From Thermomonas sp. XSG (GTDB lineage: Bacteria > Pseudomonadota > Gammaproteobacteria > Xanthomonadales > Xanthomonadaceae): a stretch of 64,000 nt of DNA. Below are positions 1-64,000 of this stretch, in pieces (position 1 is the stretch's first letter; each line of letters opens with the position of its first letter). A model generated the notes under the pieces. The model saw nothing but the letters and a program-made list of their open reading frames with translations. It ran no database searches and was not told the origin of the DNA. The position numbers and the translations under genes were made by a program. The stretch lies in NCBI RefSeq assembly GCF_014678725.1, contig NZ_CP061497.1, positions 124,001 to 188,000 on the forward strand. The letters are read 5' to 3'.

Positions 1-334
1 CGATCAGCGCGCTGGCGTCGCGGATGCCCGGCAGCGGCAGCTGGATCAGGATGCCGTGCACCCGCGGGTCGGCGTTGAGCCGGTCGATCAGCGCCACCAG
101 CTCGGCTTCGCCGGTGCCCGCGGGCAAGTCGTAGTCGAAGGCCTGGATGCCCACTTTTTCGGCGGCGCGCTTCTTGTTGCGCACGTACACCGATGACGCC
201 GGATCGCTGCCCACCAGCACCACCGCAAGGCCGGGCCGCGACTTGCCGGCGGCCAGGCGCGCGTCCACCTGCGCCTTCAGGCTGTCGAGGAGCGCGTCGG
301 CGATGCGTTTTCCATCAAGGATTCTTGCGGTCAT
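1..334 (-). CDS. folD: FolD, bifunctional methylenetetrahydrofolate dehydrogenase/cyclohydrolase (5' part only)
   Basis: The first 111 residues of FolD, which interconverts 5,10-methylene-, 5,10-methenyl- and 10-formyl-tetrahydrofolate in the cytosol; the C-terminal NADP-binding domain lies beyond the window edge. The N-terminus [13 protein letters not shown], the catalytic YVRNKK segment (Tyr and Lys near residues 52-56) and the substrate-site motif ILIQLPLPG near residue 100 are all present. The ATG at 334 is the natural start. A GATAAT at 370-365 on the minus strand could be its -10 box, so folD may be transcribed separately from the gene upstream. The identification is firm; only the truncation limits it. 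Confidence 0.95.
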
Positions 335-364
335 TCGGCGGGGCTGGGTAACGGGCGGATGCGC

Positions 365-370
365 ATTATC
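365..370 (-). promoter_or_regulatory. Possible -10 element for folD
   Basis: On the minus strand the hexamer reads GATAAT, about 30 bases before the folD ATG at 334. No good -35 lies 17 bases upstream (the sequence there is TAGGCC). The site sits in the short folD/DUF2272 intergenic gap. It is a weak call based on one hexamer. Confidence 0.3.
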
Positions 371-390
371 GCGCAGCGCGCCCGCCCGGC

Positions 391-1437
391 CTATTCCGAA
401 CCCTGCAGCGGCGCGTCCGGCTGTGCCACCTGCGGCACTACCTGGCCAGCGGCGGGGCAGCGCGGCACGCCCGAGCCCACCACGCAGTTCACGCAGCAGG
501 TCGGCGCCACCGGTGCGCTGGGCAGGAAGCTGGGCGGCTCCACCGGGCCGATCTTCGCCAGCTCCACCTGAGGCTTGAGCTTGAGCACCGCCGCCCAGTC
601 CTGTCGGTTGAAGCTGCAGGCGAGCAGCGTCTCCGGCGAGCATTCCACATCGCCATCCGAGCGGCGCGGCAAACCCCACAGCTGGCCCTGCGCATTGAGG
701 TTGAAGATGCGCATGGTCACCGCCTGCTGCACGTTGCCGCCCACCGCATAGGCCTTGCCGTCGACGGTCGCGACGATCAGGTCGCAATGCATCGGCAGGC
801 TGGTGGTGCTGCCGTCGATCGCCTTCAGCAGACCATCGTGGCCATACACGCGGCCGGTGCGCACGTAGCAGAGCATGTCGCCGGCTTCCAGCTTCGCCGA
901 CATCGGTTCCAGAAAGCGGTACGGACTGCCGGCGTCATCCTTGCGCGCCGCGCGCACGTAATCGAAATGGCTGGCCGAGCTGCGGAACCCCGGCACGCCG
1001 GCACGCTGCATCACCCAGCTGATGAAGGCGGCGGACCACGGGTTGTCGATGACGAAGCCGCGGCAGCCCAGGCCCGGGTACGCAAGGTTGAGCGCGGCGT
1101 AACCGCAATCGCTGGCCCCAGGCTTGAACCCCATCGGCGACAACAGGCCGCTGGCCTGCCAGTAGAACGCCACCCGCCGCCACGGCGAGCCACCATCCTT
1201 CAGCCCGTTGGCTTCAGCCTCGTAGGCATTGAGGCTGGCCAGCCTTCCGTCGGCGTCAATGAACGGCCGGTTCCAGCGCAGGTGTTCGTCGCAAGCGATG
1301 GCGGCGATACGGGTGGCCACCTGCGGGTCGGACTGGCGCTGCGCCAGCGTCGGGCACTGGTCGGTGGCAAACGCCTGCCCGGCGAACAACAGCAGGCCCG
1401 AGGCCAGCAGGCGACGCATCCATGCGAAATCGATCAT
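391..1437 (-). CDS. DUF2272-family secreted protein, papain/CHAP-like fold with Ser at the usual Cys position
   Basis: 348 residues with a signal peptide (a hydrophobic stretch after MRR, cut near AFA-TDQ). The body matches the DUF2272 pattern: [16 protein letters not shown] at 132-147, an SSASHFDYV segment at 153-161, EAGDMLCYV, a His-Cys pair at 217-218 and [11 protein letters not shown] at 232-242. This resembles the NlpC/P60 and CHAP amidase layout, where the first motif normally reads PWCAAF; here the nucleophile position is Ser135. The tail has four cysteines (314, 315, 318, 327) and is Pro-rich. The start ATG overlaps the moeB stop (TGATG), so the gene is translationally coupled to moeB; an internal Met at residue 7 is an alternative start. 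The protein is likely periplasmic. Cell-wall or peptide hydrolysis is an inference from fold only. Confidence 0.75.
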
Positions 1438-2567
1438 CAGTCAGCTCCGGCGCACAGCGCCATGTAGTCGGGATAGCCAGTAAAAGCGCGATCCGGCGCG
1501 CAAACCGGACACTGCGGGTCGGGCTCCACGCGGAATTCCCGGAAACGCATCGCCAGCGCATCGAACTGCAGCAGCCGGCCCGCCAGCGATTCGCCGATGC
1601 CCAGCACCAGCTTGATCGCCTCGGTGGCCTGCAACAGGCCGATCACGCCGGGCAGCACGCCAAGCACGCCGGCTTCGGCACAGTTCGGCGCGGCCTCGGC
1701 CGGTGGCGGCTCCGGGAACAGGCAGCGGTAGCACGGTGCCTGCCCGCGTCGCCGCCCGGCATCGAACACGCTGACCTGCCCCTCGAAGCGATGCACCGCG
1801 CCATGCACCAGCGGCTTGCCAAGATGCACGCAGGCGTCGTTGAGCAGGTAGCGCACCGGGAAGTTGTCGCCACCGTCGAGCACCACGTCCACGCCTTCGA
1901 GCAGGAGTTCGACATTGCCTGCTGCAACCCGTTCGCGCACCGGTTCGATGCGGGTGCGCGGGTTGAGCGCGGACAGCGCGATGGCCGCGGACTCCACCTT
2001 CGGCATGCCGATGCGGGCGTCGGCGTGGAGGATCTGCCGTTGCAGGTTGCTGCGGTCCACCACGTCGTCGTCGGCGATGCGCAGGTGGCCGATGCCGGCG
2101 GCGGCCAGATAAAACGCCGCCGGCGCGCCCAAGCCGCCTGCGCCCACCAACAGCACGCGCGCGGCTTCGAGCTTTTTCTGCCCGTCCAGCCCGACTTCCG
2201 GCAGGCGCAGGTGGCGCGAATAGCGTTCGCCGAAATCGGCGTCGATGTCGGGCTTGCGCATTGGCAGCGCGCCGGCCTCCCAGGCGCGCGTGCCGCCTTC
2301 CACCGACGCGAGGTTGCGATAGCCCAGCGCCTGCAGCGCCTGCACGCAGGCCAGCGAACGCGTTCCGGCCTGGCACAACAGCAGGATTTCCGCGTCATGG
2401 TCCGGCAGGTGTGCGGCCGGATCCTTCAGCAGATCTTCGCGGACGATGCCCAGCGCGCCCTCGGCCATGCCCAGCGCCTGCTCGTGGGCGGCGCGCACGT
2501 CAATCAGCAGCGCACCTGCCTGCTGGCGGGCGTAGGCGGCGGCGGGGGAAAGACTGCGAACGCTCAT
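1437..2567 (-). CDS. moeB: Rhodanese-MoeB fusion, molybdopterin-synthase (or ThiS-like) adenylyltransferase
   Basis: 376 residues. Residues 1-103 are a rhodanese domain with active-site Cys65 in CQAGTRS; residues 115-370 are a ThiF/MoeB/HesA E1-like adenylyltransferase with nucleotide loop GAGGLG (142-147), an RQILH segment and two CxxC pairs (CYRC and CPVC) for zinc. The protein should adenylate the C-terminal Gly-Gly of a MoaD- or ThiS-type carrier, and the rhodanese domain could deliver persulfide sulfur. Eukaryotic Uba4/MOCS3 has the rhodanese domain at the C-terminus, so the order here is reversed. It lies downstream of mobA, which favours molybdenum cofactor synthesis. The start at 2567 gives the complete rhodanese domain; there is no Shine-Dalgarno before it. 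Confidence 0.88.
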   Translation of the reverse strand: MSVRSLSPAAAYARQQAGALLIDVRAAHEQALGMAEGALGIVREDLLKDPAAHLPDHDAEILLLCQAGTRSLACVQALQALGYRNLASVEGGTRAWEAGALPMRKPDIDADFGERYSRHLRLPEVGLDGQKKLEAARVLLVGAGGLGAPAAFYLAAAGIGHLRIADDDVVDRSNLQRQILHADARIGMPKVESAAIALSALNPRTRIEPVRERVAAGNVELLLEGVDVVLDGGDNFPVRYLLNDACVHLGKPLVHGAVHRFEGQVSVFDAGRRRGQAPCYRCLFPEPPPAEAAPNCAEAGVLGVLPGVIGLLQATEAIKLVLGIGESLAGRLLQFDALAMRFREFRVEPDPQCPVCAPDRAFTGYPDYMALCAGAD

Positions 2568-2573
2568 GCGTGG

Positions 2574-2579
2574 ATTATC
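2574..2579 (-). promoter_or_regulatory. -10-like hexamer directly before the moeB start
   Basis: The minus strand reads GATAAT and ends six bases before the moeB ATG (2567), with no ribosome-binding site between. This is what a promoter for a leaderless or near-leaderless moeB mRNA would look like. The -35 position (CGACGG) is poor, so the call is tentative. Confidence 0.3.
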
Positions 2580-2613
2580 GCCCGGGACCACGCGGCCCGT
2601 CGTCGCGCCGCAT

Positions 2614-3186
2614 TCACTCCGGCGCGCAGCCGGCCGCAACGAGATCGTCGGGGGTATTGAGATTGCCGAAGCGCCGGCCCTCGCAGGCGACCACAGGCAA
2701 CGCCAGCGCCGCCTGCATCGCCCGCACCGAATGCTCGCCTCCCGCCAGTGCGGAAGCCAGCGCAGCGCGCAGCGCATCCACGCGATACAGCGCCACCAGC
2801 GGCTGCAACCCATCGTCGTCGGCCGCCACCGCGCCCTGCCCGCCCGCGTTCGCCAGCAGTCGCAGCAGATCGGCATCGGTATCCACGATGTCCACCGGCA
2901 GGGTGAACAGCCACGGCGTGGTGCAAGCTGCAGCCAGCGCCTCCAGCCCGGCCAGCGGGCCAACATCGGGCCGGCGGTCCGGCACCGCTTCCAGTCCGTG
3001 TCGGGCATAGCGCGGCAGATCGCGGTTGGCGCTCACCAGCACGGCCCCGCATTCACCGCCGAACCTGCGCGCGATGCGCAGCACCTGTGGCAGGCCGTCG
3101 CGTTCGATCCAGGCCTTGTCGCGCCCGCCCAACCGGCTTGCGCGGCCACCTGCCAGGATGCCCAGGCTCAGCTCCGTCGCCAGCAT
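2614..3186 (-). CDS. mobA: MobA, molybdenum cofactor guanylyltransferase
   Basis: 190 residues, the usual MobA size. It transfers GMP to molybdopterin-Mo to make the guanine dinucleotide cofactor in the cytosol. The N-terminus LGILAGGRASRLGGRDKA carries the nucleotide-binding LAGGxxxRxGGxDK signature, and VPDRRPDVGPLAGLEAL and a TLPVDIV segment (metal-binding Asp) follow. The ATG overlaps the der stop codon (TGATG), which fixes the start at 3186 and suggests coupling. moeB follows after 46 bases, giving a small Moco cluster. Confidence 0.93.
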   Translation of the reverse strand: MLATELSLGILAGGRASRLGGRDKAWIERDGLPQVLRIARRFGGECGAVLVSANRDLPRYARHGLEAVPDRRPDVGPLAGLEALAAACTTPWLFTLPVDIVDTDADLLRLLANAGGQGAVAADDDGLQPLVALYRVDALRAALASALAGGEHSVRAMQAALALPVVACEGRRFGNLNTPDDLVAAGCAPE

Positions 3187-4586
3187 CAGCCGCCGCGCTT
3201 GACGTGTCGCATCAAGCGCCGCTTCTTCTCGATCTGGCGCTCGGTCAGCACGTTCTTCTTGCCTTCGTAGGGATTGCTGTTCTCCCGGAACACGAAGCGG
3301 ATCGGCGTTCCCACCAGCTTGAAGCGCTTGCGGAAGAAGTTCTCCAGATAGCGCTGGTAGGTGGAGCTGAGCGTCTTCAGGCGGGTGCCATGCACGACGA
3401 AGGTGGGCGGCGTGTCGCCACCCGGATGGGCGAAGCGCAGCTTGGCGACATGCCCGCGCACCACCGGCGGCGGGTTGGCGGTGTAGGCCGCCTCGATCGC
3501 ACGGGTCACGTCGGCGGTGCTGAAGACATGCGTCGCCGACGCGTGGGCGCGGTGGATGGCCTTGAACAGCTCGCGCAGGCCGGAACCGTGCAGCGCGGAA
3601 ATGCGCACGCGCTCGGCCCAGTCGACGAAGCTCAGTTTGCGCGCCACCAGCGCCTCCGCCTGCTGGCGCTCGTAATCGGTGCGGCCGTCCCATTTATTGA
3701 GCACGATCACCAGTGCGCGTCCCGCATCCAGCACGGCACCCAGCACGGTCGCGTCCTGGTCGGTGACGCCTTCGCTGGCGTCCAGCATCAGCACTGCCAC
3801 CTGGCACTGCTCGATCGCCTGCAGGGTCTTGAACGCGGAGAATTTCTCCACCGCCTCTTCCACCCGCGCGCGCCGGCGCAGGCCGGCGGTATCGATCAGG
3901 CGGTACTTGCGGCCATCACGCTCCAGGTCCACCGCGATCGAGTCGCGAGTGGTGCCGGGCACTTCCGAGGCGATCATCCGCTCCTCGCCGAGGATGCGGT
4001 TCACCAATGTGGACTTGCCCACGTTCGGGCGGCCGACGAAGGCGATCCGGACGCGGGTCGGGTCGTCGTCCAGCGTCTCGGCGCTGCCAACCTCCGGGAG
4101 CAGCGCCGCCGTCCGTGCCAGCAACTGGTCGATGCCGGTGCGGTGCGCGCTGGAGACCGGCAGCACATCGGCAAAGCCGTAGCGCGAAAATTCGGCCTGC
4201 GCCGCGCGCTGGTCGATGCCGTCGGTCTTGTTGACGATCAGCAGGGTCGGCTTCGACAGCTTGCGCAGCCAGCGCAGGATGTCGTCATCCAGCGACGACG
4301 CGCCTTCGCGACCATCGACCACGAACAGGATCAGGTCGGCCTCTTCGGCGGCGGCGCGCGACTGCTTGGCGGTGGCGCCCGCCAGCCCTTCGTCCTGCCC
4401 GGCGATGCCGCCGGTGTCGACCAGCACGAATGGCCGCCCTTCAAGCAGCCGGCACACGCCGTAGTTGCGGTCGCGGGTCACGCCCGGCTCGTCGTGCACC
4501 AGCGCGTCGCGGGTGCGCGTCAACGCATTGAAGAGCGTGGACTTTCCGACATTGGGGCGCCCGACCAGGGCTACGAGGGGAAGCAT
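3186..4586 (-). CDS. der: Der (EngA), double-domain ribosome-assembly GTPase
   Basis: 466 residues with two tandem G domains. GRPNVGKS P-loops occur at 9-16 and 185-192, DTGG and DTAG switch II motifs and NKTD/NKWD G4 motifs follow each, and a KH-like domain makes up the last ~120 residues. Der is essential for 50S subunit maturation. It is transcribed after bamB across a 136-base gap that holds a terminator hairpin, so it probably has its own promoter or receives read-through. mobA overlaps its stop. Confidence 0.97.
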
Positions 4587-4656
4587 GGATCAGACCTTTG
4601 GCGGCGGATGTCCGTCGCATCATTCGATAGGCCCGGCGGGGTCCGGGCGAAACAAC

Positions 4657-4686
4657 AGCGGCCCCGGCAGGGTAGCCGGGGCCGCT
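4657..4686 (-). terminator. Hairpin terminator downstream of bamB
   Basis: A perfect 12-bp stem (4657-4668 with 4675-4686) and a 6-base loop lie just past the bamB stop. On the minus strand the stem is followed by TGTTGTTT, a weak U tract. A second smaller stem (4631-4636/4643-4648) follows. It would separate the yfgM-bamB unit from der. Confidence 0.7.
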
Positions 4687-4722
4687 CTTATGTGCCAGCC
4701 GGAACCGGCTGGCCGGGGTGAC

Positions 4723-5901
4723 TCACTGCAGCGCGAACGCAGCCAGCTTGCCGTCCCTGCTTTGCACCACCAGGATGCCATCGGCGACCACCGGCCTGCC
4801 GACAATCGCGTCGCCCATCTTGCTGCGCGCTGCGAACGCACCATCATTGAGCCGCAGCCAGTGCAGCACGCCGTCGAGGTCGCCGACCACCGCATAATCG
4901 CCCTGCACCGCCGGTGCGGACACATTGCGGTTGGCCAACCCAGACTGCTGCCACAGGGCGCCGCCGCTGTTCTTGTCCAGGCCGACCACCATGCCGCCCT
5001 TGTCGGTCACGACCACCGCCGAGTTACTGACAGCTGCGCCGCGCGCGCCACCGTGGTCGCTGGTCCACATCACCTGCCCGCTGGGACCATCGATGGCGAC
5101 GGTACGGCCCTTGTAGCTGCTGGCGAAAAGCGTGGTGCCTTCAAGCACCGGCGCCGCATCCACGTCGGCCATGCGCTCGAGCTCGGTCCGGCCGTCAGCC
5201 TCGGCGACCGGCGTCGACCACAGCACGTTGCCGTCGTTCATGTTCAGGGCGGTCAGGGTGCCATTGTCGCCACCGACGAACAGGATGCCCGGGCCAAGGG
5301 TGATGCCGGCGGTGCCGCGCACGGTCAGCGCCGGTGATTCGACGCTATGGAACCAGCGGCGTGCGCCGGTTCCGGCGTCGAAGGCGGTGACCCGGCCGTC
5401 GTTGGAATGCACGAACACCATGCCGCCAGCGATCGCCGGCGCGGACAGGACTTCGTTGCCGACCTTGGCCGTCCACTTCTCCTGGCCATCGGCGGCATTC
5501 AGCGCCACGACCTCGCCTTCCAGGCCACCAACCACGACCAGTCCGTCGCCTGCACCGGGGCCGCCCCCCAGGCGCGCCTTCTTGGATTCGTAGTGCCACA
5601 GCTGGGCGCCGGTGGAAAGCGCATAGGCGCTGACACCACCGTCAACCGCCGCAGCGTAGACGTGGCCGTCCAGGACCGCCGGCTGCTGGCCGATGCCGAG
5701 GAGGTCCTCGCCCTTCCCGACTGACGTCGACCACAGCTTGTTGACGCTGGCGGAAGGGGTGAAGTCGACCAGCTTGGCGGGCTCGCCAGTCTTGTCCTTG
5801 TTGCGCCCGCCGAACATGTTCTTGACCGAACTGCAGCCGGAAAGCATCGCCATCGCCAGCGCGGCGACGACCAGAGTGCGCAGGAAACCTCGCTTGTCCA
5901 T
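4723..5901 (-). CDS. bamB: BamB, outer-membrane protein assembly lipoprotein
   Basis: 392 residues. It is a lipoprotein of the BAM complex, with signal peptide and lipobox LSGC near residues 20-23, anchored to the periplasmic face of the outer membrane. The rest is an eight-bladed PQQ-like beta-propeller with recurring blade endings such as LYHYESK, KWTAKVG, RRWFHSV, VLWSTPV, VMWTSDH and ALWQQSG. The ATG at 5901 overlaps the yfgM stop (TGATG). Length and context (yfgM upstream, der downstream) match the classical gammaproteobacterial gene order. Confidence 0.95.
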   Translation of the reverse strand: MDKRGFLRTLVVAALAMAMLSGCSSVKNMFGGRNKDKTGEPAKLVDFTPSASVNKLWSTSVGKGEDLLGIGQQPAVLDGHVYAAAVDGGVSAYALSTGAQLWHYESKKARLGGGPGAGDGLVVVGGLEGEVVALNAADGQEKWTAKVGNEVLSAPAIAGGMVFVHSNDGRVTAFDAGTGARRWFHSVESPALTVRGTAGITLGPGILFVGGDNGTLTALNMNDGNVLWSTPVAEADGRTELERMADVDAAPVLEGTTLFASSYKGRTVAIDGPSGQVMWTSDHGGARGAAVSNSAVVVTDKGGMVVGLDKNSGGALWQQSGLANRNVSAPAVQGDYAVVGDLDGVLHWLRLNDGAFAARSKMGDAIVGRPVVADGILVVQSRDGKLAAFALQ

Positions 5902-6545
5902 CAACCGTTGCTCCCTGCGTGCGGCGGAGTACCGCCCGCCTCGATCAGTTTCATCGCGATCAACCGGTGCTGCGGATCAGCCACGTCGACCAGCGCCAGC
6001 GCCTTGCGATAGGCATCCTGCGCTTTCGCCTTGTCACCCAACGCAAACTGGGCATCGCCGCGCACATCCAGCATTGCCGCGTTGCGTTCGTCCTCCAGCA
6101 GCGCCAACGCGTCCTTGGCCTTGCCGGCATCGATCAGCAGGCGCGCCAGCCGCTGCTGCACCACCGGACGCAGGTCGGCATCGACCTTGTCCAGACCGCG
6201 CAGCGTCGCAATGGCGTCGTCGCGCTTGCCCGCATCGACCTGCGCCTTGGCCAGCTGCAGCGCCGCCAGGGTGGCGAGCGTCGGATTGCTCTTCTCCAGC
6301 CCGGCGACCACGCTCTTGCCCTTGTCGGCCGGGATCTTGCCCGCCTCGAACGCCTCGCTGGCCTGCGCGTAGCTCGCGCTGGCCTGCATGCCGCTCTGCA
6401 GCTGCTGGCCCTGCCACCATTGCCAGCCGGCGATCACCGCCAGGCCGAGCCCCACGCCGCCAACCAGTCCAAGCGCGTTGCTGCGCAGCCAGTTGCGTAC
6501 TTTTTCGCTCTGTTCGTGCTCGTTGAGCAGTTCGTCGATCGCCAT
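5901..6545 (-). CDS. yfgM: YfgM-family periplasmic TPR membrane protein
   Basis: 214 residues. A short cytoplasmic N-terminus (AIDELLNEHEQSEKVRNW) is followed by one transmembrane helix (about 24-42) and a periplasmic helical TPR-like domain rich in Ala/Lys. YfgM in E. coli associates with the SecYEG translocon and the chaperone PpiD and helps outer-membrane protein traffic. The length, the single N-terminal helix and the position directly before bamB support the call. Start ATG at 6545; the upstream gene ends 71 bases away, so it is probably in the same transcript. Confidence 0.88.
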   Translation of the reverse strand: MAIDELLNEHEQSEKVRNWLRSNALGLVGGVGLGLAVIAGWQWWQGQQLQSGMQASASYAQASEAFEAGKIPADKGKSVVAGLEKSNPTLATLAALQLAKAQVDAGKRDDAIATLRGLDKVDADLRPVVQQRLARLLIDAGKAKDALALLEDERNAAMLDVRGDAQFALGDKAKAQDAYRKALALVDVADPQHRLIAMKLIEAGGTPPHAGSNG

Positions 6546-6616
6546 GCTGCCTCTCGCCCGTCGTCCTGACGGGGCGTTGTGTTCTTACTGGTTCGGAAGC
6601 CCGCGCGGCGAAGCGT

Positions 6617-7444
6617 TCAGTTCGACGCGACAAGCGAGCCGTCGGAGGATACCTCAAAGCGGGCGACGTTCGCGCGGGCATTGGCCAGCGCATCGACCGG
6701 GCGACCACGGCTTTCCAGCGCCACCGCGGAGGCGTTGCCGATGGTCATGCGGCGGACCTGCGACGCGGCATAACGGCGTTCCGCACCCGCCGGCAGCAGC
6801 TCCTTGGCCAGCGTGCTGCCGTCAATGGCGACCACTTCCAGCCAAGTCTTGCCGCTGGTCCGCAGCACGATCTCCGCGCCGGGGACAGTGGATACGGCGG
6901 CAGCGGGTTGCCCGCTGGCAGCCACGGGAGCCATCGAAGCAACCACGGTGCGCGGAGTACGATCGATCTCCCGCTCGGCGGGTGCCGCCGGATCCGCCGG
7001 TGTATCCAGCGCGGCCACGCCTTCGGCGGTACCGGCCAGATGCTGGCGGGTGGCAACCCAGACAGGAATCACCAGCGAAAGCGTCAGCACGATATAGACC
7101 AGCCGCCGGCCGATCTGTTCTGCCCACCACTGCGCTTGGGGGATATGGGTGCGACTGACCAGCTTGGTCGGCTCGATCTGGCCTACCGTCAACGCATCCA
7201 TCAGCGGCGCGGTGGTGAGGCCGAGCAGCCGCGAATAGCTGCGGACCTGGCCGCGCACGAACACCGGTGCACCGAGTCGCGACCAGTCCTCGTTCTCTAG
7301 CGACCGAACCACCCGCGCCGGCATATGCAGGCGGGCCGCGACGTCATCGATGCTCAGCCCGGCCGCCTCGCGCGCAGCGCGCAGGCGTGCGCCGCATCCA
7401 GCAAGCGCCTCGTGGGTCAGGTCTGGTTGTTGATTCGCGGTCAT
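6617..7444 (-). CDS. rodZ: RodZ-like helix-turn-helix membrane protein
   Basis: 275 residues. An N-terminal Cro/XRE helix-turn-helix (about 15-85; GARLRAAREAAGLSIDDVAARLHM, then a VVRSLENEDW segment) is followed by a linker, one transmembrane helix near 113-131 (VYIVLTLSLVIPVWVA), a Pro/Ala-rich stretch and a C-terminal DUF4115-type beta domain with the motif WLEVVAIDGSTL. This is the RodZ architecture: a bitopic protein that links MreB to the cell-wall elongation machinery. The ATG overlaps the pilW stop (ATGA). In many gammaproteobacteria ispG and hisS separate it from yfgM; both are absent here. Confidence 0.85.
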   Translation of the reverse strand: MTANQQPDLTHEALAGCGARLRAAREAAGLSIDDVAARLHMPARVVRSLENEDWSRLGAPVFVRGQVRSYSRLLGLTTAPLMDALTVGQIEPTKLVSRTHIPQAQWWAEQIGRRLVYIVLTLSLVIPVWVATRQHLAGTAEGVAALDTPADPAAPAEREIDRTPRTVVASMAPVAASGQPAAAVSTVPGAEIVLRTSGKTWLEVVAIDGSTLAKELLPAGAERRYAASQVRRMTIGNASAVALESRGRPVDALANARANVARFEVSSDGSLVASN

Positions 7445-8250
7445 TGCGTGCGCGGTGCCGTGGTAGGACCCGGAGAAATCGCCTGCAAACGTGAACGATA
7501 ACGCGAAGCGGCCACGTTGTCGCCTGTTTTTTCTTCGACCTGCATCGCAAGTTGCAACGCAGCCACATCGTCCGGCGCCACCGCCAGCCAGCGCTCGACG
7601 AAAGCTCGCGCTTCGAGGTAATCGCCCTGCGTGAATGCCAGGGATGCCATTCCCGCCAGCGCCTGCATATCGACCGCATCCAGCGCCAGAGCTGCGCGCC
7701 AGCTGGCTTCGGCGCGCACGGGCTGCCCCGCCTTGCGGGCGCATTCGCCGGCATTGGCCAGCGCACGCACCGGCGTGGGATAGGCCGGATCCGCCAGTGC
7801 GCGGTCGAACCAGTCAAGCGACTCCGCCGCGCGCCCGTTGGCACACAACCAGGTGCCGTAGTTGTTGGCATAGACGCCGTTGCCCGGCGCGGACGCCGCT
7901 GCGGCCTGGAAATGCCTGCCGGCAGCCGCGGTGTCGCCACGCGCATCGGCGACCAGTCCAAGCAGGGTGCCGGCATCGCCGGAGCCCGGCTGCAGCTTCT
8001 GCGCCTTGCGGGCCATTGCCTCCGCGTCCGCCAGCTCGCCGCGCTGGTACAGCAGCGAAGCCGACGCCAACAGCATGGCCGCATCGCCGCTGTCCTGGCC
8101 GTGCTTGCCGCTGACGTCGTAGCGGGGCGCGATCTGGGTGTAACCGCGATGCTGCGCGCTTGGACGGATGAGTGTCAGGCGTTCAAGCTGGCTGCACCCG
8201 GCCAGCAACAGGCTGCCAAGGACCACCAGAGCGGCGAACTCACGCCGCAT
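7441..8250 (-). CDS. pilW: PilW/PilF, type IV pilus biogenesis TPR lipoprotein
   Basis: 269 residues with signal peptide and lipobox LLAGC (Cys near residue 19), followed by TPR repeats (for example [19 protein letters not shown] and [18 protein letters not shown]). PilF/PilW is the outer-membrane pilotin that helps the PilQ secretin multimerise. Its gene typically lies between rlmN and rodZ, as here. The start overlaps the rlmN end by 11 bases, and the stop overlaps rodZ (ATGA), so all three are likely one operon. Confidence 0.9.
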
Positions 8251-9466
8251 CGCCTGCTCCCGCTGCCTGCAGCCGCTTGCGGTGTTCGGCCGAACGGCGG
8301 GTGCGGTCCATCACTTGGCCCTTGAGCTGGCCGCAGGCGGCATCGATGTCGTCGCCGCGGGTGCGTCGCACCGGCGCGATCATGCCGGCGTTGTTCAGCA
8401 GCTTCTGGAACGAACGAATGGCCTCATCGCTGGGGCGCTGGAAGCCGGTGCCGGGGAACGGGTTGAAGGGGATCAGGTTGATCTTGGCCGCGCCCTTCAT
8501 CTGCACGCGGCGGTCGAAATCGCGCAACAGGCCGATCAGCGCGCGCGCGTGCTCGGGCTGGTCGTTGACGTCCCGCATCAAGGTGTATTCAAAGGTGACG
8601 GATTCGCCCTTTTTGCGCAGCGCATAGCGCACGCAGGCGTCCAGGAGTTCGGCCAACGGATATTTCTTGTTGATCGGCATCAACTGCGTGCGCAGCTCGT
8701 CGAACGGGGCATGCAGCGACACCGCCAGCGATACGTCCGATTCCTGCGCCAGCCGGTCGATCTGCGGCACCATGCCCGCGGTCGAAAGCGTCACGCGCTT
8801 GTTGGCCAAGCCGTAGCCGAGGTCGTCGCGCATGATGCTCATTGCGCGCACGACGTTGTCGAAATTGGCCAGCGGCTCGCCCATGCCCATCATCACCACG
8901 TTGGTGAGCCGGCGCTGCTGGTGCGGCACGTTGCCGAGGTGGCGCGCGGCGACCCACACCTGACCGATGATCTCGGCGGTGGACAGGTTGCGGTTGAAGC
9001 CCTGGGTAGCGGTGGAGCAGAACCCGCAGTTCAGCGCGCAGCCCACCTGCGAGGACACGCACAGGGTGCCGCGCCCCTTGTCGGGGATGTAGACGGTTTC
9101 GATGGCGTTCCGGGCGTCCATGCCGAGCAGCCACTTGTGGGTGCCGTCGGTGGAGGCCTTGTCGAACACGACCTGCGGCGCACGCACCACCGCGCGCTCC
9201 TCCAGCTTGGCGCGCAGCGCCTTGCCGAGGTCGGTCATGTCCGCGAATTCAGTGGCATAGCGGTGATGGATCCACTTCATCACCTGGTGGGCGCGGAATT
9301 TCTTCTCGCCCAGTTCTTCCTCGAAGAAACGCTCCAGGCGGGCGCGATCGAAGTCGAAGATATTGGTGCGAACGTCCACGCCGGTATCCACCGGCGTGGA
9401 GGCAGGCGCTACCCCGTCGTCGCCCAGCAGGGCGATCTCGATGGCGGGGATGCGCGCTTCAGTCAT
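8240..9466 (-). CDS. rlmN: RlmN, 23S rRNA/tRNA adenine-C2 methyltransferase (radical SAM)
   Basis: 408 residues. The enzyme methylates A2503 of 23S rRNA and A37 of some tRNAs. The radical-SAM cluster motif CxxxCxxC is at Cys143, Cys147 and Cys150 ([10 protein letters not shown]), the GMGEPLAN motif follows, and a cysteine near 386 ([12 protein letters not shown]) is the methyl-carrier Cys region. An N-terminal extension of about 35 residues precedes the usual domain. Start ATG at 9466; ndk ends 9 bases upstream. Firm identification. Confidence 0.97.
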
Positions 9467-9475
9467 GGCGTTCGC

Positions 9476-9901
9476 TCAGCGCGCGTAGACGTCGGTCGCC
9501 GGGAAGAAGTAGGCGATCTCGATCGCGGCATTCTCCAGCGAATCGGAGCCGTGCACGGCATTGGCGTCGATGCTGTCGGCGAAGTCGGCGCGGATGGTGC
9601 CGGCAGCCGCTTCCTTCGGGTTGGTGGCGCCCATCAGGTCGCGGTTCTTCAGCACCGCGGCCTCGCCTTCCAGCACCTGCACCATCACCGGGCCGGAGAT
9701 CATGAACTCGACCAGCGCGCCGAAGAACGGACGCTCGCGGTGGACAGCGTAGAAGCCTTCGGCCTCGGCCTTGGACAGCTGCTTCATCTTCGCGGCGACG
9801 ACCTTCAGGCCGGCCTTTTCGAAGCGGGAATAGATTTCGCCGATGACGTTCTTGGCGACGGCATCGGGCTTGATGATCGAAAGGGTGCGCTCCAGCGCCA
9901 T
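9476..9901 (-). CDS. ndk: Nucleoside diphosphate kinase
   Basis: 141 residues, the standard length. It equilibrates nucleoside di- and triphosphates through a phosphohistidine at His117 (NAVHGSDS motif); [12 protein letters not shown] at the N-terminus is the family signature. The ATG at 9901 has a GGAGAG ribosome-binding site a few bases upstream and is preferred to an in-frame ATG ten codons earlier. It opens the long minus-strand run, with rlmN 9 bases downstream. Confidence 0.97.
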
Positions 9902-9957
9902 GGGAAAGCTCTCCGGTTGGCGGGCGTCCATGCCGGAATCGCCCGAGGATAACAGAA

Positions 9958-9981
9958 AAACCCGCGTACTGGCGCGGGTTT
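9958..9981 (-). terminator. Terminator-like hairpin in the ndk/psrA divergent region
   Basis: Stem AAACCCGCG/CGCGGGTTT with a 6-base loop. Read on the minus strand it is followed by further Ts (TTTTT in total), like an intrinsic terminator. It lies 57 bases before the ndk start, and no gene on either strand ends nearby. It could end a short leader or small RNA initiated near 10020-10080, or act as an attenuator for ndk. Confidence 0.55.
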
Positions 9982-10067
9982 GGCCGATATGGCTGCGGAC
10001 GATTCTACCTGATCGGCGCGCGCTTTTCGCGCTTCCGACGCGTCAGGCAAAGGCGGCGCACACACGA

Positions 10068-10096
10068 TTGACGTACGCCAGCGTACGGCGTACGCT
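10068..10096 (+). promoter_or_regulatory. Predicted promoter of the psrA-like/fadN/fadA operon
   Basis: TTGACG (10068-10073), a 17-base spacer and TACGCT (10091-10096), giving a predicted start near 10103 and a 5' leader of about 23 bases. An inverted repeat GTACGCC-n7-GGCGTAC (10073-10093) fills the spacer, and the PsrA-like operator begins at the last -10 base. Confidence 0.5.
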
Positions 10097-10111
10097 CAAA
10101 CAAGCGTTTGA
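10096..10111 (+). promoter_or_regulatory. PsrA-like operator (inverted repeat TCAAAC-n4-GTTTGA)
   Basis: TCAAACAAGCGTTTGA has 6-bp arms and a 4-base centre. It matches the pseudomonad PsrA consensus (C/G)AAAC-N2-4-GTTT(G/C) as I recall it. It overlaps the predicted -10 and start site, 15 bases before the regulator ATG, so binding would block transcription of the regulator and fad genes. Acyl-CoA-responsive autorepression is inferred. Confidence 0.6.
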
Positions 10112-10125
10112 CTCGAGGGTATCGC

Positions 10126-10752
10126 ATGGGGCTCCAGCACTTCTCGACCAAGGACCGCATCCTCTACGCGGCGGAGGAACTGTTCGCCCAGCAGGGCTTC
10201 GCCTCGACCTCGCTGCGCCAGGTCACCAGCCGCGCGGACGTCAACATCGCCGCGGTCAACTACCATTTCGGCAGCAAGGACAACCTGGTCAACGAGGTGT
10301 TCCGGCGGCGCATGGACGTGATGAGTTCGCAGCGGCTCGACGCCCTGGCCAAGGCGGTGGCCGCTGCGCCCGGCCAGCTGGAACCGATCTTGGCCGCCTT
10401 CGTGGAACCCGCGTTGGCGATGGCCCAGGACCGCCACGGCGGCGGCGCCTTCATCCGGGTGATCGCCCGCGCTTATGCCGAGAGCAACGACAGCCTGCGC
10501 AAGTTCCTGTCCGACCAGTACGGCCATGTCCTGCGCGAGTTCGCCAAAGCCATCGCGCCCTGCGTGCCCGCGCTGGGCAAGGAAGACCTGTACTGGCGTC
10601 TGGACTTCCTGTCCGGCGCGCTGACTTACGCGATGGCCGATTTCGGCCTGATCAAGCGCCCGGCCGGCGTGACCGAATCCACCCACCGCCAGCGCGCCGC
10701 CAAGGCCCTGATCCGATTCGCATCGGCCGGTTTCCACGCCGACGCCACCTGA
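10126..10752 (+). CDS. TetR-family regulator, PsrA-like (fatty-acid degradation repressor)
   Basis: 208 residues. The N-terminal TetR helix-turn-helix (RILYAAEELFAQQGF, then a TSLRQVTSRADVN segment) ends in AAVNYHFGSKDNLV, very like Pseudomonas PsrA, with a C-terminal ligand domain of matching layout (YAESNDSLRKFLSDQYGHVL; LYWRLDFLSGALTY). PsrA represses beta-oxidation genes and is released by long-chain acyl-CoA. The gene lies 21 bases before a beta-oxidation pair and has a PsrA-type operator in its own promoter. The ATG at 10126 is chosen over an upstream TTG because the latter falls inside the operator. Family and role are probable; the ligand is inferred. Confidence 0.85.
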   Translation: MGLQHFSTKDRILYAAEELFAQQGFASTSLRQVTSRADVNIAAVNYHFGSKDNLVNEVFRRRMDVMSSQRLDALAKAVAAAPGQLEPILAAFVEPALAMAQDRHGGGAFIRVIARAYAESNDSLRKFLSDQYGHVLREFAKAIAPCVPALGKEDLYWRLDFLSGALTYAMADFGLIKRPAGVTESTHRQRAAKALIRFASAGFHADAT

Positions 10753-10773
10753 ATTTTCAAGGAGATAGGAAAC

Positions 10774-13146
10774 ATGTCTCATAAACTGCTTGTACGTCGT
10801 GCCGCGGTTCTGGGCGCTGGCGTGATGGGAGCACAGATCGCCGCCCATCTGACCAATGCCGGCGTCGATACGGTGCTGTTCGATCTCGCCGCCAAGGAGG
10901 GTCATCCCGATGGCGTGGTGCTGAAGGCGATTGCCAACGTCGGCAAGCTCAGCCCCGCCCCGCTGGCCAGCAAGACATTGGCCGAGGCGATCACGCCCGC
11001 CAACTACGACAGCGGCCTGGACCAGCTCAGGGACTGCGACCTGATCATCGAGGCGATCGCCGAGCGGATGGACTGGAAGCAGGACCTGTACCGGAAGATC
11101 GCGCCGTTCGTGCCGGCGCACGCCGTGCTGGCCTCCAACACCTCCGGCCTGGGCATCAATGCGCTGGCCTCGGTGCTGCCGGAGGAAATGCGCCACCGCT
11201 TCTGCGGCGTGCACTTCTTCAACCCCCCGCGCTATATGCATCTGGCCGAGCTGATCCCGGCCAACACCACTGACGCAGCCGTGCTGGAAGGCCTGGAAAC
11301 CTTCCTGGTCACCCAGCTCGGCAAGGGCGTGGTGTATGCAAAGGACACCCCGAACTTCATTGGCAACCGCATCGGCGTGTTCTCGATCCTGTCGGTGATC
11401 CACCACACCGCCGCGTTCAAGCTCGGTTTCGACGAAGTGGACGCGCTGACCGGGCCCCTGCTGGGCCGGCCGAAGTCGGCCACCTACCGCACTTCCGACG
11501 TGGTCGGTCTGGACACGATGGCCCACGTCATCAAGACCATGGCCGACACCCTGCCCGATGACCCGTGGCACGGCTTCTTCCAGTCGCCGGCGTGGCTGTC
11601 CGCGCTGATCGGCAAGGGCGCGCTGGGCCAGAAGACCGGCGCCGGCATCTTCCGCAAGGTCGGCAAGGACATCGTCGTCCTCGACCCGGAGAAGCAGGAC
11701 TACCGCGCCGCCGACCGCGCCGCTGCGCCGGAGGTGGTGGAAATCCTCAAGCTGAAGAACCCGGTGGAGAAGTTCGCCCGGCTGCGCGCCAGCGAGCATC
11801 CGCAGGCGCAGTTCCTCTGGGCCTGCTTCCGCGACCTGTTCCATTACAGCGCCTACCACCTGGCCGATATCGCCAATACCGCGCGCGACGTCGACCTGGC
11901 CATCCGCTGGGGTTACGGCTGGGCGCAGGGGCCGTTCGAAACCTGGCAGTCGGCCGACTGGCAGCAGGTGGCGGCATGGATCGTTGATGACATCGCGGCC
12001 GGCAAGAGCATGAGCACTGCCGCGCTGCCGGCGTGGGTGCTCGATGGCCGCAGCGGCGTGCACGCGGCGGAAGGCAGCTACAGCCCGTCGCAGGGCGCAA
12101 TGCAGCCGCGCTCCACCCTGCCCGTCTACCAGCGCCAGCGATTCCCCGATCCGCTGCTGGGCGAGAAGTTCGCGCCCGGCACCACCGTGTTCGAGAACGA
12201 CGGCCTGCGGATGTGGCACGACGGCGACGACGTGGCCGTGGTCAGCTTCAAGACCAAGATGCACACCGTCTCCGACGCGGTGCTGGATGGCCTGCAGGAA
12301 GCGGTGTCGCGCGCCGAGCGCGATTTCGCCGGCATGGTGATCTGGCAGCCGAAGGAACCGTTCTCCGCAGGCGCCGACCTCGCCGGCGCGCTGGGCGCCC
12401 TGCAGGCCGGCAAGCTGGCCGAGTTCGAAGCGATGGTGGCCAACTTCCAGGCCACCAGCCAGCGCATCAAGTATTCGCTGGTGCCGGTGGTGGCCGCGGT
12501 GCGCGGGCTTGCGCTGGGCGGCGGCTGCGAGTTCCAGATGCACAGCGCCAGGACCGTGGCGCACCTGGAGAGCTACATCGGCCTGGTCGAAGCCGGCGTC
12601 GGCCTGCTGCCGGCGGGCGGCGGGCTGAAGGAGTTCGCGGTGCGCGCCTCGGATGCCGCCGGCCCCGGCGGCGACGTGTTCGCCGAGCTGAAGAAGATCT
12701 TCGAGACCGTGGCGATGGCCAAGGTGTCGAACTCCGCCGTCAACGCCAAGGAACTGGGCCTGCTGCGCGCGGGGGACAAGGTCGCCTTCAACGCCTTCGA
12801 ACTGCTGCACATCGCCAGGGCCGAGGCGCGCGGGCTGGCCGAAGGCGGCTACCGCCCGCCGCTGCCGGCGCGGCGCATCCAGGTGGCCGGCGACGTCGGC
12901 ATCGCCACCTTCAAGATGCTGCTGGTCAACATGCTGGAGGGCCGCTTCGTCAGCCCCTACGACTACGAGATCGCCGAACGCATCGCCACCGTGCTGTGCG
13001 GCGGCAAGGTCGATCGCGGCGCGCTGGTGGACGAGGAATGGCTGCTCAAGCTCGAGCGCCAGCACTTCGTCGAGCTGGCCCAGCAGGAGAAGACCCAGGC
13101 CCGCATCGGCCACATGCTGAAGACCGGCAAGCCGCTGCGGAACTGA
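10774..13146 (+). CDS. FadN-type 3-hydroxyacyl-CoA dehydrogenase/enoyl-CoA hydratase
   Basis: 790 residues. The order is dehydrogenase first, hydratase last, as in Bacillus FadN and opposite to E. coli FadB/FadJ. Residues 8-36 hold the NAD fold (VLGAGVMGAQIAAHL), followed by the HAD catalytic region (ASNTSGLGI, then HFFNPPRYMHLAELIP) and C-terminal HAD domains to about 400. The crotonase domain spans about 480-760, with oxyanion-hole segments FSAGADL and GLALGGGCEF and a catalytic-Glu region EAGVGLLPAGGG. It carries out two steps of fatty-acid beta-oxidation; the thiolase gene follows. AAGGAG at 10759-10764 sets the start. Firm as an enzyme type. Confidence 0.93.
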   Translation: MSHKLLVRRAAVLGAGVMGAQIAAHLTNAGVDTVLFDLAAKEGHPDGVVLKAIANVGKLSPAPLASKTLAEAITPANYDSGLDQLRDCDLIIEAIAERMDWKQDLYRKIAPFVPAHAVLASNTSGLGINALASVLPEEMRHRFCGVHFFNPPRYMHLAELIPANTTDAAVLEGLETFLVTQLGKGVVYAKDTPNFIGNRIGVFSILSVIHHTAAFKLGFDEVDALTGPLLGRPKSATYRTSDVVGLDTMAHVIKTMADTLPDDPWHGFFQSPAWLSALIGKGALGQKTGAGIFRKVGKDIVVLDPEKQDYRAADRAAAPEVVEILKLKNPVEKFARLRASEHPQAQFLWACFRDLFHYSAYHLADIANTARDVDLAIRWGYGWAQGPFETWQSADWQQVAAWIVDDIAAGKSMSTAALPAWVLDGRSGVHAAEGSYSPSQGAMQPRSTLPVYQRQRFPDPLLGEKFAPGTTVFENDGLRMWHDGDDVAVVSFKTKMHTVSDAVLDGLQEAVSRAERDFAGMVIWQPKEPFSAGADLAGALGALQAGKLAEFEAMVANFQATSQRIKYSLVPVVAAVRGLALGGGCEFQMHSARTVAHLESYIGLVEAGVGLLPAGGGLKEFAVRASDAAGPGGDVFAELKKIFETVAMAKVSNSAVNAKELGLLRAGDKVAFNAFELLHIARAEARGLAEGGYRPPLPARRIQVAGDVGIATFKMLLVNMLEGRFVSPYDYEIAERIATVLCGGKVDRGALVDEEWLLKLERQHFVELAQQEKTQARIGHMLKTGKPLRN

Positions 13147-13167
13147 GCCCCTAGCCCGCCTTCGGCA

Positions 13168-13195
13168 CCTTCTCCCCGCGAAGCCGGGAGGAAGG
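13168..13195 (+). repeat. Imperfect hairpin between fadN-type gene and fadA
   Basis: The arms CCTTCTCCCC and GGGAGGAAGG form a stem of about ten pairs with one mismatch and a G-T pair, around an 8-base loop. It sits in a 75-base intercistronic gap and resembles the C/T-rich hairpin repeats common between xanthomonad genes. It may affect mRNA stability; only this copy was noticed. Confidence 0.4.
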
Positions 13196-13221
13196 AAAAC
13201 CAAATTTCCGGAGTCATTCGA

Positions 13222-14430
13222 ATGAGCAAGCAGATCCAGGACGCCTACATCGTCGCCGCCACCCGCACCCCGGTCGGCAAGGCGCCCAAGGGCATGTTCC
13301 GCAACACCCGACCCGACGACATGCTGGCGCACGTGCTGCGCAGCGTGGTGGCGCAGGCGCCGGGCATCGACGTCAACCGCATCGACGACGCCATCATCGG
13401 CTGCGCCATGCCCGAGGGCGAGCAAGGCATGAACGTGGCGCGCATCGGCGTGCTGCTGGCCGGCCTGCCCAATACCATCGCCGCGCAGACCATCAACCGT
13501 TTCTGTTCCTCCGGCTTGCAGGCGGTGGCGCTGGCGGCCGACCAGATCCGGCTGGGCCATGCCGACCTGATGCTGGCCGGCGGCACCGAGTCGATGAGCA
13601 TGGTGCCGATGATGGGCCACAAGGTGGCGATGGCGCCGTCGGTGTTCGACAACGACCACGTCAACATCGCCTACGGCATGGGCATCACCGCCGAGAAGGT
13701 GGCCGAGGAGTGGAAGATCTCGCGCGAGGCGCAGGACGCCTTCGCGCTGGCCTCGCACCAGAAGGCGCTGGCGGCGCAGGCGGCCGGCGAGTTCAGGGAC
13801 GAGATCAGCCCGTACGAGATCGTCAGCCACCAGCCGGACCTGGCCGATGGCAGCCGCATTCTGACCCGCAACAAGCTGGCCGAGCACGATGAGGGCCCGC
13901 GCCCGGACACGTCGCTGGAAGGGCTGGCCAAGCTGCGCCCGGTGTTCCGCAACGGCCAGTTCGGTGGCAGCGTGACCGCCGGCAACTCCTCGCAGATGAG
14001 CGACGGCGCCGGCGCCGTGCTGCTGGCGTCGGCACAGGCGATCAAGGACTACGGCCTGACCCCGCTGGCGCGCTTCGTCAGCTTCAGCGTGGCCGGTGTG
14101 CGCCCGGAAGTGATGGGCATCGGCCCGATCGCGGCGATCCCGAAGGCGCTCAAGCAGGCCGGGCTGAACCAGGACCAGCTGGACTGGATCGAGCTCAACG
14201 AAGCCTTTGCCGCGCAGTCGCTGGCGGTGATCAACGACTGCGGGCTGGACCCGGCCAAGGTCAACCCGCTGGGTGGCGCGATCGCTCTGGGACACCCGCT
14301 GGGCGCGACCGGCGCGGTGCGCACCGCCACGATTGTCCATGGCCTGCGTCGCCGCCAGCAGAAGTACGGGATGGTGACGATGTGCATCGGCACCGGCATG
14401 GGCGCAGCGGGGATTTTCGAAGCGCTCTGA
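13222..14430 (+). CDS. fadA: FadA-type acetyl-CoA C-acyltransferase (3-ketoacyl-CoA thiolase)
   Basis: 402 residues. It catalyses the last, thiolytic step of beta-oxidation. The acyl-carrying Cys95 lies in NRFCSSGLQA; NEAFAAQ, GGAIALGHPLGATGA and CIGTGMG supply the His and second Cys of the active site. The start has a GGAG site within TTTCCGGAGTC upstream. It is separated from the fadN-type gene by 75 bases and is probably the third gene of the psrA-like operon. A hairpin follows the stop. Confidence 0.96.
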   Translation: MSKQIQDAYIVAATRTPVGKAPKGMFRNTRPDDMLAHVLRSVVAQAPGIDVNRIDDAIIGCAMPEGEQGMNVARIGVLLAGLPNTIAAQTINRFCSSGLQAVALAADQIRLGHADLMLAGGTESMSMVPMMGHKVAMAPSVFDNDHVNIAYGMGITAEKVAEEWKISREAQDAFALASHQKALAAQAAGEFRDEISPYEIVSHQPDLADGSRILTRNKLAEHDEGPRPDTSLEGLAKLRPVFRNGQFGGSVTAGNSSQMSDGAGAVLLASAQAIKDYGLTPLARFVSFSVAGVRPEVMGIGPIAAIPKALKQAGLNQDQLDWIELNEAFAAQSLAVINDCGLDPAKVNPLGGAIALGHPLGATGAVRTATIVHGLRRRQQKYGMVTMCIGTGMGAAGIFEAL

Positions 14431-14446
14431 CCGCTGTCTGGAAACG

Positions 14447-14474
14447 GAGAGCGGCGCCGCAAGGCGCCGTTCTC
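14447..14474. terminator. Hairpin between convergent fadA and galU
   Basis: A 12-bp stem (14447-14458 with 14463-14474; one G-T pair) with a GCAA loop lies between the fadA stop (14430) and the galU stop (14504). There is no clear T tract on either side, so it is a modest, possibly bidirectional terminator. Confidence 0.5.
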
Positions 14475-14503
14475 ACATTGGGCTCCGGCGCACCCGCCGG
14501 TAA

Positions 14504-15415
14504 TCAGGTCTCGAACACGCCCATCTCGCCCAAGGCGTTCTGCATGAGGTCGCGCGCCGCATCGCTGAGCTTCTCGTTGTCCAGCGCATAGCGGATGGTC
14601 GCCTCGATCAGTCCGATATGGGTGCCGCAGTCGAAGCGGGTGCCGCGGAAGCGGAAGGCATCAACACGCTCCACCTCCAGCAGCGCGGCGATCGCATCAG
14701 TCAGCTGGATTTCGCCGCCGGTACCCTTCTGGGTGGTTTCCAGCAGGTCAAAGATGGCCGGGGTGAGGATGTAGCGCCCGACCACGGCCAGGTTGCTGGG
14801 CGCATGTGCCGGATCGGGCTTCTCCACGATCTGGCGGATGCGGCCGCTCTGGCCATCGAAGGCGTCGGTGGCCACGATGCCGTAGCTGCCGGTCTGCTCG
14901 CGGGGAACATCCTGCACCGCCACCGCACTGCCGCCGCTGGCTTGGGCGTGGTCGGCCATCTGCTTGAGCGCACCATCGCCCTTGCTCCAGATCAGGTCAT
15001 CCGGCAGCAATACGGCAAACGGCTCGTTACCGACCACCGGGCGGGCGCACAGCACCGCATGTCCCAGCCCCAGCGCTTCGGCCTGGGTGACGAACACTGC
15101 GCGCACGCCTTCCGGAAGGACGTTGCGGATCAGCGCCAGCTGGTCCTGCTTGCCGGCCTTTTCCAGCTTCTGTTCAAGCTCGTAGGCCTTGTCGAAGTAG
15201 TCGGCTACCGCATGCTTGTAGCGGTTGGTGACGAAAACGAGGGTGTCGCAACCGGCGGCAATGGCCTCGTCGACCGCGTACTGGATCAGCGGCCGGTCGA
15301 CGATCGGCAGCATCTCCTTGGGAACGGTCTTGGTGGCGGGAAGGAAGCGGGTGCCCAGGCCTGCGACCGGGAACACCGCCTTGCGGATGCGCCGCACTGC
15401 ATTCGGATTTGGCAT
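14504..15415 (-). CDS. galU: GalU, UTP-glucose-1-phosphate uridylyltransferase
   Basis: 303 residues. It makes UDP-glucose for LPS, exopolysaccharide and glycan synthesis. The N-terminal nucleotidyltransferase signature AVFPVAGLGTRFLPATKTVPKE is present, with KEML, VGRYILTP and GGEIQLTDAIAAL further on, all typical of bacterial GalU. It follows the dehydratase gene by 23 bases and ends a polysaccharide-related run, so it is probably co-transcribed. Confidence 0.95.
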   Translation of the reverse strand: MPNPNAVRRIRKAVFPVAGLGTRFLPATKTVPKEMLPIVDRPLIQYAVDEAIAAGCDTLVFVTNRYKHAVADYFDKAYELEQKLEKAGKQDQLALIRNVLPEGVRAVFVTQAEALGLGHAVLCARPVVGNEPFAVLLPDDLIWSKGDGALKQMADHAQASGGSAVAVQDVPREQTGSYGIVATDAFDGQSGRIRQIVEKPDPAHAPSNLAVVGRYILTPAIFDLLETTQKGTGGEIQLTDAIAALLEVERVDAFRFRGTRFDCGTHIGLIEATIRYALDNEKLSDAARDLMQNALGEMGVFET

Positions 15416-15438
15416 CCGCCGATTCTACCGCGCGCGTG

Positions 15439-17346
15439 TTACCGGGCCTTCGCGCGCCGGCCCGGAAACACCACAACGGTCGCCGGCCGGTTACCGGTCT
15501 CATCCTCGACTGGAGTGAATTCGGGCACCGCCTCGCGCAGGGCGTGGGCCAGTGCCTCGAGGTCGTAGGCGCGGACGCCGGCCCACAACCGCTCCAGCGC
15601 CTGGGTGACCCGTTCCGGCATCACCGCACGCGGCTCGGCCTGCAGGATTTCGGGATAGATAGTGCTGCTGTAGCGCTCGTCGGCGTGGAACAGCGTCTCG
15701 TGGAGTCGCTCACCGGGGCGCAGGCCGATGTATTCGATGGCCACGTCCTTGCCCGGCTGCTTGCCGGCCAGCCGGATCATCTGCTCGGCCAGTACCCGGA
15801 TGGGCACCGGTTCACCCATGTCCAGGGTGTAGACCGCCTGCTGCGCGCCGATCGACGCCGCCTGCAGGATCAGCAGACAGGCTTCGGGAATGGTCATGAA
15901 GTAGCGCGTCACGTCCGGGTCGGTGACCGTTACCGGACCACCGCGGCGGATCTGTTCGCGGAACAGCGGGACCACGCTGCCAGCGGAATCCAGCACGTTG
16001 CCGAAGCGTACCGTCACCATGCGGGTGGAGCGTGCATCCACCAGCGCCTGGCAGGCCATCTCGGCCAGGCGCTTGCTGGCACCCAGCACGTTCACCGGGT
16101 CCACCGCCTTGTCCGTCGACACCAGCACGAAGGTGCCGACGTTCGCTTCGCGGCTTGCCTTCGCCACCACATGGGTGGCCAGCGCATTGTTGCGCACCGC
16201 TTCGCGCAACTGCCCCTGCAACAGCGGCACCTGCTTGTAGGCAGCGGCATGGAATACCGACTCCGGCTCCACCAGCTTCAATGCGTGCGCGATGACCGCC
16301 TGGTCGCCACAGTCGCCGAGCACCGGCACGCAATCAATGCCGGGGAAGTCACGGCGAAGCTCCGCAGTGGTGGTCAACAGGGCCAGTTCGTCGATCTCGA
16401 CCAGAGCGATGCGCTTGGCGCCGTGGCGGGCGCACTGGCGGCACAGCTCGGAACCGATCGATCCGCCCGCACCTGTCACGAGTACCGAACGTCCACCCAG
16501 CCAGCCGCGGATCGCCTTCCAGTCCGGACTGCGCGGCTGCCGGCCGAGCAGGTCCTCGATCGCAACTTCCTTCAGTTGCCCGGGCAACGAGCGGCCCTCC
16601 AGGACGTCAGTGAGCCGCGGCACCGTGCGGAACGGCAGATGGCTTTCCTCGCACAGCTCGATCACCCGCCGCATGACCGTGGCGTCGACCGAGGGCATCG
16701 CGATCACCAGCAGCTGGGCGCCCGTCTCCTTGGCGATACGCGCAACCTCCGCGATCCTGCCCAGCACCGGCAGACCCTGCAGCCGGGTGCCGCGCAGCGA
16801 CGCCGCGTCGTCCAGAAAGCCGATGGGGTCGTAGCGCCCGAGCCGTCGGAGATCGCGCACAAGCGCCTCGCCGGCCTGGCCGGCACCGAGGATCAGCACC
16901 CGCTCGGCGCCCTCGACGGCCTGCTGCAGACTGTGGTCTTTCCAGGCCCGGAAAATCAGGCGTGGCGCGCCCAGCAGGACTGTGAGCACGAACGGATACA
17001 GCAGCAGCGCCGCGCGCGACACCAGGTCGAGGCGGCTGTAGAAGAACAGCCCCGCCACTACCGCCAGCAATCCCACCACGCTGGCCTTGAAGATATTGAG
17101 CAGGTCAGGAACGCTGGCGAAGCGCCACAGACCCCTGTACAGCCCGACCCGCCAGGACACCAGGCCCTGGGCGACCAGCACGATGGCAACGGTGCTGGAA
17201 AACGGCGCCAGATCGAGCGGGGTCGGCTGCAGCGCGTAGCGCAGGTAGTGCAGTCCCTGCCAACAGACCCACACCATCGCAAGATCGTGCACCACTACTG
17301 CCATGCGCGGCAGCCGGTGCCTGAGCCGATCCTTCCATGCGCCCAT
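15439..17346 (-). CDS. WbpM/FlaA1-type membrane nucleotide-sugar 4,6-dehydratase
   Basis: 635 residues. About four N-terminal membrane helices (residues 15-130) are followed by a CoA-binding-like domain (LILGAGQAGEAL, 151-162) and a C-terminal short-chain dehydrogenase domain with NAD loop VTGAGGSIGSEL (290-301). These inner-membrane enzymes convert UDP-GlcNAc to a 4-keto-6-deoxy sugar for O-antigen synthesis. The catalytic segment STDKAVDPVNVLGASK (410-425) has Leu421 where classical dehydratases have Tyr and WbpM has Met; Lys425 is kept. The ATG overlaps the upstream transferase stop (TGATG). Confidence 0.9.
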   Translation of the reverse strand: MGAWKDRLRHRLPRMAVVVHDLAMVWVCWQGLHYLRYALQPTPLDLAPFSSTVAIVLVAQGLVSWRVGLYRGLWRFASVPDLLNIFKASVVGLLAVVAGLFFYSRLDLVSRAALLLYPFVLTVLLGAPRLIFRAWKDHSLQQAVEGAERVLILGAGQAGEALVRDLRRLGRYDPIGFLDDAASLRGTRLQGLPVLGRIAEVARIAKETGAQLLVIAMPSVDATVMRRVIELCEESHLPFRTVPRLTDVLEGRSLPGQLKEVAIEDLLGRQPRSPDWKAIRGWLGGRSVLVTGAGGSIGSELCRQCARHGAKRIALVEIDELALLTTTAELRRDFPGIDCVPVLGDCGDQAVIAHALKLVEPESVFHAAAYKQVPLLQGQLREAVRNNALATHVVAKASREANVGTFVLVSTDKAVDPVNVLGASKRLAEMACQALVDARSTRMVTVRFGNVLDSAGSVVPLFREQIRRGGPVTVTDPDVTRYFMTIPEACLLILQAASIGAQQAVYTLDMGEPVPIRVLAEQMIRLAGKQPGKDVAIEYIGLRPGERLHETLFHADERYSSTIYPEILQAEPRAVMPERVTQALERLWAGVRAYDLEALAHALREAVPEFTPVEDETGNRPATVVVFPGRRAKAR

Positions 17347-18332
17347 CAACCAATTCCTTCGTTTCCGTTTCCGAGCCTGCGCTGCAGGTGGAGCCATGCG
17401 GCCATCGACAGTCCAATAAACGCGGCGGTGCCGACCCAGGCCCCGACTTCCGGCGCCCGGTAAAGCCCTAGCATGATCCCGATCGCCAGCGTCGTCCATC
17501 CCGCGTAGGCGAGCGCAACCCGCGCATGCCCATGGCGGCGAGCGAGACGCTGGTAAAGATGCTGCACGTGCGGTTGCCACCACGGCTCGCCGCGGAGGAT
17601 CCGTCGCGCCAGGGTGAACCCCGCATCGACCACGCAACTGGCCAGCGGCAGCAGCAGGAGCGGCCACTCCGCAACCGGATGACTGGACAACCCGATGACC
17701 ACGATCGCCGCCAGCAGATAGCCCAGTGCCCCGCTGCCCACGTCACCGAGGAAGATCCGCGCCTTCGGCAGGTTGAATGGCAGGAAACCGCAGCAGGCGG
17801 CGGCCACCACCAGCGCCAGCAGCCGGCCGGACCCATTCAGGGTCAAGGCGCCCGCCAGCGCAGCCAGCAGCGCCTGGCTGGTCGCCAGCCCATCGATGCC
17901 GTCGATGAAATTCCACACGTTCACCAGCACCGGCACCAGCAGCAGCGCGATCAGCATTGCTGCTGCCGGCGCCCCCGACTGCTGCATGCCAGCGGCAAGG
18001 CAGGCGCCTGCCACGACGTGCGCAAGCAGACGCGGCCACGCCGCCAGCGGGCGATGGTCATCCCACCAGCCGGCGCCGGCCACCAGCACAAGGCCGGCAG
18101 CAACCCAGCCCCAACCTCCGTCATCCACCCAGGCCAGCCAAGCGCAGGCGCACAGCGCTGCCACGGCAATGCCGATCCCCCCACCACGCGGGGTGGGCTG
18201 ATCGTGGCTTCGACGTTCGCCGGGCAGGTCCAGCATGCCGCGGCGGCGCGCATGCGCGCGCGCCCAGGCGGTGGCAAAACAGGAAAGCGCGAACGCCGCC
18301 GCGGACAGCAGCGCCAGCTCAGACCACCGCAT
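17346..18332 (-). CDS. WecA/WbpL-family undecaprenyl-phosphate sugar-1-phosphate transferase
   Basis: 328 residues with about ten hydrophobic helices. MraY/WecA family motifs are present: an RSHDQPTPRGGGIGI segment near the N-terminus, a WWDDH acidic motif, VWNFIDGIDGL and FLGDVGSGALGYLL. Such enzymes load the first sugar phosphate onto undecaprenyl phosphate for O-antigen synthesis; WbpL uses a UDP-N-acetyl-6-deoxyhexosamine. Pairing with the adjacent WbpM-type dehydratase favours a WbpL-like substrate, but this is inferred. Its start overlaps the lapB 3' end by 14 bases. Confidence 0.87.
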   Translation of the reverse strand: MRWSELALLSAAAFALSCFATAWARAHARRRGMLDLPGERRSHDQPTPRGGGIGIAVAALCACAWLAWVDDGGWGWVAAGLVLVAGAGWWDDHRPLAAWPRLLAHVVAGACLAAGMQQSGAPAAAMLIALLLVPVLVNVWNFIDGIDGLATSQALLAALAGALTLNGSGRLLALVVAAACCGFLPFNLPKARIFLGDVGSGALGYLLAAIVVIGLSSHPVAEWPLLLLPLASCVVDAGFTLARRILRGEPWWQPHVQHLYQRLARRHGHARVALAYAGWTTLAIGIMLGLYRAPEVGAWVGTAAFIGLSMAAWLHLQRRLGNGNEGIG

Positions 18333-19497
18333 AGTTCAGCAGCGGCTTCACCGTGCCCCACTCCTTGCAGCTGGGACACTGCCAGTGATGGCTGCGCGCG
18401 CCGAAGCCACACCGGTTGCAGCGGTAACTAGGATTGCGCACCAGCAACTGGTCGGTGACCAGCTTGAGGTCGTGCAGGGTCGCCTCGGCATCGGCCCGGT
18501 CGGCCAGACTGAGGTCGATCAGCGCTGCCTCACCGCGCACCGATGGCCGATCCTTGAGCTGCTCGGCGAGGAAGCGACGGGCGGCGCTCACCCCCTCTTC
18601 CGTCTCAACCATCCGGGTGAGCGCCAGCACCGGCGCGATGCCGCGATAGTGCTCACTCATCTCGCTCAGGAAGGCGCGCGCGCCGGTGCGCTCGCCAGCC
18701 CTGGTGTAATTTTCCAGCAGCATCGGCAGGATCACCGGCAGGTATTCCGGGTCGTGTCGCGCGGCCCGCTCCAGCGCACGGATCGCGCCCTGCGGATTGC
18801 CGGCCTCGGCCTCGATGCGGCCCTCGGCGATCCCTGCGCGCACCGAGGTTGGATCCGCGGCGTAGGCACGCGCCAGCGCCGCGCGCGCCGCCTCGATCTC
18901 GCCGTTGGCACGGTGGCGATCGGCCAGTTCGCATTCGAACTGCCCGATCAGCTTGCCCATCGGCTCGCCCGAAACCTCCTCGAAGCGGGTGGCGTTGCCG
19001 ATCGCCTTCTCCCAGTCCCGCTCCGACTGGTAGATGCCGATCAGGTGCCGCAATGCCTGCGGCGCGCGCTGGTCCAGCTGGGCGAGATCGTTGAACACGG
19101 TCTCGGCCCGGTCCAGCAGCCCCGCACGCATGTAGTCCTCGCCGAGCGCCGACAGCGCCTGGATCTTCTGCAGGTCGCTCAGGTCCGGCCGCTGCGCCAA
19201 GGCCTGGTGCAGGCGGATCGCACGATCGACCTCGCCGCGCCGGCGAAACAGATGGCCCAGCGCGACCTGAGTCTCGAAGGTGTCCCTGTCCAGTTCGGCG
19301 ACGTGCAGGAACAACTCGATCGCCTTGTCTGGCTGCTCGTTGAGCAGGTAGTTCAGACCGCGGAAATAGGTGGTCGACAGCTTGCTGACCTGGTTGCCGC
19401 TGTGCTGCTCGCCGCCACGGCGGCCGACCACCCAGCCCAGCAGGGCGGCCAGCGGCACGAAGATGACGAACCACATCCACTGGTTGAGAAAATCCAC
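18319..19497 (-). CDS. lapB: LapB (YciM), LPS assembly/LpxC-turnover adaptor
   Basis: 392 residues. An N-terminal transmembrane anchor (WFVIFVPLAALLGWVV) is followed by about eight TPR units and a C-terminal rubredoxin-like metal site (YRCNRCGF, then WQCPSCKEW). LapB recruits FtsH to degrade LpxC and coordinates LPS synthesis with assembly. I chose a GTG at 19497, preceded by AGGGAG and two bases after the lapA stop; an internal ATG at 19476 would cut into the membrane helix. The gene runs directly into polysaccharide genes. Confidence 0.92.
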   Translation of the reverse strand: MDFLNQWMWFVIFVPLAALLGWVVGRRGGEQHSGNQVSKLSTTYFRGLNYLLNEQPDKAIELFLHVAELDRDTFETQVALGHLFRRRGEVDRAIRLHQALAQRPDLSDLQKIQALSALGEDYMRAGLLDRAETVFNDLAQLDQRAPQALRHLIGIYQSERDWEKAIGNATRFEEVSGEPMGKLIGQFECELADRHRANGEIEAARAALARAYAADPTSVRAGIAEGRIEAEAGNPQGAIRALERAARHDPEYLPVILPMLLENYTRAGERTGARAFLSEMSEHYRGIAPVLALTRMVETEEGVSAARRFLAEQLKDRPSVRGEAALIDLSLADRADAEATLHDLKLVTDQLLVRNPSYRCNRCGFGARSHHWQCPSCKEWGTVKPLLNYAVV

Positions 19498-19499
19498 GA

Positions 19500-19763
19500 T
19501 CAGCTCCCTGGTTCCGTTGCCGGTCCGCCCGCGCTCTCCGCACGGCGCAGCCGTTGCCGCAGCGGCGCCACCACGCCAACCGTCACCAGCAACCCGCCCG
19601 CCAGTACGCCCAGCAGGAGCGCGACGAGGACACCCAGCCCGAGGCTGGTGTGCAACGTGGCGAAGCCGAGGTCCAGCGCGATCGGCTGGGGGTTGAGCGC
19701 GCCGACGACTCCGCCGGCCAACAGGCAGGCGACGGCGGCAACAAATCGAATGAATGACGCCAC
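19500..19763 (-). CDS. lapA: LapA, small inner-membrane LPS assembly protein
   Basis: 87 residues with two transmembrane helices (about 5-23 and 42-65) around an NPQPIALDLGFA segment, which is the LapA/DUF1049 layout. The start is a GTG at 19763 because no in-frame ATG gives the first helix. LapA acts with LapB in LPS homeostasis. The gene is two bases from lapB and 73 bases after ihfB. Confidence 0.88.
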   Translation of the reverse strand: MASFIRFVAAVACLLAGGVVGALNPQPIALDLGFATLHTSLGLGVLVALLLGVLAGGLLVTVGVVAPLRQRLRRAESAGGPATEPGS

Positions 19764-19836
19764 GATCTGGAATCCGGTTGCGGCAACCCCGCAAGCTTAA
19801 CGGACTGGACCGCTGATCCGCGTCCCCGGTGCCGCG

Positions 19837-20139
19837 TCAGTCCTGAACAGGCAGCGGCAATACGCCGGTGACCCGCTCGCGCAGTTCCTTGCCCGGCTTG
19901 AAGTGCGGCACATGCTTGCCCGGCAGGGCGACGGCATCGCCGGTCTTCGGATTGCGGCCGGTGCGTGGCGGCCGGTAATGCAGCGAAAAACTGCCGAACC
20001 CGCGGATCTCGATCCGCTCGCCGGCGGCCAGCGCCGCTCCCATCATCTGCAGCAGCGTCTTCACCGCCATGTCGACGTCGTCGGCTTTGAGATGCGGCTG
20101 GCGGCGAGCGAGCAGTTCGATGAGTTCGGACTTGGTCAT
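19837..20139 (-). CDS. ihfB: IhfB, integration host factor beta subunit
   Basis: 100 residues, a typical HU/IHF DNA-bending protein with [17 protein letters not shown] at the N-terminus, the signature [21 protein letters not shown] and the beta-arm proline. It pairs with IhfA in nucleoid architecture and promoter control. The gene follows rpsA, as in E. coli, with the rpsA terminator in between. Length and motif make this secure. Confidence 0.96.
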
Positions 20140-20167
20140 TGCGATGTTGGTTCGGGCGCCGAGAAAA

Positions 20168-20195
20168 CGGCGGCCCGGCCGAAGCCGGGCCGCCG
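20168..20195 (-). terminator. Intrinsic terminator of rpsA
   Basis: A perfect 12-bp GC stem (20168-20179 with 20184-20195); on the minus strand the loop is TTCG and the 3' side runs into TTTTC. It lies 22 bases past the rpsA stop and 29 bases before the ihfB ATG, so partial read-through would couple ihfB to rpsA. Confidence 0.85.
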
Positions 20196-20216
20196 CATGT
20201 CAAACGGCCGGATGGA

Positions 20217-21917
20217 TCAGTCGGCCTTGCTGTTCAGCTGCTCGCGCAGCAGCGCGCCCAGCTTGGTGGTGCCGCTGGCGGCGTCGGCGTGGGCCTTGTT
20301 GTACTCGGCCAGTGCTTCGGCGGTCTCGGCGGCGTCCTTGTCCTTGATCGATAGCTGCAGGCTGCGGCCCTTGCGGTCCATGCCCACGAACTTGGCCTCG
20401 ACTTCCTGGCCGACCTTCAGCACCTGGCTGGCGTCTTCGGTGCGCTCGTGGCTGATGTCGCGCACGGACACGTAGCCTTCCACGCCCTCGCCCAGATCGA
20501 TGACCGCACCCTTGGCGTCCACTTCCTTGACAGTGCCCTTGACCTTGGTGCCCTTCGGGTTGGCAGCCATGAACTGGCCAAGCGGATCCTGTTCCATCTG
20601 CTTGACGCCCAGCGAAATGCGCTCGCGCTCCGGGTCCACCGCCAGCACCACCGCCTCGAGCGTGTCGCCCTTCTTGTAGTTGCGGGCGATTTCCTCGCCG
20701 GTGGAGTTCCAGCTGATGTCGGACAGGTGGATCAGGCCGTCGATGCCGCCGTCCAGGCCGATGAAGATGCCGAAGTCGGTGATCGACTTGATCTGGCCGG
20801 ACACCTTGTCGCCCTTCTTGTGGATGGCGGCGAAGGTTTCCCACGGGTTGCTGGTGACCTGCTTGATGCCCAGCGAGATGCGGCGACGCTCTTCGTCCAC
20901 GTCCAGCACCATGACCTCGAGCTCGTCACCGACCTGCACCACCTTGGCCGGGTTGACGTTCTTGTTGGTCCAGTCCATCTCGGACACGTGCACCAGGCCT
21001 TCCACGCCCGGCTCGATCTCGACGAACGCGCCGTAATCGGTGACGTTGGAGACCTTGCCGAACACGCGGCAGTTGGACGGGTAGCGGCGGGCGATGTTGT
21101 CCCACGGATCCTCGCCCAGCTGCTTCAGGCCCAGCGACACGCGGTTGCGCTCGCGGTCGTACTTGAGCACGCGGACGTCCAGCTCCTGGCCCACTTCGAC
21201 CACTTCGGACGGATGGCGCACGCGCTTCCACGCCATGTCGGTGATGTGCAGCAGGCCATCGATGCCGCCGAGGTCGACGAACGCGCCGTAGTCGGTCAGG
21301 TTCTTGACCACGCCCTTCAGCACGGCGCCCTCGACCAGCTTCTCCATCAGCTGCTCGCGCTCTTCCGAATGCTCGGTCTCGACCACCGCGCGGCGGGAGA
21401 CGACCACGTTGTTGCGCTTGCGGTCCAGCTTGATGAGCTTGAACTCCAGCTCCTTGCCTTCCAGGTACACCGGGTCGCGGACCGGGCGCACGTCGACCAG
21501 CGAGCCCGGCAGGAACGCGCGGACGTCCTTGATGTCGACGGTGAAGCCGCCCTTCACCTTGCCGCTGATGCGACCGACGATGGTGGCGTTGGCTTCCAGC
21601 GCCTCTTCCAGCTCGTCCCACACCATGGCGCGCTTGGCCTTCTCGCGCGACAGCACGGTTTCGCCAAAGCCGTTCTCGAGGGAGTCGAGGGCGACCTTGA
21701 CCTCGTCGCCAATGCCGACGTCGATTTCACCGGCGTCGTTGCGGAACTGTTCGATCGGAACGATGCCTTCGGACTTCAGGCCGGCGTTGATGACCACGAC
21801 GTCGTTGCGGACATCGACCACGATGCCCTTGACGATGGCGCCGGGCTTGATCTTGGCCCAATTGGCCTGGCTGGCTTCGAACAGTTCGGCGAAGGATTCG
21901 GTAGCTACGGAGTTCAT
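20217..21917 (-). CDS. rpsA: Ribosomal protein bS1
   Basis: 566 residues with six S1 OB-fold repeats, seen as recurring units such as [51 protein letters not shown] and [17 protein letters not shown]. It binds mRNA leaders and assists initiation on the 30S subunit. The ATG at 21917 gives the canonical [15 protein letters not shown]-terminus; longer in-frame extensions overlap cmk and are not used. cmk lies upstream, the classical cmk-rpsA-ihfB order. Confidence 0.97.
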
Positions 21918-22080
21918 GAAAAATCTCGGGTGGATACACAGGCGGCCCACAGCAACGGGGCGGCCCACCTTGGGTTGGTTGGCGTTCGCGCAGGAGGCGC
22001 TTGGCCATGTGTGGACGGAGGAAAACCGCAAGCACGGATGTGCTCGCGGAACTGTGTCTGCAGCGCTGGAACCGGAGCCG
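21918..22080 (-). promoter_or_regulatory. cmk-rpsA intergenic region, probable rpsA leader
   Basis: A 163-base gap before rpsA. It contains GGCGGCCCA twice with an 18-base offset (21941-21949 and 21959-21967). In E. coli the rpsA leader folds into hairpins that S1 itself binds; a similar autogenous element here is plausible but no structure was computed. No convincing promoter hexamers were seen. Confidence 0.35.
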
Positions 22081-22761
22081 TCAGGCCGTGTGGCGGGTGA
22101 CGACGTCCAATACCCGGGCGACAACTGCATCGATGGCCAGGCCGGTGGTGTCGATGAGGACGGCATCGGTTGCCGGACGCAGCGGCGCCACCGCGCGATT
22201 GGCATCGCGGGCATCGCGGGCGAGGATCTCGCGCAGCAGACCGTCGATTGTGACCGAAACCCCTTTGTCTTTCAACTGCTTATAGCGCCTTTCCGCGCGC
22301 TCCTCGGCGCTGGCGGTCAAAAACACCTTGTGACCGGCGTCGGGAAAGATCACCGTCCCCATGTCGCGACCGTCAGCCACCAGCCCCGGCGGCTGGCGGA
22401 AGGCCCGCTGGCGCTCCTTCAGGGCCGAGCGGACCTCGGGGATGGCGGCGATGGCGGAGGCCGCCGCGCCGGCGGTTTCGGTGCGCAGCTCCAGGGTGGC
22501 ATCGACGCCGTTGACGATGACCCGCGGCTCGCCGTCGCCGTCATCGCGGAAACCGACCTCGGTATCGAAGGTGCAGCGCACCAGCGCCGAGGCGTCGGAC
22601 AGGTCCAGGTCGGACCAGCCCGCGGCAATGCCGACCGCGCGGTACAACGCGCCGGAATCGAGGTAGTGCCAGCCCAGCCGGGCGGCGACGAGGCGGCTGA
22701 TGGTGCCCTTGCCGGAGCCGGAAGGGCCGTCGATGGTGAGAACCGGAACGGAGGAGTTCAT
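22081..22761 (-). CDS. cmk: Cytidylate kinase
   Basis: 226 residues. It phosphorylates CMP/dCMP. The P-loop GPSGSGKGT is near the N-terminus, followed by [26 protein letters not shown] and [14 protein letters not shown], all family hallmarks. The start at 22761 ([12 protein letters not shown]) is preferred; an ATG at 22770 would add three residues, and neither has a strong ribosome-binding site. It precedes rpsA. Confidence 0.95.
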
Positions 22762-22824
22762 GGCCGGCATTATGGAACCAACCCGCCGGCGGCGCAGGCC
22801 GCGCGAAGGAAACATCCCAACCTG

Positions 22825-22854
22825 TTGAAAAGGCAGCCGAATACCCGTTAGAAT
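22825..22854 (+). promoter_or_regulatory. Promoter of rpmJ
   Basis: TTGAAA (22825-22830), an 18-base spacer and TAGAAT (22849-22854), with a predicted start near 22861, about 39 bases before the rpmJ ATG. It lies in the gap divergent from cmk and is a good sigma-70-type match. Confidence 0.65.
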
Positions 22855-22899
22855 GCGCGGCTTCGCGTTTTATCCCATTCCATTTGCCGAGGTTTCATC

Positions 22900-23025
22900 A
22901 TGAAGGTCCTGTCCTCCCTGAAGTCGGCGAAGGCCCGTCACCGCGACTGCAAGGTGGTTCGCCGTCGTGGCAAGGTCTTCGTGATCTGCAAGTCCAACCC
23001 GCGTTTCAAGGCGCGCCAGCGCTGA
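22900..23025 (+). CDS. rpmJ: Ribosomal protein bL36, zinc-free (C-minus) type
   Basis: 41 residues: N-terminus [17 protein letters not shown] and C-terminus [13 protein letters not shown]. It resembles E. coli YkgO rather than the zinc-binding RpmJ, because the CxxC pair and the His ligand of the zinc form are missing (only two cysteines, 17 and 30). It is monocistronic, between its own promoter and terminator and away from the alpha operon. Confidence 0.93.
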
Positions 23026-23070
23026 GACCGGCGTGAAGGTGCCGCGCCCTGCGCGCGGCCCGACCCCGTG

Positions 23071-23092
23071 AAGGCCGCCGCAAGGCGGCCTT
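23071..23092 (+). terminator. Intrinsic terminator of rpmJ
   Basis: Stem AAGGCCGCC/GGCGGCCTT with a GCAA loop, followed by TT; located 45 bases after the rpmJ stop. Confidence 0.8.
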
Positions 23093-23140
23093 TTGCGTAT
23101 CGGCATAGAATCCGGCCTCCAACCCATCGGGAGCTCCGCC

Positions 23141-23470
23141 ATGCGCCGCACGTCCCGCACCCTCGTCCTCGCCCTGCTTGCCACCGCCTCCGGAATCGCC
23201 TGCGCCGGCGACACGCTGCTGATCCAGCGCGTCCAGGAGGAGCCGGGCAGCCTGCCCGCGCGCGGCCTGCGCATGGCCCAGGTGGAAGCCCGTTACGGTG
23301 CACCGGCCGAGCGTCTGGACCGTCGCGGTGGCCAGAAGCGGGCGTGGCCGGTCATCGACCGCTGGGTCTATCCCGCCTTCACCGTCTATTTCGAGAAAGG
23401 CCGGGTGATCGACGCCGTGGCCAACAAATCCGGCGCGGACGAGATCGGCCCCAAGCCGGCCACCCGCTGA
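23141..23470 (+). CDS. Small secreted protein, BamE/SmpA-like pattern, function unknown
   Basis: 109 residues with a clear signal peptide (MRRTSRTLVLALLATASGIACAG). The mature part has the pattern RMAQVEARYGAP-n-RWVYPAFTVYFEKGRVIDAVA, reminiscent of the short alpha-beta fold of BamE/SmpA or similar periplasmic proteins. It is not a lipoprotein in any obvious way, since the Cys before AGD lacks a good lipobox. GGGAG lies before the ATG. It is the first gene of a plus-strand run with the agmatine genes; no function can be assigned. Confidence 0.7.
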   Translation: MRRTSRTLVLALLATASGIACAGDTLLIQRVQEEPGSLPARGLRMAQVEARYGAPAERLDRRGGQKRAWPVIDRWVYPAFTVYFEKGRVIDAVANKSGADEIGPKPATR

Positions 23471-23518
23471 CGCCCCCTCCCTGCCTGCGCCGCGGCGCCG
23501 GACTTTCCTGCAGAACCG

Positions 23519-24550
23519 ATGACCGAATCTTCCGTGCGCTTCCCCGCCGAGTGGGAACCCCAGTCGGCGATCCTGATCGCGTGGCCGCATGCCGGCACCG
23601 ACTGGGCCGACCGGCTTGGCGATGTCGAGGACACCTACATCGCGCTGGTGCAGGCGATCACCCGCTTCCAGCCGGTACTGATCTGCGTGGCCGACGACGA
23701 TGTCGAAACCTATGCCGACATCCGCCTGCGCTCCAACCGGGTGGACATGGCGCAGGTGCGGTTCGTGACCGTCGCCTACGACGACACCTGGCTGCGCGAT
23801 TCCGGTCCGATCTCGCTGCGTGACGGCGACCGCCTGCGCCTGCTCGATTTCCGCTTCACCGCCTGGGGTGGCAAGTTCGAAGCCGGTCGCGACGACCTGC
23901 TGGTGGAAACGCTGGCCGCGCAGGGCGTGTTCGGCGATGCCGCGCGCCAACGCATCGATTTCGCGCTAGAGGGCGGCGGCATCGAGACCGACGGCAACGG
24001 CACACTGCTCACCACCTGGCGCTGCCTGCACGAGCGCCATCCCGACGCCAGCCGCGAGGAGCTGACCGCGCAACTGTCGGCGTGGCTGCACCAGGACCGC
24101 GTGCTGTGGCTGGACCACGGTGCGCTGGAGGGCGATGACACCGACGCCCATATCGACACCCTGGCCCGCTTCGCGCCAGGCGATGCGATCGTCTTCCAGG
24201 CCTGCGACGACGAGGCGGACTCGCATTACGCCGACCTCAAGGCGATGGCCGACGAGATCGCCGCGCTGCGCACCCGCGACGGCAAGCCGTATCGCCTGTT
24301 CCCGCTGCCGTGGGCCCGTCCCGTCCTCGACGAAGGCCGCCGGCTGGCGGCTAGCTATGCCAACTTCCTGATCGTCAACGGCGCGGTTTTGATGCCGGCT
24401 TACGGCGATGCGGCCGACAATGCCGCGGCCGCCGTGCTGGCGCAGGCGTTCCCCGGACGCGAAATCGTGCAGGTGCCCTGCCGCCCGCTGATCTGGCAGA
24501 ACGGCAGCCTGCACTGCATCACCATGCAATTGCCGGAGGGTCTGCTCTGA
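23519..24550 (+). CDS. aguA: Agmatine deiminase
   Basis: 343 residues, peptidyl-arginine-deiminase fold. It hydrolyses agmatine to N-carbamoylputrescine. Catalytic residues are visible: Asp94 in DDTWLRDSGP, Glu151 in EGGGIETDG, His211 in DTDAHIDTLARF and Cys333 in NGSLHCIT. The stop overlaps the aguB ATG (TGATG), so the pair is coupled and forms the agmatine branch of putrescine synthesis. Confidence 0.95.
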   Translation: MTESSVRFPAEWEPQSAILIAWPHAGTDWADRLGDVEDTYIALVQAITRFQPVLICVADDDVETYADIRLRSNRVDMAQVRFVTVAYDDTWLRDSGPISLRDGDRLRLLDFRFTAWGGKFEAGRDDLLVETLAAQGVFGDAARQRIDFALEGGGIETDGNGTLLTTWRCLHERHPDASREELTAQLSAWLHQDRVLWLDHGALEGDDTDAHIDTLARFAPGDAIVFQACDDEADSHYADLKAMADEIAALRTRDGKPYRLFPLPWARPVLDEGRRLAASYANFLIVNGAVLMPAYGDAADNAAAAVLAQAFPGREIVQVPCRPLIWQNGSLHCITMQLPEGLL

Positions 24551-25437
24551 TGTCCAGGTACAGCAAGCTTCCTGTCGCCCTCGTGCAGGAGCGCAACCAC
24601 GGCGACGCCGAGGCCAACCTCGCGGTGATCGAAACCCGCGTGACCGAGGCTGCAAAATCGGGGGCGAAACTCGTCCTGCTGCAGGAACTGCACAACGGCG
24701 CGTACTTCTGCCAGCACGAATCCGTCTGCGAATTCGACCTGGCCGAGCCCATTCCCGGTCCTTCGACCGCGCGTCTGGCGGCGCTGGCGAAGCAGCACGG
24801 CGTGGTGCTGGTCAGCTCGCTGTTCGAGAAGCGCGCTGCCGGGCTGTACCACAACACCGCGGTGGTGTTCGATGCCGACGGCTCGATCGCCGGCAAGTAC
24901 CGCAAGATGCACATCCCGGACGATCCGGGGTTCTACGAGAAGTTCTACTTCACGCCGGGCGATCTGGGTTTCACGCCCATCGACACGTCGGTGGGCCGCT
25001 TGGGCGTGCTGGTGTGCTGGGACCAGTGGTATCCGGAGGGCGCGCGACTGATGGCGCTGGCCGGCGCCGAGCTGCTGCTGTATCCGACCGCGATCGGCTG
25101 GGACCCGGACGATGCGCAGGACGAGAAGACCCGCCAGCGCGATGCCTGGGTGCTCAGCCACCGCGGCCATGCCGTGGCCAACGGCCTGCCGGTGCTGTCG
25201 TGCAACCGCGTGGGCCATGAGACGTCGCCGCTGGGCGCTTCCGGCATCGACTTCTGGGGCAACAGCCACGTGCTGGGGCCGCAGGGCGAGTTCATCGCCG
25301 AAGCCGGCACCGAGCCGACCCTGTTGCTGGCCGAGGTGGACATGCAGCGCAGCGAACACGTGCGCCGGATCTGGCCGTTCCTGCGCGACCGCCGCATCGA
25401 CGCCTACGGCGACCTGACGAAGCGCTACCGTGACTGA
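24550..25437 (+). CDS. aguB: N-carbamoylputrescine amidase
   Basis: 295 residues of the nitrilase superfamily. It cleaves N-carbamoylputrescine to putrescine, CO2 and ammonia. The Glu-Lys-Cys triad is visible: Glu46 in LLQELHNG, Lys119 in KYRKMHIPDD and Cys156 in LVCWDQWYPE. Directly after aguA with overlapping stop/start. The next gene (TraB family) overlaps its end by 8 bases, suggesting one operon. Confidence 0.96.
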   Translation: MSRYSKLPVALVQERNHGDAEANLAVIETRVTEAAKSGAKLVLLQELHNGAYFCQHESVCEFDLAEPIPGPSTARLAALAKQHGVVLVSSLFEKRAAGLYHNTAVVFDADGSIAGKYRKMHIPDDPGFYEKFYFTPGDLGFTPIDTSVGRLGVLVCWDQWYPEGARLMALAGAELLLYPTAIGWDPDDAQDEKTRQRDAWVLSHRGHAVANGLPVLSCNRVGHETSPLGASGIDFWGNSHVLGPQGEFIAEAGTEPTLLLAEVDMQRSEHVRRIWPFLRDRRIDAYGDLTKRYRD

Positions 25438-26644
25438 GGCCGCCACGCAGGACAGCGCCAGCTACGCTGGCCAGCCCGTCGTCGAGCTCGAGCGCGACGG
25501 CGTCCGCTACACCCTCCTCGGCACTGCCCACGTGTCCAAGGCCAGCATCGACGCGGTCAACGCTGCCATCGACAGCGGCCGCTTCGACGCGGTGGCAGTG
25601 GAGCTGGACGAGCAGCGCCACAAGGCGCTGACCCAGCCCGACGCGTTGGCGCAGCTGGACCTGGTCAAGGTCATCCGCGAGAAGAAGGTGGCGCCATTCG
25701 CCGCCAACCTGGCGCTGGCGGCCTACCAGCGTCGGCTGGCCGAACAGCTGGGCATCGAGCCGGGTGCGGAACTGAAGGCCGCGGCCACCGAGGCGGTGGC
25801 ACGCGGGCTGTCGCTGCAGCTCATCGACCGTGACGTGGGCATCACTTTCCGCCGCATCCTGCAGGGCCTGAGCTGGTGGGACCGCGCCAAGCTGATCGGC
25901 AGCGTCGTCGCCGGCCTGTTCGACCGCGAGGACGTCTCCGAAGCCGACATCGAGCGGCTGAAGGAAGGCGACATGCTGGAGTCCAGCTTCGGTGAGTTCG
26001 CCCGCGAAACGCCGACGCTGTACGCCAGCCTGATCGACGAGCGCGACCGCTACATGGCGGCGAAGCTGCGCGAGCGCGGCGACGGTGCGAAGCACGTCCT
26101 CGCCGTGGTCGGAGCCGGCCACCTCAAGGGCATGGCGAAATACCTCGCCGAAGAGCAGCGTGCGCCGCAGGCGCTGACCGAGGAACTGGTGCAGGTCCGG
26201 CAGAAGCGCAACATCCCTTGGATCACCCTCACCCTGATGGTACTGATCTGTGGCGGCATCGCCTGGGGGTATTTCCACGGCGGCCGCGACCTGGGCCGCG
26301 ACCTGCTATTGCAGTGGGTAGCCTGGACCGGCGGGCTGGCGGCGCTGGGTGCGCTGCTGGCGCGCGGGCACGTGCTGAGCATCCTGGCCGCCGCCATCGC
26401 CGCACCGCTGAAGCCGTTCCGCCCCGGCCTGCCTCCGGGGATGTTCAGCGCACTGGCGGAAGTGCATCTGCGCAAGCCGGCCTACCCCGACTTCCTTGCC
26501 CTGCGCGACGACGCGCAGACGCTGGCGGGCTGGTACCGCAACCGGGTGTGCCGGGTGGTGCTGGTGTTCCTGCTGAGCAACATCGGGAGCGCGGTGGGCG
26601 TGTGGATTTCCGGCGCCAGCATCCTCGGCCGGCTGATCCACTGA
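25430..26644 (+). CDS. TraB/PrgY-family membrane protein
   Basis: 404 residues. The N-terminal TraB domain contains TLLGTAHVSKASIDAV and the conserved acidic/His motifs AVELDEQRH and VVGAGHLKGM. The C-terminal third has about three transmembrane helices (from WITLTLMVLICGGIAWGYF onward). TraB/PrgY proteins shut down pheromones in enterococci, and relatives resemble metal-dependent (Tiki-like) proteases; the bacterial role here is unknown. The GTG start at 25430 overlaps the aguB end. It converges on the Pat-like gene with only six bases between stops. Confidence 0.85.
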   Translation: MTEAATQDSASYAGQPVVELERDGVRYTLLGTAHVSKASIDAVNAAIDSGRFDAVAVELDEQRHKALTQPDALAQLDLVKVIREKKVAPFAANLALAAYQRRLAEQLGIEPGAELKAAATEAVARGLSLQLIDRDVGITFRRILQGLSWWDRAKLIGSVVAGLFDREDVSEADIERLKEGDMLESSFGEFARETPTLYASLIDERDRYMAAKLRERGDGAKHVLAVVGAGHLKGMAKYLAEEQRAPQALTEELVQVRQKRNIPWITLTLMVLICGGIAWGYFHGGRDLGRDLLLQWVAWTGGLAALGALLARGHVLSILAAAIAAPLKPFRPGLPPGMFSALAEVHLRKPAYPDFLALRDDAQTLAGWYRNRVCRVVLVFLLSNIGSAVGVWISGASILGRLIH

Positions 26645-26650
26645 CCTGCC

Positions 26651-29356
26651 TCAGACCTGCGCGCTGGCCACGTCCAGCGCCACGTCCATCAGCATCATGT
26701 CGTCCGGGTCCACGCTGACCCGGAAACCCAGCTGCCGGCACATCCGCAGCATCGTCGCGTTCTCGCGCAGCACCTGTCCTTCCACCGTCTTCAGGCCCAC
26801 GCTGCGCGCGTACTCGACCATCATCCGCATCAGCTGCCAGCCGATGCCGTAGCCCTTCAGGTCCGAGCGCACCAGGATGCTGTACTCGCCCTTCTCGAAG
26901 TTGGCGTCGGCCAGCAGGTGGACCACGCCCAGCAGCTGGCCGGTATCGGTGCCCAGCGCCACCAGCGCGATCGCCCGCGCGTAGTCGAGCTGGGTCAGCC
27001 GGGCGATGAATTCGTGGTTGAAGTGGCGCACGGTGGAGAAGAATCGCAATCGCAGGTCTTCGTCGCTGATGCGGCCGAAGAACTCGCGGAACAGCGCTTC
27101 GTCCTCGGGCCGCACCGGGCGCACGAACATGCGCTCATCGTGGGCAAGGTCGACTTCGCGCTCCCATTCCGACGGATACGGGCGGATCACCATCCGCGAA
27201 TGCCAGGGCCCGCGGTTCGGGCCATCGTCGGCGGGCGCGATGGCCACGCGCGCATCCACCGCCACCACGCCGTCGCGATCGGCCAGCAGCGGATTGATGT
27301 CCAGCTCGCGCACCTGCGGGATGTCGGCGGCCAGCTGCGCCAGCTTCACCAGCACCAGTGCCACCGCGCGTTCATCGGCAGCGGGCACGTCGCGGTAGGC
27401 CTTGAGGATGCGCGAGACGCGGGTGCGCCCGATCAGCTCGTGCGCCAATCGCAGATCCAGCGGCGGCAGCGCCAGCGCCTTGTCGTCGATGACCTCCACC
27501 GCGGTGCCACCGCGGCCGAACACCACCACCGGGCCGAAGGTCGGGTCGTCGGCCAGGCCGACGATCAGTTCGCGCGCCTTCGGCTTGAGCACCATCGGCT
27601 GCACGGTCACGCCGTCGATACGCGCCTCCGGACGCAACGTCCTTGCGCGCGCCAGGATCGCTTCGGCAGCTTCGCGCACCGCCGCGCCGCTGGTCAGGTT
27701 CAGGCACACGCCGTCCACGTCCGATTTGTGGATGATGTCCGGCGACAGGATCTTCAGTGCGACCGGCTTGCCGGCGGCCAGCAGCGGCGCGGCCACCTGC
27801 TCGGCCTGCGCGGGGTCGGTGGCCAGTGCGACCGGCGTGGCCGGGATGGCATAGGCGCGCAGCAGCGCGGCGACCTCCAGCGGGTCCAACCAGCGCCGAC
27901 CTGCCCCCAACGCACCCTCCACTACCGCTCGCGCCGCGGCAGTGTCCACTTCGAAATCCTCCGGCAGACTTGGTGGCGTCTCCATCAGCGCCCTCTGCGC
28001 CTCGTGATGGCGCACCAGGTACATGTAGCCGCGCACTGCGTCCGCCTCGCTGGAATAAGTCGGCACCCCCGCTGCGTCCAGTCGCGCGATGGCGTCCTGG
28101 CCGGCACCTACCCATACGCCCAGCACCGGCTTGCCATTGGAGTTCCGTGGGCGGCCTGCGAGCACGCCTGCCACCGCCGCGGCCGTGTCATGCGATGACG
28201 ACAGCGCGGTGGGCACGTGCATGGCCAGCACCGCATCGTTCTCCGGACTGGCCAGCAGCGCCTCCAGCGAAGCGGCGTAGCGTGCGGCGTCGGCGTCGCC
28301 GATCACGTCGATCGGATTGGCGCGCGACCAGGTTGGTGGCAGCAGCGCCTCCAGTCGCTCGCGTGTGGGATCGTCGATCGCCGCCAGCGTGCCGCCCATG
28401 TCCACCAGCCGGTCCACCGCCAGCACGCCGATGCCGCCGCCGTTGGTGAGGATGGCCAGCCGTCGCCCCGGCGCGCTGCGCAGGTGGCCCAGCGTTTCCG
28501 CTGCAGCGAACAGCTCGTCCAATGCCATCACCCGCAACAGCCCGGCACGCCGGAAGGCCGCGTCGTACACGCTATCGGAACCCGCCAGCGCGCCGGTATG
28601 GGTGGCGGCGGCGCGCGCACCCTGCGCGTGCCGGCCGGACTTGACCACCACCACCGGCTTGGCACGCGCGGCAGCTCGGGCAGCCGACATGAACTTGCGC
28701 GCGTCCTGAAGGGACTCGATGTAGAGGAGGATCGCGCGCGTCTTCGGATCCTGCGCGAACCAGTCGAGCAGGTCGCCGCCGTCCACGTCCAGCGCATCGC
28801 CCAGCGACACCACCGCCGAGAACCCGACACCGCGCGCCTTGCCCCATTCCACCAGCCCCGAGGCGATCGCGCCGGACTGCGATACCAGCGCAAGATCGCC
28901 GGCCAAGGGGGCGCCAGCGGCAAAACTGGCGTTGAGGCGCGCATGCGGCGCCATCACCCCCAGGCAATTCGGGCCGACGATGCGCAGGCCGCGTGCGCGT
29001 GCCGCGGCCTGGGCCTCCTCCAGCAGCGAGCCGGGACCGTGTCCCAGCCCGGCGGTGACGATGATGGCCGCACGCGCGCCAACCGCTGCAGCCTCGGCGA
29101 TCACCCGCGGCACCGTGGCCGCCGGCGACGACACCACCACCAGCTCGGGCACGAATCCCAGGTCGGCAAGCCGCGCTACCGCCGCCACCCCGTCGATCTG
29201 CGGATAACGCGGGTTGACCACGCCCAGCGGCCCGGCGAAGCCGCCATCGCGCAGGTTGCGCAGGATGGCGCGACCGACCGAGCGCTCGCGCGGACTGGCA
29301 CCCACCAGTGCCAGCGAGCGCGGCCGGAACACCGCGTCCAGTGCGTAGGTACTCAT
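26651..29356 (-). CDS. Pat-like acyl-CoA synthetase (NDP-forming)/GNAT acetyltransferase
   Basis: 901 residues in four parts: CoA-binding Rossmann domain (about 8-135; LALVGASPRERSVGRAI), succinyl-CoA ligase-like domain (150-450), ATP-grasp domain (about 490-700; KPVALKILSPDIIHKSDVDGV) and C-terminal GNAT domain (about 735-895; ILVRSDLKGYGIGWQLM). This is the layout of Pat/PatZ protein lysine acetyltransferases, which acetylate acetyl-CoA synthetase and other enzymes. His253 in ATHTGALAG, the position of the phosphohistidine in ADP-forming acyl-CoA synthetases, is retained, so ligase activity cannot be excluded. The start ATG at 29356 has GGGAGA upstream. Confidence 0.88.
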   Translation of the reverse strand: MSTYALDAVFRPRSLALVGASPRERSVGRAILRNLRDGGFAGPLGVVNPRYPQIDGVAAVARLADLGFVPELVVVSSPAATVPRVIAEAAAVGARAAIIVTAGLGHGPGSLLEEAQAAARARGLRIVGPNCLGVMAPHARLNASFAAGAPLAGDLALVSQSGAIASGLVEWGKARGVGFSAVVSLGDALDVDGGDLLDWFAQDPKTRAILLYIESLQDARKFMSAARAAARAKPVVVVKSGRHAQGARAAATHTGALAGSDSVYDAAFRRAGLLRVMALDELFAAAETLGHLRSAPGRRLAILTNGGGIGVLAVDRLVDMGGTLAAIDDPTRERLEALLPPTWSRANPIDVIGDADAARYAASLEALLASPENDAVLAMHVPTALSSSHDTAAAVAGVLAGRPRNSNGKPVLGVWVGAGQDAIARLDAAGVPTYSSEADAVRGYMYLVRHHEAQRALMETPPSLPEDFEVDTAAARAVVEGALGAGRRWLDPLEVAALLRAYAIPATPVALATDPAQAEQVAAPLLAAGKPVALKILSPDIIHKSDVDGVCLNLTSGAAVREAAEAILARARTLRPEARIDGVTVQPMVLKPKARELIVGLADDPTFGPVVVFGRGGTAVEVIDDKALALPPLDLRLAHELIGRTRVSRILKAYRDVPAADERAVALVLVKLAQLAADIPQVRELDINPLLADRDGVVAVDARVAIAPADDGPNRGPWHSRMVIRPYPSEWEREVDLAHDERMFVRPVRPEDEALFREFFGRISDEDLRLRFFSTVRHFNHEFIARLTQLDYARAIALVALGTDTGQLLGVVHLLADANFEKGEYSILVRSDLKGYGIGWQLMRMMVEYARSVGLKTVEGQVLRENATMLRMCRQLGFRVSVDPDDMMLMDVALDVASAQV

Positions 29357-29458
29357 CCCGGAACCATCTCCCGCGCCGTGTTGCCACACACGATAGCGCG
29401 TCCGGCGCCCACGCCGGTCCCCTCGCATGCCGCGGGGAGGCGATCCCCGCGGCGGCGA

Positions 29459-32400
29459 TCAGGCCGCTGCCGCAGCGCGTCGCTGTGACCGGGTCATGCG
29501 CGCCCGCTGCAGCAGCCGCGACGTACCGGTGCGCAGGTCGTCCAGCAGCGCGTAGATGGTGGGCAGGAACAGCAGGCTGACCACGGTGGAGAACGCCAGG
29601 CCGCCGGCGATCGCACGCGCCATCGGGTAGTACGGCGGCATGCCGTCGGCGGTCTTGGTGGACAGCGCGATCGGGATCATCGCCAGGATCGCGGTGCCCA
29701 TCGTCATCATGATCGGGCGCAGGCGCTCGCGGCTGCCCTCGACCAGCGCGTCGATGCGCGGCACGCCGCGGCGGCGCAGATTGTTGATGTGCTCGATCAT
29801 CACGATGCCGTTGTTCACCACCACGCCCATCAGCACCAGGATGCCGATCACCGCCATGATGTTCATCTCGGTGCCGGTGAGCCAGAACAGCCAGTACACG
29901 CCGAAGATCGAGAACAGCACGCAACTCATGATCGCCAGCGGGAACAGCAGCGATTCGAACACCGCCGCCATGATCACCAGCATCAGCACCAGCGCGATCC
30001 CGATCGCGCGCACCATCTGGTTCATGCCGTCGAAGTTGATGTTGAAGCCGGCGCCGTCGAAGGTATAGCTGTAGCCCGGCGGGAACTGGACGTTCTTCAG
30101 GGTGTCCTCGATCGACTTGCGGGCGTCCTGCATGGAAGCACCCTGCGCCAGCCCGGCCTGCACCTGCAGCATGGTCTGCCGGCTCTGTCGCTGGATCTGG
30201 GTGGCGGCAGGCGTGGTGTCCACGTCCACCATCGCCAGCAGCGGCACTTCGGTGCCGTTCGGCGCGCGCACCAGGAAGGTGGACAGGTCCTCCACGCTGT
30301 AGCTGTCGGAGCCGGCGAAGCGCACGTTGACGGGGATCTCCACGTCCTCGCGGTGGAAATCACGCAGAGACGAACCGCGCAATGCCATGCCGACGAACTG
30401 GGCCACCTGCTGCGCGCTGAAGCCATAGGCCGCCGCACGCTCGCGGTTGACCTGCACCTTCAGCTCGGTGTTGGCGTCGCCGGTGTCCACGCGCACGTCG
30501 CGTAGCTTCGGGTTGCGCCCCAGGATCGGCACGATGTCGTCCGCCAGCTCCTTCAACGTCTGGGTGGAGTCGCCGATCAGGCTGAAGGTGATTCCCTGCC
30601 CGTCGCCGCTGCCCATGCCGCCCGGCCAGCCGATGCCGAGGTTTGCCCGCGCGGACTTGGGCAGCCCCTTGCGCACCTCCTCGGAAATCTTCTTGTTCTG
30701 CTCGGCGTCGTCGATGGTCAGGAACAGGCGCGTCTGTGCCCAGCCCTGTTCGCTGTAGCGGCTGTAGACGCGGTCGATCTTGAAATCGTCGCGGTGCGCA
30801 TTGACGAACTGCTCGACCCGCGCGACCTCCTTGCCCATCTCCTCCTTGGAATAGGCCCCCTTCCACTGGTAGAAGATGTTGATCTCGGTGGGGTCGCTGT
30901 CGTCACCGCTACCGGTGGTGTTCATCATCGGATACACGCTGACCAGCGAAATCGCCAGGATCCCGGCCACGCTCCAGCCACGATGCAGCAGGGTCCAGCG
31001 CAGCAGGCGGGCGTAGCGCGCCTGCAGGCCGGTGATGAACGGGGACTTCAACGCCGGCGGCGTCTTCATCCGTGCCGAGAGCATCGGGATCAGGCTGATG
31101 GCCACCAGCCACGAGGCCAGCAGCGACACCGAAATGGTCACCGCCAGCTGGCTCAGATAGATGGTGATGATGTTCTTCTCGCCGAACAGCATCGGCAGGA
31201 ACACCACGCAGTGGCACAGGGTGCCGGCCGACAGCGCGATGGCCACGTGGCGCGTGCCGATGATCGACGCCAGCCACGGCTTGCCGGGGTATTTCTCGCG
31301 CTCCTGGTAGATGCTCTCGACCACCACCACGGCGTTGTCCACCAGCATGCCCACCGCCAGCAGCAGGCCCATCATCGAGATGATGTTGAGGGTGATGCCG
31401 GCGAAGTACATGAATCCCAGCGTCATCGTGAAGCAGATCGGGATCGCCGTGGACACCATCAGGGTGGACGGCCAGTGGCGCAGGAAGGCATACAGCACCA
31501 CAACCGACAACAGCAGGCCGATGCCGCCGGCTTCCGCCAGCGCCAGCAGCGAGCTGGTCACGGCCTGGCCCTGGTCGTCGGTGACTTCGATCTTCACCCC
31601 GCGCATGGCCGGATCCTGCTCGAGCAGCGTGATCTCCTTGCGCACCATCCGCGACAGGTCGACCAGGTTCGCCGCACGCTCCTTGTAGATGTCCACGCCC
31701 ACGCTGGGCTTGCCGTCCATCCGTCGCACGTAGTTCATGCGCTGCGGCTGCAGGTTGACGTCGGCGATGTCGGACAGGCGGGTGCCCTTCTTGTCGATGC
31801 GCAGGTCGCGCAACTGCTGCAGCTGCTGCAGCTCGCCCAGCGGCTGCACGCGCAGGCGCTGGCCGGCTTCGGTGATCTCGCCGGCGGACACCGCGAAGTT
31901 CGCGGCCTGCAGCTTCTGCACCAGCTCGTTCAGCACCACCCCGTGCGCGGTCAGGCGGTCCTTGTCCAGCGCCACCAGCACTTCCTGCTTGGCCACGCCC
32001 TCCACTTCCACCCGGGCCACGCCGGGCAGGCGCTCGAGCCGCTGCTTGATGCTGCGCTCGATCAGGTCGGCGCGGGTGGTCAGGTCGACGCTGCTGGTCA
32101 GGCGCAGGCTCAGCGCCTCGCGGTCCGAGGTGCTCCAGCGCTGAACGAAGTAGCGGCGGAAATCATCCGGCAACTGGTCGCGGATCGCGTCGATGCGCTC
32201 GCGCGCCTCGGAGGCGGCGATGGCGATGTCCCGGCTCCAGTCGCTGAAGCGCACCTGGATCGAGCCGCCGTCCGCGTTGGCGCGCGAGTTCATCGACTCG
32301 ATGCCGGGCATCGTCGCCAGCGCTTCCTCGACCGGGCGCACCAGGTTGCGCTCCACCTCTTCCGGGGTGGAGCCGGGGTACGGCAGCGACACGAAGAAGA

Positions 32401-32530
32401 ACGGGATGGTGGCTTCCGGCTCGGCCTCGAGCGGCAGGCGGAAGGAAGCGATCAGGCCGATTGCCACCATCGACACGAACAGCATGATCGTGGTGATGGG
32501 GCGGCGGATGGAGAGCTCGGTGATGTTCAT
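29459..32530 (-). CDS. RND efflux permease (HAE-type), second permease of the operon
   Basis: 1023 residues. MNITELSIRRPITTIMLFVSM begins the first helix; two large periplasmic porter domains and 12 helices follow. TM4-type segment MMGLLLAVGMLVDNAVVVVESIYQE and its TM10 counterpart MAVIGILVLMGVVVNNGIVMIE mark an RND pump, with Asp in the proton-relay region. It starts 4 bases after the first permease ends. Substrate unknown. Confidence 0.92.
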   Translation of the reverse strand: MNITELSIRRPITTIMLFVSMVAIGLIASFRLPLEAEPEATIPFFFVSLPYPGSTPEEVERNLVRPVEEALATMPGIESMNSRANADGGSIQVRFSDWSRDIAIAASEARERIDAIRDQLPDDFRRYFVQRWSTSDREALSLRLTSSVDLTTRADLIERSIKQRLERLPGVARVEVEGVAKQEVLVALDKDRLTAHGVVLNELVQKLQAANFAVSAGEITEAGQRLRVQPLGELQQLQQLRDLRIDKKGTRLSDIADVNLQPQRMNYVRRMDGKPSVGVDIYKERAANLVDLSRMVRKEITLLEQDPAMRGVKIEVTDDQGQAVTSSLLALAEAGGIGLLLSVVVLYAFLRHWPSTLMVSTAIPICFTMTLGFMYFAGITLNIISMMGLLLAVGMLVDNAVVVVESIYQEREKYPGKPWLASIIGTRHVAIALSAGTLCHCVVFLPMLFGEKNIITIYLSQLAVTISVSLLASWLVAISLIPMLSARMKTPPALKSPFITGLQARYARLLRWTLLHRGWSVAGILAISLVSVYPMMNTTGSGDDSDPTEINIFYQWKGAYSKEEMGKEVARVEQFVNAHRDDFKIDRVYSRYSEQGWAQTRLFLTIDDAEQNKKISEEVRKGLPKSARANLGIGWPGGMGSGDGQGITFSLIGDSTQTLKELADDIVPILGRNPKLRDVRVDTGDANTELKVQVNRERAAAYGFSAQQVAQFVGMALRGSSLRDFHREDVEIPVNVRFAGSDSYSVEDLSTFLVRAPNGTEVPLLAMVDVDTTPAATQIQRQSRQTMLQVQAGLAQGASMQDARKSIEDTLKNVQFPPGYSYTFDGAGFNINFDGMNQMVRAIGIALVLMLVIMAAVFESLLFPLAIMSCVLFSIFGVYWLFWLTGTEMNIMAVIGILVLMGVVVNNGIVMIEHINNLRRRGVPRIDALVEGSRERLRPIMMTMGTAILAMIPIALSTKTADGMPPYYPMARAIAGGLAFSTVVSLLFLPTIYALLDDLRTGTSRLLQRARMTRSQRRAAAAA

Positions 32531-32534
32531 CCGG

Positions 32535-35500
32535 TCAGGCCTTCGCGCCGCCATTCAGCGGGTCGTGTTCGTGCGAGATCATCTCTGCCGCCTGCGCCGC
32601 CACGGCGCGCGCGCGCCGCCCGCGCTCCGCGTAGAACTCGTCCGGCTTGCGGTCCAGCAGGTCGTAGACCACCGGGATCACCAGCAGGGTCAGCAGGGTC
32701 GATACCAGCAGGCCGCCGATCACCGTGATCGCCATCGGGCTGCGCACTTCCGCACCATCGCCGAAGGCCAGGGCCAGCGGCAGGAAGCCGAACACCGCGC
32801 ACAGCGTGGTCATCATGATCGGGCGCAGGCGCGAACGCGCACCCTCCACCAGCGCGGTGCGCTTGGCCACACCCTCCTCGCGCAGCTGGTTCACCTTGTC
32901 GATCAGGATGATCGCGTTCTTCACCACCAGCCCCACCAGCAGGATCAGGCCGATGAACACCACCACCGAGGCCGGCGAGCCGGTCATCAGCAGGGCGGCC
33001 ACGGCGCCCACCAGCGCCAGCGGGATGGTGAACAGGATGACGAACGGGTGCAGCAGGGACTCGAACTGCGAGGCCATCACCAGATAGACCAGGAAGATCG
33101 CCAGCGCGAACGCGAACAGCAGCGACCGGATGGATTCGCCCAGCTCCTGGCCCTGGCCGCCGATGCGCATGTCGATGTCGGTGCCAAGGGGAGACTTCGC
33201 GACCATGTCGTTCACCTCGCGGATCGCGCCGCCAAGGTCGATGTCGCGCAGGTTCGCGGAGACGATCGCGACGCGGCGCTGGTCGGCGCGATGGATCTCG
33301 CTGGGCCCGGTCGTCGCCACCACATCGGCGACGGACGCGAGCTCGACGGGGGTGCCGCTGCCCGGATTGACGATCAACCGGCGCAGATCGTCCACCGAGT
33401 TGCGGTCGGATTCCTGCGCGCGCACCAGCACGTCGATCTTGCGGTCGCGGAAGCTGTAGCGCGTTGCCACGTTGCCCTTGACCTTGTTCACCACCACGTC
33501 GGCGATCTGGCGCGTGGTGAGGCCGAGCGCGGCGGCACGGTCCTGGTCGAAGCGGATCTGGATTTCCGGAAAGCCCTGCTCCACGGTCGACTTCACGTCG
33601 GCGTAGTGCGGATTTGCGCGGAGCATCCCGGCGAGCCGGTTGCCGGCCTTGCGGATGGTCTCCAGATCCGCGCCCTCCACTTCGATCTCCAATGGCGGCG
33701 ACAGGCTGAACAGCTCGGGTCGGCTGAAGTCCACCTGCACGCCCGGGAAATCCTTCATCGTCTTGCGCAGCGCTTCGGTGAGCGGGACTTCCGCATCGTT
33801 GCTTTCCATCACCACTGACAGCTTGCCGATGTTCTCGCCGCTTTCGGTGGGGCTGGCATCCAGCCGGGTGCCCGTGCCCGACACGCCATACAGCACACGC
33901 ACGCCGGCATCCTTCGCATGCGCGGCCTGCACGTCGCGGACCAGCGCATCGGTCCTGGCCAGCGGCGTGCCAGGCGGGAGCTTGGCGGTCATGTCGAAGC
34001 GGTCCTGCGCGAACTGCGGGATCAGGTCGGTGCCCAGCAGCGGCACCGCCGCCATCGTCAGCGCGAACGCCAGCGAAGCCACCAGCAGCACCGGCGCGGG
34101 CCGCTGCAACGCCTTGGGCAACACCCGCATGTAGGCATGCTCGGCGCGGCCATACGGCGCCATCGCCAGGTCGCTCAGCTTGCGCATCACCGGTCCGACC
34201 ACCGCGCCCAGGCCGCGCCACGCACGCACCACCACCCACGCCAGGCTGAAGAGGCCGTAGCGGAACAGCGCACCGACGCTGCGTCCGGCATAGGCGGCCG
34301 GCTTCTGCCAGCGCTTCTGCGGTTGCCAGTGCGCGGGCGCCGCTTCTTCCGGGAAGCCCAGCGGCGGACGGCCCTTCAGCGCACTCAGCATCGGGATCAG
34401 GGTCATCGCCACCACCAGCGAGACGCCGATGGCGATCGCCACGGTCAGGGCCTGGTCGCGGAACAGCTGGCCGGCGATGCCCTGCACGAACACCAGCGGC
34501 AGGAACACCGCGATCGTGGTCAGGGTGGACGCGACCACCGCCATGCTCACCTCGCGGGTGCCGGCAATCGCCGCCTCGAGAATGCCGAGGCCGCGTTCGC
34601 GCGCCTTGGCGATCGATTCCAGCACCACGATGGAGTCATCCACCACCAGGCCGGTGGCGAGCGCCAGACCACCCAGCGACATCACGTTCAGCGACAGGCC
34701 GAGCTGGCCCATGAAGAAGAAGGTGGCGATGATCGACACCGGCAACGACAGACTGATGACGAAGGTGCTCCAGCCGTCGCGCAGGAACAGGAAGATGATC
34801 AGCACCGACAGCAGGCCGCCGATCACGCCGTCCACCTTGACGTCGCGGATCGCGTTGCGGATGAAGATCGACTGGTCCTCGATGGTGGTCAGCTCGATGT
34901 CGGCGGGAAGCTTGTCGCGGATGGCCTTGAGCCTCGTTTCCAGCGCATCGGCGGTGGACACGGTGTTGGCATCGCCTTCCTTGTAGATCGCCAGCTCCAC
35001 CGCCTCGCGACCGTTGAGGCGGATGATCGCCTCGCGTTCCTTGTAGCCCTGGCGCACCGAGGCCACGTCCCTCAGGCGCAACGGCGAGGTCCCCGCCTGC
35101 GTGTTGCCGCCCTGCGACAGCGCGGCCATCACCCGCGCATCGCCACTGGCCGCCGCCAGGCGCATTGCCTGTTCGTTGCCGGTATTGCCGGTCGACGCGC
35201 TGCGCGTGGTCAGCAGCATGTTCGCCATCTCCTCGACGGTGGCGAACTGGTTGACGGTGCGCACGAGGTAGCGCTGCGAACCCTCCTCCAGGCGTCCGCC
35301 GGAGACATTCACGTTCTCTTGCGCCAGCCGGTTGATCACGCTCTCCAGCGACAGGCCATACTGCGCCAGCTTGCGCTGGTCGATGTCCACCTGCACCTCG
35401 TCCTCGAGGCCACCGCCCACCTTCACCGCGGCCACGCCTTCGACCGGCTCGAGCTTGCGCTTGAGGTCATCGTCGGCGAAGCGGCGCAGCTCCATCAGCT

Positions 35501-36032
35501 GGCGGATACCCTCGGCAGCATCGCCATCCTGCCGTTTCGGCGACAGCGCCAGCCGCATGATCGGCTGGGTGGAGGGATTGAAGCGCAGCAGCACCGGCGG
35601 CTTGGCGTCCTGCGGAAACTGCAGCGCCTCCATCTTGTCGCGCACGTCCAGGCTTGCCTGGTCCATGTCGGTGCCCCAGGCGAACTCCATCACCACGTCG
35701 GACTGGCCGGTGCGCGACACCGACTTCAGCTTGCGCAGGCCCTTCACCACACCCAGCGCCTCTTCCGCCGGCTGTGAGATCAGGGTCTCGATCTCCGCCG
35801 GCGCCGCACCTTCGTAATCGGTGCGCACGGTCAGGGTGGGATAGCTGAGGTCGGGCAGCAGGTTGACCTTGAGGCTGCCCAGCGCGATCAGCCCGAACAG
35901 CACCAGTGTCAGCGTCATCATCGCGATGGTGACGCGCCGCCGGGTGGCGAACTCCACCAGGTTGAAGCCGGCCGCGGGCGCATGGTGCGGGTCCTGCGCG
36001 TGCTCCGGCCGAGGGGTCGAAGGCGAACTCAT
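32535..36032 (-). CDS. RND efflux permease (HAE-type), first permease, with enlarged central loop
   Basis: 1165 residues, about 120 longer than a typical RND pump. Motifs include FNLVEFATRRRVTIAMM at the N-terminus, LGGLALATGLVVDDSIVVLES in the TM4 region and LILLVGLVVKNAIILIDKVNQL in the TM10 region. The extra length is between TM6 and TM7 (after LIPMLSALKGRPPLG), including a hydrophobic or amphipathic RYGLFSLAWVVVRAWRGL stretch. The ATG overlaps the adaptor stop (ATGA). Two permeases behind one adaptor recall MdtABC, where both permeases work in one trimer; this is inferred. Confidence 0.92.
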   Translation of the reverse strand: MSSPSTPRPEHAQDPHHAPAAGFNLVEFATRRRVTIAMMTLTLVLFGLIALGSLKVNLLPDLSYPTLTVRTDYEGAAPAEIETLISQPAEEALGVVKGLRKLKSVSRTGQSDVVMEFAWGTDMDQASLDVRDKMEALQFPQDAKPPVLLRFNPSTQPIMRLALSPKRQDGDAAEGIRQLMELRRFADDDLKRKLEPVEGVAAVKVGGGLEDEVQVDIDQRKLAQYGLSLESVINRLAQENVNVSGGRLEEGSQRYLVRTVNQFATVEEMANMLLTTRSASTGNTGNEQAMRLAAASGDARVMAALSQGGNTQAGTSPLRLRDVASVRQGYKEREAIIRLNGREAVELAIYKEGDANTVSTADALETRLKAIRDKLPADIELTTIEDQSIFIRNAIRDVKVDGVIGGLLSVLIIFLFLRDGWSTFVISLSLPVSIIATFFFMGQLGLSLNVMSLGGLALATGLVVDDSIVVLESIAKARERGLGILEAAIAGTREVSMAVVASTLTTIAVFLPLVFVQGIAGQLFRDQALTVAIAIGVSLVVAMTLIPMLSALKGRPPLGFPEEAAPAHWQPQKRWQKPAAYAGRSVGALFRYGLFSLAWVVVRAWRGLGAVVGPVMRKLSDLAMAPYGRAEHAYMRVLPKALQRPAPVLLVASLAFALTMAAVPLLGTDLIPQFAQDRFDMTAKLPPGTPLARTDALVRDVQAAHAKDAGVRVLYGVSGTGTRLDASPTESGENIGKLSVVMESNDAEVPLTEALRKTMKDFPGVQVDFSRPELFSLSPPLEIEVEGADLETIRKAGNRLAGMLRANPHYADVKSTVEQGFPEIQIRFDQDRAAALGLTTRQIADVVVNKVKGNVATRYSFRDRKIDVLVRAQESDRNSVDDLRRLIVNPGSGTPVELASVADVVATTGPSEIHRADQRRVAIVSANLRDIDLGGAIREVNDMVAKSPLGTDIDMRIGGQGQELGESIRSLLFAFALAIFLVYLVMASQFESLLHPFVILFTIPLALVGAVAALLMTGSPASVVVFIGLILLVGLVVKNAIILIDKVNQLREEGVAKRTALVEGARSRLRPIMMTTLCAVFGFLPLALAFGDGAEVRSPMAITVIGGLLVSTLLTLLVIPVVYDLLDRKPDEFYAERGRRARAVAAQAAEMISHEHDPLNGGAKA

Positions 36033-37186
36033 TTGGCGACCACCTTCGCAGGCGCCGGGGCGGGCGCAGCCTTGTCATTGATCACCTGGACCGCGCTGCC
36101 TTCGCGCAGGGCGGACTTGCCGGCCACCACCACCGGGTCGCCTGCGCGCAGGCCATCACGAACCTCTACCCATTCGCCATCGACGTAACCCAGCTTGAGC
36201 TCGGAGCGCACGGCTTTGCCGCCCTTGACCGTGAACACCGCTGGCGTACCGCCGTCTTCCAGCAGCGCGGTGCGGGGGATCACCAGTGCATCGGCGCGCT
36301 GGTCGTAGTTGATGCGGATGCGTCCGAACATGCCAGGCTGCAGCAGTCCGCCCCCGTCGAAGGCACAGATCACCCGGAAAGTGCCGCTGCCGGAGTCCAC
36401 CACCGGCGACACCCGGTCGATGCGGCCGTCGAAGGTCTTGCCCGGCAGTGCGTCCACGGTGAGTTGCACTGCCTGCCCGGCCTTCAGGGTTTCGATTTCG
36501 CGCTCCGGCACGTTGAGCGTGGCTTCCAGCCGCGAGATGTCGACGATGGTGAAGATCGGCGTATTGATCTGCACCAGGTTGCCCTGCTTGATGCTGCGCG
36601 AAGCCACCACGCCGGAGATCGGCGCGCTGACCGTGCCGTAGGACAGTTCCAGCTTGGCCATGCGCAGCTGTGCGCGCGCGTTTTCGAGGTTGTAGCGCAG
36701 CTGGTCGACGTCGTTGACGCTGACCATCTTCTGATCCAGCAGCTGCGCGGAACGCCGGTAGTTGGCCTCCAGCTTGCGCACCTCCGCATCAGCCTGCGCG
36801 ACCTGCAAGGTGGCGCGGTCGCGATCGATGCGGACCAACGCCTGGCCGGCGCTGACCTGCTGGCCGATGTCGGCATACACCTGCAGCGCAATGCCTGAGG
36901 TCTTCGCCACCACCTGCGATTCCGCGCGCGCTTCCAGCGGCGCGGTGCCGGCGTAGCTGGCGGAGATCGAGCGGGTGGACGCCTTGGCCACCTCCACCGG
37001 AATGGCCTCCGGCCCCTTGCTGGCCTGGTCCTTGCCATCCGGGCCCTTGCCGCCCTCGGCGCCACCACCCTTACAGGCGGCAAGCCCCAGGGCGACGGCC
37101 AACAGGCTGAGCCGGGCGAGCGGAAGCACGCGACGGAAGCGGGAAACGGGGGCCGGGATCAATGGGCGCATGGGGGAAATCGTCAT
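36029..37186 (-). CDS. RND periplasmic adaptor (membrane fusion) lipoprotein
   Basis: 385 residues. Signal peptide with lipobox LAAC (Cys near residue 38) and a Gly-rich linker, then a barrel-sandwich/lipoyl half (VVAKTSGIALQVYADIGQQVSAG), an alpha-hairpin (LQVAQADAEVRKLEANYRRS), the second lipoyl half (YGTVSAPISGVVASRSIKQG) and a beta-barrel with membrane-proximal domain. It links the inner-membrane pump to an outer-membrane channel that is not encoded nearby. The ATG at 37186 is used; an ATG five codons later is possible. Confidence 0.92.
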   Translation of the reverse strand: MTISPMRPLIPAPVSRFRRVLPLARLSLLAVALGLAACKGGGAEGGKGPDGKDQASKGPEAIPVEVAKASTRSISASYAGTAPLEARAESQVVAKTSGIALQVYADIGQQVSAGQALVRIDRDRATLQVAQADAEVRKLEANYRRSAQLLDQKMVSVNDVDQLRYNLENARAQLRMAKLELSYGTVSAPISGVVASRSIKQGNLVQINTPIFTIVDISRLEATLNVPEREIETLKAGQAVQLTVDALPGKTFDGRIDRVSPVVDSGSGTFRVICAFDGGGLLQPGMFGRIRINYDQRADALVIPRTALLEDGGTPAVFTVKGGKAVRSELKLGYVDGEWVEVRDGLRAGDPVVVAGKSALREGSAVQVINDKAAPAPAPAKVVAK

Positions 37187-37277
37187 GGGTTAGTGTTGTA
37201 GTCAAGTATGTCACCAGCGCCAGAAACCGCGCTATCCGCCGAAGGTCATGCATGCCTATGGCATGGCTGTCGGCCCG

Positions 37278-37299
37278 TCGGCGGACGGCGATCCGCCGA
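37278..37299. repeat. Inverted repeat in the RND/cytochrome c divergent region
   Basis: TCGGCGGA-CGGCGA-TCCGCCGA: perfect 8-bp arms and a 6-base spacer, about 92 bases before the RND adaptor start. A second, smaller palindrome CATGCC-TAT-GGCATG lies just to its left. Either could be an operator for the efflux operon; no regulator gene is adjacent. Confidence 0.45.
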
Positions 37300-37338
37300 T
37301 GCGGATGAGTCGCATGTGAAGTCCGGGCCTTTCGCCGC

Positions 37339-37344
37339 TATACT
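37339..37344 (+). promoter_or_regulatory. -10 element for the cytochrome c pair
   Basis: TATACT, about 67 bases before the first cytochrome ATG. The -35 position (GTGAAG at 37316-37321, 17-base spacer) is weak. Confidence 0.4.
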
Positions 37345-37410
37345 CGAATGAACGGGCGCCCAACACCAGCGCCCGACTTCCTTTACCGATACACAGTCCG
37401 GAACAGCCAG

Positions 37411-37830
37411 ATGATGCGACCGCTGCCGATTGCCGCAAGCCTTGCCCTGCTCCTGGCGGCCTTTGCCGTCACTGCGCAGGATCCGTCCGCACCCGCTGCG
37501 GCCGATGCCCCCGCTCCCGCCACGGAAGCCGCGCCGGTTGCGGCCGCTCCCGCCCCGGCGGCGCCCGCCGCTCCCGCGGCCGGCGATGCCACCCGTGGCA
37601 AGGGCCTGACCTATACCTGCCGCGGTTGCCACGGCCTCACCGGCTACAAGAACGCCTATCCCAGCTACCACGTGCCCAAGATTGGCGGCCAGTCGGAAAC
37701 CTACCTGCGCAATGCCCTGACCGAGTACGGCACCGGCAAGCGCAAGCACCCGACGATGCAGGCGCAGGCGGAGAGCTTCTCCCAGCAGGATATCGCCGAC
37801 ATCGCCGCCTACCTGTCCAGCCTGAAGTGA
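37411..37830 (+). CDS. Small periplasmic c-type cytochrome (single haem)
   Basis: 139 residues. A signal peptide (LALLLAAFAVTAQ) is followed by an Ala/Pro-rich linker (residues 25-58) and one haem site CRGCH (70-74), with Met116 in KHPTMQAQA as likely sixth ligand. The C-terminal helix QQDIADIAAYLSSL is typical of class I (c4/c5-like) cytochromes. It is a probable electron shuttle to oxidases in the periplasm. The start is ATG 37411 or the next codon. It is 8 bases before a second cytochrome gene, so they form an operon. Confidence 0.88.
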   Translation: MMRPLPIAASLALLLAAFAVTAQDPSAPAAADAPAPATEAAPVAAAPAPAAPAAPAAGDATRGKGLTYTCRGCHGLTGYKNAYPSYHVPKIGGQSETYLRNALTEYGTGKRKHPTMQAQAESFSQQDIADIAAYLSSLK

Positions 37831-37838
37831 GCCGCGCC

Positions 37839-38270
37839 ATGACCAAGACCTCCATGACCCTGCTCACCCTCGCCTGCGCGCTGGCCCTGTCCGCCTGCGG
37901 CGGCAAGTCCGAAGGCGGCCACGCTGCGGCGGGCGAAACCAAGTCCAGTTCCGCCGGCCTGCCCGACGGCAACATCGAAGCCGGCCGCGAATTCGCCGCC
38001 AAGGGTGGCGAAGGCATCGCCCCCTGCGCCTCCTGCCACGGCGCCGACGGCAATGCCCCGATCGACGGCATGTATCCCAAGCTGGGCGGCCAGTACGCCG
38101 ACTACCTCGCGCAGGCGCTGCAGGGTTATCGCGGCGGTACCCGCGCAGGTGCCACCGCCGATGTGATGGCCGCACAGGCCAAGAACCTGAGCGACCAGCA
38201 GATCGCCGATCTCGCCGCGTACTACGCCAGCGTGCCTGGCAGCCTGCGGGACCTGCAGAACGCCAACTGA
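37839..38270 (+). CDS. c-type cytochrome lipoprotein (single haem)
   Basis: 143 residues. Signal peptide with lipobox LSAC (Cys20) and a Gly/Ser-rich spacer, then one haem motif CASCH (63-67) with GADGNAPIDGMYPKLGGQ after it and a C-terminal QQIADLAAYYASV helix. The layout is a membrane-anchored class I cytochrome, similar to half of a cytochrome c4. Paired with the preceding soluble cytochrome; likely a short relay to a terminal oxidase or other reductase. Partner unknown. Confidence 0.88.
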   Translation: MTKTSMTLLTLACALALSACGGKSEGGHAAAGETKSSSAGLPDGNIEAGREFAAKGGEGIAPCASCHGADGNAPIDGMYPKLGGQYADYLAQALQGYRGGTRAGATADVMAAQAKNLSDQQIADLAAYYASVPGSLRDLQNAN

Positions 38271-38291
38271 GCGCCCGCTCCGTCGCGCTTG

Positions 38292-38319
38292 ACGAAAGGG
38301 GCCGCAAGGCCCCTTTCGT
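38292..38319 (+). terminator. Intrinsic terminator after the cytochrome c pair
   Basis: A perfect 12-bp stem (38292-38303 with 38308-38319), GCAA loop and a short T run; 21 bases after the stop. Confidence 0.8.
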
Positions 38320-38330
38320 TTGCCTGCCGG

Positions 38331-38344
38331 TTGACCCCGGTCAT
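38331..38344 (+). promoter_or_regulatory. FNR/DNR-like box upstream of the DUF6522 gene
   Basis: TTGACCCCGGTCAT: half-sites TTGAC and GTCAT around four bases, one base from a perfect FNR-type palindrome. It is centred about 62 bases before the ATG at 38400, which would suit activation from -41.5 with a leader of about 20 bases. Confidence 0.4.
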
Positions 38345-38399
38345 GGCGCGGGGCACGCACAAACGGCGGAATGGACCGGTTACCGAACGGCAATACGCC

Positions 38400-38663
38400 A
38401 TGGGCAAATCCATTCCGCTCGACCTCAACCCGGCGTTCGAAATCGAGATCGATGCAGCGCCGATCGCTGCCGCACTGGGTCTGCAACAGGACGCATTCCT
38501 GCGCCTGCTGGAGCAACGCAAGATCGACCGGCTGTGCGAGCGCGGCACCGGCGAGGACGCCGGCCTGTATCGCGCCACCTTCTATCACGGCACAAAGCGC
38601 GCGCGCGTGGTGGTGGACCGCCAGGGGCGCTTCGTCGGCGACGTGGAGCAACGCATGCGCTGA
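38400..38663 (+). CDS. DUF6522-family small protein
   Basis: 87 residues, no signal peptide or membrane helix. The conserved core IDRLCERGTGEDAG, then TFYHGTKRARVVVDRQG, matches what I recall of DUF6522 (pattern LCERG-DEDAG-TFFH-RR-RLVVD). Function is unknown; family members often occur near denitrification or microaerobic genes. I chose the ATG at 38400, because upstream codons are not family-like; an ATG at 38343 would add 19 basic residues. It stands alone between two terminators, with an FNR-like site upstream. Confidence 0.7.
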   Translation: MGKSIPLDLNPAFEIEIDAAPIAAALGLQQDAFLRLLEQRKIDRLCERGTGEDAGLYRATFYHGTKRARVVVDRQGRFVGDVEQRMR

Positions 38664-38710
38664 CCGGTGTACGGGCACGTGCACGCGCAGGACATTGATC
38701 CCCGCACAAA

Positions 38711-38740
38711 GCAAAAGCCCGCCGGATGGCGGGCTTTTGC
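38711..38740. terminator. Bidirectional terminator between DUF6522 gene and nuoN
   Basis: A perfect 13-bp stem GCAAAAGCCCGCC/GGCGGGCTTTTGC with a 4-base loop, having A/T tracts on both sides. It lies between two convergent genes and closes the nuo operon. Confidence 0.88.
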
Positions 38741-38782
38741 GTTTCACCGCATGGCGTCGCTGCGACGCCGGCGGCTACTGCA

Positions 38783-40252
38783 TCAGGCGAAAGCCGCCTG
38801 GCACCAAGCCATCAGCGGATTCCAGAACACGCCCAGCACCAGCAGGCCGAGGGCGTTGACGCCGAATACCAGGCGCAGCATGCGGTCATCGCGCGGCACA
38901 ACCGGTTCGCCGACCGGCTCGTCGAAATACATGACCTTGATGACGCGCAGGTAGTAGAACGCGCCGATCACCGCGAACAACACGCCGACGATGGCCAACC
39001 ACAGCATGCCGCCGTTGATCGCCGCGCGCAGCACCGCCAGCTTGGCCCAGAACCCGAGGAACGGCGGGATGCCCGCCAGCGAGGCCATCACGCACAGCAC
39101 CATGCCGGCGCTCCACGGGTCGCGTGCGTTCAGGCCCTTGAAGTCGTCGATGTTGTCGGCCTCGAAACCGCGACGCGCAAGCAGCACGATCGCACCGAAG
39201 GCCGCGGTGGCCATCAGCGCGTAGCTGATCGCATAGAACATCGCCGCCGCGTAGCCTTCCGCGCCGCCACCGGCCAAGCCGAGGAACAGGAAACCGACGT
39301 GCGAGATGGTCGAATACGCCAGCATGCGCTTGAGGTTGGTCTGCATCAGCGCGATGACGTTGCCCACCACAAGCGACAGCGCAGCCAGTACCGCCAGCAT
39401 CGGCTGCCAGTGCTCGGCCAGCGGCGCGGCACCGAAGCCCAGCAGGCGCACCACCATAGCGAACGCGGCCAGCTTCGGCGCGGAGCCGATGAACAGGGTG
39501 ATCGGGGTCGGTGCACCGTGGTAGACGTCGGGCAGCCACATGTGGAACGGCGCGGCACCGAACTTGAACGAGATGCCCGCGACCATGAACACCACGCCGG
39601 TCAGCAGCAGCATCGGCTGCGCCACGCCCGTGGCGGCTTCGCGGATCGCTGCCAGGTCCAGGCTGCCGGTGGCGCCGTACACCAGCGACATGCCGTACAG
39701 CAGCAGGCCCGAGGCCAGCGCGCCCAGCACGAAGTATTTCATCGCTGCTTCCGAAGCCAGGCGGCTGTCGCGGTCGATCGCGACCAGCGCATAGGAGCTC
39801 AGTGCCAGCAGCTCCAGGCCCAGGTAGACCATGATCAGGCTGCCGGCCGAGGTCAGCAGCATCATGCCGAGCACCGCGAACAGCATCAGCACCGACACTT
39901 CGCCCTTGTACAGCCCGCGCTCGCGCAGGTAGGGCCAGACGAACAGCAGTGCGATCGCCGACACCACGCAGGTGACGACCTTCAGCACGTCCGCCATGGT
40001 GTCGCGCACGAACATGCCGTTGAGCACCGCGGTGTCTTCGCCGACGCCAACGCCGACGCCGGCCGCGATCAGCCCACCCACCAACGCCAAGGTGGCGATG
40101 GAGAGCACGTGGGTGACAACGCGCTGGCTGTCCTTGAGGAACAGGTCCAGCATCAGCAGCGCGAACGCGGCGCCCACCAGCACCAGTTCGGGAATCAGCG
40201 GCAGCAGTTCGGTGGCTGCCGGCATGGCGAGAGTGGCCTGCATCGTCGTCAT
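38783..40252 (-). CDS. nuoN: NADH-quinone oxidoreductase subunit N
   Basis: 489 residues, 14 predicted helices. It is one of the three antiporter-like proton-pumping subunits of complex I. Family residues include the TM5-type MVYLGLELLALSSYALVA (key Glu), KYFVLGALASGLLLYG and FHMWLPDVYHGAPTP. It is the last gene of the operon, 4 bases after nuoM, with a strong terminator downstream. An ATG three codons later is an alternative start. Confidence 0.96.
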   Translation of the reverse strand: MTTMQATLAMPAATELLPLIPELVLVGAAFALLMLDLFLKDSQRVVTHVLSIATLALVGGLIAAGVGVGVGEDTAVLNGMFVRDTMADVLKVVTCVVSAIALLFVWPYLRERGLYKGEVSVLMLFAVLGMMLLTSAGSLIMVYLGLELLALSSYALVAIDRDSRLASEAAMKYFVLGALASGLLLYGMSLVYGATGSLDLAAIREAATGVAQPMLLLTGVVFMVAGISFKFGAAPFHMWLPDVYHGAPTPITLFIGSAPKLAAFAMVVRLLGFGAAPLAEHWQPMLAVLAALSLVVGNVIALMQTNLKRMLAYSTISHVGFLFLGLAGGGAEGYAAAMFYAISYALMATAAFGAIVLLARRGFEADNIDDFKGLNARDPWSAGMVLCVMASLAGIPPFLGFWAKLAVLRAAINGGMLWLAIVGVLFAVIGAFYYLRVIKVMYFDEPVGEPVVPRDDRMLRLVFGVNALGLLVLGVFWNPLMAWCQAAFA

Positions 40253-40256
40253 GTCC

Positions 40257-41783
40257 TCAAAGCTTGGTCGCGGCGAGCTGGGCCGCCAGTTGCGCGATGG
40301 ACGGTTCCATCAGGTCGGTCAGCGGCTTGGGATTGATGCCCAGCGCCAGGGTGAAGGCGGCGAACACGCCCAGCACGATCCACTCGCGCGCGTTGATGTC
40401 CTTCAGTCCGGCGACGTGGGCGTTGCCCACCTCGCCCCAGATGATCCGCTTGGTCAGCCACAGCGAGTAGCCGGCGCCAATGATCAGGGTGAGCGCGGCA
40501 GCCAGGCCGATCAGCGGGTTGTGCTGGAACGCGGCCAGGATGACCACGAACTCGCCGACGAAACCGCTGGTGCCCGGCAGGCCCGAATTGGCCATCGCGA
40601 ACAGCACCCAGAACAGCGCGAACCACGGCATCACCTTCGCCACGCCGCCGTAGTCCTTGATCATGCGGGTGTGCATGCGGTCGTACAGCACGCCGACGCT
40701 GGAGAACATCGCCGCGGAAATGAAGCCGTGCGAGATCATCTGGACCATCGCGCCCTGCAGGCCGAAGCGGGCGGTGTCGCCCAGGCCCTGGTCGCGCACC
40801 AGCGAGAACGCGATGAAGGTGCCGAGGATGACGAAACCCATGTGCGCGATCGACGAATAGGCGATCAGCTTCTTCATGTCCTCCTGCACCAGCGCCACCA
40901 GGCCGACATAGACGATGGCCACCAGGCTGAAGGCGATCATCAGCCAGGCGAACTCGTGGCCGGCATCCGGCACGATCGGCAGGGTGAAGCGCAGGAAGCC
41001 GTAGCCGCCGATCTTCAGCATGATCGCGGCAAGGATGACCGAGCCGCCGGTCGGCGCCTCCACGTGCGCGTCCGGCAGCCAGGTATGCACCGGGAACATC
41101 GGCACCTTGATCGCGAACGCACCGAAGAAGGCGAAGAACAGCCAGGTCTGCTCGGTCATGGTCAGCGGCAGCGCGGCCATGTCGGCGATCTGCCAGCTGC
41201 CGCCCTTCAGGTACAGGTACACCAGCCCGATCAGCATGAACACCGAGCCGAGGAAGGTGTACAGGAAGAACTTCAGCGAGGCGTAGATGCGGCGCGGGCC
41301 GCCCCACACGCCGATCACGATGAACATCGGGATCAGCATCGCCTCGAAGAACACATAGAACAGCATGGAATCGAGCGCGCAGAACACGCCGATCATCAGG
41401 CCTTCCAGGAACATCAGGCAGGCGAAGTACTGCGCCACGCGCTTGTCGACCGACCCCCACGCGCCAACGAGCACCAGTACGCCGACCAGCGTGGTCAGGC
41501 CGATCAGCGGCACCGACAGCCCGTCCGCGCCGAGGTGGTACTGGATGTCGTAGGCGGGGATCCAGGCGCGCTGCTCGACGAACTGCATCGCGGCGCTGCT
41601 GGCATCGAAGCCGGTGAACAGCGGGATGCTCAGCGCCAGGGAAACCAGCGCGAAGCCCAGCGCGATCCAGCGCGCAAGCTCGGGCCGCCGGTTGCCGGCA
41701 AGCAGGGAGAACACGCCGCCGAGAATCGGCAGCCAGATCAGAAGACTAAGCAGGGGCCAGTGGGTCACGCTTGCGGTTTCCAT
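40257..41783 (-). CDS. nuoM: NADH-quinone oxidoreductase subunit M
   Basis: 508 residues, antiporter-like membrane subunit of complex I. Diagnostic segments are FYVFFEAMLIPMFIVIGVWGG (proton-channel Glu), FHTWLP-type PVHTWLPDAHVEAPTGGSVI and IAYSSIAHMGFVILG. It is 16 bases downstream of nuoL and 4 bases upstream of nuoN. Confidence 0.97.
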   Translation of the reverse strand: METASVTHWPLLSLLIWLPILGGVFSLLAGNRRPELARWIALGFALVSLALSIPLFTGFDASSAAMQFVEQRAWIPAYDIQYHLGADGLSVPLIGLTTLVGVLVLVGAWGSVDKRVAQYFACLMFLEGLMIGVFCALDSMLFYVFFEAMLIPMFIVIGVWGGPRRIYASLKFFLYTFLGSVFMLIGLVYLYLKGGSWQIADMAALPLTMTEQTWLFFAFFGAFAIKVPMFPVHTWLPDAHVEAPTGGSVILAAIMLKIGGYGFLRFTLPIVPDAGHEFAWLMIAFSLVAIVYVGLVALVQEDMKKLIAYSSIAHMGFVILGTFIAFSLVRDQGLGDTARFGLQGAMVQMISHGFISAAMFSSVGVLYDRMHTRMIKDYGGVAKVMPWFALFWVLFAMANSGLPGTSGFVGEFVVILAAFQHNPLIGLAAALTLIIGAGYSLWLTKRIIWGEVGNAHVAGLKDINAREWIVLGVFAAFTLALGINPKPLTDLMEPSIAQLAAQLAATKL

Positions 41784-41799
41784 CTCGTCGGTTGCCGGC

Positions 41800-43872
41800 T
41801 TACTGCCAGTAGTACCGGGCCATCGCCAGCAGCGCGACCAGGCCCAGGATCATTGCGAATGCGTAGTGGTAGAGGTAGCCGGTCTGCACCTTGCGCAGCG
41901 CCGCGGCCACCGTGCCCACCAGGCTGACGGCGCCATTCACCGCGCCATCCACCACCCTGTTGTCGATCAGGCTGGACAGCCTGCCCAGCTTGACGCTACC
42001 GCCGGCCAGGCCGCCGATCCACAGGTCGTCCATGTAGTACTTGCGTTCCAGCAGCCGGATCGGCGCGGCGAGCGCGCGGGTGATGCCCGTGCGCAGCTCC
42101 GGCTTGACCAGGTACAGCAGCGTGGCCAGCGCGAAGCCCGCCAGCGCCAGCAAGAACGCCGGGGTCATGAAGCCGTGCAGCGCGAACGCCACCGGGCCGT
42201 GCCAGTCGGCCGCGGCAATCTTCGCCATCACGTCGCGCGCCGGCTCGACGAAGATCGCGCCGTCGAAGAAGCCCGCACCCTTCTCGTGGCCCGCCCAGTC
42301 GGTGCCGAACAGCATCGGACCGGCGGTGAAGAAGCCGATCACCACCGACGGGATCGCCAGCAGCACCAGCGGCAGGGTTACCACCCAGGGCGACTCGTGC
42401 GGCTCGTGCGCGCCGTGGTGGCCGTGGCCGTCGTCATGGTGGGCGTCGTGGTGCGCGTCATGGCCATGTCCATGGGCATCCCTGAAGCGCTCCTCGCCGA
42501 AGAAGGTCAGGTACAGCAGGCGGAAGCTGTAGAAGCTGGTCACGAAGGCCCCGAGAAGCACGGCCCAATACGCGTACTGCGCGATGAAGCCACCCTCGCC
42601 CGCGTGCTCGCCGGCAGCGACGATGATGGCGTCCTTCGAGTAGTAGCCGCTGAAGAACGGCGTGGCCACCAGCGCCAGCGTGCCCAGCCACATGGTGATG
42701 TGGGTCACCGGCATGTACTTGCGCAGGCCGCCCATCTTGCGCATGTCCTGCTCGTGGTGCATGCCGATGATGACCGAGCCGGCGCCGAGGAACAGCAGCG
42801 CCTTGAAGAATGCGTGGGTCATCAGGTGGTAGACCGCCGCCGAGTACGCGGACACGCCCAGCGCCACCGTCATGTAGCCCAGCTGCGACAGCGTGGAGTA
42901 CGCCACCACGCGCTTGATGTCGTTCTGCACCATGCCGATCAGGCCGGTCCAGAACGCGGTGGTCGCACCGATGAACAGGACGAAATTGAGTGCGGTCTCG
43001 GACAGCTCGAACAGCGGCGACATGCGCGCCACCATGAAGATACCGGCGGTCACCATGGTCGCGGCGTGGATCAGCGCCGAGATCGGGGTCGGACCTTCCA
43101 TCGAATCCGGCAGCCACACGTGCAGCGGCACCTGCGCCGACTTGCCCATGGCGCCGATGAACAGGCAGATGCAGATCACGGTAGCGATCGACCACGCCTG
43201 GCCCGGCAGGATCTCCACGCTCATGCCGCGGATGGCATCGGCGTTGGCGAACGCCTGCGCATAGTCGAGCGAACCGATCCAGTACAACACGCCGGCGATG
43301 CCCAGCAGGAAGCCGAAGTCGCCGACGCGGTTGACCAGGAACGCCTTGAGGTTGGCGAAGATCGCCGTCGGCTTCTTGTACCAGAAGCCGATCAGCAGGT
43401 AGGACACCAGGCCCACCGCTTCCCAGCCGAAGAACAGCTGCATGAAGTTGTTGCTCATCACCAGCATCAGCATGCTGAAGGTGAACAGCGAAATGTAGCT
43501 GAAGAAGCGCTGGTAGCCGTCGTCCTCGGCCATGTAGCCGATGGTGTAGATGTGCACCAGCAGCGAGACGAAGGTGACCACCACCATCATCATCGCGGTC
43601 AGCTTGTCCACCATGAAGCCGACGTTGACCGAGATATCGCCCACCTGCATCCAGGTGTAGAGGTTCTCGTTGAAGGTCGCCGCGCCCTGCATCAACTGCC
43701 ACAGCACGTGCACGGACAGCGCGCAGCTGCCCGCCACGCCGAGGATGGTGGCGGTATGCGCGCCGGCGCGGCCGATCCGGCGGCCGAACAGGCCGGCGAG
43801 GATGCTGCCGATCAGCGGCAGCAGCACGACCAGCACCAGCTGGGTCTTGGAGATGAGGATTGCCGAATCCAT
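41800..43872 (-). CDS. nuoL: NADH-quinone oxidoreductase subunit L with His-rich loop
   Basis: 690 residues. It is the distal proton-pumping subunit, with a long C-terminal lateral helix. Conserved parts: NNFMQLFFGWEAVGLVSYLL, PLHVWLPDSMEGPTPISALI and AYSTLSQLGYMTVALG. Residues about 465-494 form a loop with twelve His in thirty residues, rich in Gly, Ala and Asp as well. Similar loops occur in NuoL of other proteobacteria; they may bind metals, which is unproven here. Starts 4 bases after nuoK. Confidence 0.97.
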   Translation of the reverse strand: MDSAILISKTQLVLVVLLPLIGSILAGLFGRRIGRAGAHTATILGVAGSCALSVHVLWQLMQGAATFNENLYTWMQVGDISVNVGFMVDKLTAMMMVVVTFVSLLVHIYTIGYMAEDDGYQRFFSYISLFTFSMLMLVMSNNFMQLFFGWEAVGLVSYLLIGFWYKKPTAIFANLKAFLVNRVGDFGFLLGIAGVLYWIGSLDYAQAFANADAIRGMSVEILPGQAWSIATVICICLFIGAMGKSAQVPLHVWLPDSMEGPTPISALIHAATMVTAGIFMVARMSPLFELSETALNFVLFIGATTAFWTGLIGMVQNDIKRVVAYSTLSQLGYMTVALGVSAYSAAVYHLMTHAFFKALLFLGAGSVIIGMHHEQDMRKMGGLRKYMPVTHITMWLGTLALVATPFFSGYYSKDAIIVAAGEHAGEGGFIAQYAYWAVLLGAFVTSFYSFRLLYLTFFGEERFRDAHGHGHDAHHDAHHDDGHGHHGAHEPHESPWVVTLPLVLLAIPSVVIGFFTAGPMLFGTDWAGHEKGAGFFDGAIFVEPARDVMAKIAAADWHGPVAFALHGFMTPAFLLALAGFALATLLYLVKPELRTGITRALAAPIRLLERKYYMDDLWIGGLAGGSVKLGRLSSLIDNRVVDGAVNGAVSLVGTVAAALRKVQTGYLYHYAFAMILGLVALLAMARYYWQ

Positions 43873-43876
43873 CAGG

Positions 43877-44200
43877 TCAGCCCTTCAACGTATCGATGTC
43901 CGCCACGTCGATGCTGCGGCGGTTGCGGAACAGGGTCACCAGGATCGCCAGGCCGATCGCGGCCTCGGCAGCGGCAACGGTGAGGATGAAGAACACGAAC
44001 ACCTGCCCGGCGGCATCGCCCAGCGAACGCGAGAAGGCGACGAAGTTGATGTTCACCGAGAGCAGCATCAGCTCCAGCGAGATCAGCAGCATGATCACGT
44101 TCTTGCGGTTCAGGAAGATGCCGGCGACGCTGATGCAGAAGATCACCGCGCCCAGCGTCAGGTAGTGGCCCAGGGTCAGGGCGGACATCAGGTTGCTCAT
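43877..44200 (-). CDS. nuoK: NADH-quinone oxidoreductase subunit K
   Basis: 107 residues, three helices. Conserved Glu residues lie in [20 protein letters not shown] and [13 protein letters not shown]. The ATG at 44200 overlaps the nuoJ stop (ATGA) and adds MSNL to the usual [10 protein letters not shown] start; an ATG at 44188 would give the standard length. I prefer 44200 because of the overlap seen at most nuo junctions. Confidence 0.95.
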
Positions 44201-44838
44201 TGCGCGCCCTCCTCCGGCTTGGCATGCGCGGCCGGCACTTCCGCCTGCATCTTCACCATCCGCACGCGGTCGGCGACGCGCACGCGCACCTGCTCGGACG
44301 GGTTCTGGTGGCGGGCGCCGGGGCGCCTGCGCAGGGTCAGCATCACCGCCGCCACGACGGCCACGGTCAGGATCACCGCCGCCACTTCGAACGGCAGCAT
44401 GAACTCGGTGAAAAGCGCACGCGCCAGCCACGTGGTGTTCGGCACGTCAGCGGCGACCGCGGCGTTTTCCGCCAGCGGCGCCTCGGCGGCGCTGCGCACC
44501 CCGATCAGGGCCAGCATCTGCACCAGCATCACCACCGCCACGACCAGGCCCACCGGCAGGTAGCGCACGTAACCCTGTCGGGCCGGCGCCTTGTCCATGT
44601 CCAGCATCATCACAACGAACAGGAACAGCACCATCACGGCACCGACGTACACCAGCACCAGCGCGATGCCGAGGAACTCGGCGCCGCCGATGATCCAGGT
44701 GCAGGCCACGGAGAAGAAGGTAAGCACCAGCCACAGCACGGCGTGGACCGGGTTGCGCGCGGTGATCGCCGCCAGCGCTGCGGCCGCGGCGACAGCCGCG
44801 AAACCGAGGAAGGCAAGGGTTTGCAGATCGAAGTCCAT
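44197..44838 (-). CDS. nuoJ: NADH-quinone oxidoreductase subunit J
   Basis: 213 residues, five helices. [20 protein letters not shown] and [19 protein letters not shown] (with the pi-bulge Tyr region) are family hallmarks. The C-terminus carries a charged tail of about 40 residues. The ATG at 44838 ([10 protein letters not shown]) starts 13 bases after the nuoI stop. Confidence 0.95.
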
Positions 44839-44851
44839 GCTCGGGTCGGCC

Positions 44852-45343
44852 TCAACGGTACGGGGCATCGGCGCCACGGCGCTCGGCGATCTCCGCCTCC
44901 AGGCGGTCGCCGATGGCCAGCAGCTTGGGCTTGGTCAGGATGTTCTGGCCGCGCTGGTCGAAGTGGTACTCGTGCACATGCGTCTCGACGATGGAGTCGG
45001 TCGGGCAGGACTCCTCGCAGAAACCGCAGAAGATGCACTTGAACAGGTCGATCTCGTAGCGGGTGGTACGGCGGGTGCCGTCGTCCGCACGCGGTCCGGC
45101 CTCGATGGTGATCGCCAGCGCCGGGCACACCGCCTCGCACAGCTTGCAGGCGATGCAGCGCTCTTCGCCGTTGGCGTAACGGCGCAGCGCATGCACACCG
45201 CGGAAGCGCGGCGACTGCGGGGTCTTTTCCATCGGGTACATCAGTGTGTACTTGGGACGGAACAGATATTTCAGCGTCAGCCACATGCCGCTGACCAGTT
45301 CCAGCAGCAGCAGGCTCTTGAAGTAGGAAACCACTTTGCTCAT
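44852..45343 (-). CDS. nuoI: NADH-quinone oxidoreductase subunit I
   Basis: 163 residues. Two [4Fe-4S] clusters (N6a and N6b) are held by [12 protein letters not shown] and [12 protein letters not shown]. It carries electrons from the peripheral arm toward N2 and ubiquinone. The amphipathic N-terminus sits on the membrane. The ATG overlaps the nuoH stop (ATGA). Confidence 0.97.
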
Positions 45344-46434
45344 GCCGCCGCTCCCATCATGCCGTCGCCGATCACGCCGAAGTACACCAGCAGCGCGGTC
45401 ACGAAGATCCAGCCGATGGTGATCGGGATGAACACCTTCCAGCCCAGACGCATGATCTGGTCATAGCGGTAGCGCGGGAACGTGGCACGGAACCAGATGA
45501 AGCAGCTGGCGAAGAAGAACACCTTGGCCAGCAGCCACCACCAGCCGTCGACCGACAGCAGCGGAATGCCCCAGCCGCCGAACGGGCTCAGCCAACCGCC
45601 GAGGAAGAAGATCGAGGTCAGGAAGCTGATCAGGATCATGTTCGCGTATTCGGCGAGGAAGAACAGCGCGAACTGCGAACCGGAATATTCCACCATGTGG
45701 CCGGCGACGATCTCCGATTCGCCTTCCACCACGTCGAACGGCGAGCGGTTGGTCTCGGCCACGCCGGAAACGAAATACACCACGAACAGCGGCGCCAGCG
45801 GAATCCAGAACCAGCCCAGGAAGCCCTTGCCGGCCTGCGCCATCACGATGTCGGACAGATTCAGGCTGCCGGCCGCGATCAGCACGCCGACCAGCGAGAA
45901 GCCCATCGCGATCTCATAGCTGATCATCTGCGCCGAGGCACGCATGGCGCCGAGGAAGGCGTACTTCGAGTTCGAGGCCCAGCCGGCGATGATCACGCCG
46001 TAGATGCCCAGCGAGGTCATCGCCAGCAGGTACAGCAGGCCGGCATTGGCATTGGACAGCACCACTTGGGCGTCGAACGGCACCACCGCCCAGGCCGCGC
46101 AGGCCGGCACCAGCGCCAGAAGAGGCGCCAACCGGTACAGCACCGGGTGGGCCACCGTGGGCTGCACCACTTCCTTGAACAGCAGCTTGAATACGTCGGC
46201 GAACGCCTGCAGCACGCCCCAACCCACGTACATGGGTCCGTGGCGGACATGCATCCAGCCGATCAGCTTGCGCTCCCACACCACGTAGAAGGCGACCGCG
46301 ATGATCACCGGCATCAGGATGGCGAGGATCTTCAGCACGATCCACGCCAGCATGCCGACGGTGCCGAAGGACAGCAGCAACTCGCGCAGGGGGTCGATGG
46401 CGTATTGCATCAGGGGATTGCTCGCGATGTTCAT
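45340..46434 (-). CDS. nuoH: NADH-quinone oxidoreductase subunit H
   Basis: 364 residues, eight helices. It forms the quinone-entry site. Diagnostic segments: [52 protein letters not shown] in part (the acidic quinone loop) and [21 protein letters not shown] at 46434 overlaps the nuoG stop (ATGA). Confidence 0.97.
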
Positions 46435-48665
46435 GCGCGCGCGACCTCCAGCTTGGCGGCGGCCAACAGCGGCGCGGTGGCGCCGTAACCGGATTCCACC
46501 CACACACTGCCCGGCGCGACGCGCGGATCGATCGCTACCTGCAGCGTTGCCGTGCCGGCGGCGGTGGCGCACTTCGCCATGACGCCTTCGGCCAACCCCA
46601 ACGCGGAGGCATCGGCCGGGTTCAGCGCGGCACGCGGGCCGCCATTGAGCGGATGTGCCTGCAGCGCGTCGCAGCGGCGGATCACGGCGTCGACGCGGTA
46701 GATCGCGGCCGAGCCCGCCACTTCCAGGCCATTGCCGACCACGGACGCGGACGCACCCCTGGCCACCTGCACCGCCTTCGGCGCAAGCCCTGCACGCAGG
46801 CCGGCCAGATCGGTGAATTCGAAGCCCGGCAGCGCCAGATCACCACCCAGCGCACGCAGCACGCGCCAGCCGGAATGCGCCAGCCCGGGCAGCTTGCCGG
46901 CGGCGACCGCCTGCTGCTCGATGCCGTCGAGGTTGGTTAGGGTGGCGTCGACTTCCGGCAGCGCGCCGATCGGCAGGATCACGTCGGCGACGGCGCGGGT
47001 CGACTGGCAGGCGAACTGGCTGAACGCCACCACCTGCGCGCCACCCAGGGCCTTCAGCGCGAGCTGCTGGTCGGCGAAGTCCAGGCCCGGCTCGATGCCG
47101 TAGATCACATAGGCCTTGCGCGGCTCACGCAGCATCGACTGCGCATCGCACGCGGTCGGCAGCACGCCGAGGCGGGACAGCCCCAGCGCGTTGGCGCCCT
47201 GCGGAATGCGGCACAGCCTGGCGTTCCTGGCCGCCGCGAAGTCGGCGGCGGCCTTGCGGATGGCGGCGGCATGCGGACCGTTCTCGGCCACGCCGCCCAC
47301 GATCACCGCGATGTTGCCGGCATCGCCGACATCCACGGCGGCCAGCGCCGCAGCCAGCTGCGACGGCGGCACGATGGCCTTGGACGCGATGCTGAAGGTG
47401 AAATCGAAATCCACCGGGTTGACCACGTGGATCTTCGCGCCCTTCTTGAAGGCCTTGCGGATGCGCTGGTGCAGCAGCGGCACTTCATGGCGGACGTTGG
47501 AGCCGACGATGACGATGGCGTCGGCCGATTCGATCTCCGCCACCGGCATGCCGAACGCTTCCGCGGCGGCGCCATCGGACAGGTCGAGCTGAGCGATGCG
47601 ATGATCGATGTTGCCGCTGCCCAGCCCAGAGGCGAGGCGAGCCAGCAGCGCACCCTCCTCGTTCGAGGTGGCCGGATGGGCCAGCACGCCTAGCGCGTCG
47701 CCGGCGTTGTCGCGCAGGATCTGCGACGCCATCGCCAGTGCTTCTTCCCAGCTGGCTTCGCGGAAGCCTTCGCCATCGCGGATCAGCGGAGCCGTGGCAC
47801 GGTCGGCAGCAGACAGGCCTTCATGCGCATAGCGGTCTCGATCGGACAGCCAGCACTCGTTCACCGCCTCGTTGTCGCGCGGCACGCTGCGCAGCAGGTC
47901 GCCGCGACGGACGTGGTGGAACAGGTTGCTGCCCAGCGCGTCGTGGTAACCCAGCGACGGCCGCGCGGTCAGCTCCCACGGGCGCGCCTTGAAGCGGAAC
48001 ACCTTGTTGGTCAGCGCGCCCACCGGGCAGACGTCGATGACGTTGCCGGACAGCTCGGTGGTCAGCGGCTTGCCGTCGTAGGTACCGATCTGCAGGTTCT
48101 CGCCGCGGTACATGCCGCCCAGCTCGTAGGTGCCGGCGATTTCCGCGGTCACCCGGATGCAGCGCGTGCAGTGGATGCAGCGGGTCATCTCGCTGGCGAC
48201 CAGCGGGCCGAGGTCTTCGTCCGCCACCGCGCGCTTGCGCTCGACGAAGCGGTTGACCGAGCGGCCGTAGCCCAGCGACAGGTCCTGCAGTTCGCACTCG
48301 CCGCCCTGGTCGCAGACCGGGCAGTCCAGCGGATGATTGATGAGCAGGAACTCCATCACGTTGCGCTGCGCCTTCAGCGCCTTGTCGTTGCGCGTGAAGA
48401 CCTTCATGCCGTCCATCACCGGCGTGGCGCAGGCCGGCGACGGCTTCGGCGCGGCGCGGCCGCCGACCTCGGTGTCCACCAGGCACATGCGGCAGTTGGC
48501 GGCGATCGGCAGCTTCTCGTGGTAGCAGAAACGCGGGATCGGGACGCCGGCCTTGTCGGCGGCCTGGATGATCATCGAACCCTTGGGCGCGGCCATTTCG
48601 ACGCCGTCGATGAAGACGGTGACGTGGTCCGGCGGCAGGTTCGGATTGACGGGTTGTGCGCTCAC
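46431..48665 (-). CDS. nuoG: NADH-quinone oxidoreductase subunit G
   Basis: 744 residues. An N-terminal ferredoxin-like [2Fe-2S] site (RFCYHEKL, then NCRMCLVD), a His-Cys3 [4Fe-4S] site ([18 protein letters not shown]) and a third site [10 protein letters not shown] with CPVGAL are followed by a molybdopterin-oxidoreductase-like domain. The extra N7 cluster cysteines of E. coli NuoG are missing (SLGYHDALG at that place), giving the mitochondrial-type form. The GTG start overlaps the nuoF stop (GTGA). Confidence 0.95.
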
Positions 48666-50029
48666 GCAACCACCTTCTCAGCCTTGACCAGCGTGCCTGC
48701 GCGTTCGTCATCGACGTAGAAGCGCTTGTTCACGATGGCGTATTCGAATTCGTGCCAGAAATGACGCAGGAAGCCCTGCACCGGCCACGCCGCGGCCTCG
48801 CCGAAGGCGCAGATGGTGTGACCCTCGATCTGCCCGGCGGCGGCGCGCAGCATGTGCAGGTCGTCCATCGTGGCGTCGAGGTTGGCGATGCGGGTCAGCA
48901 TCCGGTGCATCCAGCCGGTGCCTTCGCGGCACGGGGTGCACTGGCCGCAGCTTTCGGCCTTGTAGAACTGGCTGATGCGCTGGCAGGCGCGGACCATGCA
49001 GGTGGTCTCGTCCATCACCACCACCGCGCCGGAGCCGAGGCCGGAACCGGCCTTCTGGATCGCGTCGTAGTCCATGGTCAGCTGCATCATCGTCTCGCCC
49101 GGCAGCACCGGCATCGACGAACCGCCCGGGATCACCGCCTTGATGCGGTGGCCGTTGCGCATGCCGCCGCACATCTCCAGCAGTTCCGCGAACGGGGTGC
49201 CCAGGCGGATTTCGTGGTTGCCCGGACTGGCCACGTGGCCGGAGACCGAGAAGATCTTGCAGCCGCCGTTGTTGGGCTTGCCCAGCGACATGAACCATTC
49301 GGGGCCGTTGCGCACGATCGCCGGCACCGAGGCGTAGGTCTCGGTGTTGTTGATCGTGGTCGGCTTGCCGTACAGGCCGAAGTTGGCCGGGAACGGCGGC
49401 TTGTAGCGCGGCTGGCCCTTCTTGCCTTCCAGCGATTCCATCAGCGCGGTTTCCTCGCCGCAGATGTAGGCGCCCGCGCCCAGCGCGTTGTGGATGTCGA
49501 TGTCGATGCCGCTGCCGAGGATGTTCTTGCCCAGCCAGCCGTGCTTGTAGGCTTCCGCCAGCGCCTCTTCGATGTGCTCGAAGGGCTCGTGGTGGAACTC
49601 GCCGCGCATGTAGTTGTAGGCGACCTTGGTATTGGTCGCGTAGCAGGCGATGGCCAGGCCTTCCAGCACGGCGTGCGGGTTGTAGCGCAGGATGTCGCGG
49701 TCCTTGCAGGTGCCCGGCTCGGATTCGTCCGAGTTGCACAGGATGTACTTCTCGCCATCGTGCTTGGGCATGAAGCTCCACTTCAGCCCGGTCGGGAAGC
49801 CCGCGCCACCGCGGCCACGCAGGCCGGACGCCTTGACCATCTCGATGATGTCGGCCGGCGGGATCTTCTCGGTCAGCACCTTGCGCAGCGCCTGGTAGCC
49901 ACCGGTCTTGAGGTAGTTCTCGTACGACCACGGCTTGTCGAAGTGCAGCGTCGTGTAGACCGCCTGGTGTTCCTTCGGCGCCGGGCCGACCGGGCCGTAA
50001 CCTTCCGAATAGTGCGAATGTCCGCCCAT
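48662..50029 (-). CDS. nuoF: NADH-quinone oxidoreductase subunit F
   Basis: 455 residues. It holds FMN and the NADH site plus [4Fe-4S] cluster N3. Glycine-rich FMN loop [20 protein letters not shown]-site segment [16 protein letters not shown] and cluster cysteines [12 protein letters not shown] with a later HTICAFG are all present. Start ATG at 50029 overlaps the nuoE stop (TGATG). Confidence 0.97.
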
Positions 50030-50556
50030 CACTTCAGCCCGTCCAGCAGCTCGTCCACCTTCGCGAGGTCGAGCTTCTCGTGGTAATGCCCGTTGATGAC
50101 CACCACCGGCGCACCGCAGCACGCCGCGACGCATTCTTCCTCGCGCTTGAGGTAGACGCGGCCGTCGGCGGACGACTCGCCCAGCTTGCAGCCCAGCTTC
50201 TGCTCGGCATGCGCCACCAGCGCTTCGGCGCCGTTGAGCCAGCAACTGATGTTGGTGCAGAACGCCACGTTGTTGCGGGCGACCGGCTTGGTCTCGAACA
50301 TCGAATAGAAGGTGGCGACCTCGTAGGCCCACACCGGCGGCAGGTCCAGGTACTTGGCCACGGCCGCGATCAGTTCATCGGTCAGCCAGCCGCCGTTCTG
50401 TTCCTGCGCGGCGAACAGGCCCTGCAGCACCGCGGAGCGCTTGCGCTCCGGCGGGAATTTGGTCAACCAGTGGTCGATATGCGCGCGCGTCGCGTCCGAC
50501 AGTGCCACCATCGGATCGACATTGCGGCAGGCTTCGAAATTGCCCGTCGCTTTCAT
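50029..50556 (-). CDS. nuoE: NADH-quinone oxidoreductase subunit E
   Basis: 175 residues, thioredoxin-like [2Fe-2S] subunit (N1a). The four cluster cysteines occur as CTNISC and CVAACC segments. [19 protein letters not shown], then EVATFYSMF, is the family core. Start overlaps the nuoD stop (ATGA). Confidence 0.97.
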
Positions 50557-51863
50557 CGGTCAACCTCACCAAACACGATGTCATAGGTGCCGATCATCGC
50601 CACCACGTCGGACAGCATGTGTCCCTTCGTGATTTCGTCCATCGACGAGAGATGGGCAAAGCCCGGCGCGCGCAGGTGCACGCGGAACGGCTTGTTAGCG
50701 CCGTCGCTGACCAGGTAGCAGCCGAACTCGCCCTTGGGCGCTTCCACCGCGGCGTAAGTCTCGCCGGCGGGCACGCAATAGCCCTCGGTGAACAGCTTGA
50801 AGTGGTGGATCAGCGCTTCCATGCTCTGCTTCATGTCCGCGCGCGACGGCGGCGCAACCTTGTAGTTGTCCAGCATCACCGGACCTGGGTTGGCCCGCAG
50901 CCACGCAACGCACTGCGCGATGATCCGGTTGGACTGGCGCATCTCGGCCATGCGCACCAGATAGCGGTCGTAGCAGTCGCCGTTGACGCCCACCGGGATG
51001 TCGAAATCGACTTCCGCATACTTGGCGTAGGGCTGCTTCTTGCGCAGGTCCCACTCGATGCCGGAGCCGCGCAGCATCGCGCCGCTCATGCCCCAGGCCT
51101 TGGCCTGTTCCGGGGTGACCACGCCGATGCCGACGGTGCGCTGCTTCCAGATGCGGTTGTCGGTGAGCAGCGTCTCGTATTCGTCCATCCGCGCCGGGAA
51201 GTCGCGGGTGAACTGCTCGAGGAAATCGAGCAGCGAGCCCTCACGCCACTCGTTGAAGCGCTTGAGCTTCGCGCCGTTGCGCCACGGCGACTCCTTGTAC
51301 TTCGGCATCCTGTCCGGCAGGTCGCGGTAGACGCCGCCCGGACGGTAGTAGGCCGCGTGCATGCGCGCGCCGGAGACCGCCTCGTAGCAGTCCATCAGCT
51401 CTTCGCGCTCGCGGAACGCGTACAGGAACACCGCCATCGCGCCGAGGTCGAGCCCGTTCGATCCCAGCCACATCAGGTGGTTGAGGATGCGGGTGATCTC
51501 GTCGAACATCGTGCGGATCCACTGCGCGCGTTCCGGCGCCTCGATCCCCATCAGGTTCTCGATGGCGCGCACGTAGGCGTGCTCGTTGCACATCATCGAC
51601 ACGTAGTCCAGCCGGTCCATGTACGGGATCGACTGGTTGAACGGCTTGGACTCGGCCAGCTTCTCGGTGCCGCGATGCAGCAGCCCGACGTGCGGGTCGC
51701 AGCGGCGCACCACCTCGCCGTCCATTTCCAGAATCAGGCGCAGCACGCCGTGCGCGGCCGGATGCTGCGGGCCGAAGTTCAGCGTGTAGTTGCGGATTTC
51801 CTGCGCCGCTTCCGCCGGATTGCTGGCGAAAGTGTCGCTGCCGGGATGCAGGACGTCGCTCAT
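50553..51863 (-). CDS. nuoD: NADH-quinone oxidoreductase subunit D
   Basis: 436 residues, the 49-kDa-type subunit that forms the quinone pocket with Nuo[34 protein letters not shown] and [14 protein letters not shown] are strongly conserved family segments. The start overlaps the nuoC stop (ATGA). Not fused to NuoC, unlike E. coli NuoCD. Confidence 0.97.
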
Positions 51864-52615
51864 CGGCGCGCCTCCCGCTGCAGGATGCGGTTGTCGCGCT
51901 CGGCCTCGGCGGTCGCGAAGCGGGCGTCGTCGCGGATCACGCGGGCCACGCCCACGCGCGGCTCCACGCTGGTGACGGGCTCATACACCACGCGCTTCTT
52001 CTCCTCGTCGTAGCGCACTTCCACGTTGCCGATCAGCGGGAAGTCCTTGCGGAACGGATGGCCCACGAAACCGTAGTCGGTCAGGATCCGGCGCAGGTCG
52101 GGATGGCCGTCGAACACCACGCCGAACAGGTCGAACGCCTCGCGCTCGAACCAGTTGGCGCCGGGCCACAGGCCGGTCACCGACGGCACCACCGGCACGC
52201 CATCGTCCGGCGCGAAAACCCGCACGCGCAGGCGCAGGTTGCGGGGGATAGACAGCAGCTGCAGCACCACCGCGAAGCGGCGGCTGGCGCGTTCGTCGGA
52301 GACGACCCGGGTGCCGGCCTCGTGACTGGGCGACTCGCCCCAGTTGAAGCGCCCGGGGCCCTGCCCTTCGACGCCACGGCTGAAACCTTCGGACGAGACA
52401 CCGACGGTGTCCCATTCATCGCTGCCGTAGCCCAGGTAGTCGACGCCGCACAGGTCGGTGAAGGTGTCGAAGCCGAACTCGTCGCGCAGCGCCTGGCAGG
52501 CGGCAAGGTAATCGGCCGGCGCCACCTCGAGGGTGACCTCGCCGCGCGGCAGCGCGACCTGCACCGCCTGCACTCCGAAACGCGCGGCCAGCTGTTCGGA
52601 CAGTTGCCTGCTCAT
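51860..52615 (-). CDS. nuoC: NADH-quinone oxidoreductase subunit C with insertion
   Basis: 251 residues, 30-kDa-type subunit. The conserved C-terminal region [22 protein letters not shown] and [17 protein letters not shown] is present. Residues about 66-111 form a Gly/Ser-rich insertion ([19 protein letters not shown] and following) between the two halves of the core, which I recall from xanthomonad homologues but not from E. coli. The start overlaps the nuoB stop (ATGA). Confidence 0.94.
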
Positions 52616-53202
52616 GCGCGCGCGCCCTCCGGCTTGGGCGTCCGCGAATACGGATTCTGTTCCATCCGGCGGATCTTCTTCTGCAGCTGCAGGATGCCGT
52701 ACACCAGCGCCTCGGCGGTCGGCGGACAGCCCGGCACGTACACGTCGACGGGGACCACGCGGTCGCAGCCGCGCACCACCGAGTAGGAGTAGTGGTAGTA
52801 GCCGCCGCCGTTGGCGCAGCTGCCCATGGAGATCACCCACTTGGGGTCGGGCATCTGGTCATAGACCTTACGCAGCGCCGGGGCCATCTTGTTGACCAGG
52901 GTGCCGGCCACGATCATCACGTCGGACTGGCGCGGCGACGGGCGGAACACCACGCCGTAGCGGTCCATGTCCAGGCGCGCCGCGCCCGCCTGCATCATTT
53001 CCACCGCGCAGCAGGCCAAGCCGAAGGTCATCGGCCACATCGAACCGGTGCGCGCCCAGTTCCACAGCGCGTCGAGGCTGGTGGTGACGTAGCCGTTCTG
53101 CAACAGCGGGTTGTCGCCCTCGGGACGCAGGATGTCATCCAGCCGCCCTTCCGGCAGCGGGTTGCTGGCGGCTTCCAGAACTGATTGGACGATATTGCTC
53201 AT
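52612..53202 (-). CDS. nuoB: NADH-quinone oxidoreductase subunit B
   Basis: 196 residues. It carries cluster N2, with the adjacent cysteines in [11 protein letters not shown] and further cysteines in MGSCANGGG and [11 protein letters not shown]. The N-terminus precedes the core by about 50 residues. The start overlaps the nuoA stop (ATGA). Confidence 0.97.
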
Positions 53203-53555
53203 TCCCACTCCAGCGCGCCGCGCTTCCACACGTACACGAAGCCGATCACCAGCAGCGTGAGGAACACGCCCATCTCGATCAGGCCGAACACCCCCAGCTC
53301 GCGGAACACCACGGCCCAAGGGAAGACGAAGGCGATTTCCAGGTCGAACACGATGAACAGGATCGCGACCAGGTAGTAGCGCACGTCGAACGGCATGCGC
53401 GCGTTCTCGAAGGCGCCGAAGCCGCACTCGTAGGGCGAGAGTTTTTCGCCGGAGGGCCGCTTGGGACCGAGGACGTTGCCGACGATGATCAGGGCGATGC
53501 CGATCCCGGTGGCGACGATCAAAAACAGCAGGGTGGGCAGGTATTCGGCCAGCAC
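53199..53555 (-). CDS. nuoA: NADH-quinone oxidoreductase subunit A
   Basis: 118 residues, three helices. The loop [22 protein letters not shown] and [13 protein letters not shown] are diagnostic. The start is a GTG at 53555, the only start that keeps the full first helix. It is the first gene of the 14-gene nuo operon; an inverted repeat lies 32 bases upstream. Confidence 0.96.
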
Positions 53556-53889
53556 GCTTGCCTCTTCTAGTTGTTCGTGGGCTTGCCGGCCATGATGGCC
53601 GCTCGCTAACAGCCGCGCATTCTAACCGCCGGGATACCACCGCGGCCATACCTTCACGACCAAATGCACGCGAAGTGCGCACGATTTTGCACTCGGGCGC
53701 ACCCGCAAGCGCACAGCACAAGAATCGTTCGCATCCACGGCCGGCAAAATACCCGGATCGATTCCCCAGGCATCGCACGGCCGCTTCCGCCACCTGCCCC
53801 GGGCATCTTGCGGATTGGAGCCCGTACTCGTGACATGGCGCGTACAATGCGTGCCCCCTTAACCTTCGGCGATTCCGCCCCAAGGCAAC
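53556..53889. other. Divergent nuoA/DEAD-helicase intergenic region
   Basis: 334 bases without a gene; no tRNA is present. It holds a 15-base inverted repeat CGGCCAT-G-ATGGCCG (53587-53601) near nuoA, a weaker AGTGC/GCACT repeat near 53673-53692 and a -10-like TACAAT at 53843-53848 facing the helicase gene, with no good -35 at 17 bases. No nuo promoter could be fixed by eye. Confidence 0.5.
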
Positions 53890-55701
53890 ATGAGCGCCGA
53901 CAACGCGACCCTGCTGTTCACCGACCTCGGCCTGCCCGAGACCCTGCTGGCCGCCCTGCGCGACGTCGGCTATGAGTCACCCTCCCCGATCCAGGCCGCG
54001 ACCATCCCGCCGCTGCTGGAAGGCCGCGACGTGCTGGGCCAGGCCCAGACCGGCACCGGCAAGACCGCCGCGTTCGCCCTGCCCGCGCTGTCGCGGCTCG
54101 ACGCCCCAGCCGGCAAGCCACAGGTGCTGGTGCTGGCCCCGACCCGCGAGCTGGCGATCCAGGTGGCGGAGGCGTTCCAGACTTATGCCAAGCACATCCC
54201 CGGCTTCCAGATCCTGCCGATCTACGGCGGCCAGGGCTACGGCCCGCAGCTGCATGCGCTCAAGCGCGGCGTGCACGTGGTGGTCGGCACCCCCGGCCGC
54301 GTCATCGACCACCTGGAGCGCGGCACGCTGGACCTGTCCTCGCTGCGCATGCTGGTGCTGGACGAGGCCGACGAAATGCTGCGGATGGGCTTCATCGACG
54401 ACGTCGAAGCCATCCTCAAGAAGACGCCCGAGACCCGCCAGGTGGCGCTGTTCTCCGCCACCATGCCGGCGCCGATCAAGCGGATCGCCCAGACCTACCT
54501 GAAGGACCCGGTGGAAATCGCCATCAAGGCGCAGACCACCACCGCCGCCAGCATCCGCCAGCGCTACTGGATGGTCAGCGGCGTCAACAAGCTGGACGCG
54601 CTGACCCGGATCATGGAAGCCGAGCCGTTCGACGCGATGATCATCTTCGCGCGCACCAAACTGGGTACCGACGAGCTGGCCGAAAAGCTGGCGGCGCGCG
54701 GCTTCAGCGCCGCGGCGATCAATGGCGACGTGGAACAGAAAACCCGCGAGCGCACCATCCAGCGCCTGAAGGAAGGCCAGATCGACGTGCTGGTGGCCAC
54801 CGACGTGGCCGCGCGCGGGTTGGACGTGGAGCGGATCAGCCACGTGCTGAACTACGACATCCCCTACGACACCGAGAGCTACGTCCACCGCATCGGCCGC
54901 ACCGGCCGCGCCGGCCGCAGCGGCGAGGCGATCCTGTTCGTGGCGCCGCGTGAGCGCGGCATGCTGGGCGCGATCGAGCGCGCCACCCGGCAGAAGATCG
55001 AGCAGATGAACCTGCCCAGCGTGGACGCGGTGAACGAGCGCCGCGTGGCGAAGTTCCTCGACAAGATCGACGCTGCGTTGGGCAGTGACGACCTGTCGGT
55101 GTTCCGCGGTCTGGTGGAGCGCTACGAGCAGGAAAAGAACGTGCCGGCGGTGGAGATCGCCGCGGCGCTGGCCAAGCTGGTGCAGGGCAAGACGCCGTTG
55201 TTGTTGCCCAAGCCGGCCGTGCCGGAAAAACCCTTCACCGCGGGCGAAGGCCGCCCGCAGCGGAGCGAGCGCCCCGCGCGCGAGCCGCGTGAACGCACCC
55301 CGCGCGAGCCGCTGCCGGCCGATGTGGGCATGCGCACGTACCGTATCGAAGTGGGCTACCAGCACGGCGCGCAGCCGGGGCATATCGTCGGCGCGATCGC
55401 CAACGAGGCGGACCTGGAATCGCGCTACATCGGCCGCATCGACATCCGCGATGATTACACCCTGGTCGATCTGCCCGAGGGGATGCCGCCGGAGCTGCTG
55501 GAACACCTGCAGCAGGTGCGGGTGGCGAGCAAGCCGCTGCGGATGAAGCCGGCCAGCGACGCCGATATCGACGCACCGAAGCGCAAGCGCAGCTTCGGTC
55601 CGCCGCGCGACGGCGACCGCCCCGGTGGTCCGCGCAAACCCGGCGGGTTCAAGCCCGGCGGACGCAAACCGGGCGGATTCAAGCCGCGCGGGCCGCGCTG
55701 A
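53890..55701 (+). CDS. deaD: DeaD/CsdA-type DEAD-box RNA helicase
   Basis: 603 residues. Helicase core about 10-370 with Q motif, Walker [16 protein letters not shown] box [12 protein letters not shown] motif FSATMP and motif [14 protein letters not shown] DbpA/CsdA-like RNA-binding domain follows near 475-550 ([22 protein letters not shown]). The tail is basic and Pro/Gly-rich, with repeated KPGGFKPGG-type units. Such helicases help ribosome assembly and cold adaptation. Single gene; the next coding sequence starts 30 bases later. Confidence 0.93.
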
Positions 55702-55731
55702 TCGCCCACTTGCTGCCCTGATTGTCCGCGG

Positions 55732-56931
55732 ATGACGCCCGCATCCCACTGCGATGCCGTCGTCATCGGTGCTGGCGCCGCCGGCCTGATGTGCGCGCTG
55801 GCGGCCAGCCGGCGCGGTCTGCGCGTGCTCGTCGTCGACCACGCCAACAAGGTCGGCAAGAAGATCCTGATGTCCGGCGGCGGACGGTGCAATTTCACCA
55901 ATACCGGCACCACGCCCGCCAACTATCTGTCGGCCAACCCACACTTCTGCAAGTCGGCGCTGGCCCGCTACACGCCCTGGCATTTCATCGAGATGGTGGA
56001 GCGGCACGGCATCGCCTACCACGAGAAAGAGCTGGGCCAGCTGTTCTGCGACGAGTCCTCCAGGCAGATCGTGGCGATGCTGCTGGCCGAATGCGCCGAC
56101 GCGGGGGTGGAGATCCGCACCCATTGCGCCATCGAGCGGGTGGAACACACCGACGCCGGCCGCTTCCGCCTGGATACCGTGCAGGGGCGCTTCGAAGCCG
56201 CCTCGCTGGTGGTGGCCAGCGGCGGCCTGTCGATCCCCAGCATGGGCGCCAGCGGCTTCGGCTACCAGCTCGCACAGCAGTTCGGCCACGCCGTGCTGCC
56301 GACGCGTGCCGGGTTGGTACCGCTGACCCTGAGCGGCAAGCATGCGGAGCGGCTGCACGACCTGGCCGGCGTGGCGCTGCCGGTGGAAGCCCGCTGCAAT
56401 GGCGCCAGCTTCCGCAACTTCATGCTGGTCACCCACCGCGGCATCAGCGGTCCGGCGATCCTGCAGATCTCCAACTACTGGCAGCCGGGCGACGACCTGC
56501 GTCTGGACCTGTTGCCGGCAACCGACGTCGATGCGCTGCTGCGCGACTGGCAGCAATCGCGGCGCGACGCCGAACTTAAGACGCTGTTGGCCGAGGTGTT
56601 GCCCAAGCGCTTCGCCCAACGGCTGTGCGAGCACTGGCTGGCCAGCAAACCGCTGCGCCAGTACACCCCGCGCGAGCTGGACGGCATCGCCGCGCTGCTG
56701 CGCGACTGGCCGCTGGTAGCCAGCGGCACCGAAGGCTACCGCACCGCCGAGGTGACCCTGGGCGGCGTGGACACCGACGGCCTGTCGTCCAGTACGATGA
56801 TGTCGCGCCACGTGCCGGGCCTGCATTTCATCGGCGAGGTCGTGGACGTCACCGGCTGGCTGGGCGGCTACAACTTCCAGTGGGCTTGGGCCAGCGGCCA
56901 CGCGGCCGGACAGGCGCTGGGCGGGCCCTGA
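55732..56931 (+). CDS. HI0933/YhiN-family FAD-dependent oxidoreductase
   Basis: 399 residues. N-terminal FAD-binding fold DAVVIGAGAAGLMCALAASRRG, then KVGKKILMSGGGRCNFTN, which is the HI0933-family signature; C-terminal GTEGYRTAEVTLGGVDTD and GEVVDVTGWLGGYNFQWAWASG close the FAD site. The physiological substrate of this family is not settled. It follows the helicase gene closely and faces a trhO-containing pair. A distant paralogue lies at 57931-59178. Confidence 0.88.
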   Translation: MTPASHCDAVVIGAGAAGLMCALAASRRGLRVLVVDHANKVGKKILMSGGGRCNFTNTGTTPANYLSANPHFCKSALARYTPWHFIEMVERHGIAYHEKELGQLFCDESSRQIVAMLLAECADAGVEIRTHCAIERVEHTDAGRFRLDTVQGRFEAASLVVASGGLSIPSMGASGFGYQLAQQFGHAVLPTRAGLVPLTLSGKHAERLHDLAGVALPVEARCNGASFRNFMLVTHRGISGPAILQISNYWQPGDDLRLDLLPATDVDALLRDWQQSRRDAELKTLLAEVLPKRFAQRLCEHWLASKPLRQYTPRELDGIAALLRDWPLVASGTEGYRTAEVTLGGVDTDGLSSSTMMSRHVPGLHFIGEVVDVTGWLGGYNFQWAWASGHAAGQALGGP

Positions 56932-56953
56932 GGCGGACGCGGCGCCGCCCGAG

Positions 56954-57112
56954 TCAGATGAAGGGCACCAGCGGCAGCCCCAGATAGGGATGTACCAGCC
57001 ACCACAGGCCCACTACCGCGGCCAACCACAGCAGCAGTTTGACCAGCGCGCTGGCGACCTTCAACGCCAGCCACACGCCCAGCACCACCAGCACGATCGC
57101 AACCCAGTTCAT
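56954..57112 (-). CDS. 52-residue membrane protein coupled to trhO
   Basis: N-terminus MNWVAIVLVVLGVWLALKV, C-terminus HPYLGLPLVPFI. Nearly all residues from 3 to 40 are hydrophobic, forming one long or two short membrane helices with a single Lys after each half. The ATG overlaps the trhO stop (ATGA), the same coupling used by real gene pairs throughout this window, and the frame is open to a natural TGA. No family was recognised. A membrane role is inferred from composition only. Confidence 0.7.
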   Translation of the reverse strand: MNWVAIVLVVLGVWLALKVASALVKLLLWLAAVVGLWWLVHPYLGLPLVPFI

Positions 57113-57861
57113 GCGGCCTCTCCTGCCGACATCGGCCGCAGCTGCGGGTCTAGCGCCACCCGCTCGTCGAACACGAAACAGCCGCCCGCATAGCCCACGC
57201 CGCCCACCTGCTCGAAATACCCAAGGATGCCGTCATCCAACTGCAGCACGCTGTCCATGCCGTCGGCGCGCAGCCACAGCGCGGCCTTCTCGCAGCGGAT
57301 CCCGCCGGTGCAGAAGCTGACCACCGCCGCATCGCGCAACGCCTCGCGGTGCGGAGCCAGCGCCGCCGGCAGGTCGGTGAAGCGGTCGATGGGCAGGGTC
57401 AACGCGCCGTCGAAGGTGCCGTATGCGACCTCCTGCTGGTTGCGCGTGTCCAGCAGGACAAGCCGGCGCCCGGCATCATCGCGGCCGCCCTGCGCGATCC
57501 AGCGCGCCAGCGTGGCCGGGGCCACCGTCGGCGCGCGCTCGCCAACTTGCAGCGGCGAGGCCGCCTCGCGCCGGAACGTGATGATTTCTGCCTTGCGCTT
57601 CACCTTCAATCGCGCAAACGGCACCGTCTCGCTCCAGCTTTCCTTCGCATGCAGCGCGGCGAAGCGCGGGTCCTGGCGCAGCCCCTCCAGGAAACCGCGC
57701 AACGGCGCTTCGGCGCCGGCCAGGAACAGGTTCAGGCCTTCCGGCGTCACCAGCATGGTGCCCCGCAGCCCTGCTGCCTCGGCCTGCGTGCGCAGGCGCG
57801 CGGCGAGCGCATCGGCATCGTCGATGACCACGAACAGATAGGCGGCGATGTTGAGGATCAT
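57109..57861 (-). CDS. trhO: TrhO (YceA/UPF0176), tRNA uridine-34 hydroxylase
   Basis: 250 residues. N-terminal acylphosphatase-like domain (MILNIAAYLFVVID; GTMLVTPEGLNLFLAG) and rhodanese domain with active-site loop CTGGIRC starting at Cys184. TrhO makes 5-hydroxyuridine at U34 of certain tRNAs in an oxygen-dependent reaction. The ATG at 57861 is preferred over an upstream GTG because MILNIAAY is the family start. Coupled to the small membrane protein downstream, divergent from the flavoprotein at 57931. Confidence 0.92.
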   Translation of the reverse strand: MILNIAAYLFVVIDDADALAARLRTQAEAAGLRGTMLVTPEGLNLFLAGAEAPLRGFLEGLRQDPRFAALHAKESWSETVPFARLKVKRKAEIITFRREAASPLQVGERAPTVAPATLARWIAQGGRDDAGRRLVLLDTRNQQEVAYGTFDGALTLPIDRFTDLPAALAPHREALRDAAVVSFCTGGIRCEKAALWLRADGMDSVLQLDDGILGYFEQVGGVGYAGGCFVFDERVALDPQLRPMSAGEAA

Positions 57862-57930
57862 GCTGGGTCCGGCTGGCACAAACCAGCCATTCTAGTCGCC
57901 CTGCGGCGGCGGCCGTGGAATCATGTGCGG

Positions 57931-59178
57931 ATGCCCGAAACCCCACACACCCGCCGCGTTGCCGTGATTGGCGGCGGCCCCGCCGGCCTGATGGCTGCCG
58001 AAGCCGCGCGCGCCGACGGCGCCGAGGTGCATCTGTTCGAGGCCAAGGGCTCGGTGGGGCGCAAGTTCCTGATCGCCGGCAAGGGGGGATTGAACCTGAC
58101 TCACGGCGAAGCCCGCCCCGACTTCGACATGCGTTACCGCGAGCGGGCCGGCGAAATCGGCCGCTGGCTGGACGCCTTCGACGCCGACGCGCTGCGCGCG
58201 TGGGCGCACGGGCTGGGCGTGGATACCTACGTCGGCAGTTCCGGGCGGGTGTTCCCGCTGGACCGCAAGGCCGCGCCATTGCTGCGCACGTGGGTACGGC
58301 GACTGAAGGAGTCCGGGGTACAGATGCACGTCCAGCACCGATGGCAGGGCTGGGACGAGGCCGGCGCGCTGCGCTTCGACACGCCCAACGGCGCCACCAC
58401 GTTCGCCGCGGATGCGCTGGTGCTGGCACTGGGCGGCGGCAGCTGGCCGCAGTTGGGATCGGACGCCGGCTGGGTGGCGTTGCTGACCGCGCGCGGCATC
58501 GACATCTCGCCGCTGGCGCCCGCCAACTGCGGGTTCGACGTCGGCTGGAGCGCGTTGCTGGCCGGGAAATTCGCCGGCGCGCCGTTGAAGCCGGTGGTGG
58601 CGCACTGGCAGGACGCTGTGGGTACCGCGCACGCCCTCCAGGGCGAATGCGTGCTGACCGAAACCGGCATCGAAGGCAGCCTGGTCTATGCCATCGCCGC
58701 AGACCTGCGCACCACCATCGCCCGCGACGGCAGCGCGATGCTGGAACTGGACCTTGCACCCGGCCGCGACCTGGAACGTCTGCAGGCCGATCTGTCGAAG
58801 CCGCGCAAGAGCCGCAGCCTGGGCGAACACCTGCGCCGGCAGGCGGGGCTAGATGCTGCCAAATGCGCGTTGGTGTTCGAGGTGCTGGACAAAGCCGCGC
58901 TGCAGGACATGGCTGCCGTCGCTGCGACCATCAAGAACTTACCGCTACGCCTGCTTCGCCCACGCCCACTGGCGGAAACGATCTCCACGGCCGGCGGCGT
59001 CAGGCTGGAAGCGCTGGACGATTCGCTGATGCTGCGCGAACGGCCCGGGATCTTCTGCGCGGGCGAGATGCTCGACTGGGAGGCCCCCACCGGCGGCTAC
59101 CTGCTGACCGCCTGCTTCGCCAGCGGGCTGGTGGCCGGCCGCGGCGCCGCGGCGTGGCTGGCGCGGACGCCAGCCTGA
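57931..59178 (+). CDS. TIGR03862-type flavoprotein (HI0933 relative)
   Basis: 415 residues. FAD-binding start RVAVIGGGPAGLMAAEAARADG, then GRKFLIAGKGGLNLTH, which parallels the HI0933 signature but lacks the GGGRCN cysteine. C-terminal ISTAGGVRLEALDDSLMLRE and GEMLDWEAPTGGYLLTACFASG match the flavoprotein class. Function unknown. It is a second, divergent member of the same superfamily within 2 kb and reads away from trhO across a 69-base gap. Confidence 0.83.
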   Translation: MPETPHTRRVAVIGGGPAGLMAAEAARADGAEVHLFEAKGSVGRKFLIAGKGGLNLTHGEARPDFDMRYRERAGEIGRWLDAFDADALRAWAHGLGVDTYVGSSGRVFPLDRKAAPLLRTWVRRLKESGVQMHVQHRWQGWDEAGALRFDTPNGATTFAADALVLALGGGSWPQLGSDAGWVALLTARGIDISPLAPANCGFDVGWSALLAGKFAGAPLKPVVAHWQDAVGTAHALQGECVLTETGIEGSLVYAIAADLRTTIARDGSAMLELDLAPGRDLERLQADLSKPRKSRSLGEHLRRQAGLDAAKCALVFEVLDKAALQDMAAVAATIKNLPLRLLRPRPLAETISTAGGVRLEALDDSLMLRERPGIFCAGEMLDWEAPTGGYLLTACFASGLVAGRGAAAWLARTPA

Positions 59179-59196
59179 GCCCGCGGGCGGTGAAGC

Positions 59197-60312
59197 TCAG
59201 TCCAAGTCCCGCACCGCCCCTTTGACCACCACCGGTGCGGCGCTCCCCCGGAACCTGCGGAAAAACGCCACCGCGCGCGCGCGCCTGCGGCTCAGCAGGT
59301 ACCAACCGATGCACAGGCCGACGAAAGCGATGAGCAGCAGCGGGTTGGGCACGTCCAGGCGCATCGCCTGGCCGGCCACCAGCCCGCACAGCAGGCTGAA
59401 CCAGGTAAGGTGCAACGCCGCCCGGGTGGGCCCGAAACCCGCATCCTGCATGATGTGATGGATGTGGTCGCGCCCGGCCGAGAACGGAGACCGCCCTTCC
59501 TGCAGGCGCCGCAGGATCAGCACCAGACAGTCCATGACCGGCACCGGCAGCAACCACAGCGCCAGCACCGGGTTCACCGGATGCCCCGGATTCTGGGTCA
59601 GCCGGAACATGACCCAGGCGATCAGCAAGCCCAGCAGGGCGCTGCCGGCATTGCCCAGGAACACTTTCGCGCGCGGCCGCCACGGCAGGCGCATGTTCCA
59701 GGCCAGGAAGCCCGCGAGCGCACCGCACAGCACCGACAGCCGCCCCGCCAGCACCTCGTTGCCAGCGTACATCGCGGCAAACGCAAGCATCCCCAGCGCC
59801 GCCAGCCCCAGCAGGCCAGCCAGCCCATCGGCACCATCGATCATGTTCATAGCGTTGATGATGCCGATGGTGGCAAACACCGTGAACGGCACCGACAGCC
59901 AGCCGAGCGACATCTCGCCCAGGCCGAATACCGGGCCGATCTGCTCGACACGTACCCCGCCCCAGTAAATGATCATCAGCGCCGCTACGGCCTGTCCGAG
60001 CACCCGCGTGTACCAGCGCATGTCGCGCAAATCGTCGTAAAGGCCCATCGCCACCAGCAGGACCGAGGCGGCCAGCAGCGAATGGACCGCATGGCTGGAG
60101 GACTGGAACCAGAGCAGCACCACCGCGCTGCCGACGAAGATGGCCAGGCCGCCGGTGACTGGCGTGGGGGACTGATGGTCCTTGCGGCCCCCGGGGCAAT
60201 CCAGCAGCCCCAGCCTGCAGGCCGCAGGCTGTATCAACCAAAGCACGCCTGCGGTAACGGCGAACGCCAGCAGCGTGGCCAAGGGGTCGAACCCAAGGAA
60301 CTTGTGCAACAT
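59197..60312 (-). CDS. WecA-type UDP-GlcNAc:undecaprenyl-phosphate GlcNAc-1-phosphate transferase
   Basis: 371 residues, about 11 helices. MraY/WecA motifs: RKDHQSPTPVTGGLAIF, GLYDDLRDM, NAMNMIDGADGLAG, AKVFLGNAGSALLG and a cytoplasmic GRDHIHHIMQDAGF His-rich loop that is typical of WecA. It initiates O-antigen, common-antigen or exopolysaccharide assembly at the inner membrane. It is transcribed after lysS with a 124-base gap. A WbpL-like relative is encoded at 17346-18332. Confidence 0.88.
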   Translation of the reverse strand: MLHKFLGFDPLATLLAFAVTAGVLWLIQPAACRLGLLDCPGGRKDHQSPTPVTGGLAIFVGSAVVLLWFQSSSHAVHSLLAASVLLVAMGLYDDLRDMRWYTRVLGQAVAALMIIYWGGVRVEQIGPVFGLGEMSLGWLSVPFTVFATIGIINAMNMIDGADGLAGLLGLAALGMLAFAAMYAGNEVLAGRLSVLCGALAGFLAWNMRLPWRPRAKVFLGNAGSALLGLLIAWVMFRLTQNPGHPVNPVLALWLLPVPVMDCLVLILRRLQEGRSPFSAGRDHIHHIMQDAGFGPTRAALHLTWFSLLCGLVAGQAMRLDVPNPLLLIAFVGLCIGWYLLSRRRARAVAFFRRFRGSAAPVVVKGAVRDLD

Positions 60313-60436
60313 CCTGTTGCTCCGGCCGGACCAGAACCCCGAGTCTACGGCCTGACGGGTTGTTTTGCCGTTCACGGGACGGGCGACAGTACCCTGGGCC
60401 CGGAATGCCGCCTCGCCCACCCGACCGGGTTGGCGC

Positions 60437-61951
60437 TTACGCGTGCTCGGGTCGCATGTACGGGAACAGCAGCACGTCGCGGATCGAGCTGGAGCCGGTC
60501 AACAACATCACGAAGCGGTCGATGCCCACGCCCAGCCCGCCGGTGGGCGCAAGGCCCACCTCGAGCGCGCGGATGTAATCGGCATCGAAATGCATGGCCT
60601 CGTCGTCGCCTGCGTCCTTCGCCTCGACCTGGGCGCGGAAGCGCGCGGCCTGGTCTTCCGGGTCATTCAGCTCCGAGAACCCGTTCGCCAGCTCCTTCCC
60701 GCCGACGAACAGCTCGAAGCGATCGGTGATGCCGGGCTCGCTGTCGGATTCGCGCGCCAGCGGACTGACTTCTACCGGGTAGTGGGTGATGAAGGTCGGC
60801 TGGATCAGCCCGGTTTCGACGGTCTTCTCGAAGATCTCCAGCAGCAGCTTGCCCCAACCGTAGCCGGGCTTGACCGGAATCTTCAGTCGCGCGCAATGCG
60901 CGGCCAGTGCGGCGCGGTCGCGGCAGTCGGCGGCCGAGATCTCCGGGTTCAGCTCGCGCACCGCCTCCTCCAGCTTCCAGCGGCGGAAGGCCGGGCCGAG
61001 ATCGATGGTGTTGCCGTCCCACTCGAATACGGTCGTGCCCATTGCTTCCCGGGCGACGTCGCGCATCATGCCTTCGGTCAGGTCCATCACTTCGGTGTAC
61101 GTGGCGTAGGCCTCGTACAGCTCCAGCATGGTGAACTCGGGGTTGTGGCGGGTGGACACGCCTTCGTTGCGGAAATTGCGGTTGATCTCGTAGACGCGCT
61201 CCAGCCCGCCGACCACCAGGCGCTTGAGGTAGAGCTCCGGCGCCACCCGCAGGAACAGCTGCAGGTCCAGCGCGTTGTGGTGGGTCACGAACGGGCGCGC
61301 AGTGGCGCCGCCGGCGATGTACTGCATCATCGGCGTTTCCACTTCGAGGAAGCGGCGCGCGTCCAGCCAGTGGCGGATCGCGCGGACGATGCGCGAGCGG
61401 GCGATGAAGACTTCGCGCGCCTCCGGGGTGACGATCAGGTCGACATAGCGCTGGCGGTAGCGCTGCTCGACATCGCTCAGGCCGTGGAACTTGTCCGGCA
61501 GCGGCCGCAGGGACTTCACCAGCAGGCGCAACGAGGCGGCCTTGACCGACAGCTCGCCGGTCTTGGTGCGCATCAGGCCGCCCTCGGCGGCCACGATGTC
61601 GCCGATGTCCCAGCCCTTGAACGCCTCGTACGCCTCACCCAGCACGTTGGCCTGCAGGAACAGCTGGATCCGGCCGCTCATGTCCTGGATGGTGGCGAAC
61701 GCGGCCTTGCCCATGACGCGCTTTGCCAGGATGCGGCCGGCGATTGCGACGGCACGGCCATCGGCTTCCAGCACTTCCCCGGTCCAGCGCTCGGCGTCCG
61801 CATACTCCGACTGCAGGTCGCCGGCAAAGTCCGCGCGACGGAAATCATTCGGGTAGGCGCCTCCCTGCCCACGCAGCGCGGCCAGCTTGGCACGGCGCTC
61901 GGCGATCAGGTGGTTTTCGTCGACAGGCTGGGAGGCGGTGGTTTCGTTCAT
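60437..61951 (-). CDS. lysS: Lysyl-tRNA synthetase (class II)
   Basis: 504 residues. An N-terminal OB-fold anticodon-binding domain (about 60-170) is followed by a class II catalytic core with motif 2 [19 protein letters not shown] and motif 3 [15 protein letters not shown]. It starts at [20 protein letters not shown]. In many gammaproteobacteria it follows prfB directly; here a diphosphoguanylate cyclase gene on the other strand separates the two. Confidence 0.97.
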
Positions 61952-62106
61952 GGGTAATCCGTCACGCGCGCTGCCGGCAGCGGCGTGCCACAGGGGCAAT
62001 GGGGGTCAACGCAGGCCGTCAAGAATACCAGAGCCCCCGCCACAGCCCGCGCCGCTGCGATGCCTAGCAAGCCACGGCACATTTCCTGCATGGAAGGACA
62101 CAACGC

Positions 62107-62112
62107 CATTAT
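62107..62112 (+). promoter_or_regulatory. -10-like hexamer before the diguanylate cyclase gene
   Basis: CATTAT ends nine bases before the ATG at 62122, with no Shine-Dalgarno between. This would suit a leaderless mRNA. The -35 is weak. Confidence 0.3.
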
Positions 62113-62121
62113 TCCGTCCCC

Positions 62122-63153
62122 ATGCGCATCCTTGCCGCTCTCGTCCTGCTGCTGGCGTCATTGCCGCTGTCCGCGGCCACCGGCACCCCTGCCCCGTCGC
62201 CGCAGGTTGCGGAAAGCGACAGCCAGCCCGCCCAATGCATTCGCCTGCAGGGCAGCCTGTCCCGTCAGACCACCGCGCTGGCGGAACTGCAGGCGCGCAG
62301 CCAGGCACTGTCTTCCCAGCGCGAGCTGGAGCGGATGCGCAACGAAAGCCGTATCCAGGCGCTGGAGAACGAAAAGGCAAGGCTGCTGTCGGCCGCGGTG
62401 ATCGCGGTGCTGATCCTGCTGTTGGCGGCGGCGACCGCATTCGGACTGCTGCTGCGCAAGCGCCATCGGCAGCTGCGGCGGCTCAGTGAAATCGACGTGC
62501 TGACCGGCCTGGGCAACCGCCGCGCAGCCGCACGCAAACTCGACGCGATGGCGATCCAGCGCGGCCCGGAGGGCACCCGCCACGTGCTGTTCCTGATCGA
62601 TGTCGATCATTTCAAGCAGATCAACGACAGCCATGGCCACCACGTCGGCGACGAGGTACTGGTCGCCCTGGCGGCGAGGCTGAAGACGGCCTGCCGTCCC
62701 ACCGACCTGGTGGCGCGCTGGGGCGGCGAGGAATTTCTGGTCGCCTGCACCAACCTGACCCGCGAACAGGCCGAACAGGTCGCCGCACGCCTGCGCCGGG
62801 CAATGGCCTACACGCTGGAAACCCCATATGCCAACCGCCCGGTCACGGTGTCGCTGGGATTGGCGCCGATCCCGTTCTTCGACGGCGGCAACGACCCCGC
62901 GGCCGCCAGCTGTTGGGACTACGCGCTGCGCATGGCCGACCGCGCCCTCTACGCCGCCAAGCGCCATCGCGACGCCTGGGTGGGCTACTGGGGGGCGCAG
63001 CTGCCCGACAACGCCACCGCCGAGGCGGTGCTGGAGCAGCCGGAGGCGGCCGATGGCATCGTCACCGTGATGTCCAGCGTGCCGCGGATCGTCGCAACCT
63101 CACTGACGGCCGCCCGCGCGCGCAGCCTCAGGGCACTGCGCGCGCAGGGGTGA
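62122..63153 (+). CDS. Membrane diguanylate cyclase (GGDEF domain)
   Basis: 343 residues. A signal-type N-terminus, a short periplasmic region with a coiled coil (about 45-88), one transmembrane helix (about 90-111) and a cytoplasmic GGDEF domain (120-290). The active site reads GGEEF (201-205), and an RxxD product-inhibition site RPTD (192-195) stands exactly five residues before it. It should make c-di-GMP, under feedback control. The periplasmic part looks like the last coiled coil of longer TPR-type sensor cyclases, so this is a compact form. Located between prfB and lysS, opposite strand. Confidence 0.9.
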   Translation: MRILAALVLLLASLPLSAATGTPAPSPQVAESDSQPAQCIRLQGSLSRQTTALAELQARSQALSSQRELERMRNESRIQALENEKARLLSAAVIAVLILLLAAATAFGLLLRKRHRQLRRLSEIDVLTGLGNRRAAARKLDAMAIQRGPEGTRHVLFLIDVDHFKQINDSHGHHVGDEVLVALAARLKTACRPTDLVARWGGEEFLVACTNLTREQAEQVAARLRRAMAYTLETPYANRPVTVSLGLAPIPFFDGGNDPAAASCWDYALRMADRALYAAKRHRDAWVGYWGAQLPDNATAEAVLEQPEAADGIVTVMSSVPRIVATSLTAARARSLRALRAQG

Positions 63154-63159
63154 TCGCGC

Positions 63160-64000
63160 TCAGACCGCGTCGTTACGCTTGGCGCCGGCCTCCAGGCCCG
63201 ATTTGAGGCTGGCTTCGACGAATTCGTCGAGGTCTCCGTCCAACACCTTCTGGGTATCGCTGCGCTCGATGCCGGTGCGCAGGTCCTTGATCCGGCTCTG
63301 GTCCAGCACATAGTTCCGGATCTGGCTGCCCCAGCCCACGTCGGACTTGGTCGCTTCCAGCGCGTCCCTCTCGGCATTGCGCTTCTGCACTTCCAGCTCG
63401 TAGAGCTTGGCCGCCAGCATCTTCATCGCGCGGTCGCGGTTCGCGTGCTGACTGCGCTCGGTCTGGCAGGCCACCACCACGCCGGATGGCACGTGGGTAA
63501 TACGCACCGCCGACTCGGTCTTGTTGACGTGCTGGCCGCCCGCACCGGATGAGCGGTACACGTCGGTCTTGAGGTCGGCCGGATTGATCTCGATGTCGAT
63601 GTCATCGTCCACTTCCGGCGACACGAACACACTGGTGAAGCTCGTGTGGCGGCGATTGTCGGAGTCGAACGGCGACTTGCGCACCAGCCGGTGCACGCCG
63701 ATCTCGGTCTTCAGCCAGCCATAGGCGTATTCGCCCTCCACCCGGAAGGTAGCGGACTTGATGCCGGCCACGTCGCCGCCGGAGGCTTCCAGCAGCTCGG
63801 TTTTCCAGCCGCGCGACTCGCACCAGCGCAGGTACATGCGCAGCAGCATTTCCGCCCAGTCCTGCGCTTCGGTGCCACCGGCGCCGGCCTGGATGTCGAC
63901 AAACGCGTTGCAGCTGTCCATCTGCCCAGAGAACATGCGCTGGAACTCGATCGCCTCCACGCCCTTTTCGTACTGGTCGACGTCGGCTACCACGGCCTGC
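63160..64000 (-). CDS. prfB: Peptide chain release factor 2 (3' part)
   Basis: About 280 C-terminal residues of RF2; the start and the expected in-frame UGA frameshift site lie beyond the window. The stop-codon-recognition SPF motif (KSPFDS) and the catalytic GGQ loop ([18 protein letters not shown]) are present. RF2 ends translation at UAA/UGA. It converges on the diguanylate cyclase gene with six bases between stops. Confidence 0.97.

Follow-up and report, generated by a model that had tools for sequence, protein, structure and literature searches.

A PsrA-type palindrome as the probable autorepression operator of the psrA-fadN-fadA operon in Thermomonas sp. XSG and other Lysobacteraceae

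Introduction

The window, by which we mean the whole stretch of 64,000 nucleotides of Thermomonas sp. XSG DNA analyzed here, contains a short palindrome directly upstream of a gene for a TetR-family regulator, which is followed by two genes of beta-oxidation (Table 1). This arrangement raises the question whether the palindrome is the operator by which the regulator controls its own operon, and which signal would relieve this control. The original prediction regarded the site as a PsrA-type operator and proposed acyl-CoA-controlled autorepression outside pseudomonads.

The literature offers several points of comparison. For Pseudomonas PsrA, a review describes the motif G/CAAAC(N2-4)GTTTG/C (PMC13104628). 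The Pseudomonas regulator (P. aeruginosa PA3006) resembles the system considered here in its membership of the TetR family, its palindrome, its autorepression and its response to long-chain fatty acids, yet it is encoded by a stand-alone gene and governs a broad regulon, whereas the gene in the window heads a fad operon and a single promoter carries an exact site. Smlt2053-Smlt2051 of Stenotrophomonas maltophilia K279a shares with the window the gene order, the type of regulator and the class of motif near the start site. Smlt2053 binds a fragment of its own promoter in EMSA, and its deletion raises Smlt2052 and Smlt2051, i.e., it represses its own operon (Coves et al., 2023; PMC10304680). Free long-chain fatty acids (iso-C15, C16) as well as DSF release it, while C4 has no effect and C8 and C12 act at most partially, at millimolar levels. 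The EMSA probe was a promoter fragment and not an isolated site, and a second complex was seen; in the accessible part of the same paper, RNA-seq yields no other validated target. In Xanthomonas citri, XAC2014-XAC2012 is the same operon as that of the window, and XAC2014 was described by Teper et al. (2019; PMC6637906) as homologous to PsrA, with 36% identity.

Results

Regulator and Operon

The predicted order of regulator gene, fadN and fadA was borne out by open reading frames as well as by domain and profile matches. In the 790-aa protein the dehydrogenase domain precedes the hydratase domain, an order which we take to be FadN-type. The regulator matches both PF00440 and PF17939 above cut-off and is the only protein in the whole genome to match the latter. 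Its best match in the PDB is 2fbq (residues 7-212, E 1.9e-33), presumably PA3006/PsrA, relative to which the recognition helix is kept (VNIAAVNYHFGSK versus VNLAAVNYHFGSK). The hallmarks of a PsrA, namely the TetR DNA-binding and TetR_C_30 domains, full-length similarity and the recognition helix, are all present, and its own promoter has a site of the form G/CAAAC(N2-4)GTTTG/C close to the start site. With 157.3 bits (E 4.5e-46) against the Vibrio-type PsrA equivalog of NCBIfam (NF053516), the regulator falls under the 300-bit cut-off and is not assigned to that model. Upstream, ndk lies on the opposite strand, and a terminator-like site is found on the ndk strand between ndk and the psrA promoter.

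Table 1. Features of the psrA-fadN-fadA locus, with positions counted in the window.
Feature	Position	Strand	Basis or remark
-35 element TTGACG	10068..10073	+	read from sequence; similar element in relatives
tentative second operator ACGTAC-N6-GTACGG	10071..10088	.	between -35 and -10; weak
perfect palindrome AGCGTAC-GGC-GTACGCT (AGCGTACGGCGTACGCT)	10080..10096	.	unique in genome
weak -10 element TACGCT	10091..10096	+	read from sequence; TA...T columns conserved in relatives
putative PsrA-type operator TCAAAC-AAGC-GTTTGA	10096..10111	.	pattern match and conservation
probable ribosome-binding site GAGGG	10115..10119	+	read from sequence
psrA-like TetR regulator, 208 aa, TetR_N and TetR_C_30	10126..10752	+	domain and profile matches
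fadN-type 3-hydroxyacyl-CoA dehydrogenase/enoyl-CoA hydratase, 790 aa	10774..13146	+	domain and profile matches
fadA-type acetyl-CoA C-acyltransferase (thiolase), 402 aa	13222..14430	+	domain and profile matches

Operator and Promoter

The palindrome is present exactly as predicted, TCAAACAAGCGTTTGA being a perfect 6-4-6 repeat. Its first base is the last base of the -10 element, it covers the expected start site and it ends 14 bp before the ATG of the regulator gene, in agreement with the predicted overlap with the -10 and start region. The designation of the promoter as good, on the other hand, is somewhat generous: the -35 element is good, the spacing is 17 bp and the geometry recurs in relatives, but the -10 element has only three of six consensus bases. 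Due to this weak -10 element, a consensus promoter scan of positions 9600-10400 listed no promoter.

Base composition leads one to expect 0.0004 exact matches to TCAAACN4GTTTGA in the window and 0.019 in the genome. Three are present in the 3.05-Mb genome, versus none for the reversed control pattern; the frequency of the palindrome is far above chance. The other two copies are found in two rRNA operons, at equivalent positions between tRNA and 23S (G000:C1:1067465-1067480 and 1218034-1218049). Both have the same 12 fixed bases, one of them is flanked by Rfam matches to SSU, two tRNAs and LSU, and they probably represent a hairpin of the precursor RNA. Such identical arms in both rRNA spacers lend some plausibility to the view that the promoter palindrome is likewise an mRNA hairpin, or a fortuitous repeat, and not a protein-binding site, and it would indeed fall partly in the transcribed leader. 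However, the site begins on the -10 element, so that most of its left arm precedes the likely start of the transcript.

With two of the three exact copies located in rRNA operons, just one is left at a gene promoter, and the regulator therefore looks local. A broad regulon as in Pseudomonas was not found in this genome, its exact sites being those at the psrA promoter and in the two rRNA spacers. When up to two mismatches are allowed, the number of matches is close to chance, both in the window (three including the exact one, a number reached by 5 of 100 shuffles) and genome-wide (32 versus 23 for the control). The sole one-mismatch site (G000:C1:2000383) was rejected as a sign of a wider regulon, as it lies just past the 3' end of a MerR-like open reading frame; it was also rejected as part of a tRNA gene, the locus being without an Rfam match.

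Conservation Among Relatives

Relatives of the regulator were collected by a scan of genome contigs, and the best 80 of at least 550 found were kept; the closest genus-named relative among the matches listed is from Thermomonas (89% identity). Within these best 80, an exact operator is seen in 62 and a single mismatch in 14; the other four, three of them Arenimonas loci, have two mismatches. None of 378 random stretches of the same loci has fewer than two mismatches and one has two; the corresponding numbers for 400 doublet-shuffled upstream regions are none and three. Of the same 80, 76 have a TTGAC/ATGAC-like element 28-32 bp before the operator, 79 have fadN downstream in the same orientation (in the remaining one, L060, the contig ends) and 77 have a fadA match. 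The conservation of the 16-mer's arms upstream of orthologues next to fadN, on which the original prediction depended, is thus evident, although the species are related and the counts do not represent independent events.

When the 76 promoters whose operator has no more than one mismatch are aligned, the flanks prove to have drifted, while the TTGAC/ATGAC element, the TA...T of the -10 element and the operator are clearly conserved, with the last T of the -10 element again being the first base of the operator. These promoters were picked by their operator, and the conservation of its columns consequently reflects that selection in part; the bases of the center (mostly AAGC or AATC) and a TT after the operator, which were not selected for, are conserved as well. 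The fixation of the arms and much of the center across relatives speaks against a hairpin, as do the commonest variants, which alter one arm only. In addition, the distance between operator and coding match varies widely among relatives, and nearly the same operator letters are kept in distant orthologues. An mRNA hairpin or a fortuitous repeat is hence an extremely improbable explanation of the promoter palindrome.

At least one exact site occurs in 54 of 79 further Lysobacteraceae genomes, versus a control match in one of the 79. Thirty loci were fetched from these exact matches, and 25 of them lie 25-83 bp upstream of a psrA-like gene. The regulator gene was then sought in the 25 genomes without an exact site and in one genome of the same genus. 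It is present in 25 of these 26, the remaining genome being 81% complete, and the best upstream site is exact in one, has one mismatch in 18, two in four and three in two. At the level of sequence, these data confirm a psrA-fadN-fadA operon with a near-invariant putative operator as a widespread trait of Lysobacteraceae.

The other five fetched loci (L106, L117, L118, L125, L127) lie away from psrA. At L118 (positions 1501-1516, family genome G014) the exact PsrA-type site is located upstream of an alpha/beta-hydrolase (lipase-like) gene, a few bases from a TfmR-like dyad CCGTAC-N6-GTATGC, while L127 has unannotated open reading frames only. Two tfmR-fadE intergenic regions of the family (L191, L193) have one-mismatch sites beside fadE/tfmR, which hint at wider PsrA control in those two genomes.

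Beyond the Family

A match to the regulator (E up to 1e-10) was found in 24 of 185 genomes of the class, three of which belong to Lysobacteraceae. Twelve outside loci (L134-L145) from other gammaproteobacterial families encode proteins with 36-52% local identity to the regulator and, in most cases, a nearly identical recognition helix. Their best upstream CAAAC-N2-4-GTTTG site has at most one mismatch in eight, two in three and four in one, with 2.75% of shuffles reaching at most one mismatch. The upstream region of L143, a distant orthologue, is without a recognizable site, and none of the twelve has fadN within the flanking sequence covered (about 1.5 kb or less). Weaker matches (L146-L156) are mixed, with a one-mismatch site in two and L150 lacking an alignment. 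The claim that the system extends outside pseudomonads is correct but not new: a published reconstruction places PsrA regulons in 76 genomes from 12 groups of proteobacteria (PMC5343134), and the Xanthomonas/Stenotrophomonas motif, which occurs in X. citri too, is already in print (PMC10304680), as stated in the accessible parts of both sources.

TfmR and a Second Palindrome

The palindrome might alternatively be the operator of TfmR, another fatty-acid-responsive TetR repressor. In X. citri, TfmR is reported to bind the XAC2014/fadB1/fadA promoter, in vitro only and not by ChIP (PMC6637906), and the window genome contains a TfmR-like gene divergent from fadE (L180:1413-1991). Yet a different palindrome, CCATAC-N6-GTATGG, is conserved in many of 30 tfmR-fadE intergenic regions, and just two of the 30 have a PsrA-type site within one mismatch. 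Binding of the window's palindrome by TfmR in place of PsrA is very unlikely on these grounds.

The CCATAC-N6-GTATGG box is exact in 51 of 79 family genomes versus a control match in one of 79; among 30 fetched loci, 27 are at tfmR/fadE and three elsewhere. The sole exact copy in the window genome (G000:C1:2147808-2147825; L212:1501-1518) lies between fadE and the TfmR-like gene. Of three one-mismatch copies, one directly precedes a gene for an acyl-CoA dehydrogenase (L213), another a gene for a FadH/OYE-type reductase (L214), and the third is near unannotated open reading frames; with up to two mismatches, genome-wide matches are near chance (35 versus 31 for the control). As the box is found at tfmR/fadE and at a FadH-type gene, and TfmR of X. 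citri binds and represses fadE and fadH (PMC6637906), it is likely the TfmR operator. In their accessible parts, the main text of the 2024 TfmR paper (PMC11173191) does not use the words motif, binding site, footprint or palindrome, and the 2019 paper (PMC6637906) lacks "binding site" and has "palindrom" once, in a general statement.

In the window, the dyad between the -35 and -10 elements is three mismatches away from this box, a level reached by about 1.5% of shuffles. Its core, CGTAC-N6-GTACG (10072-10087), is perfect and common to four relatives, but the form was defined after being seen and its shuffle rate of 0.0002 therefore overstates the case. Near the psrA operator, the box occurs with at most two mismatches in nine of the best 80 of at least 550 loci versus 0.06% of shuffles, mostly in the -35/-10 spacer; the nine belong to Stenotrophomonas, Pseudoxanthomonas, Thermomonas-like bacteria and Lysobacter. 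The box was rejected as an explanation for TfmR binding in X. citri, given that the Xanthomonas loci analyzed here have none with up to three mismatches near the psrA operator. The perfect palindrome AGCGTACGGCGTACGCT was rejected as a conserved operator too: it is within two mismatches in just 2 of the best 80 of at least 550 relatives and is not conserved past the closest ones. The dyad that overlaps it may be a degenerate TfmR box. A switch with two inputs, in which PsrA occupies the -10 and start region and a TfmR dimer the CGTAC-N6-GTACG dyad in the -35/-10 spacer, is conceivable, but we consider it doubtful.

The promoters of the S. maltophilia loci differ from that of the window in the operator center (AATC versus AAGC) and in the upstream half, where a TGCTGC-N3-GCAGCA-like dyad is found in place of GTAC repeats. 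In psrA promoters of Xanthomonas, Stenotrophomonas and Pseudoxanthomonas (for example L018, L048 and L053) this dyad adjoins the -35 element, 42-46 bp before the operator start. With up to two mismatches allowed, it is present in 35 of the best 80 of at least 550 loci versus about 0.7% of shuffles; it was not found in the window, and it may correspond to the additional inverted repeat noted in S. maltophilia.

Discussion

In this study, we propose that the palindrome is the operator of the TetR repressor encoded directly downstream, a PsrA orthologue of Lysobacteraceae, and that it mediates autorepression of psrA-fadN-fadA that is released by fatty acids. Conservation of the site and the experiments on the Stenotrophomonas orthologue make this reading highly probable. 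In the absence of ligand, a repressor dimer would sit on the -10 and start region and block its own operon. Free long-chain fatty acids, and probably also DSF-type signals, would make the repressor leave the DNA, so that the hydratase/dehydrogenase, the thiolase and the repressor itself would be made when fatty acids accumulate. Here we infer by analogy that the behavior of Smlt2053 also holds for the protein and the exact site of the window.

The original prediction thus stands with regard to the PsrA-type operator, the PsrA-like regulator and autorepression. Its choice of acyl-CoA as ligand finds no support, the releasing molecules demonstrated for the orthologue being free long-chain fatty acids (PMC10304680, accessible part). 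As both the motif and the mechanism have been published for close relatives, the locus in the window is a further member of a described system. It illustrates that the reach of a PsrA-type regulator may be local and need not be global.

If the switch with two inputs were real, the fadN-fadA step would be gated by two fatty-acid sensors that act independently and recognize different operators, and lineages would gain or lose the TfmR box. At the level of sequence, the likely TfmR operator makes it easier to ask how beta-oxidation may be divided between two such sensors, with fadE, another acyl-CoA dehydrogenase gene and a FadH-type gene on one side and fadN-fadA on the other. The family in which this division would apply has plant pathogens among its members and employs DSF, itself a fatty-acid signal.
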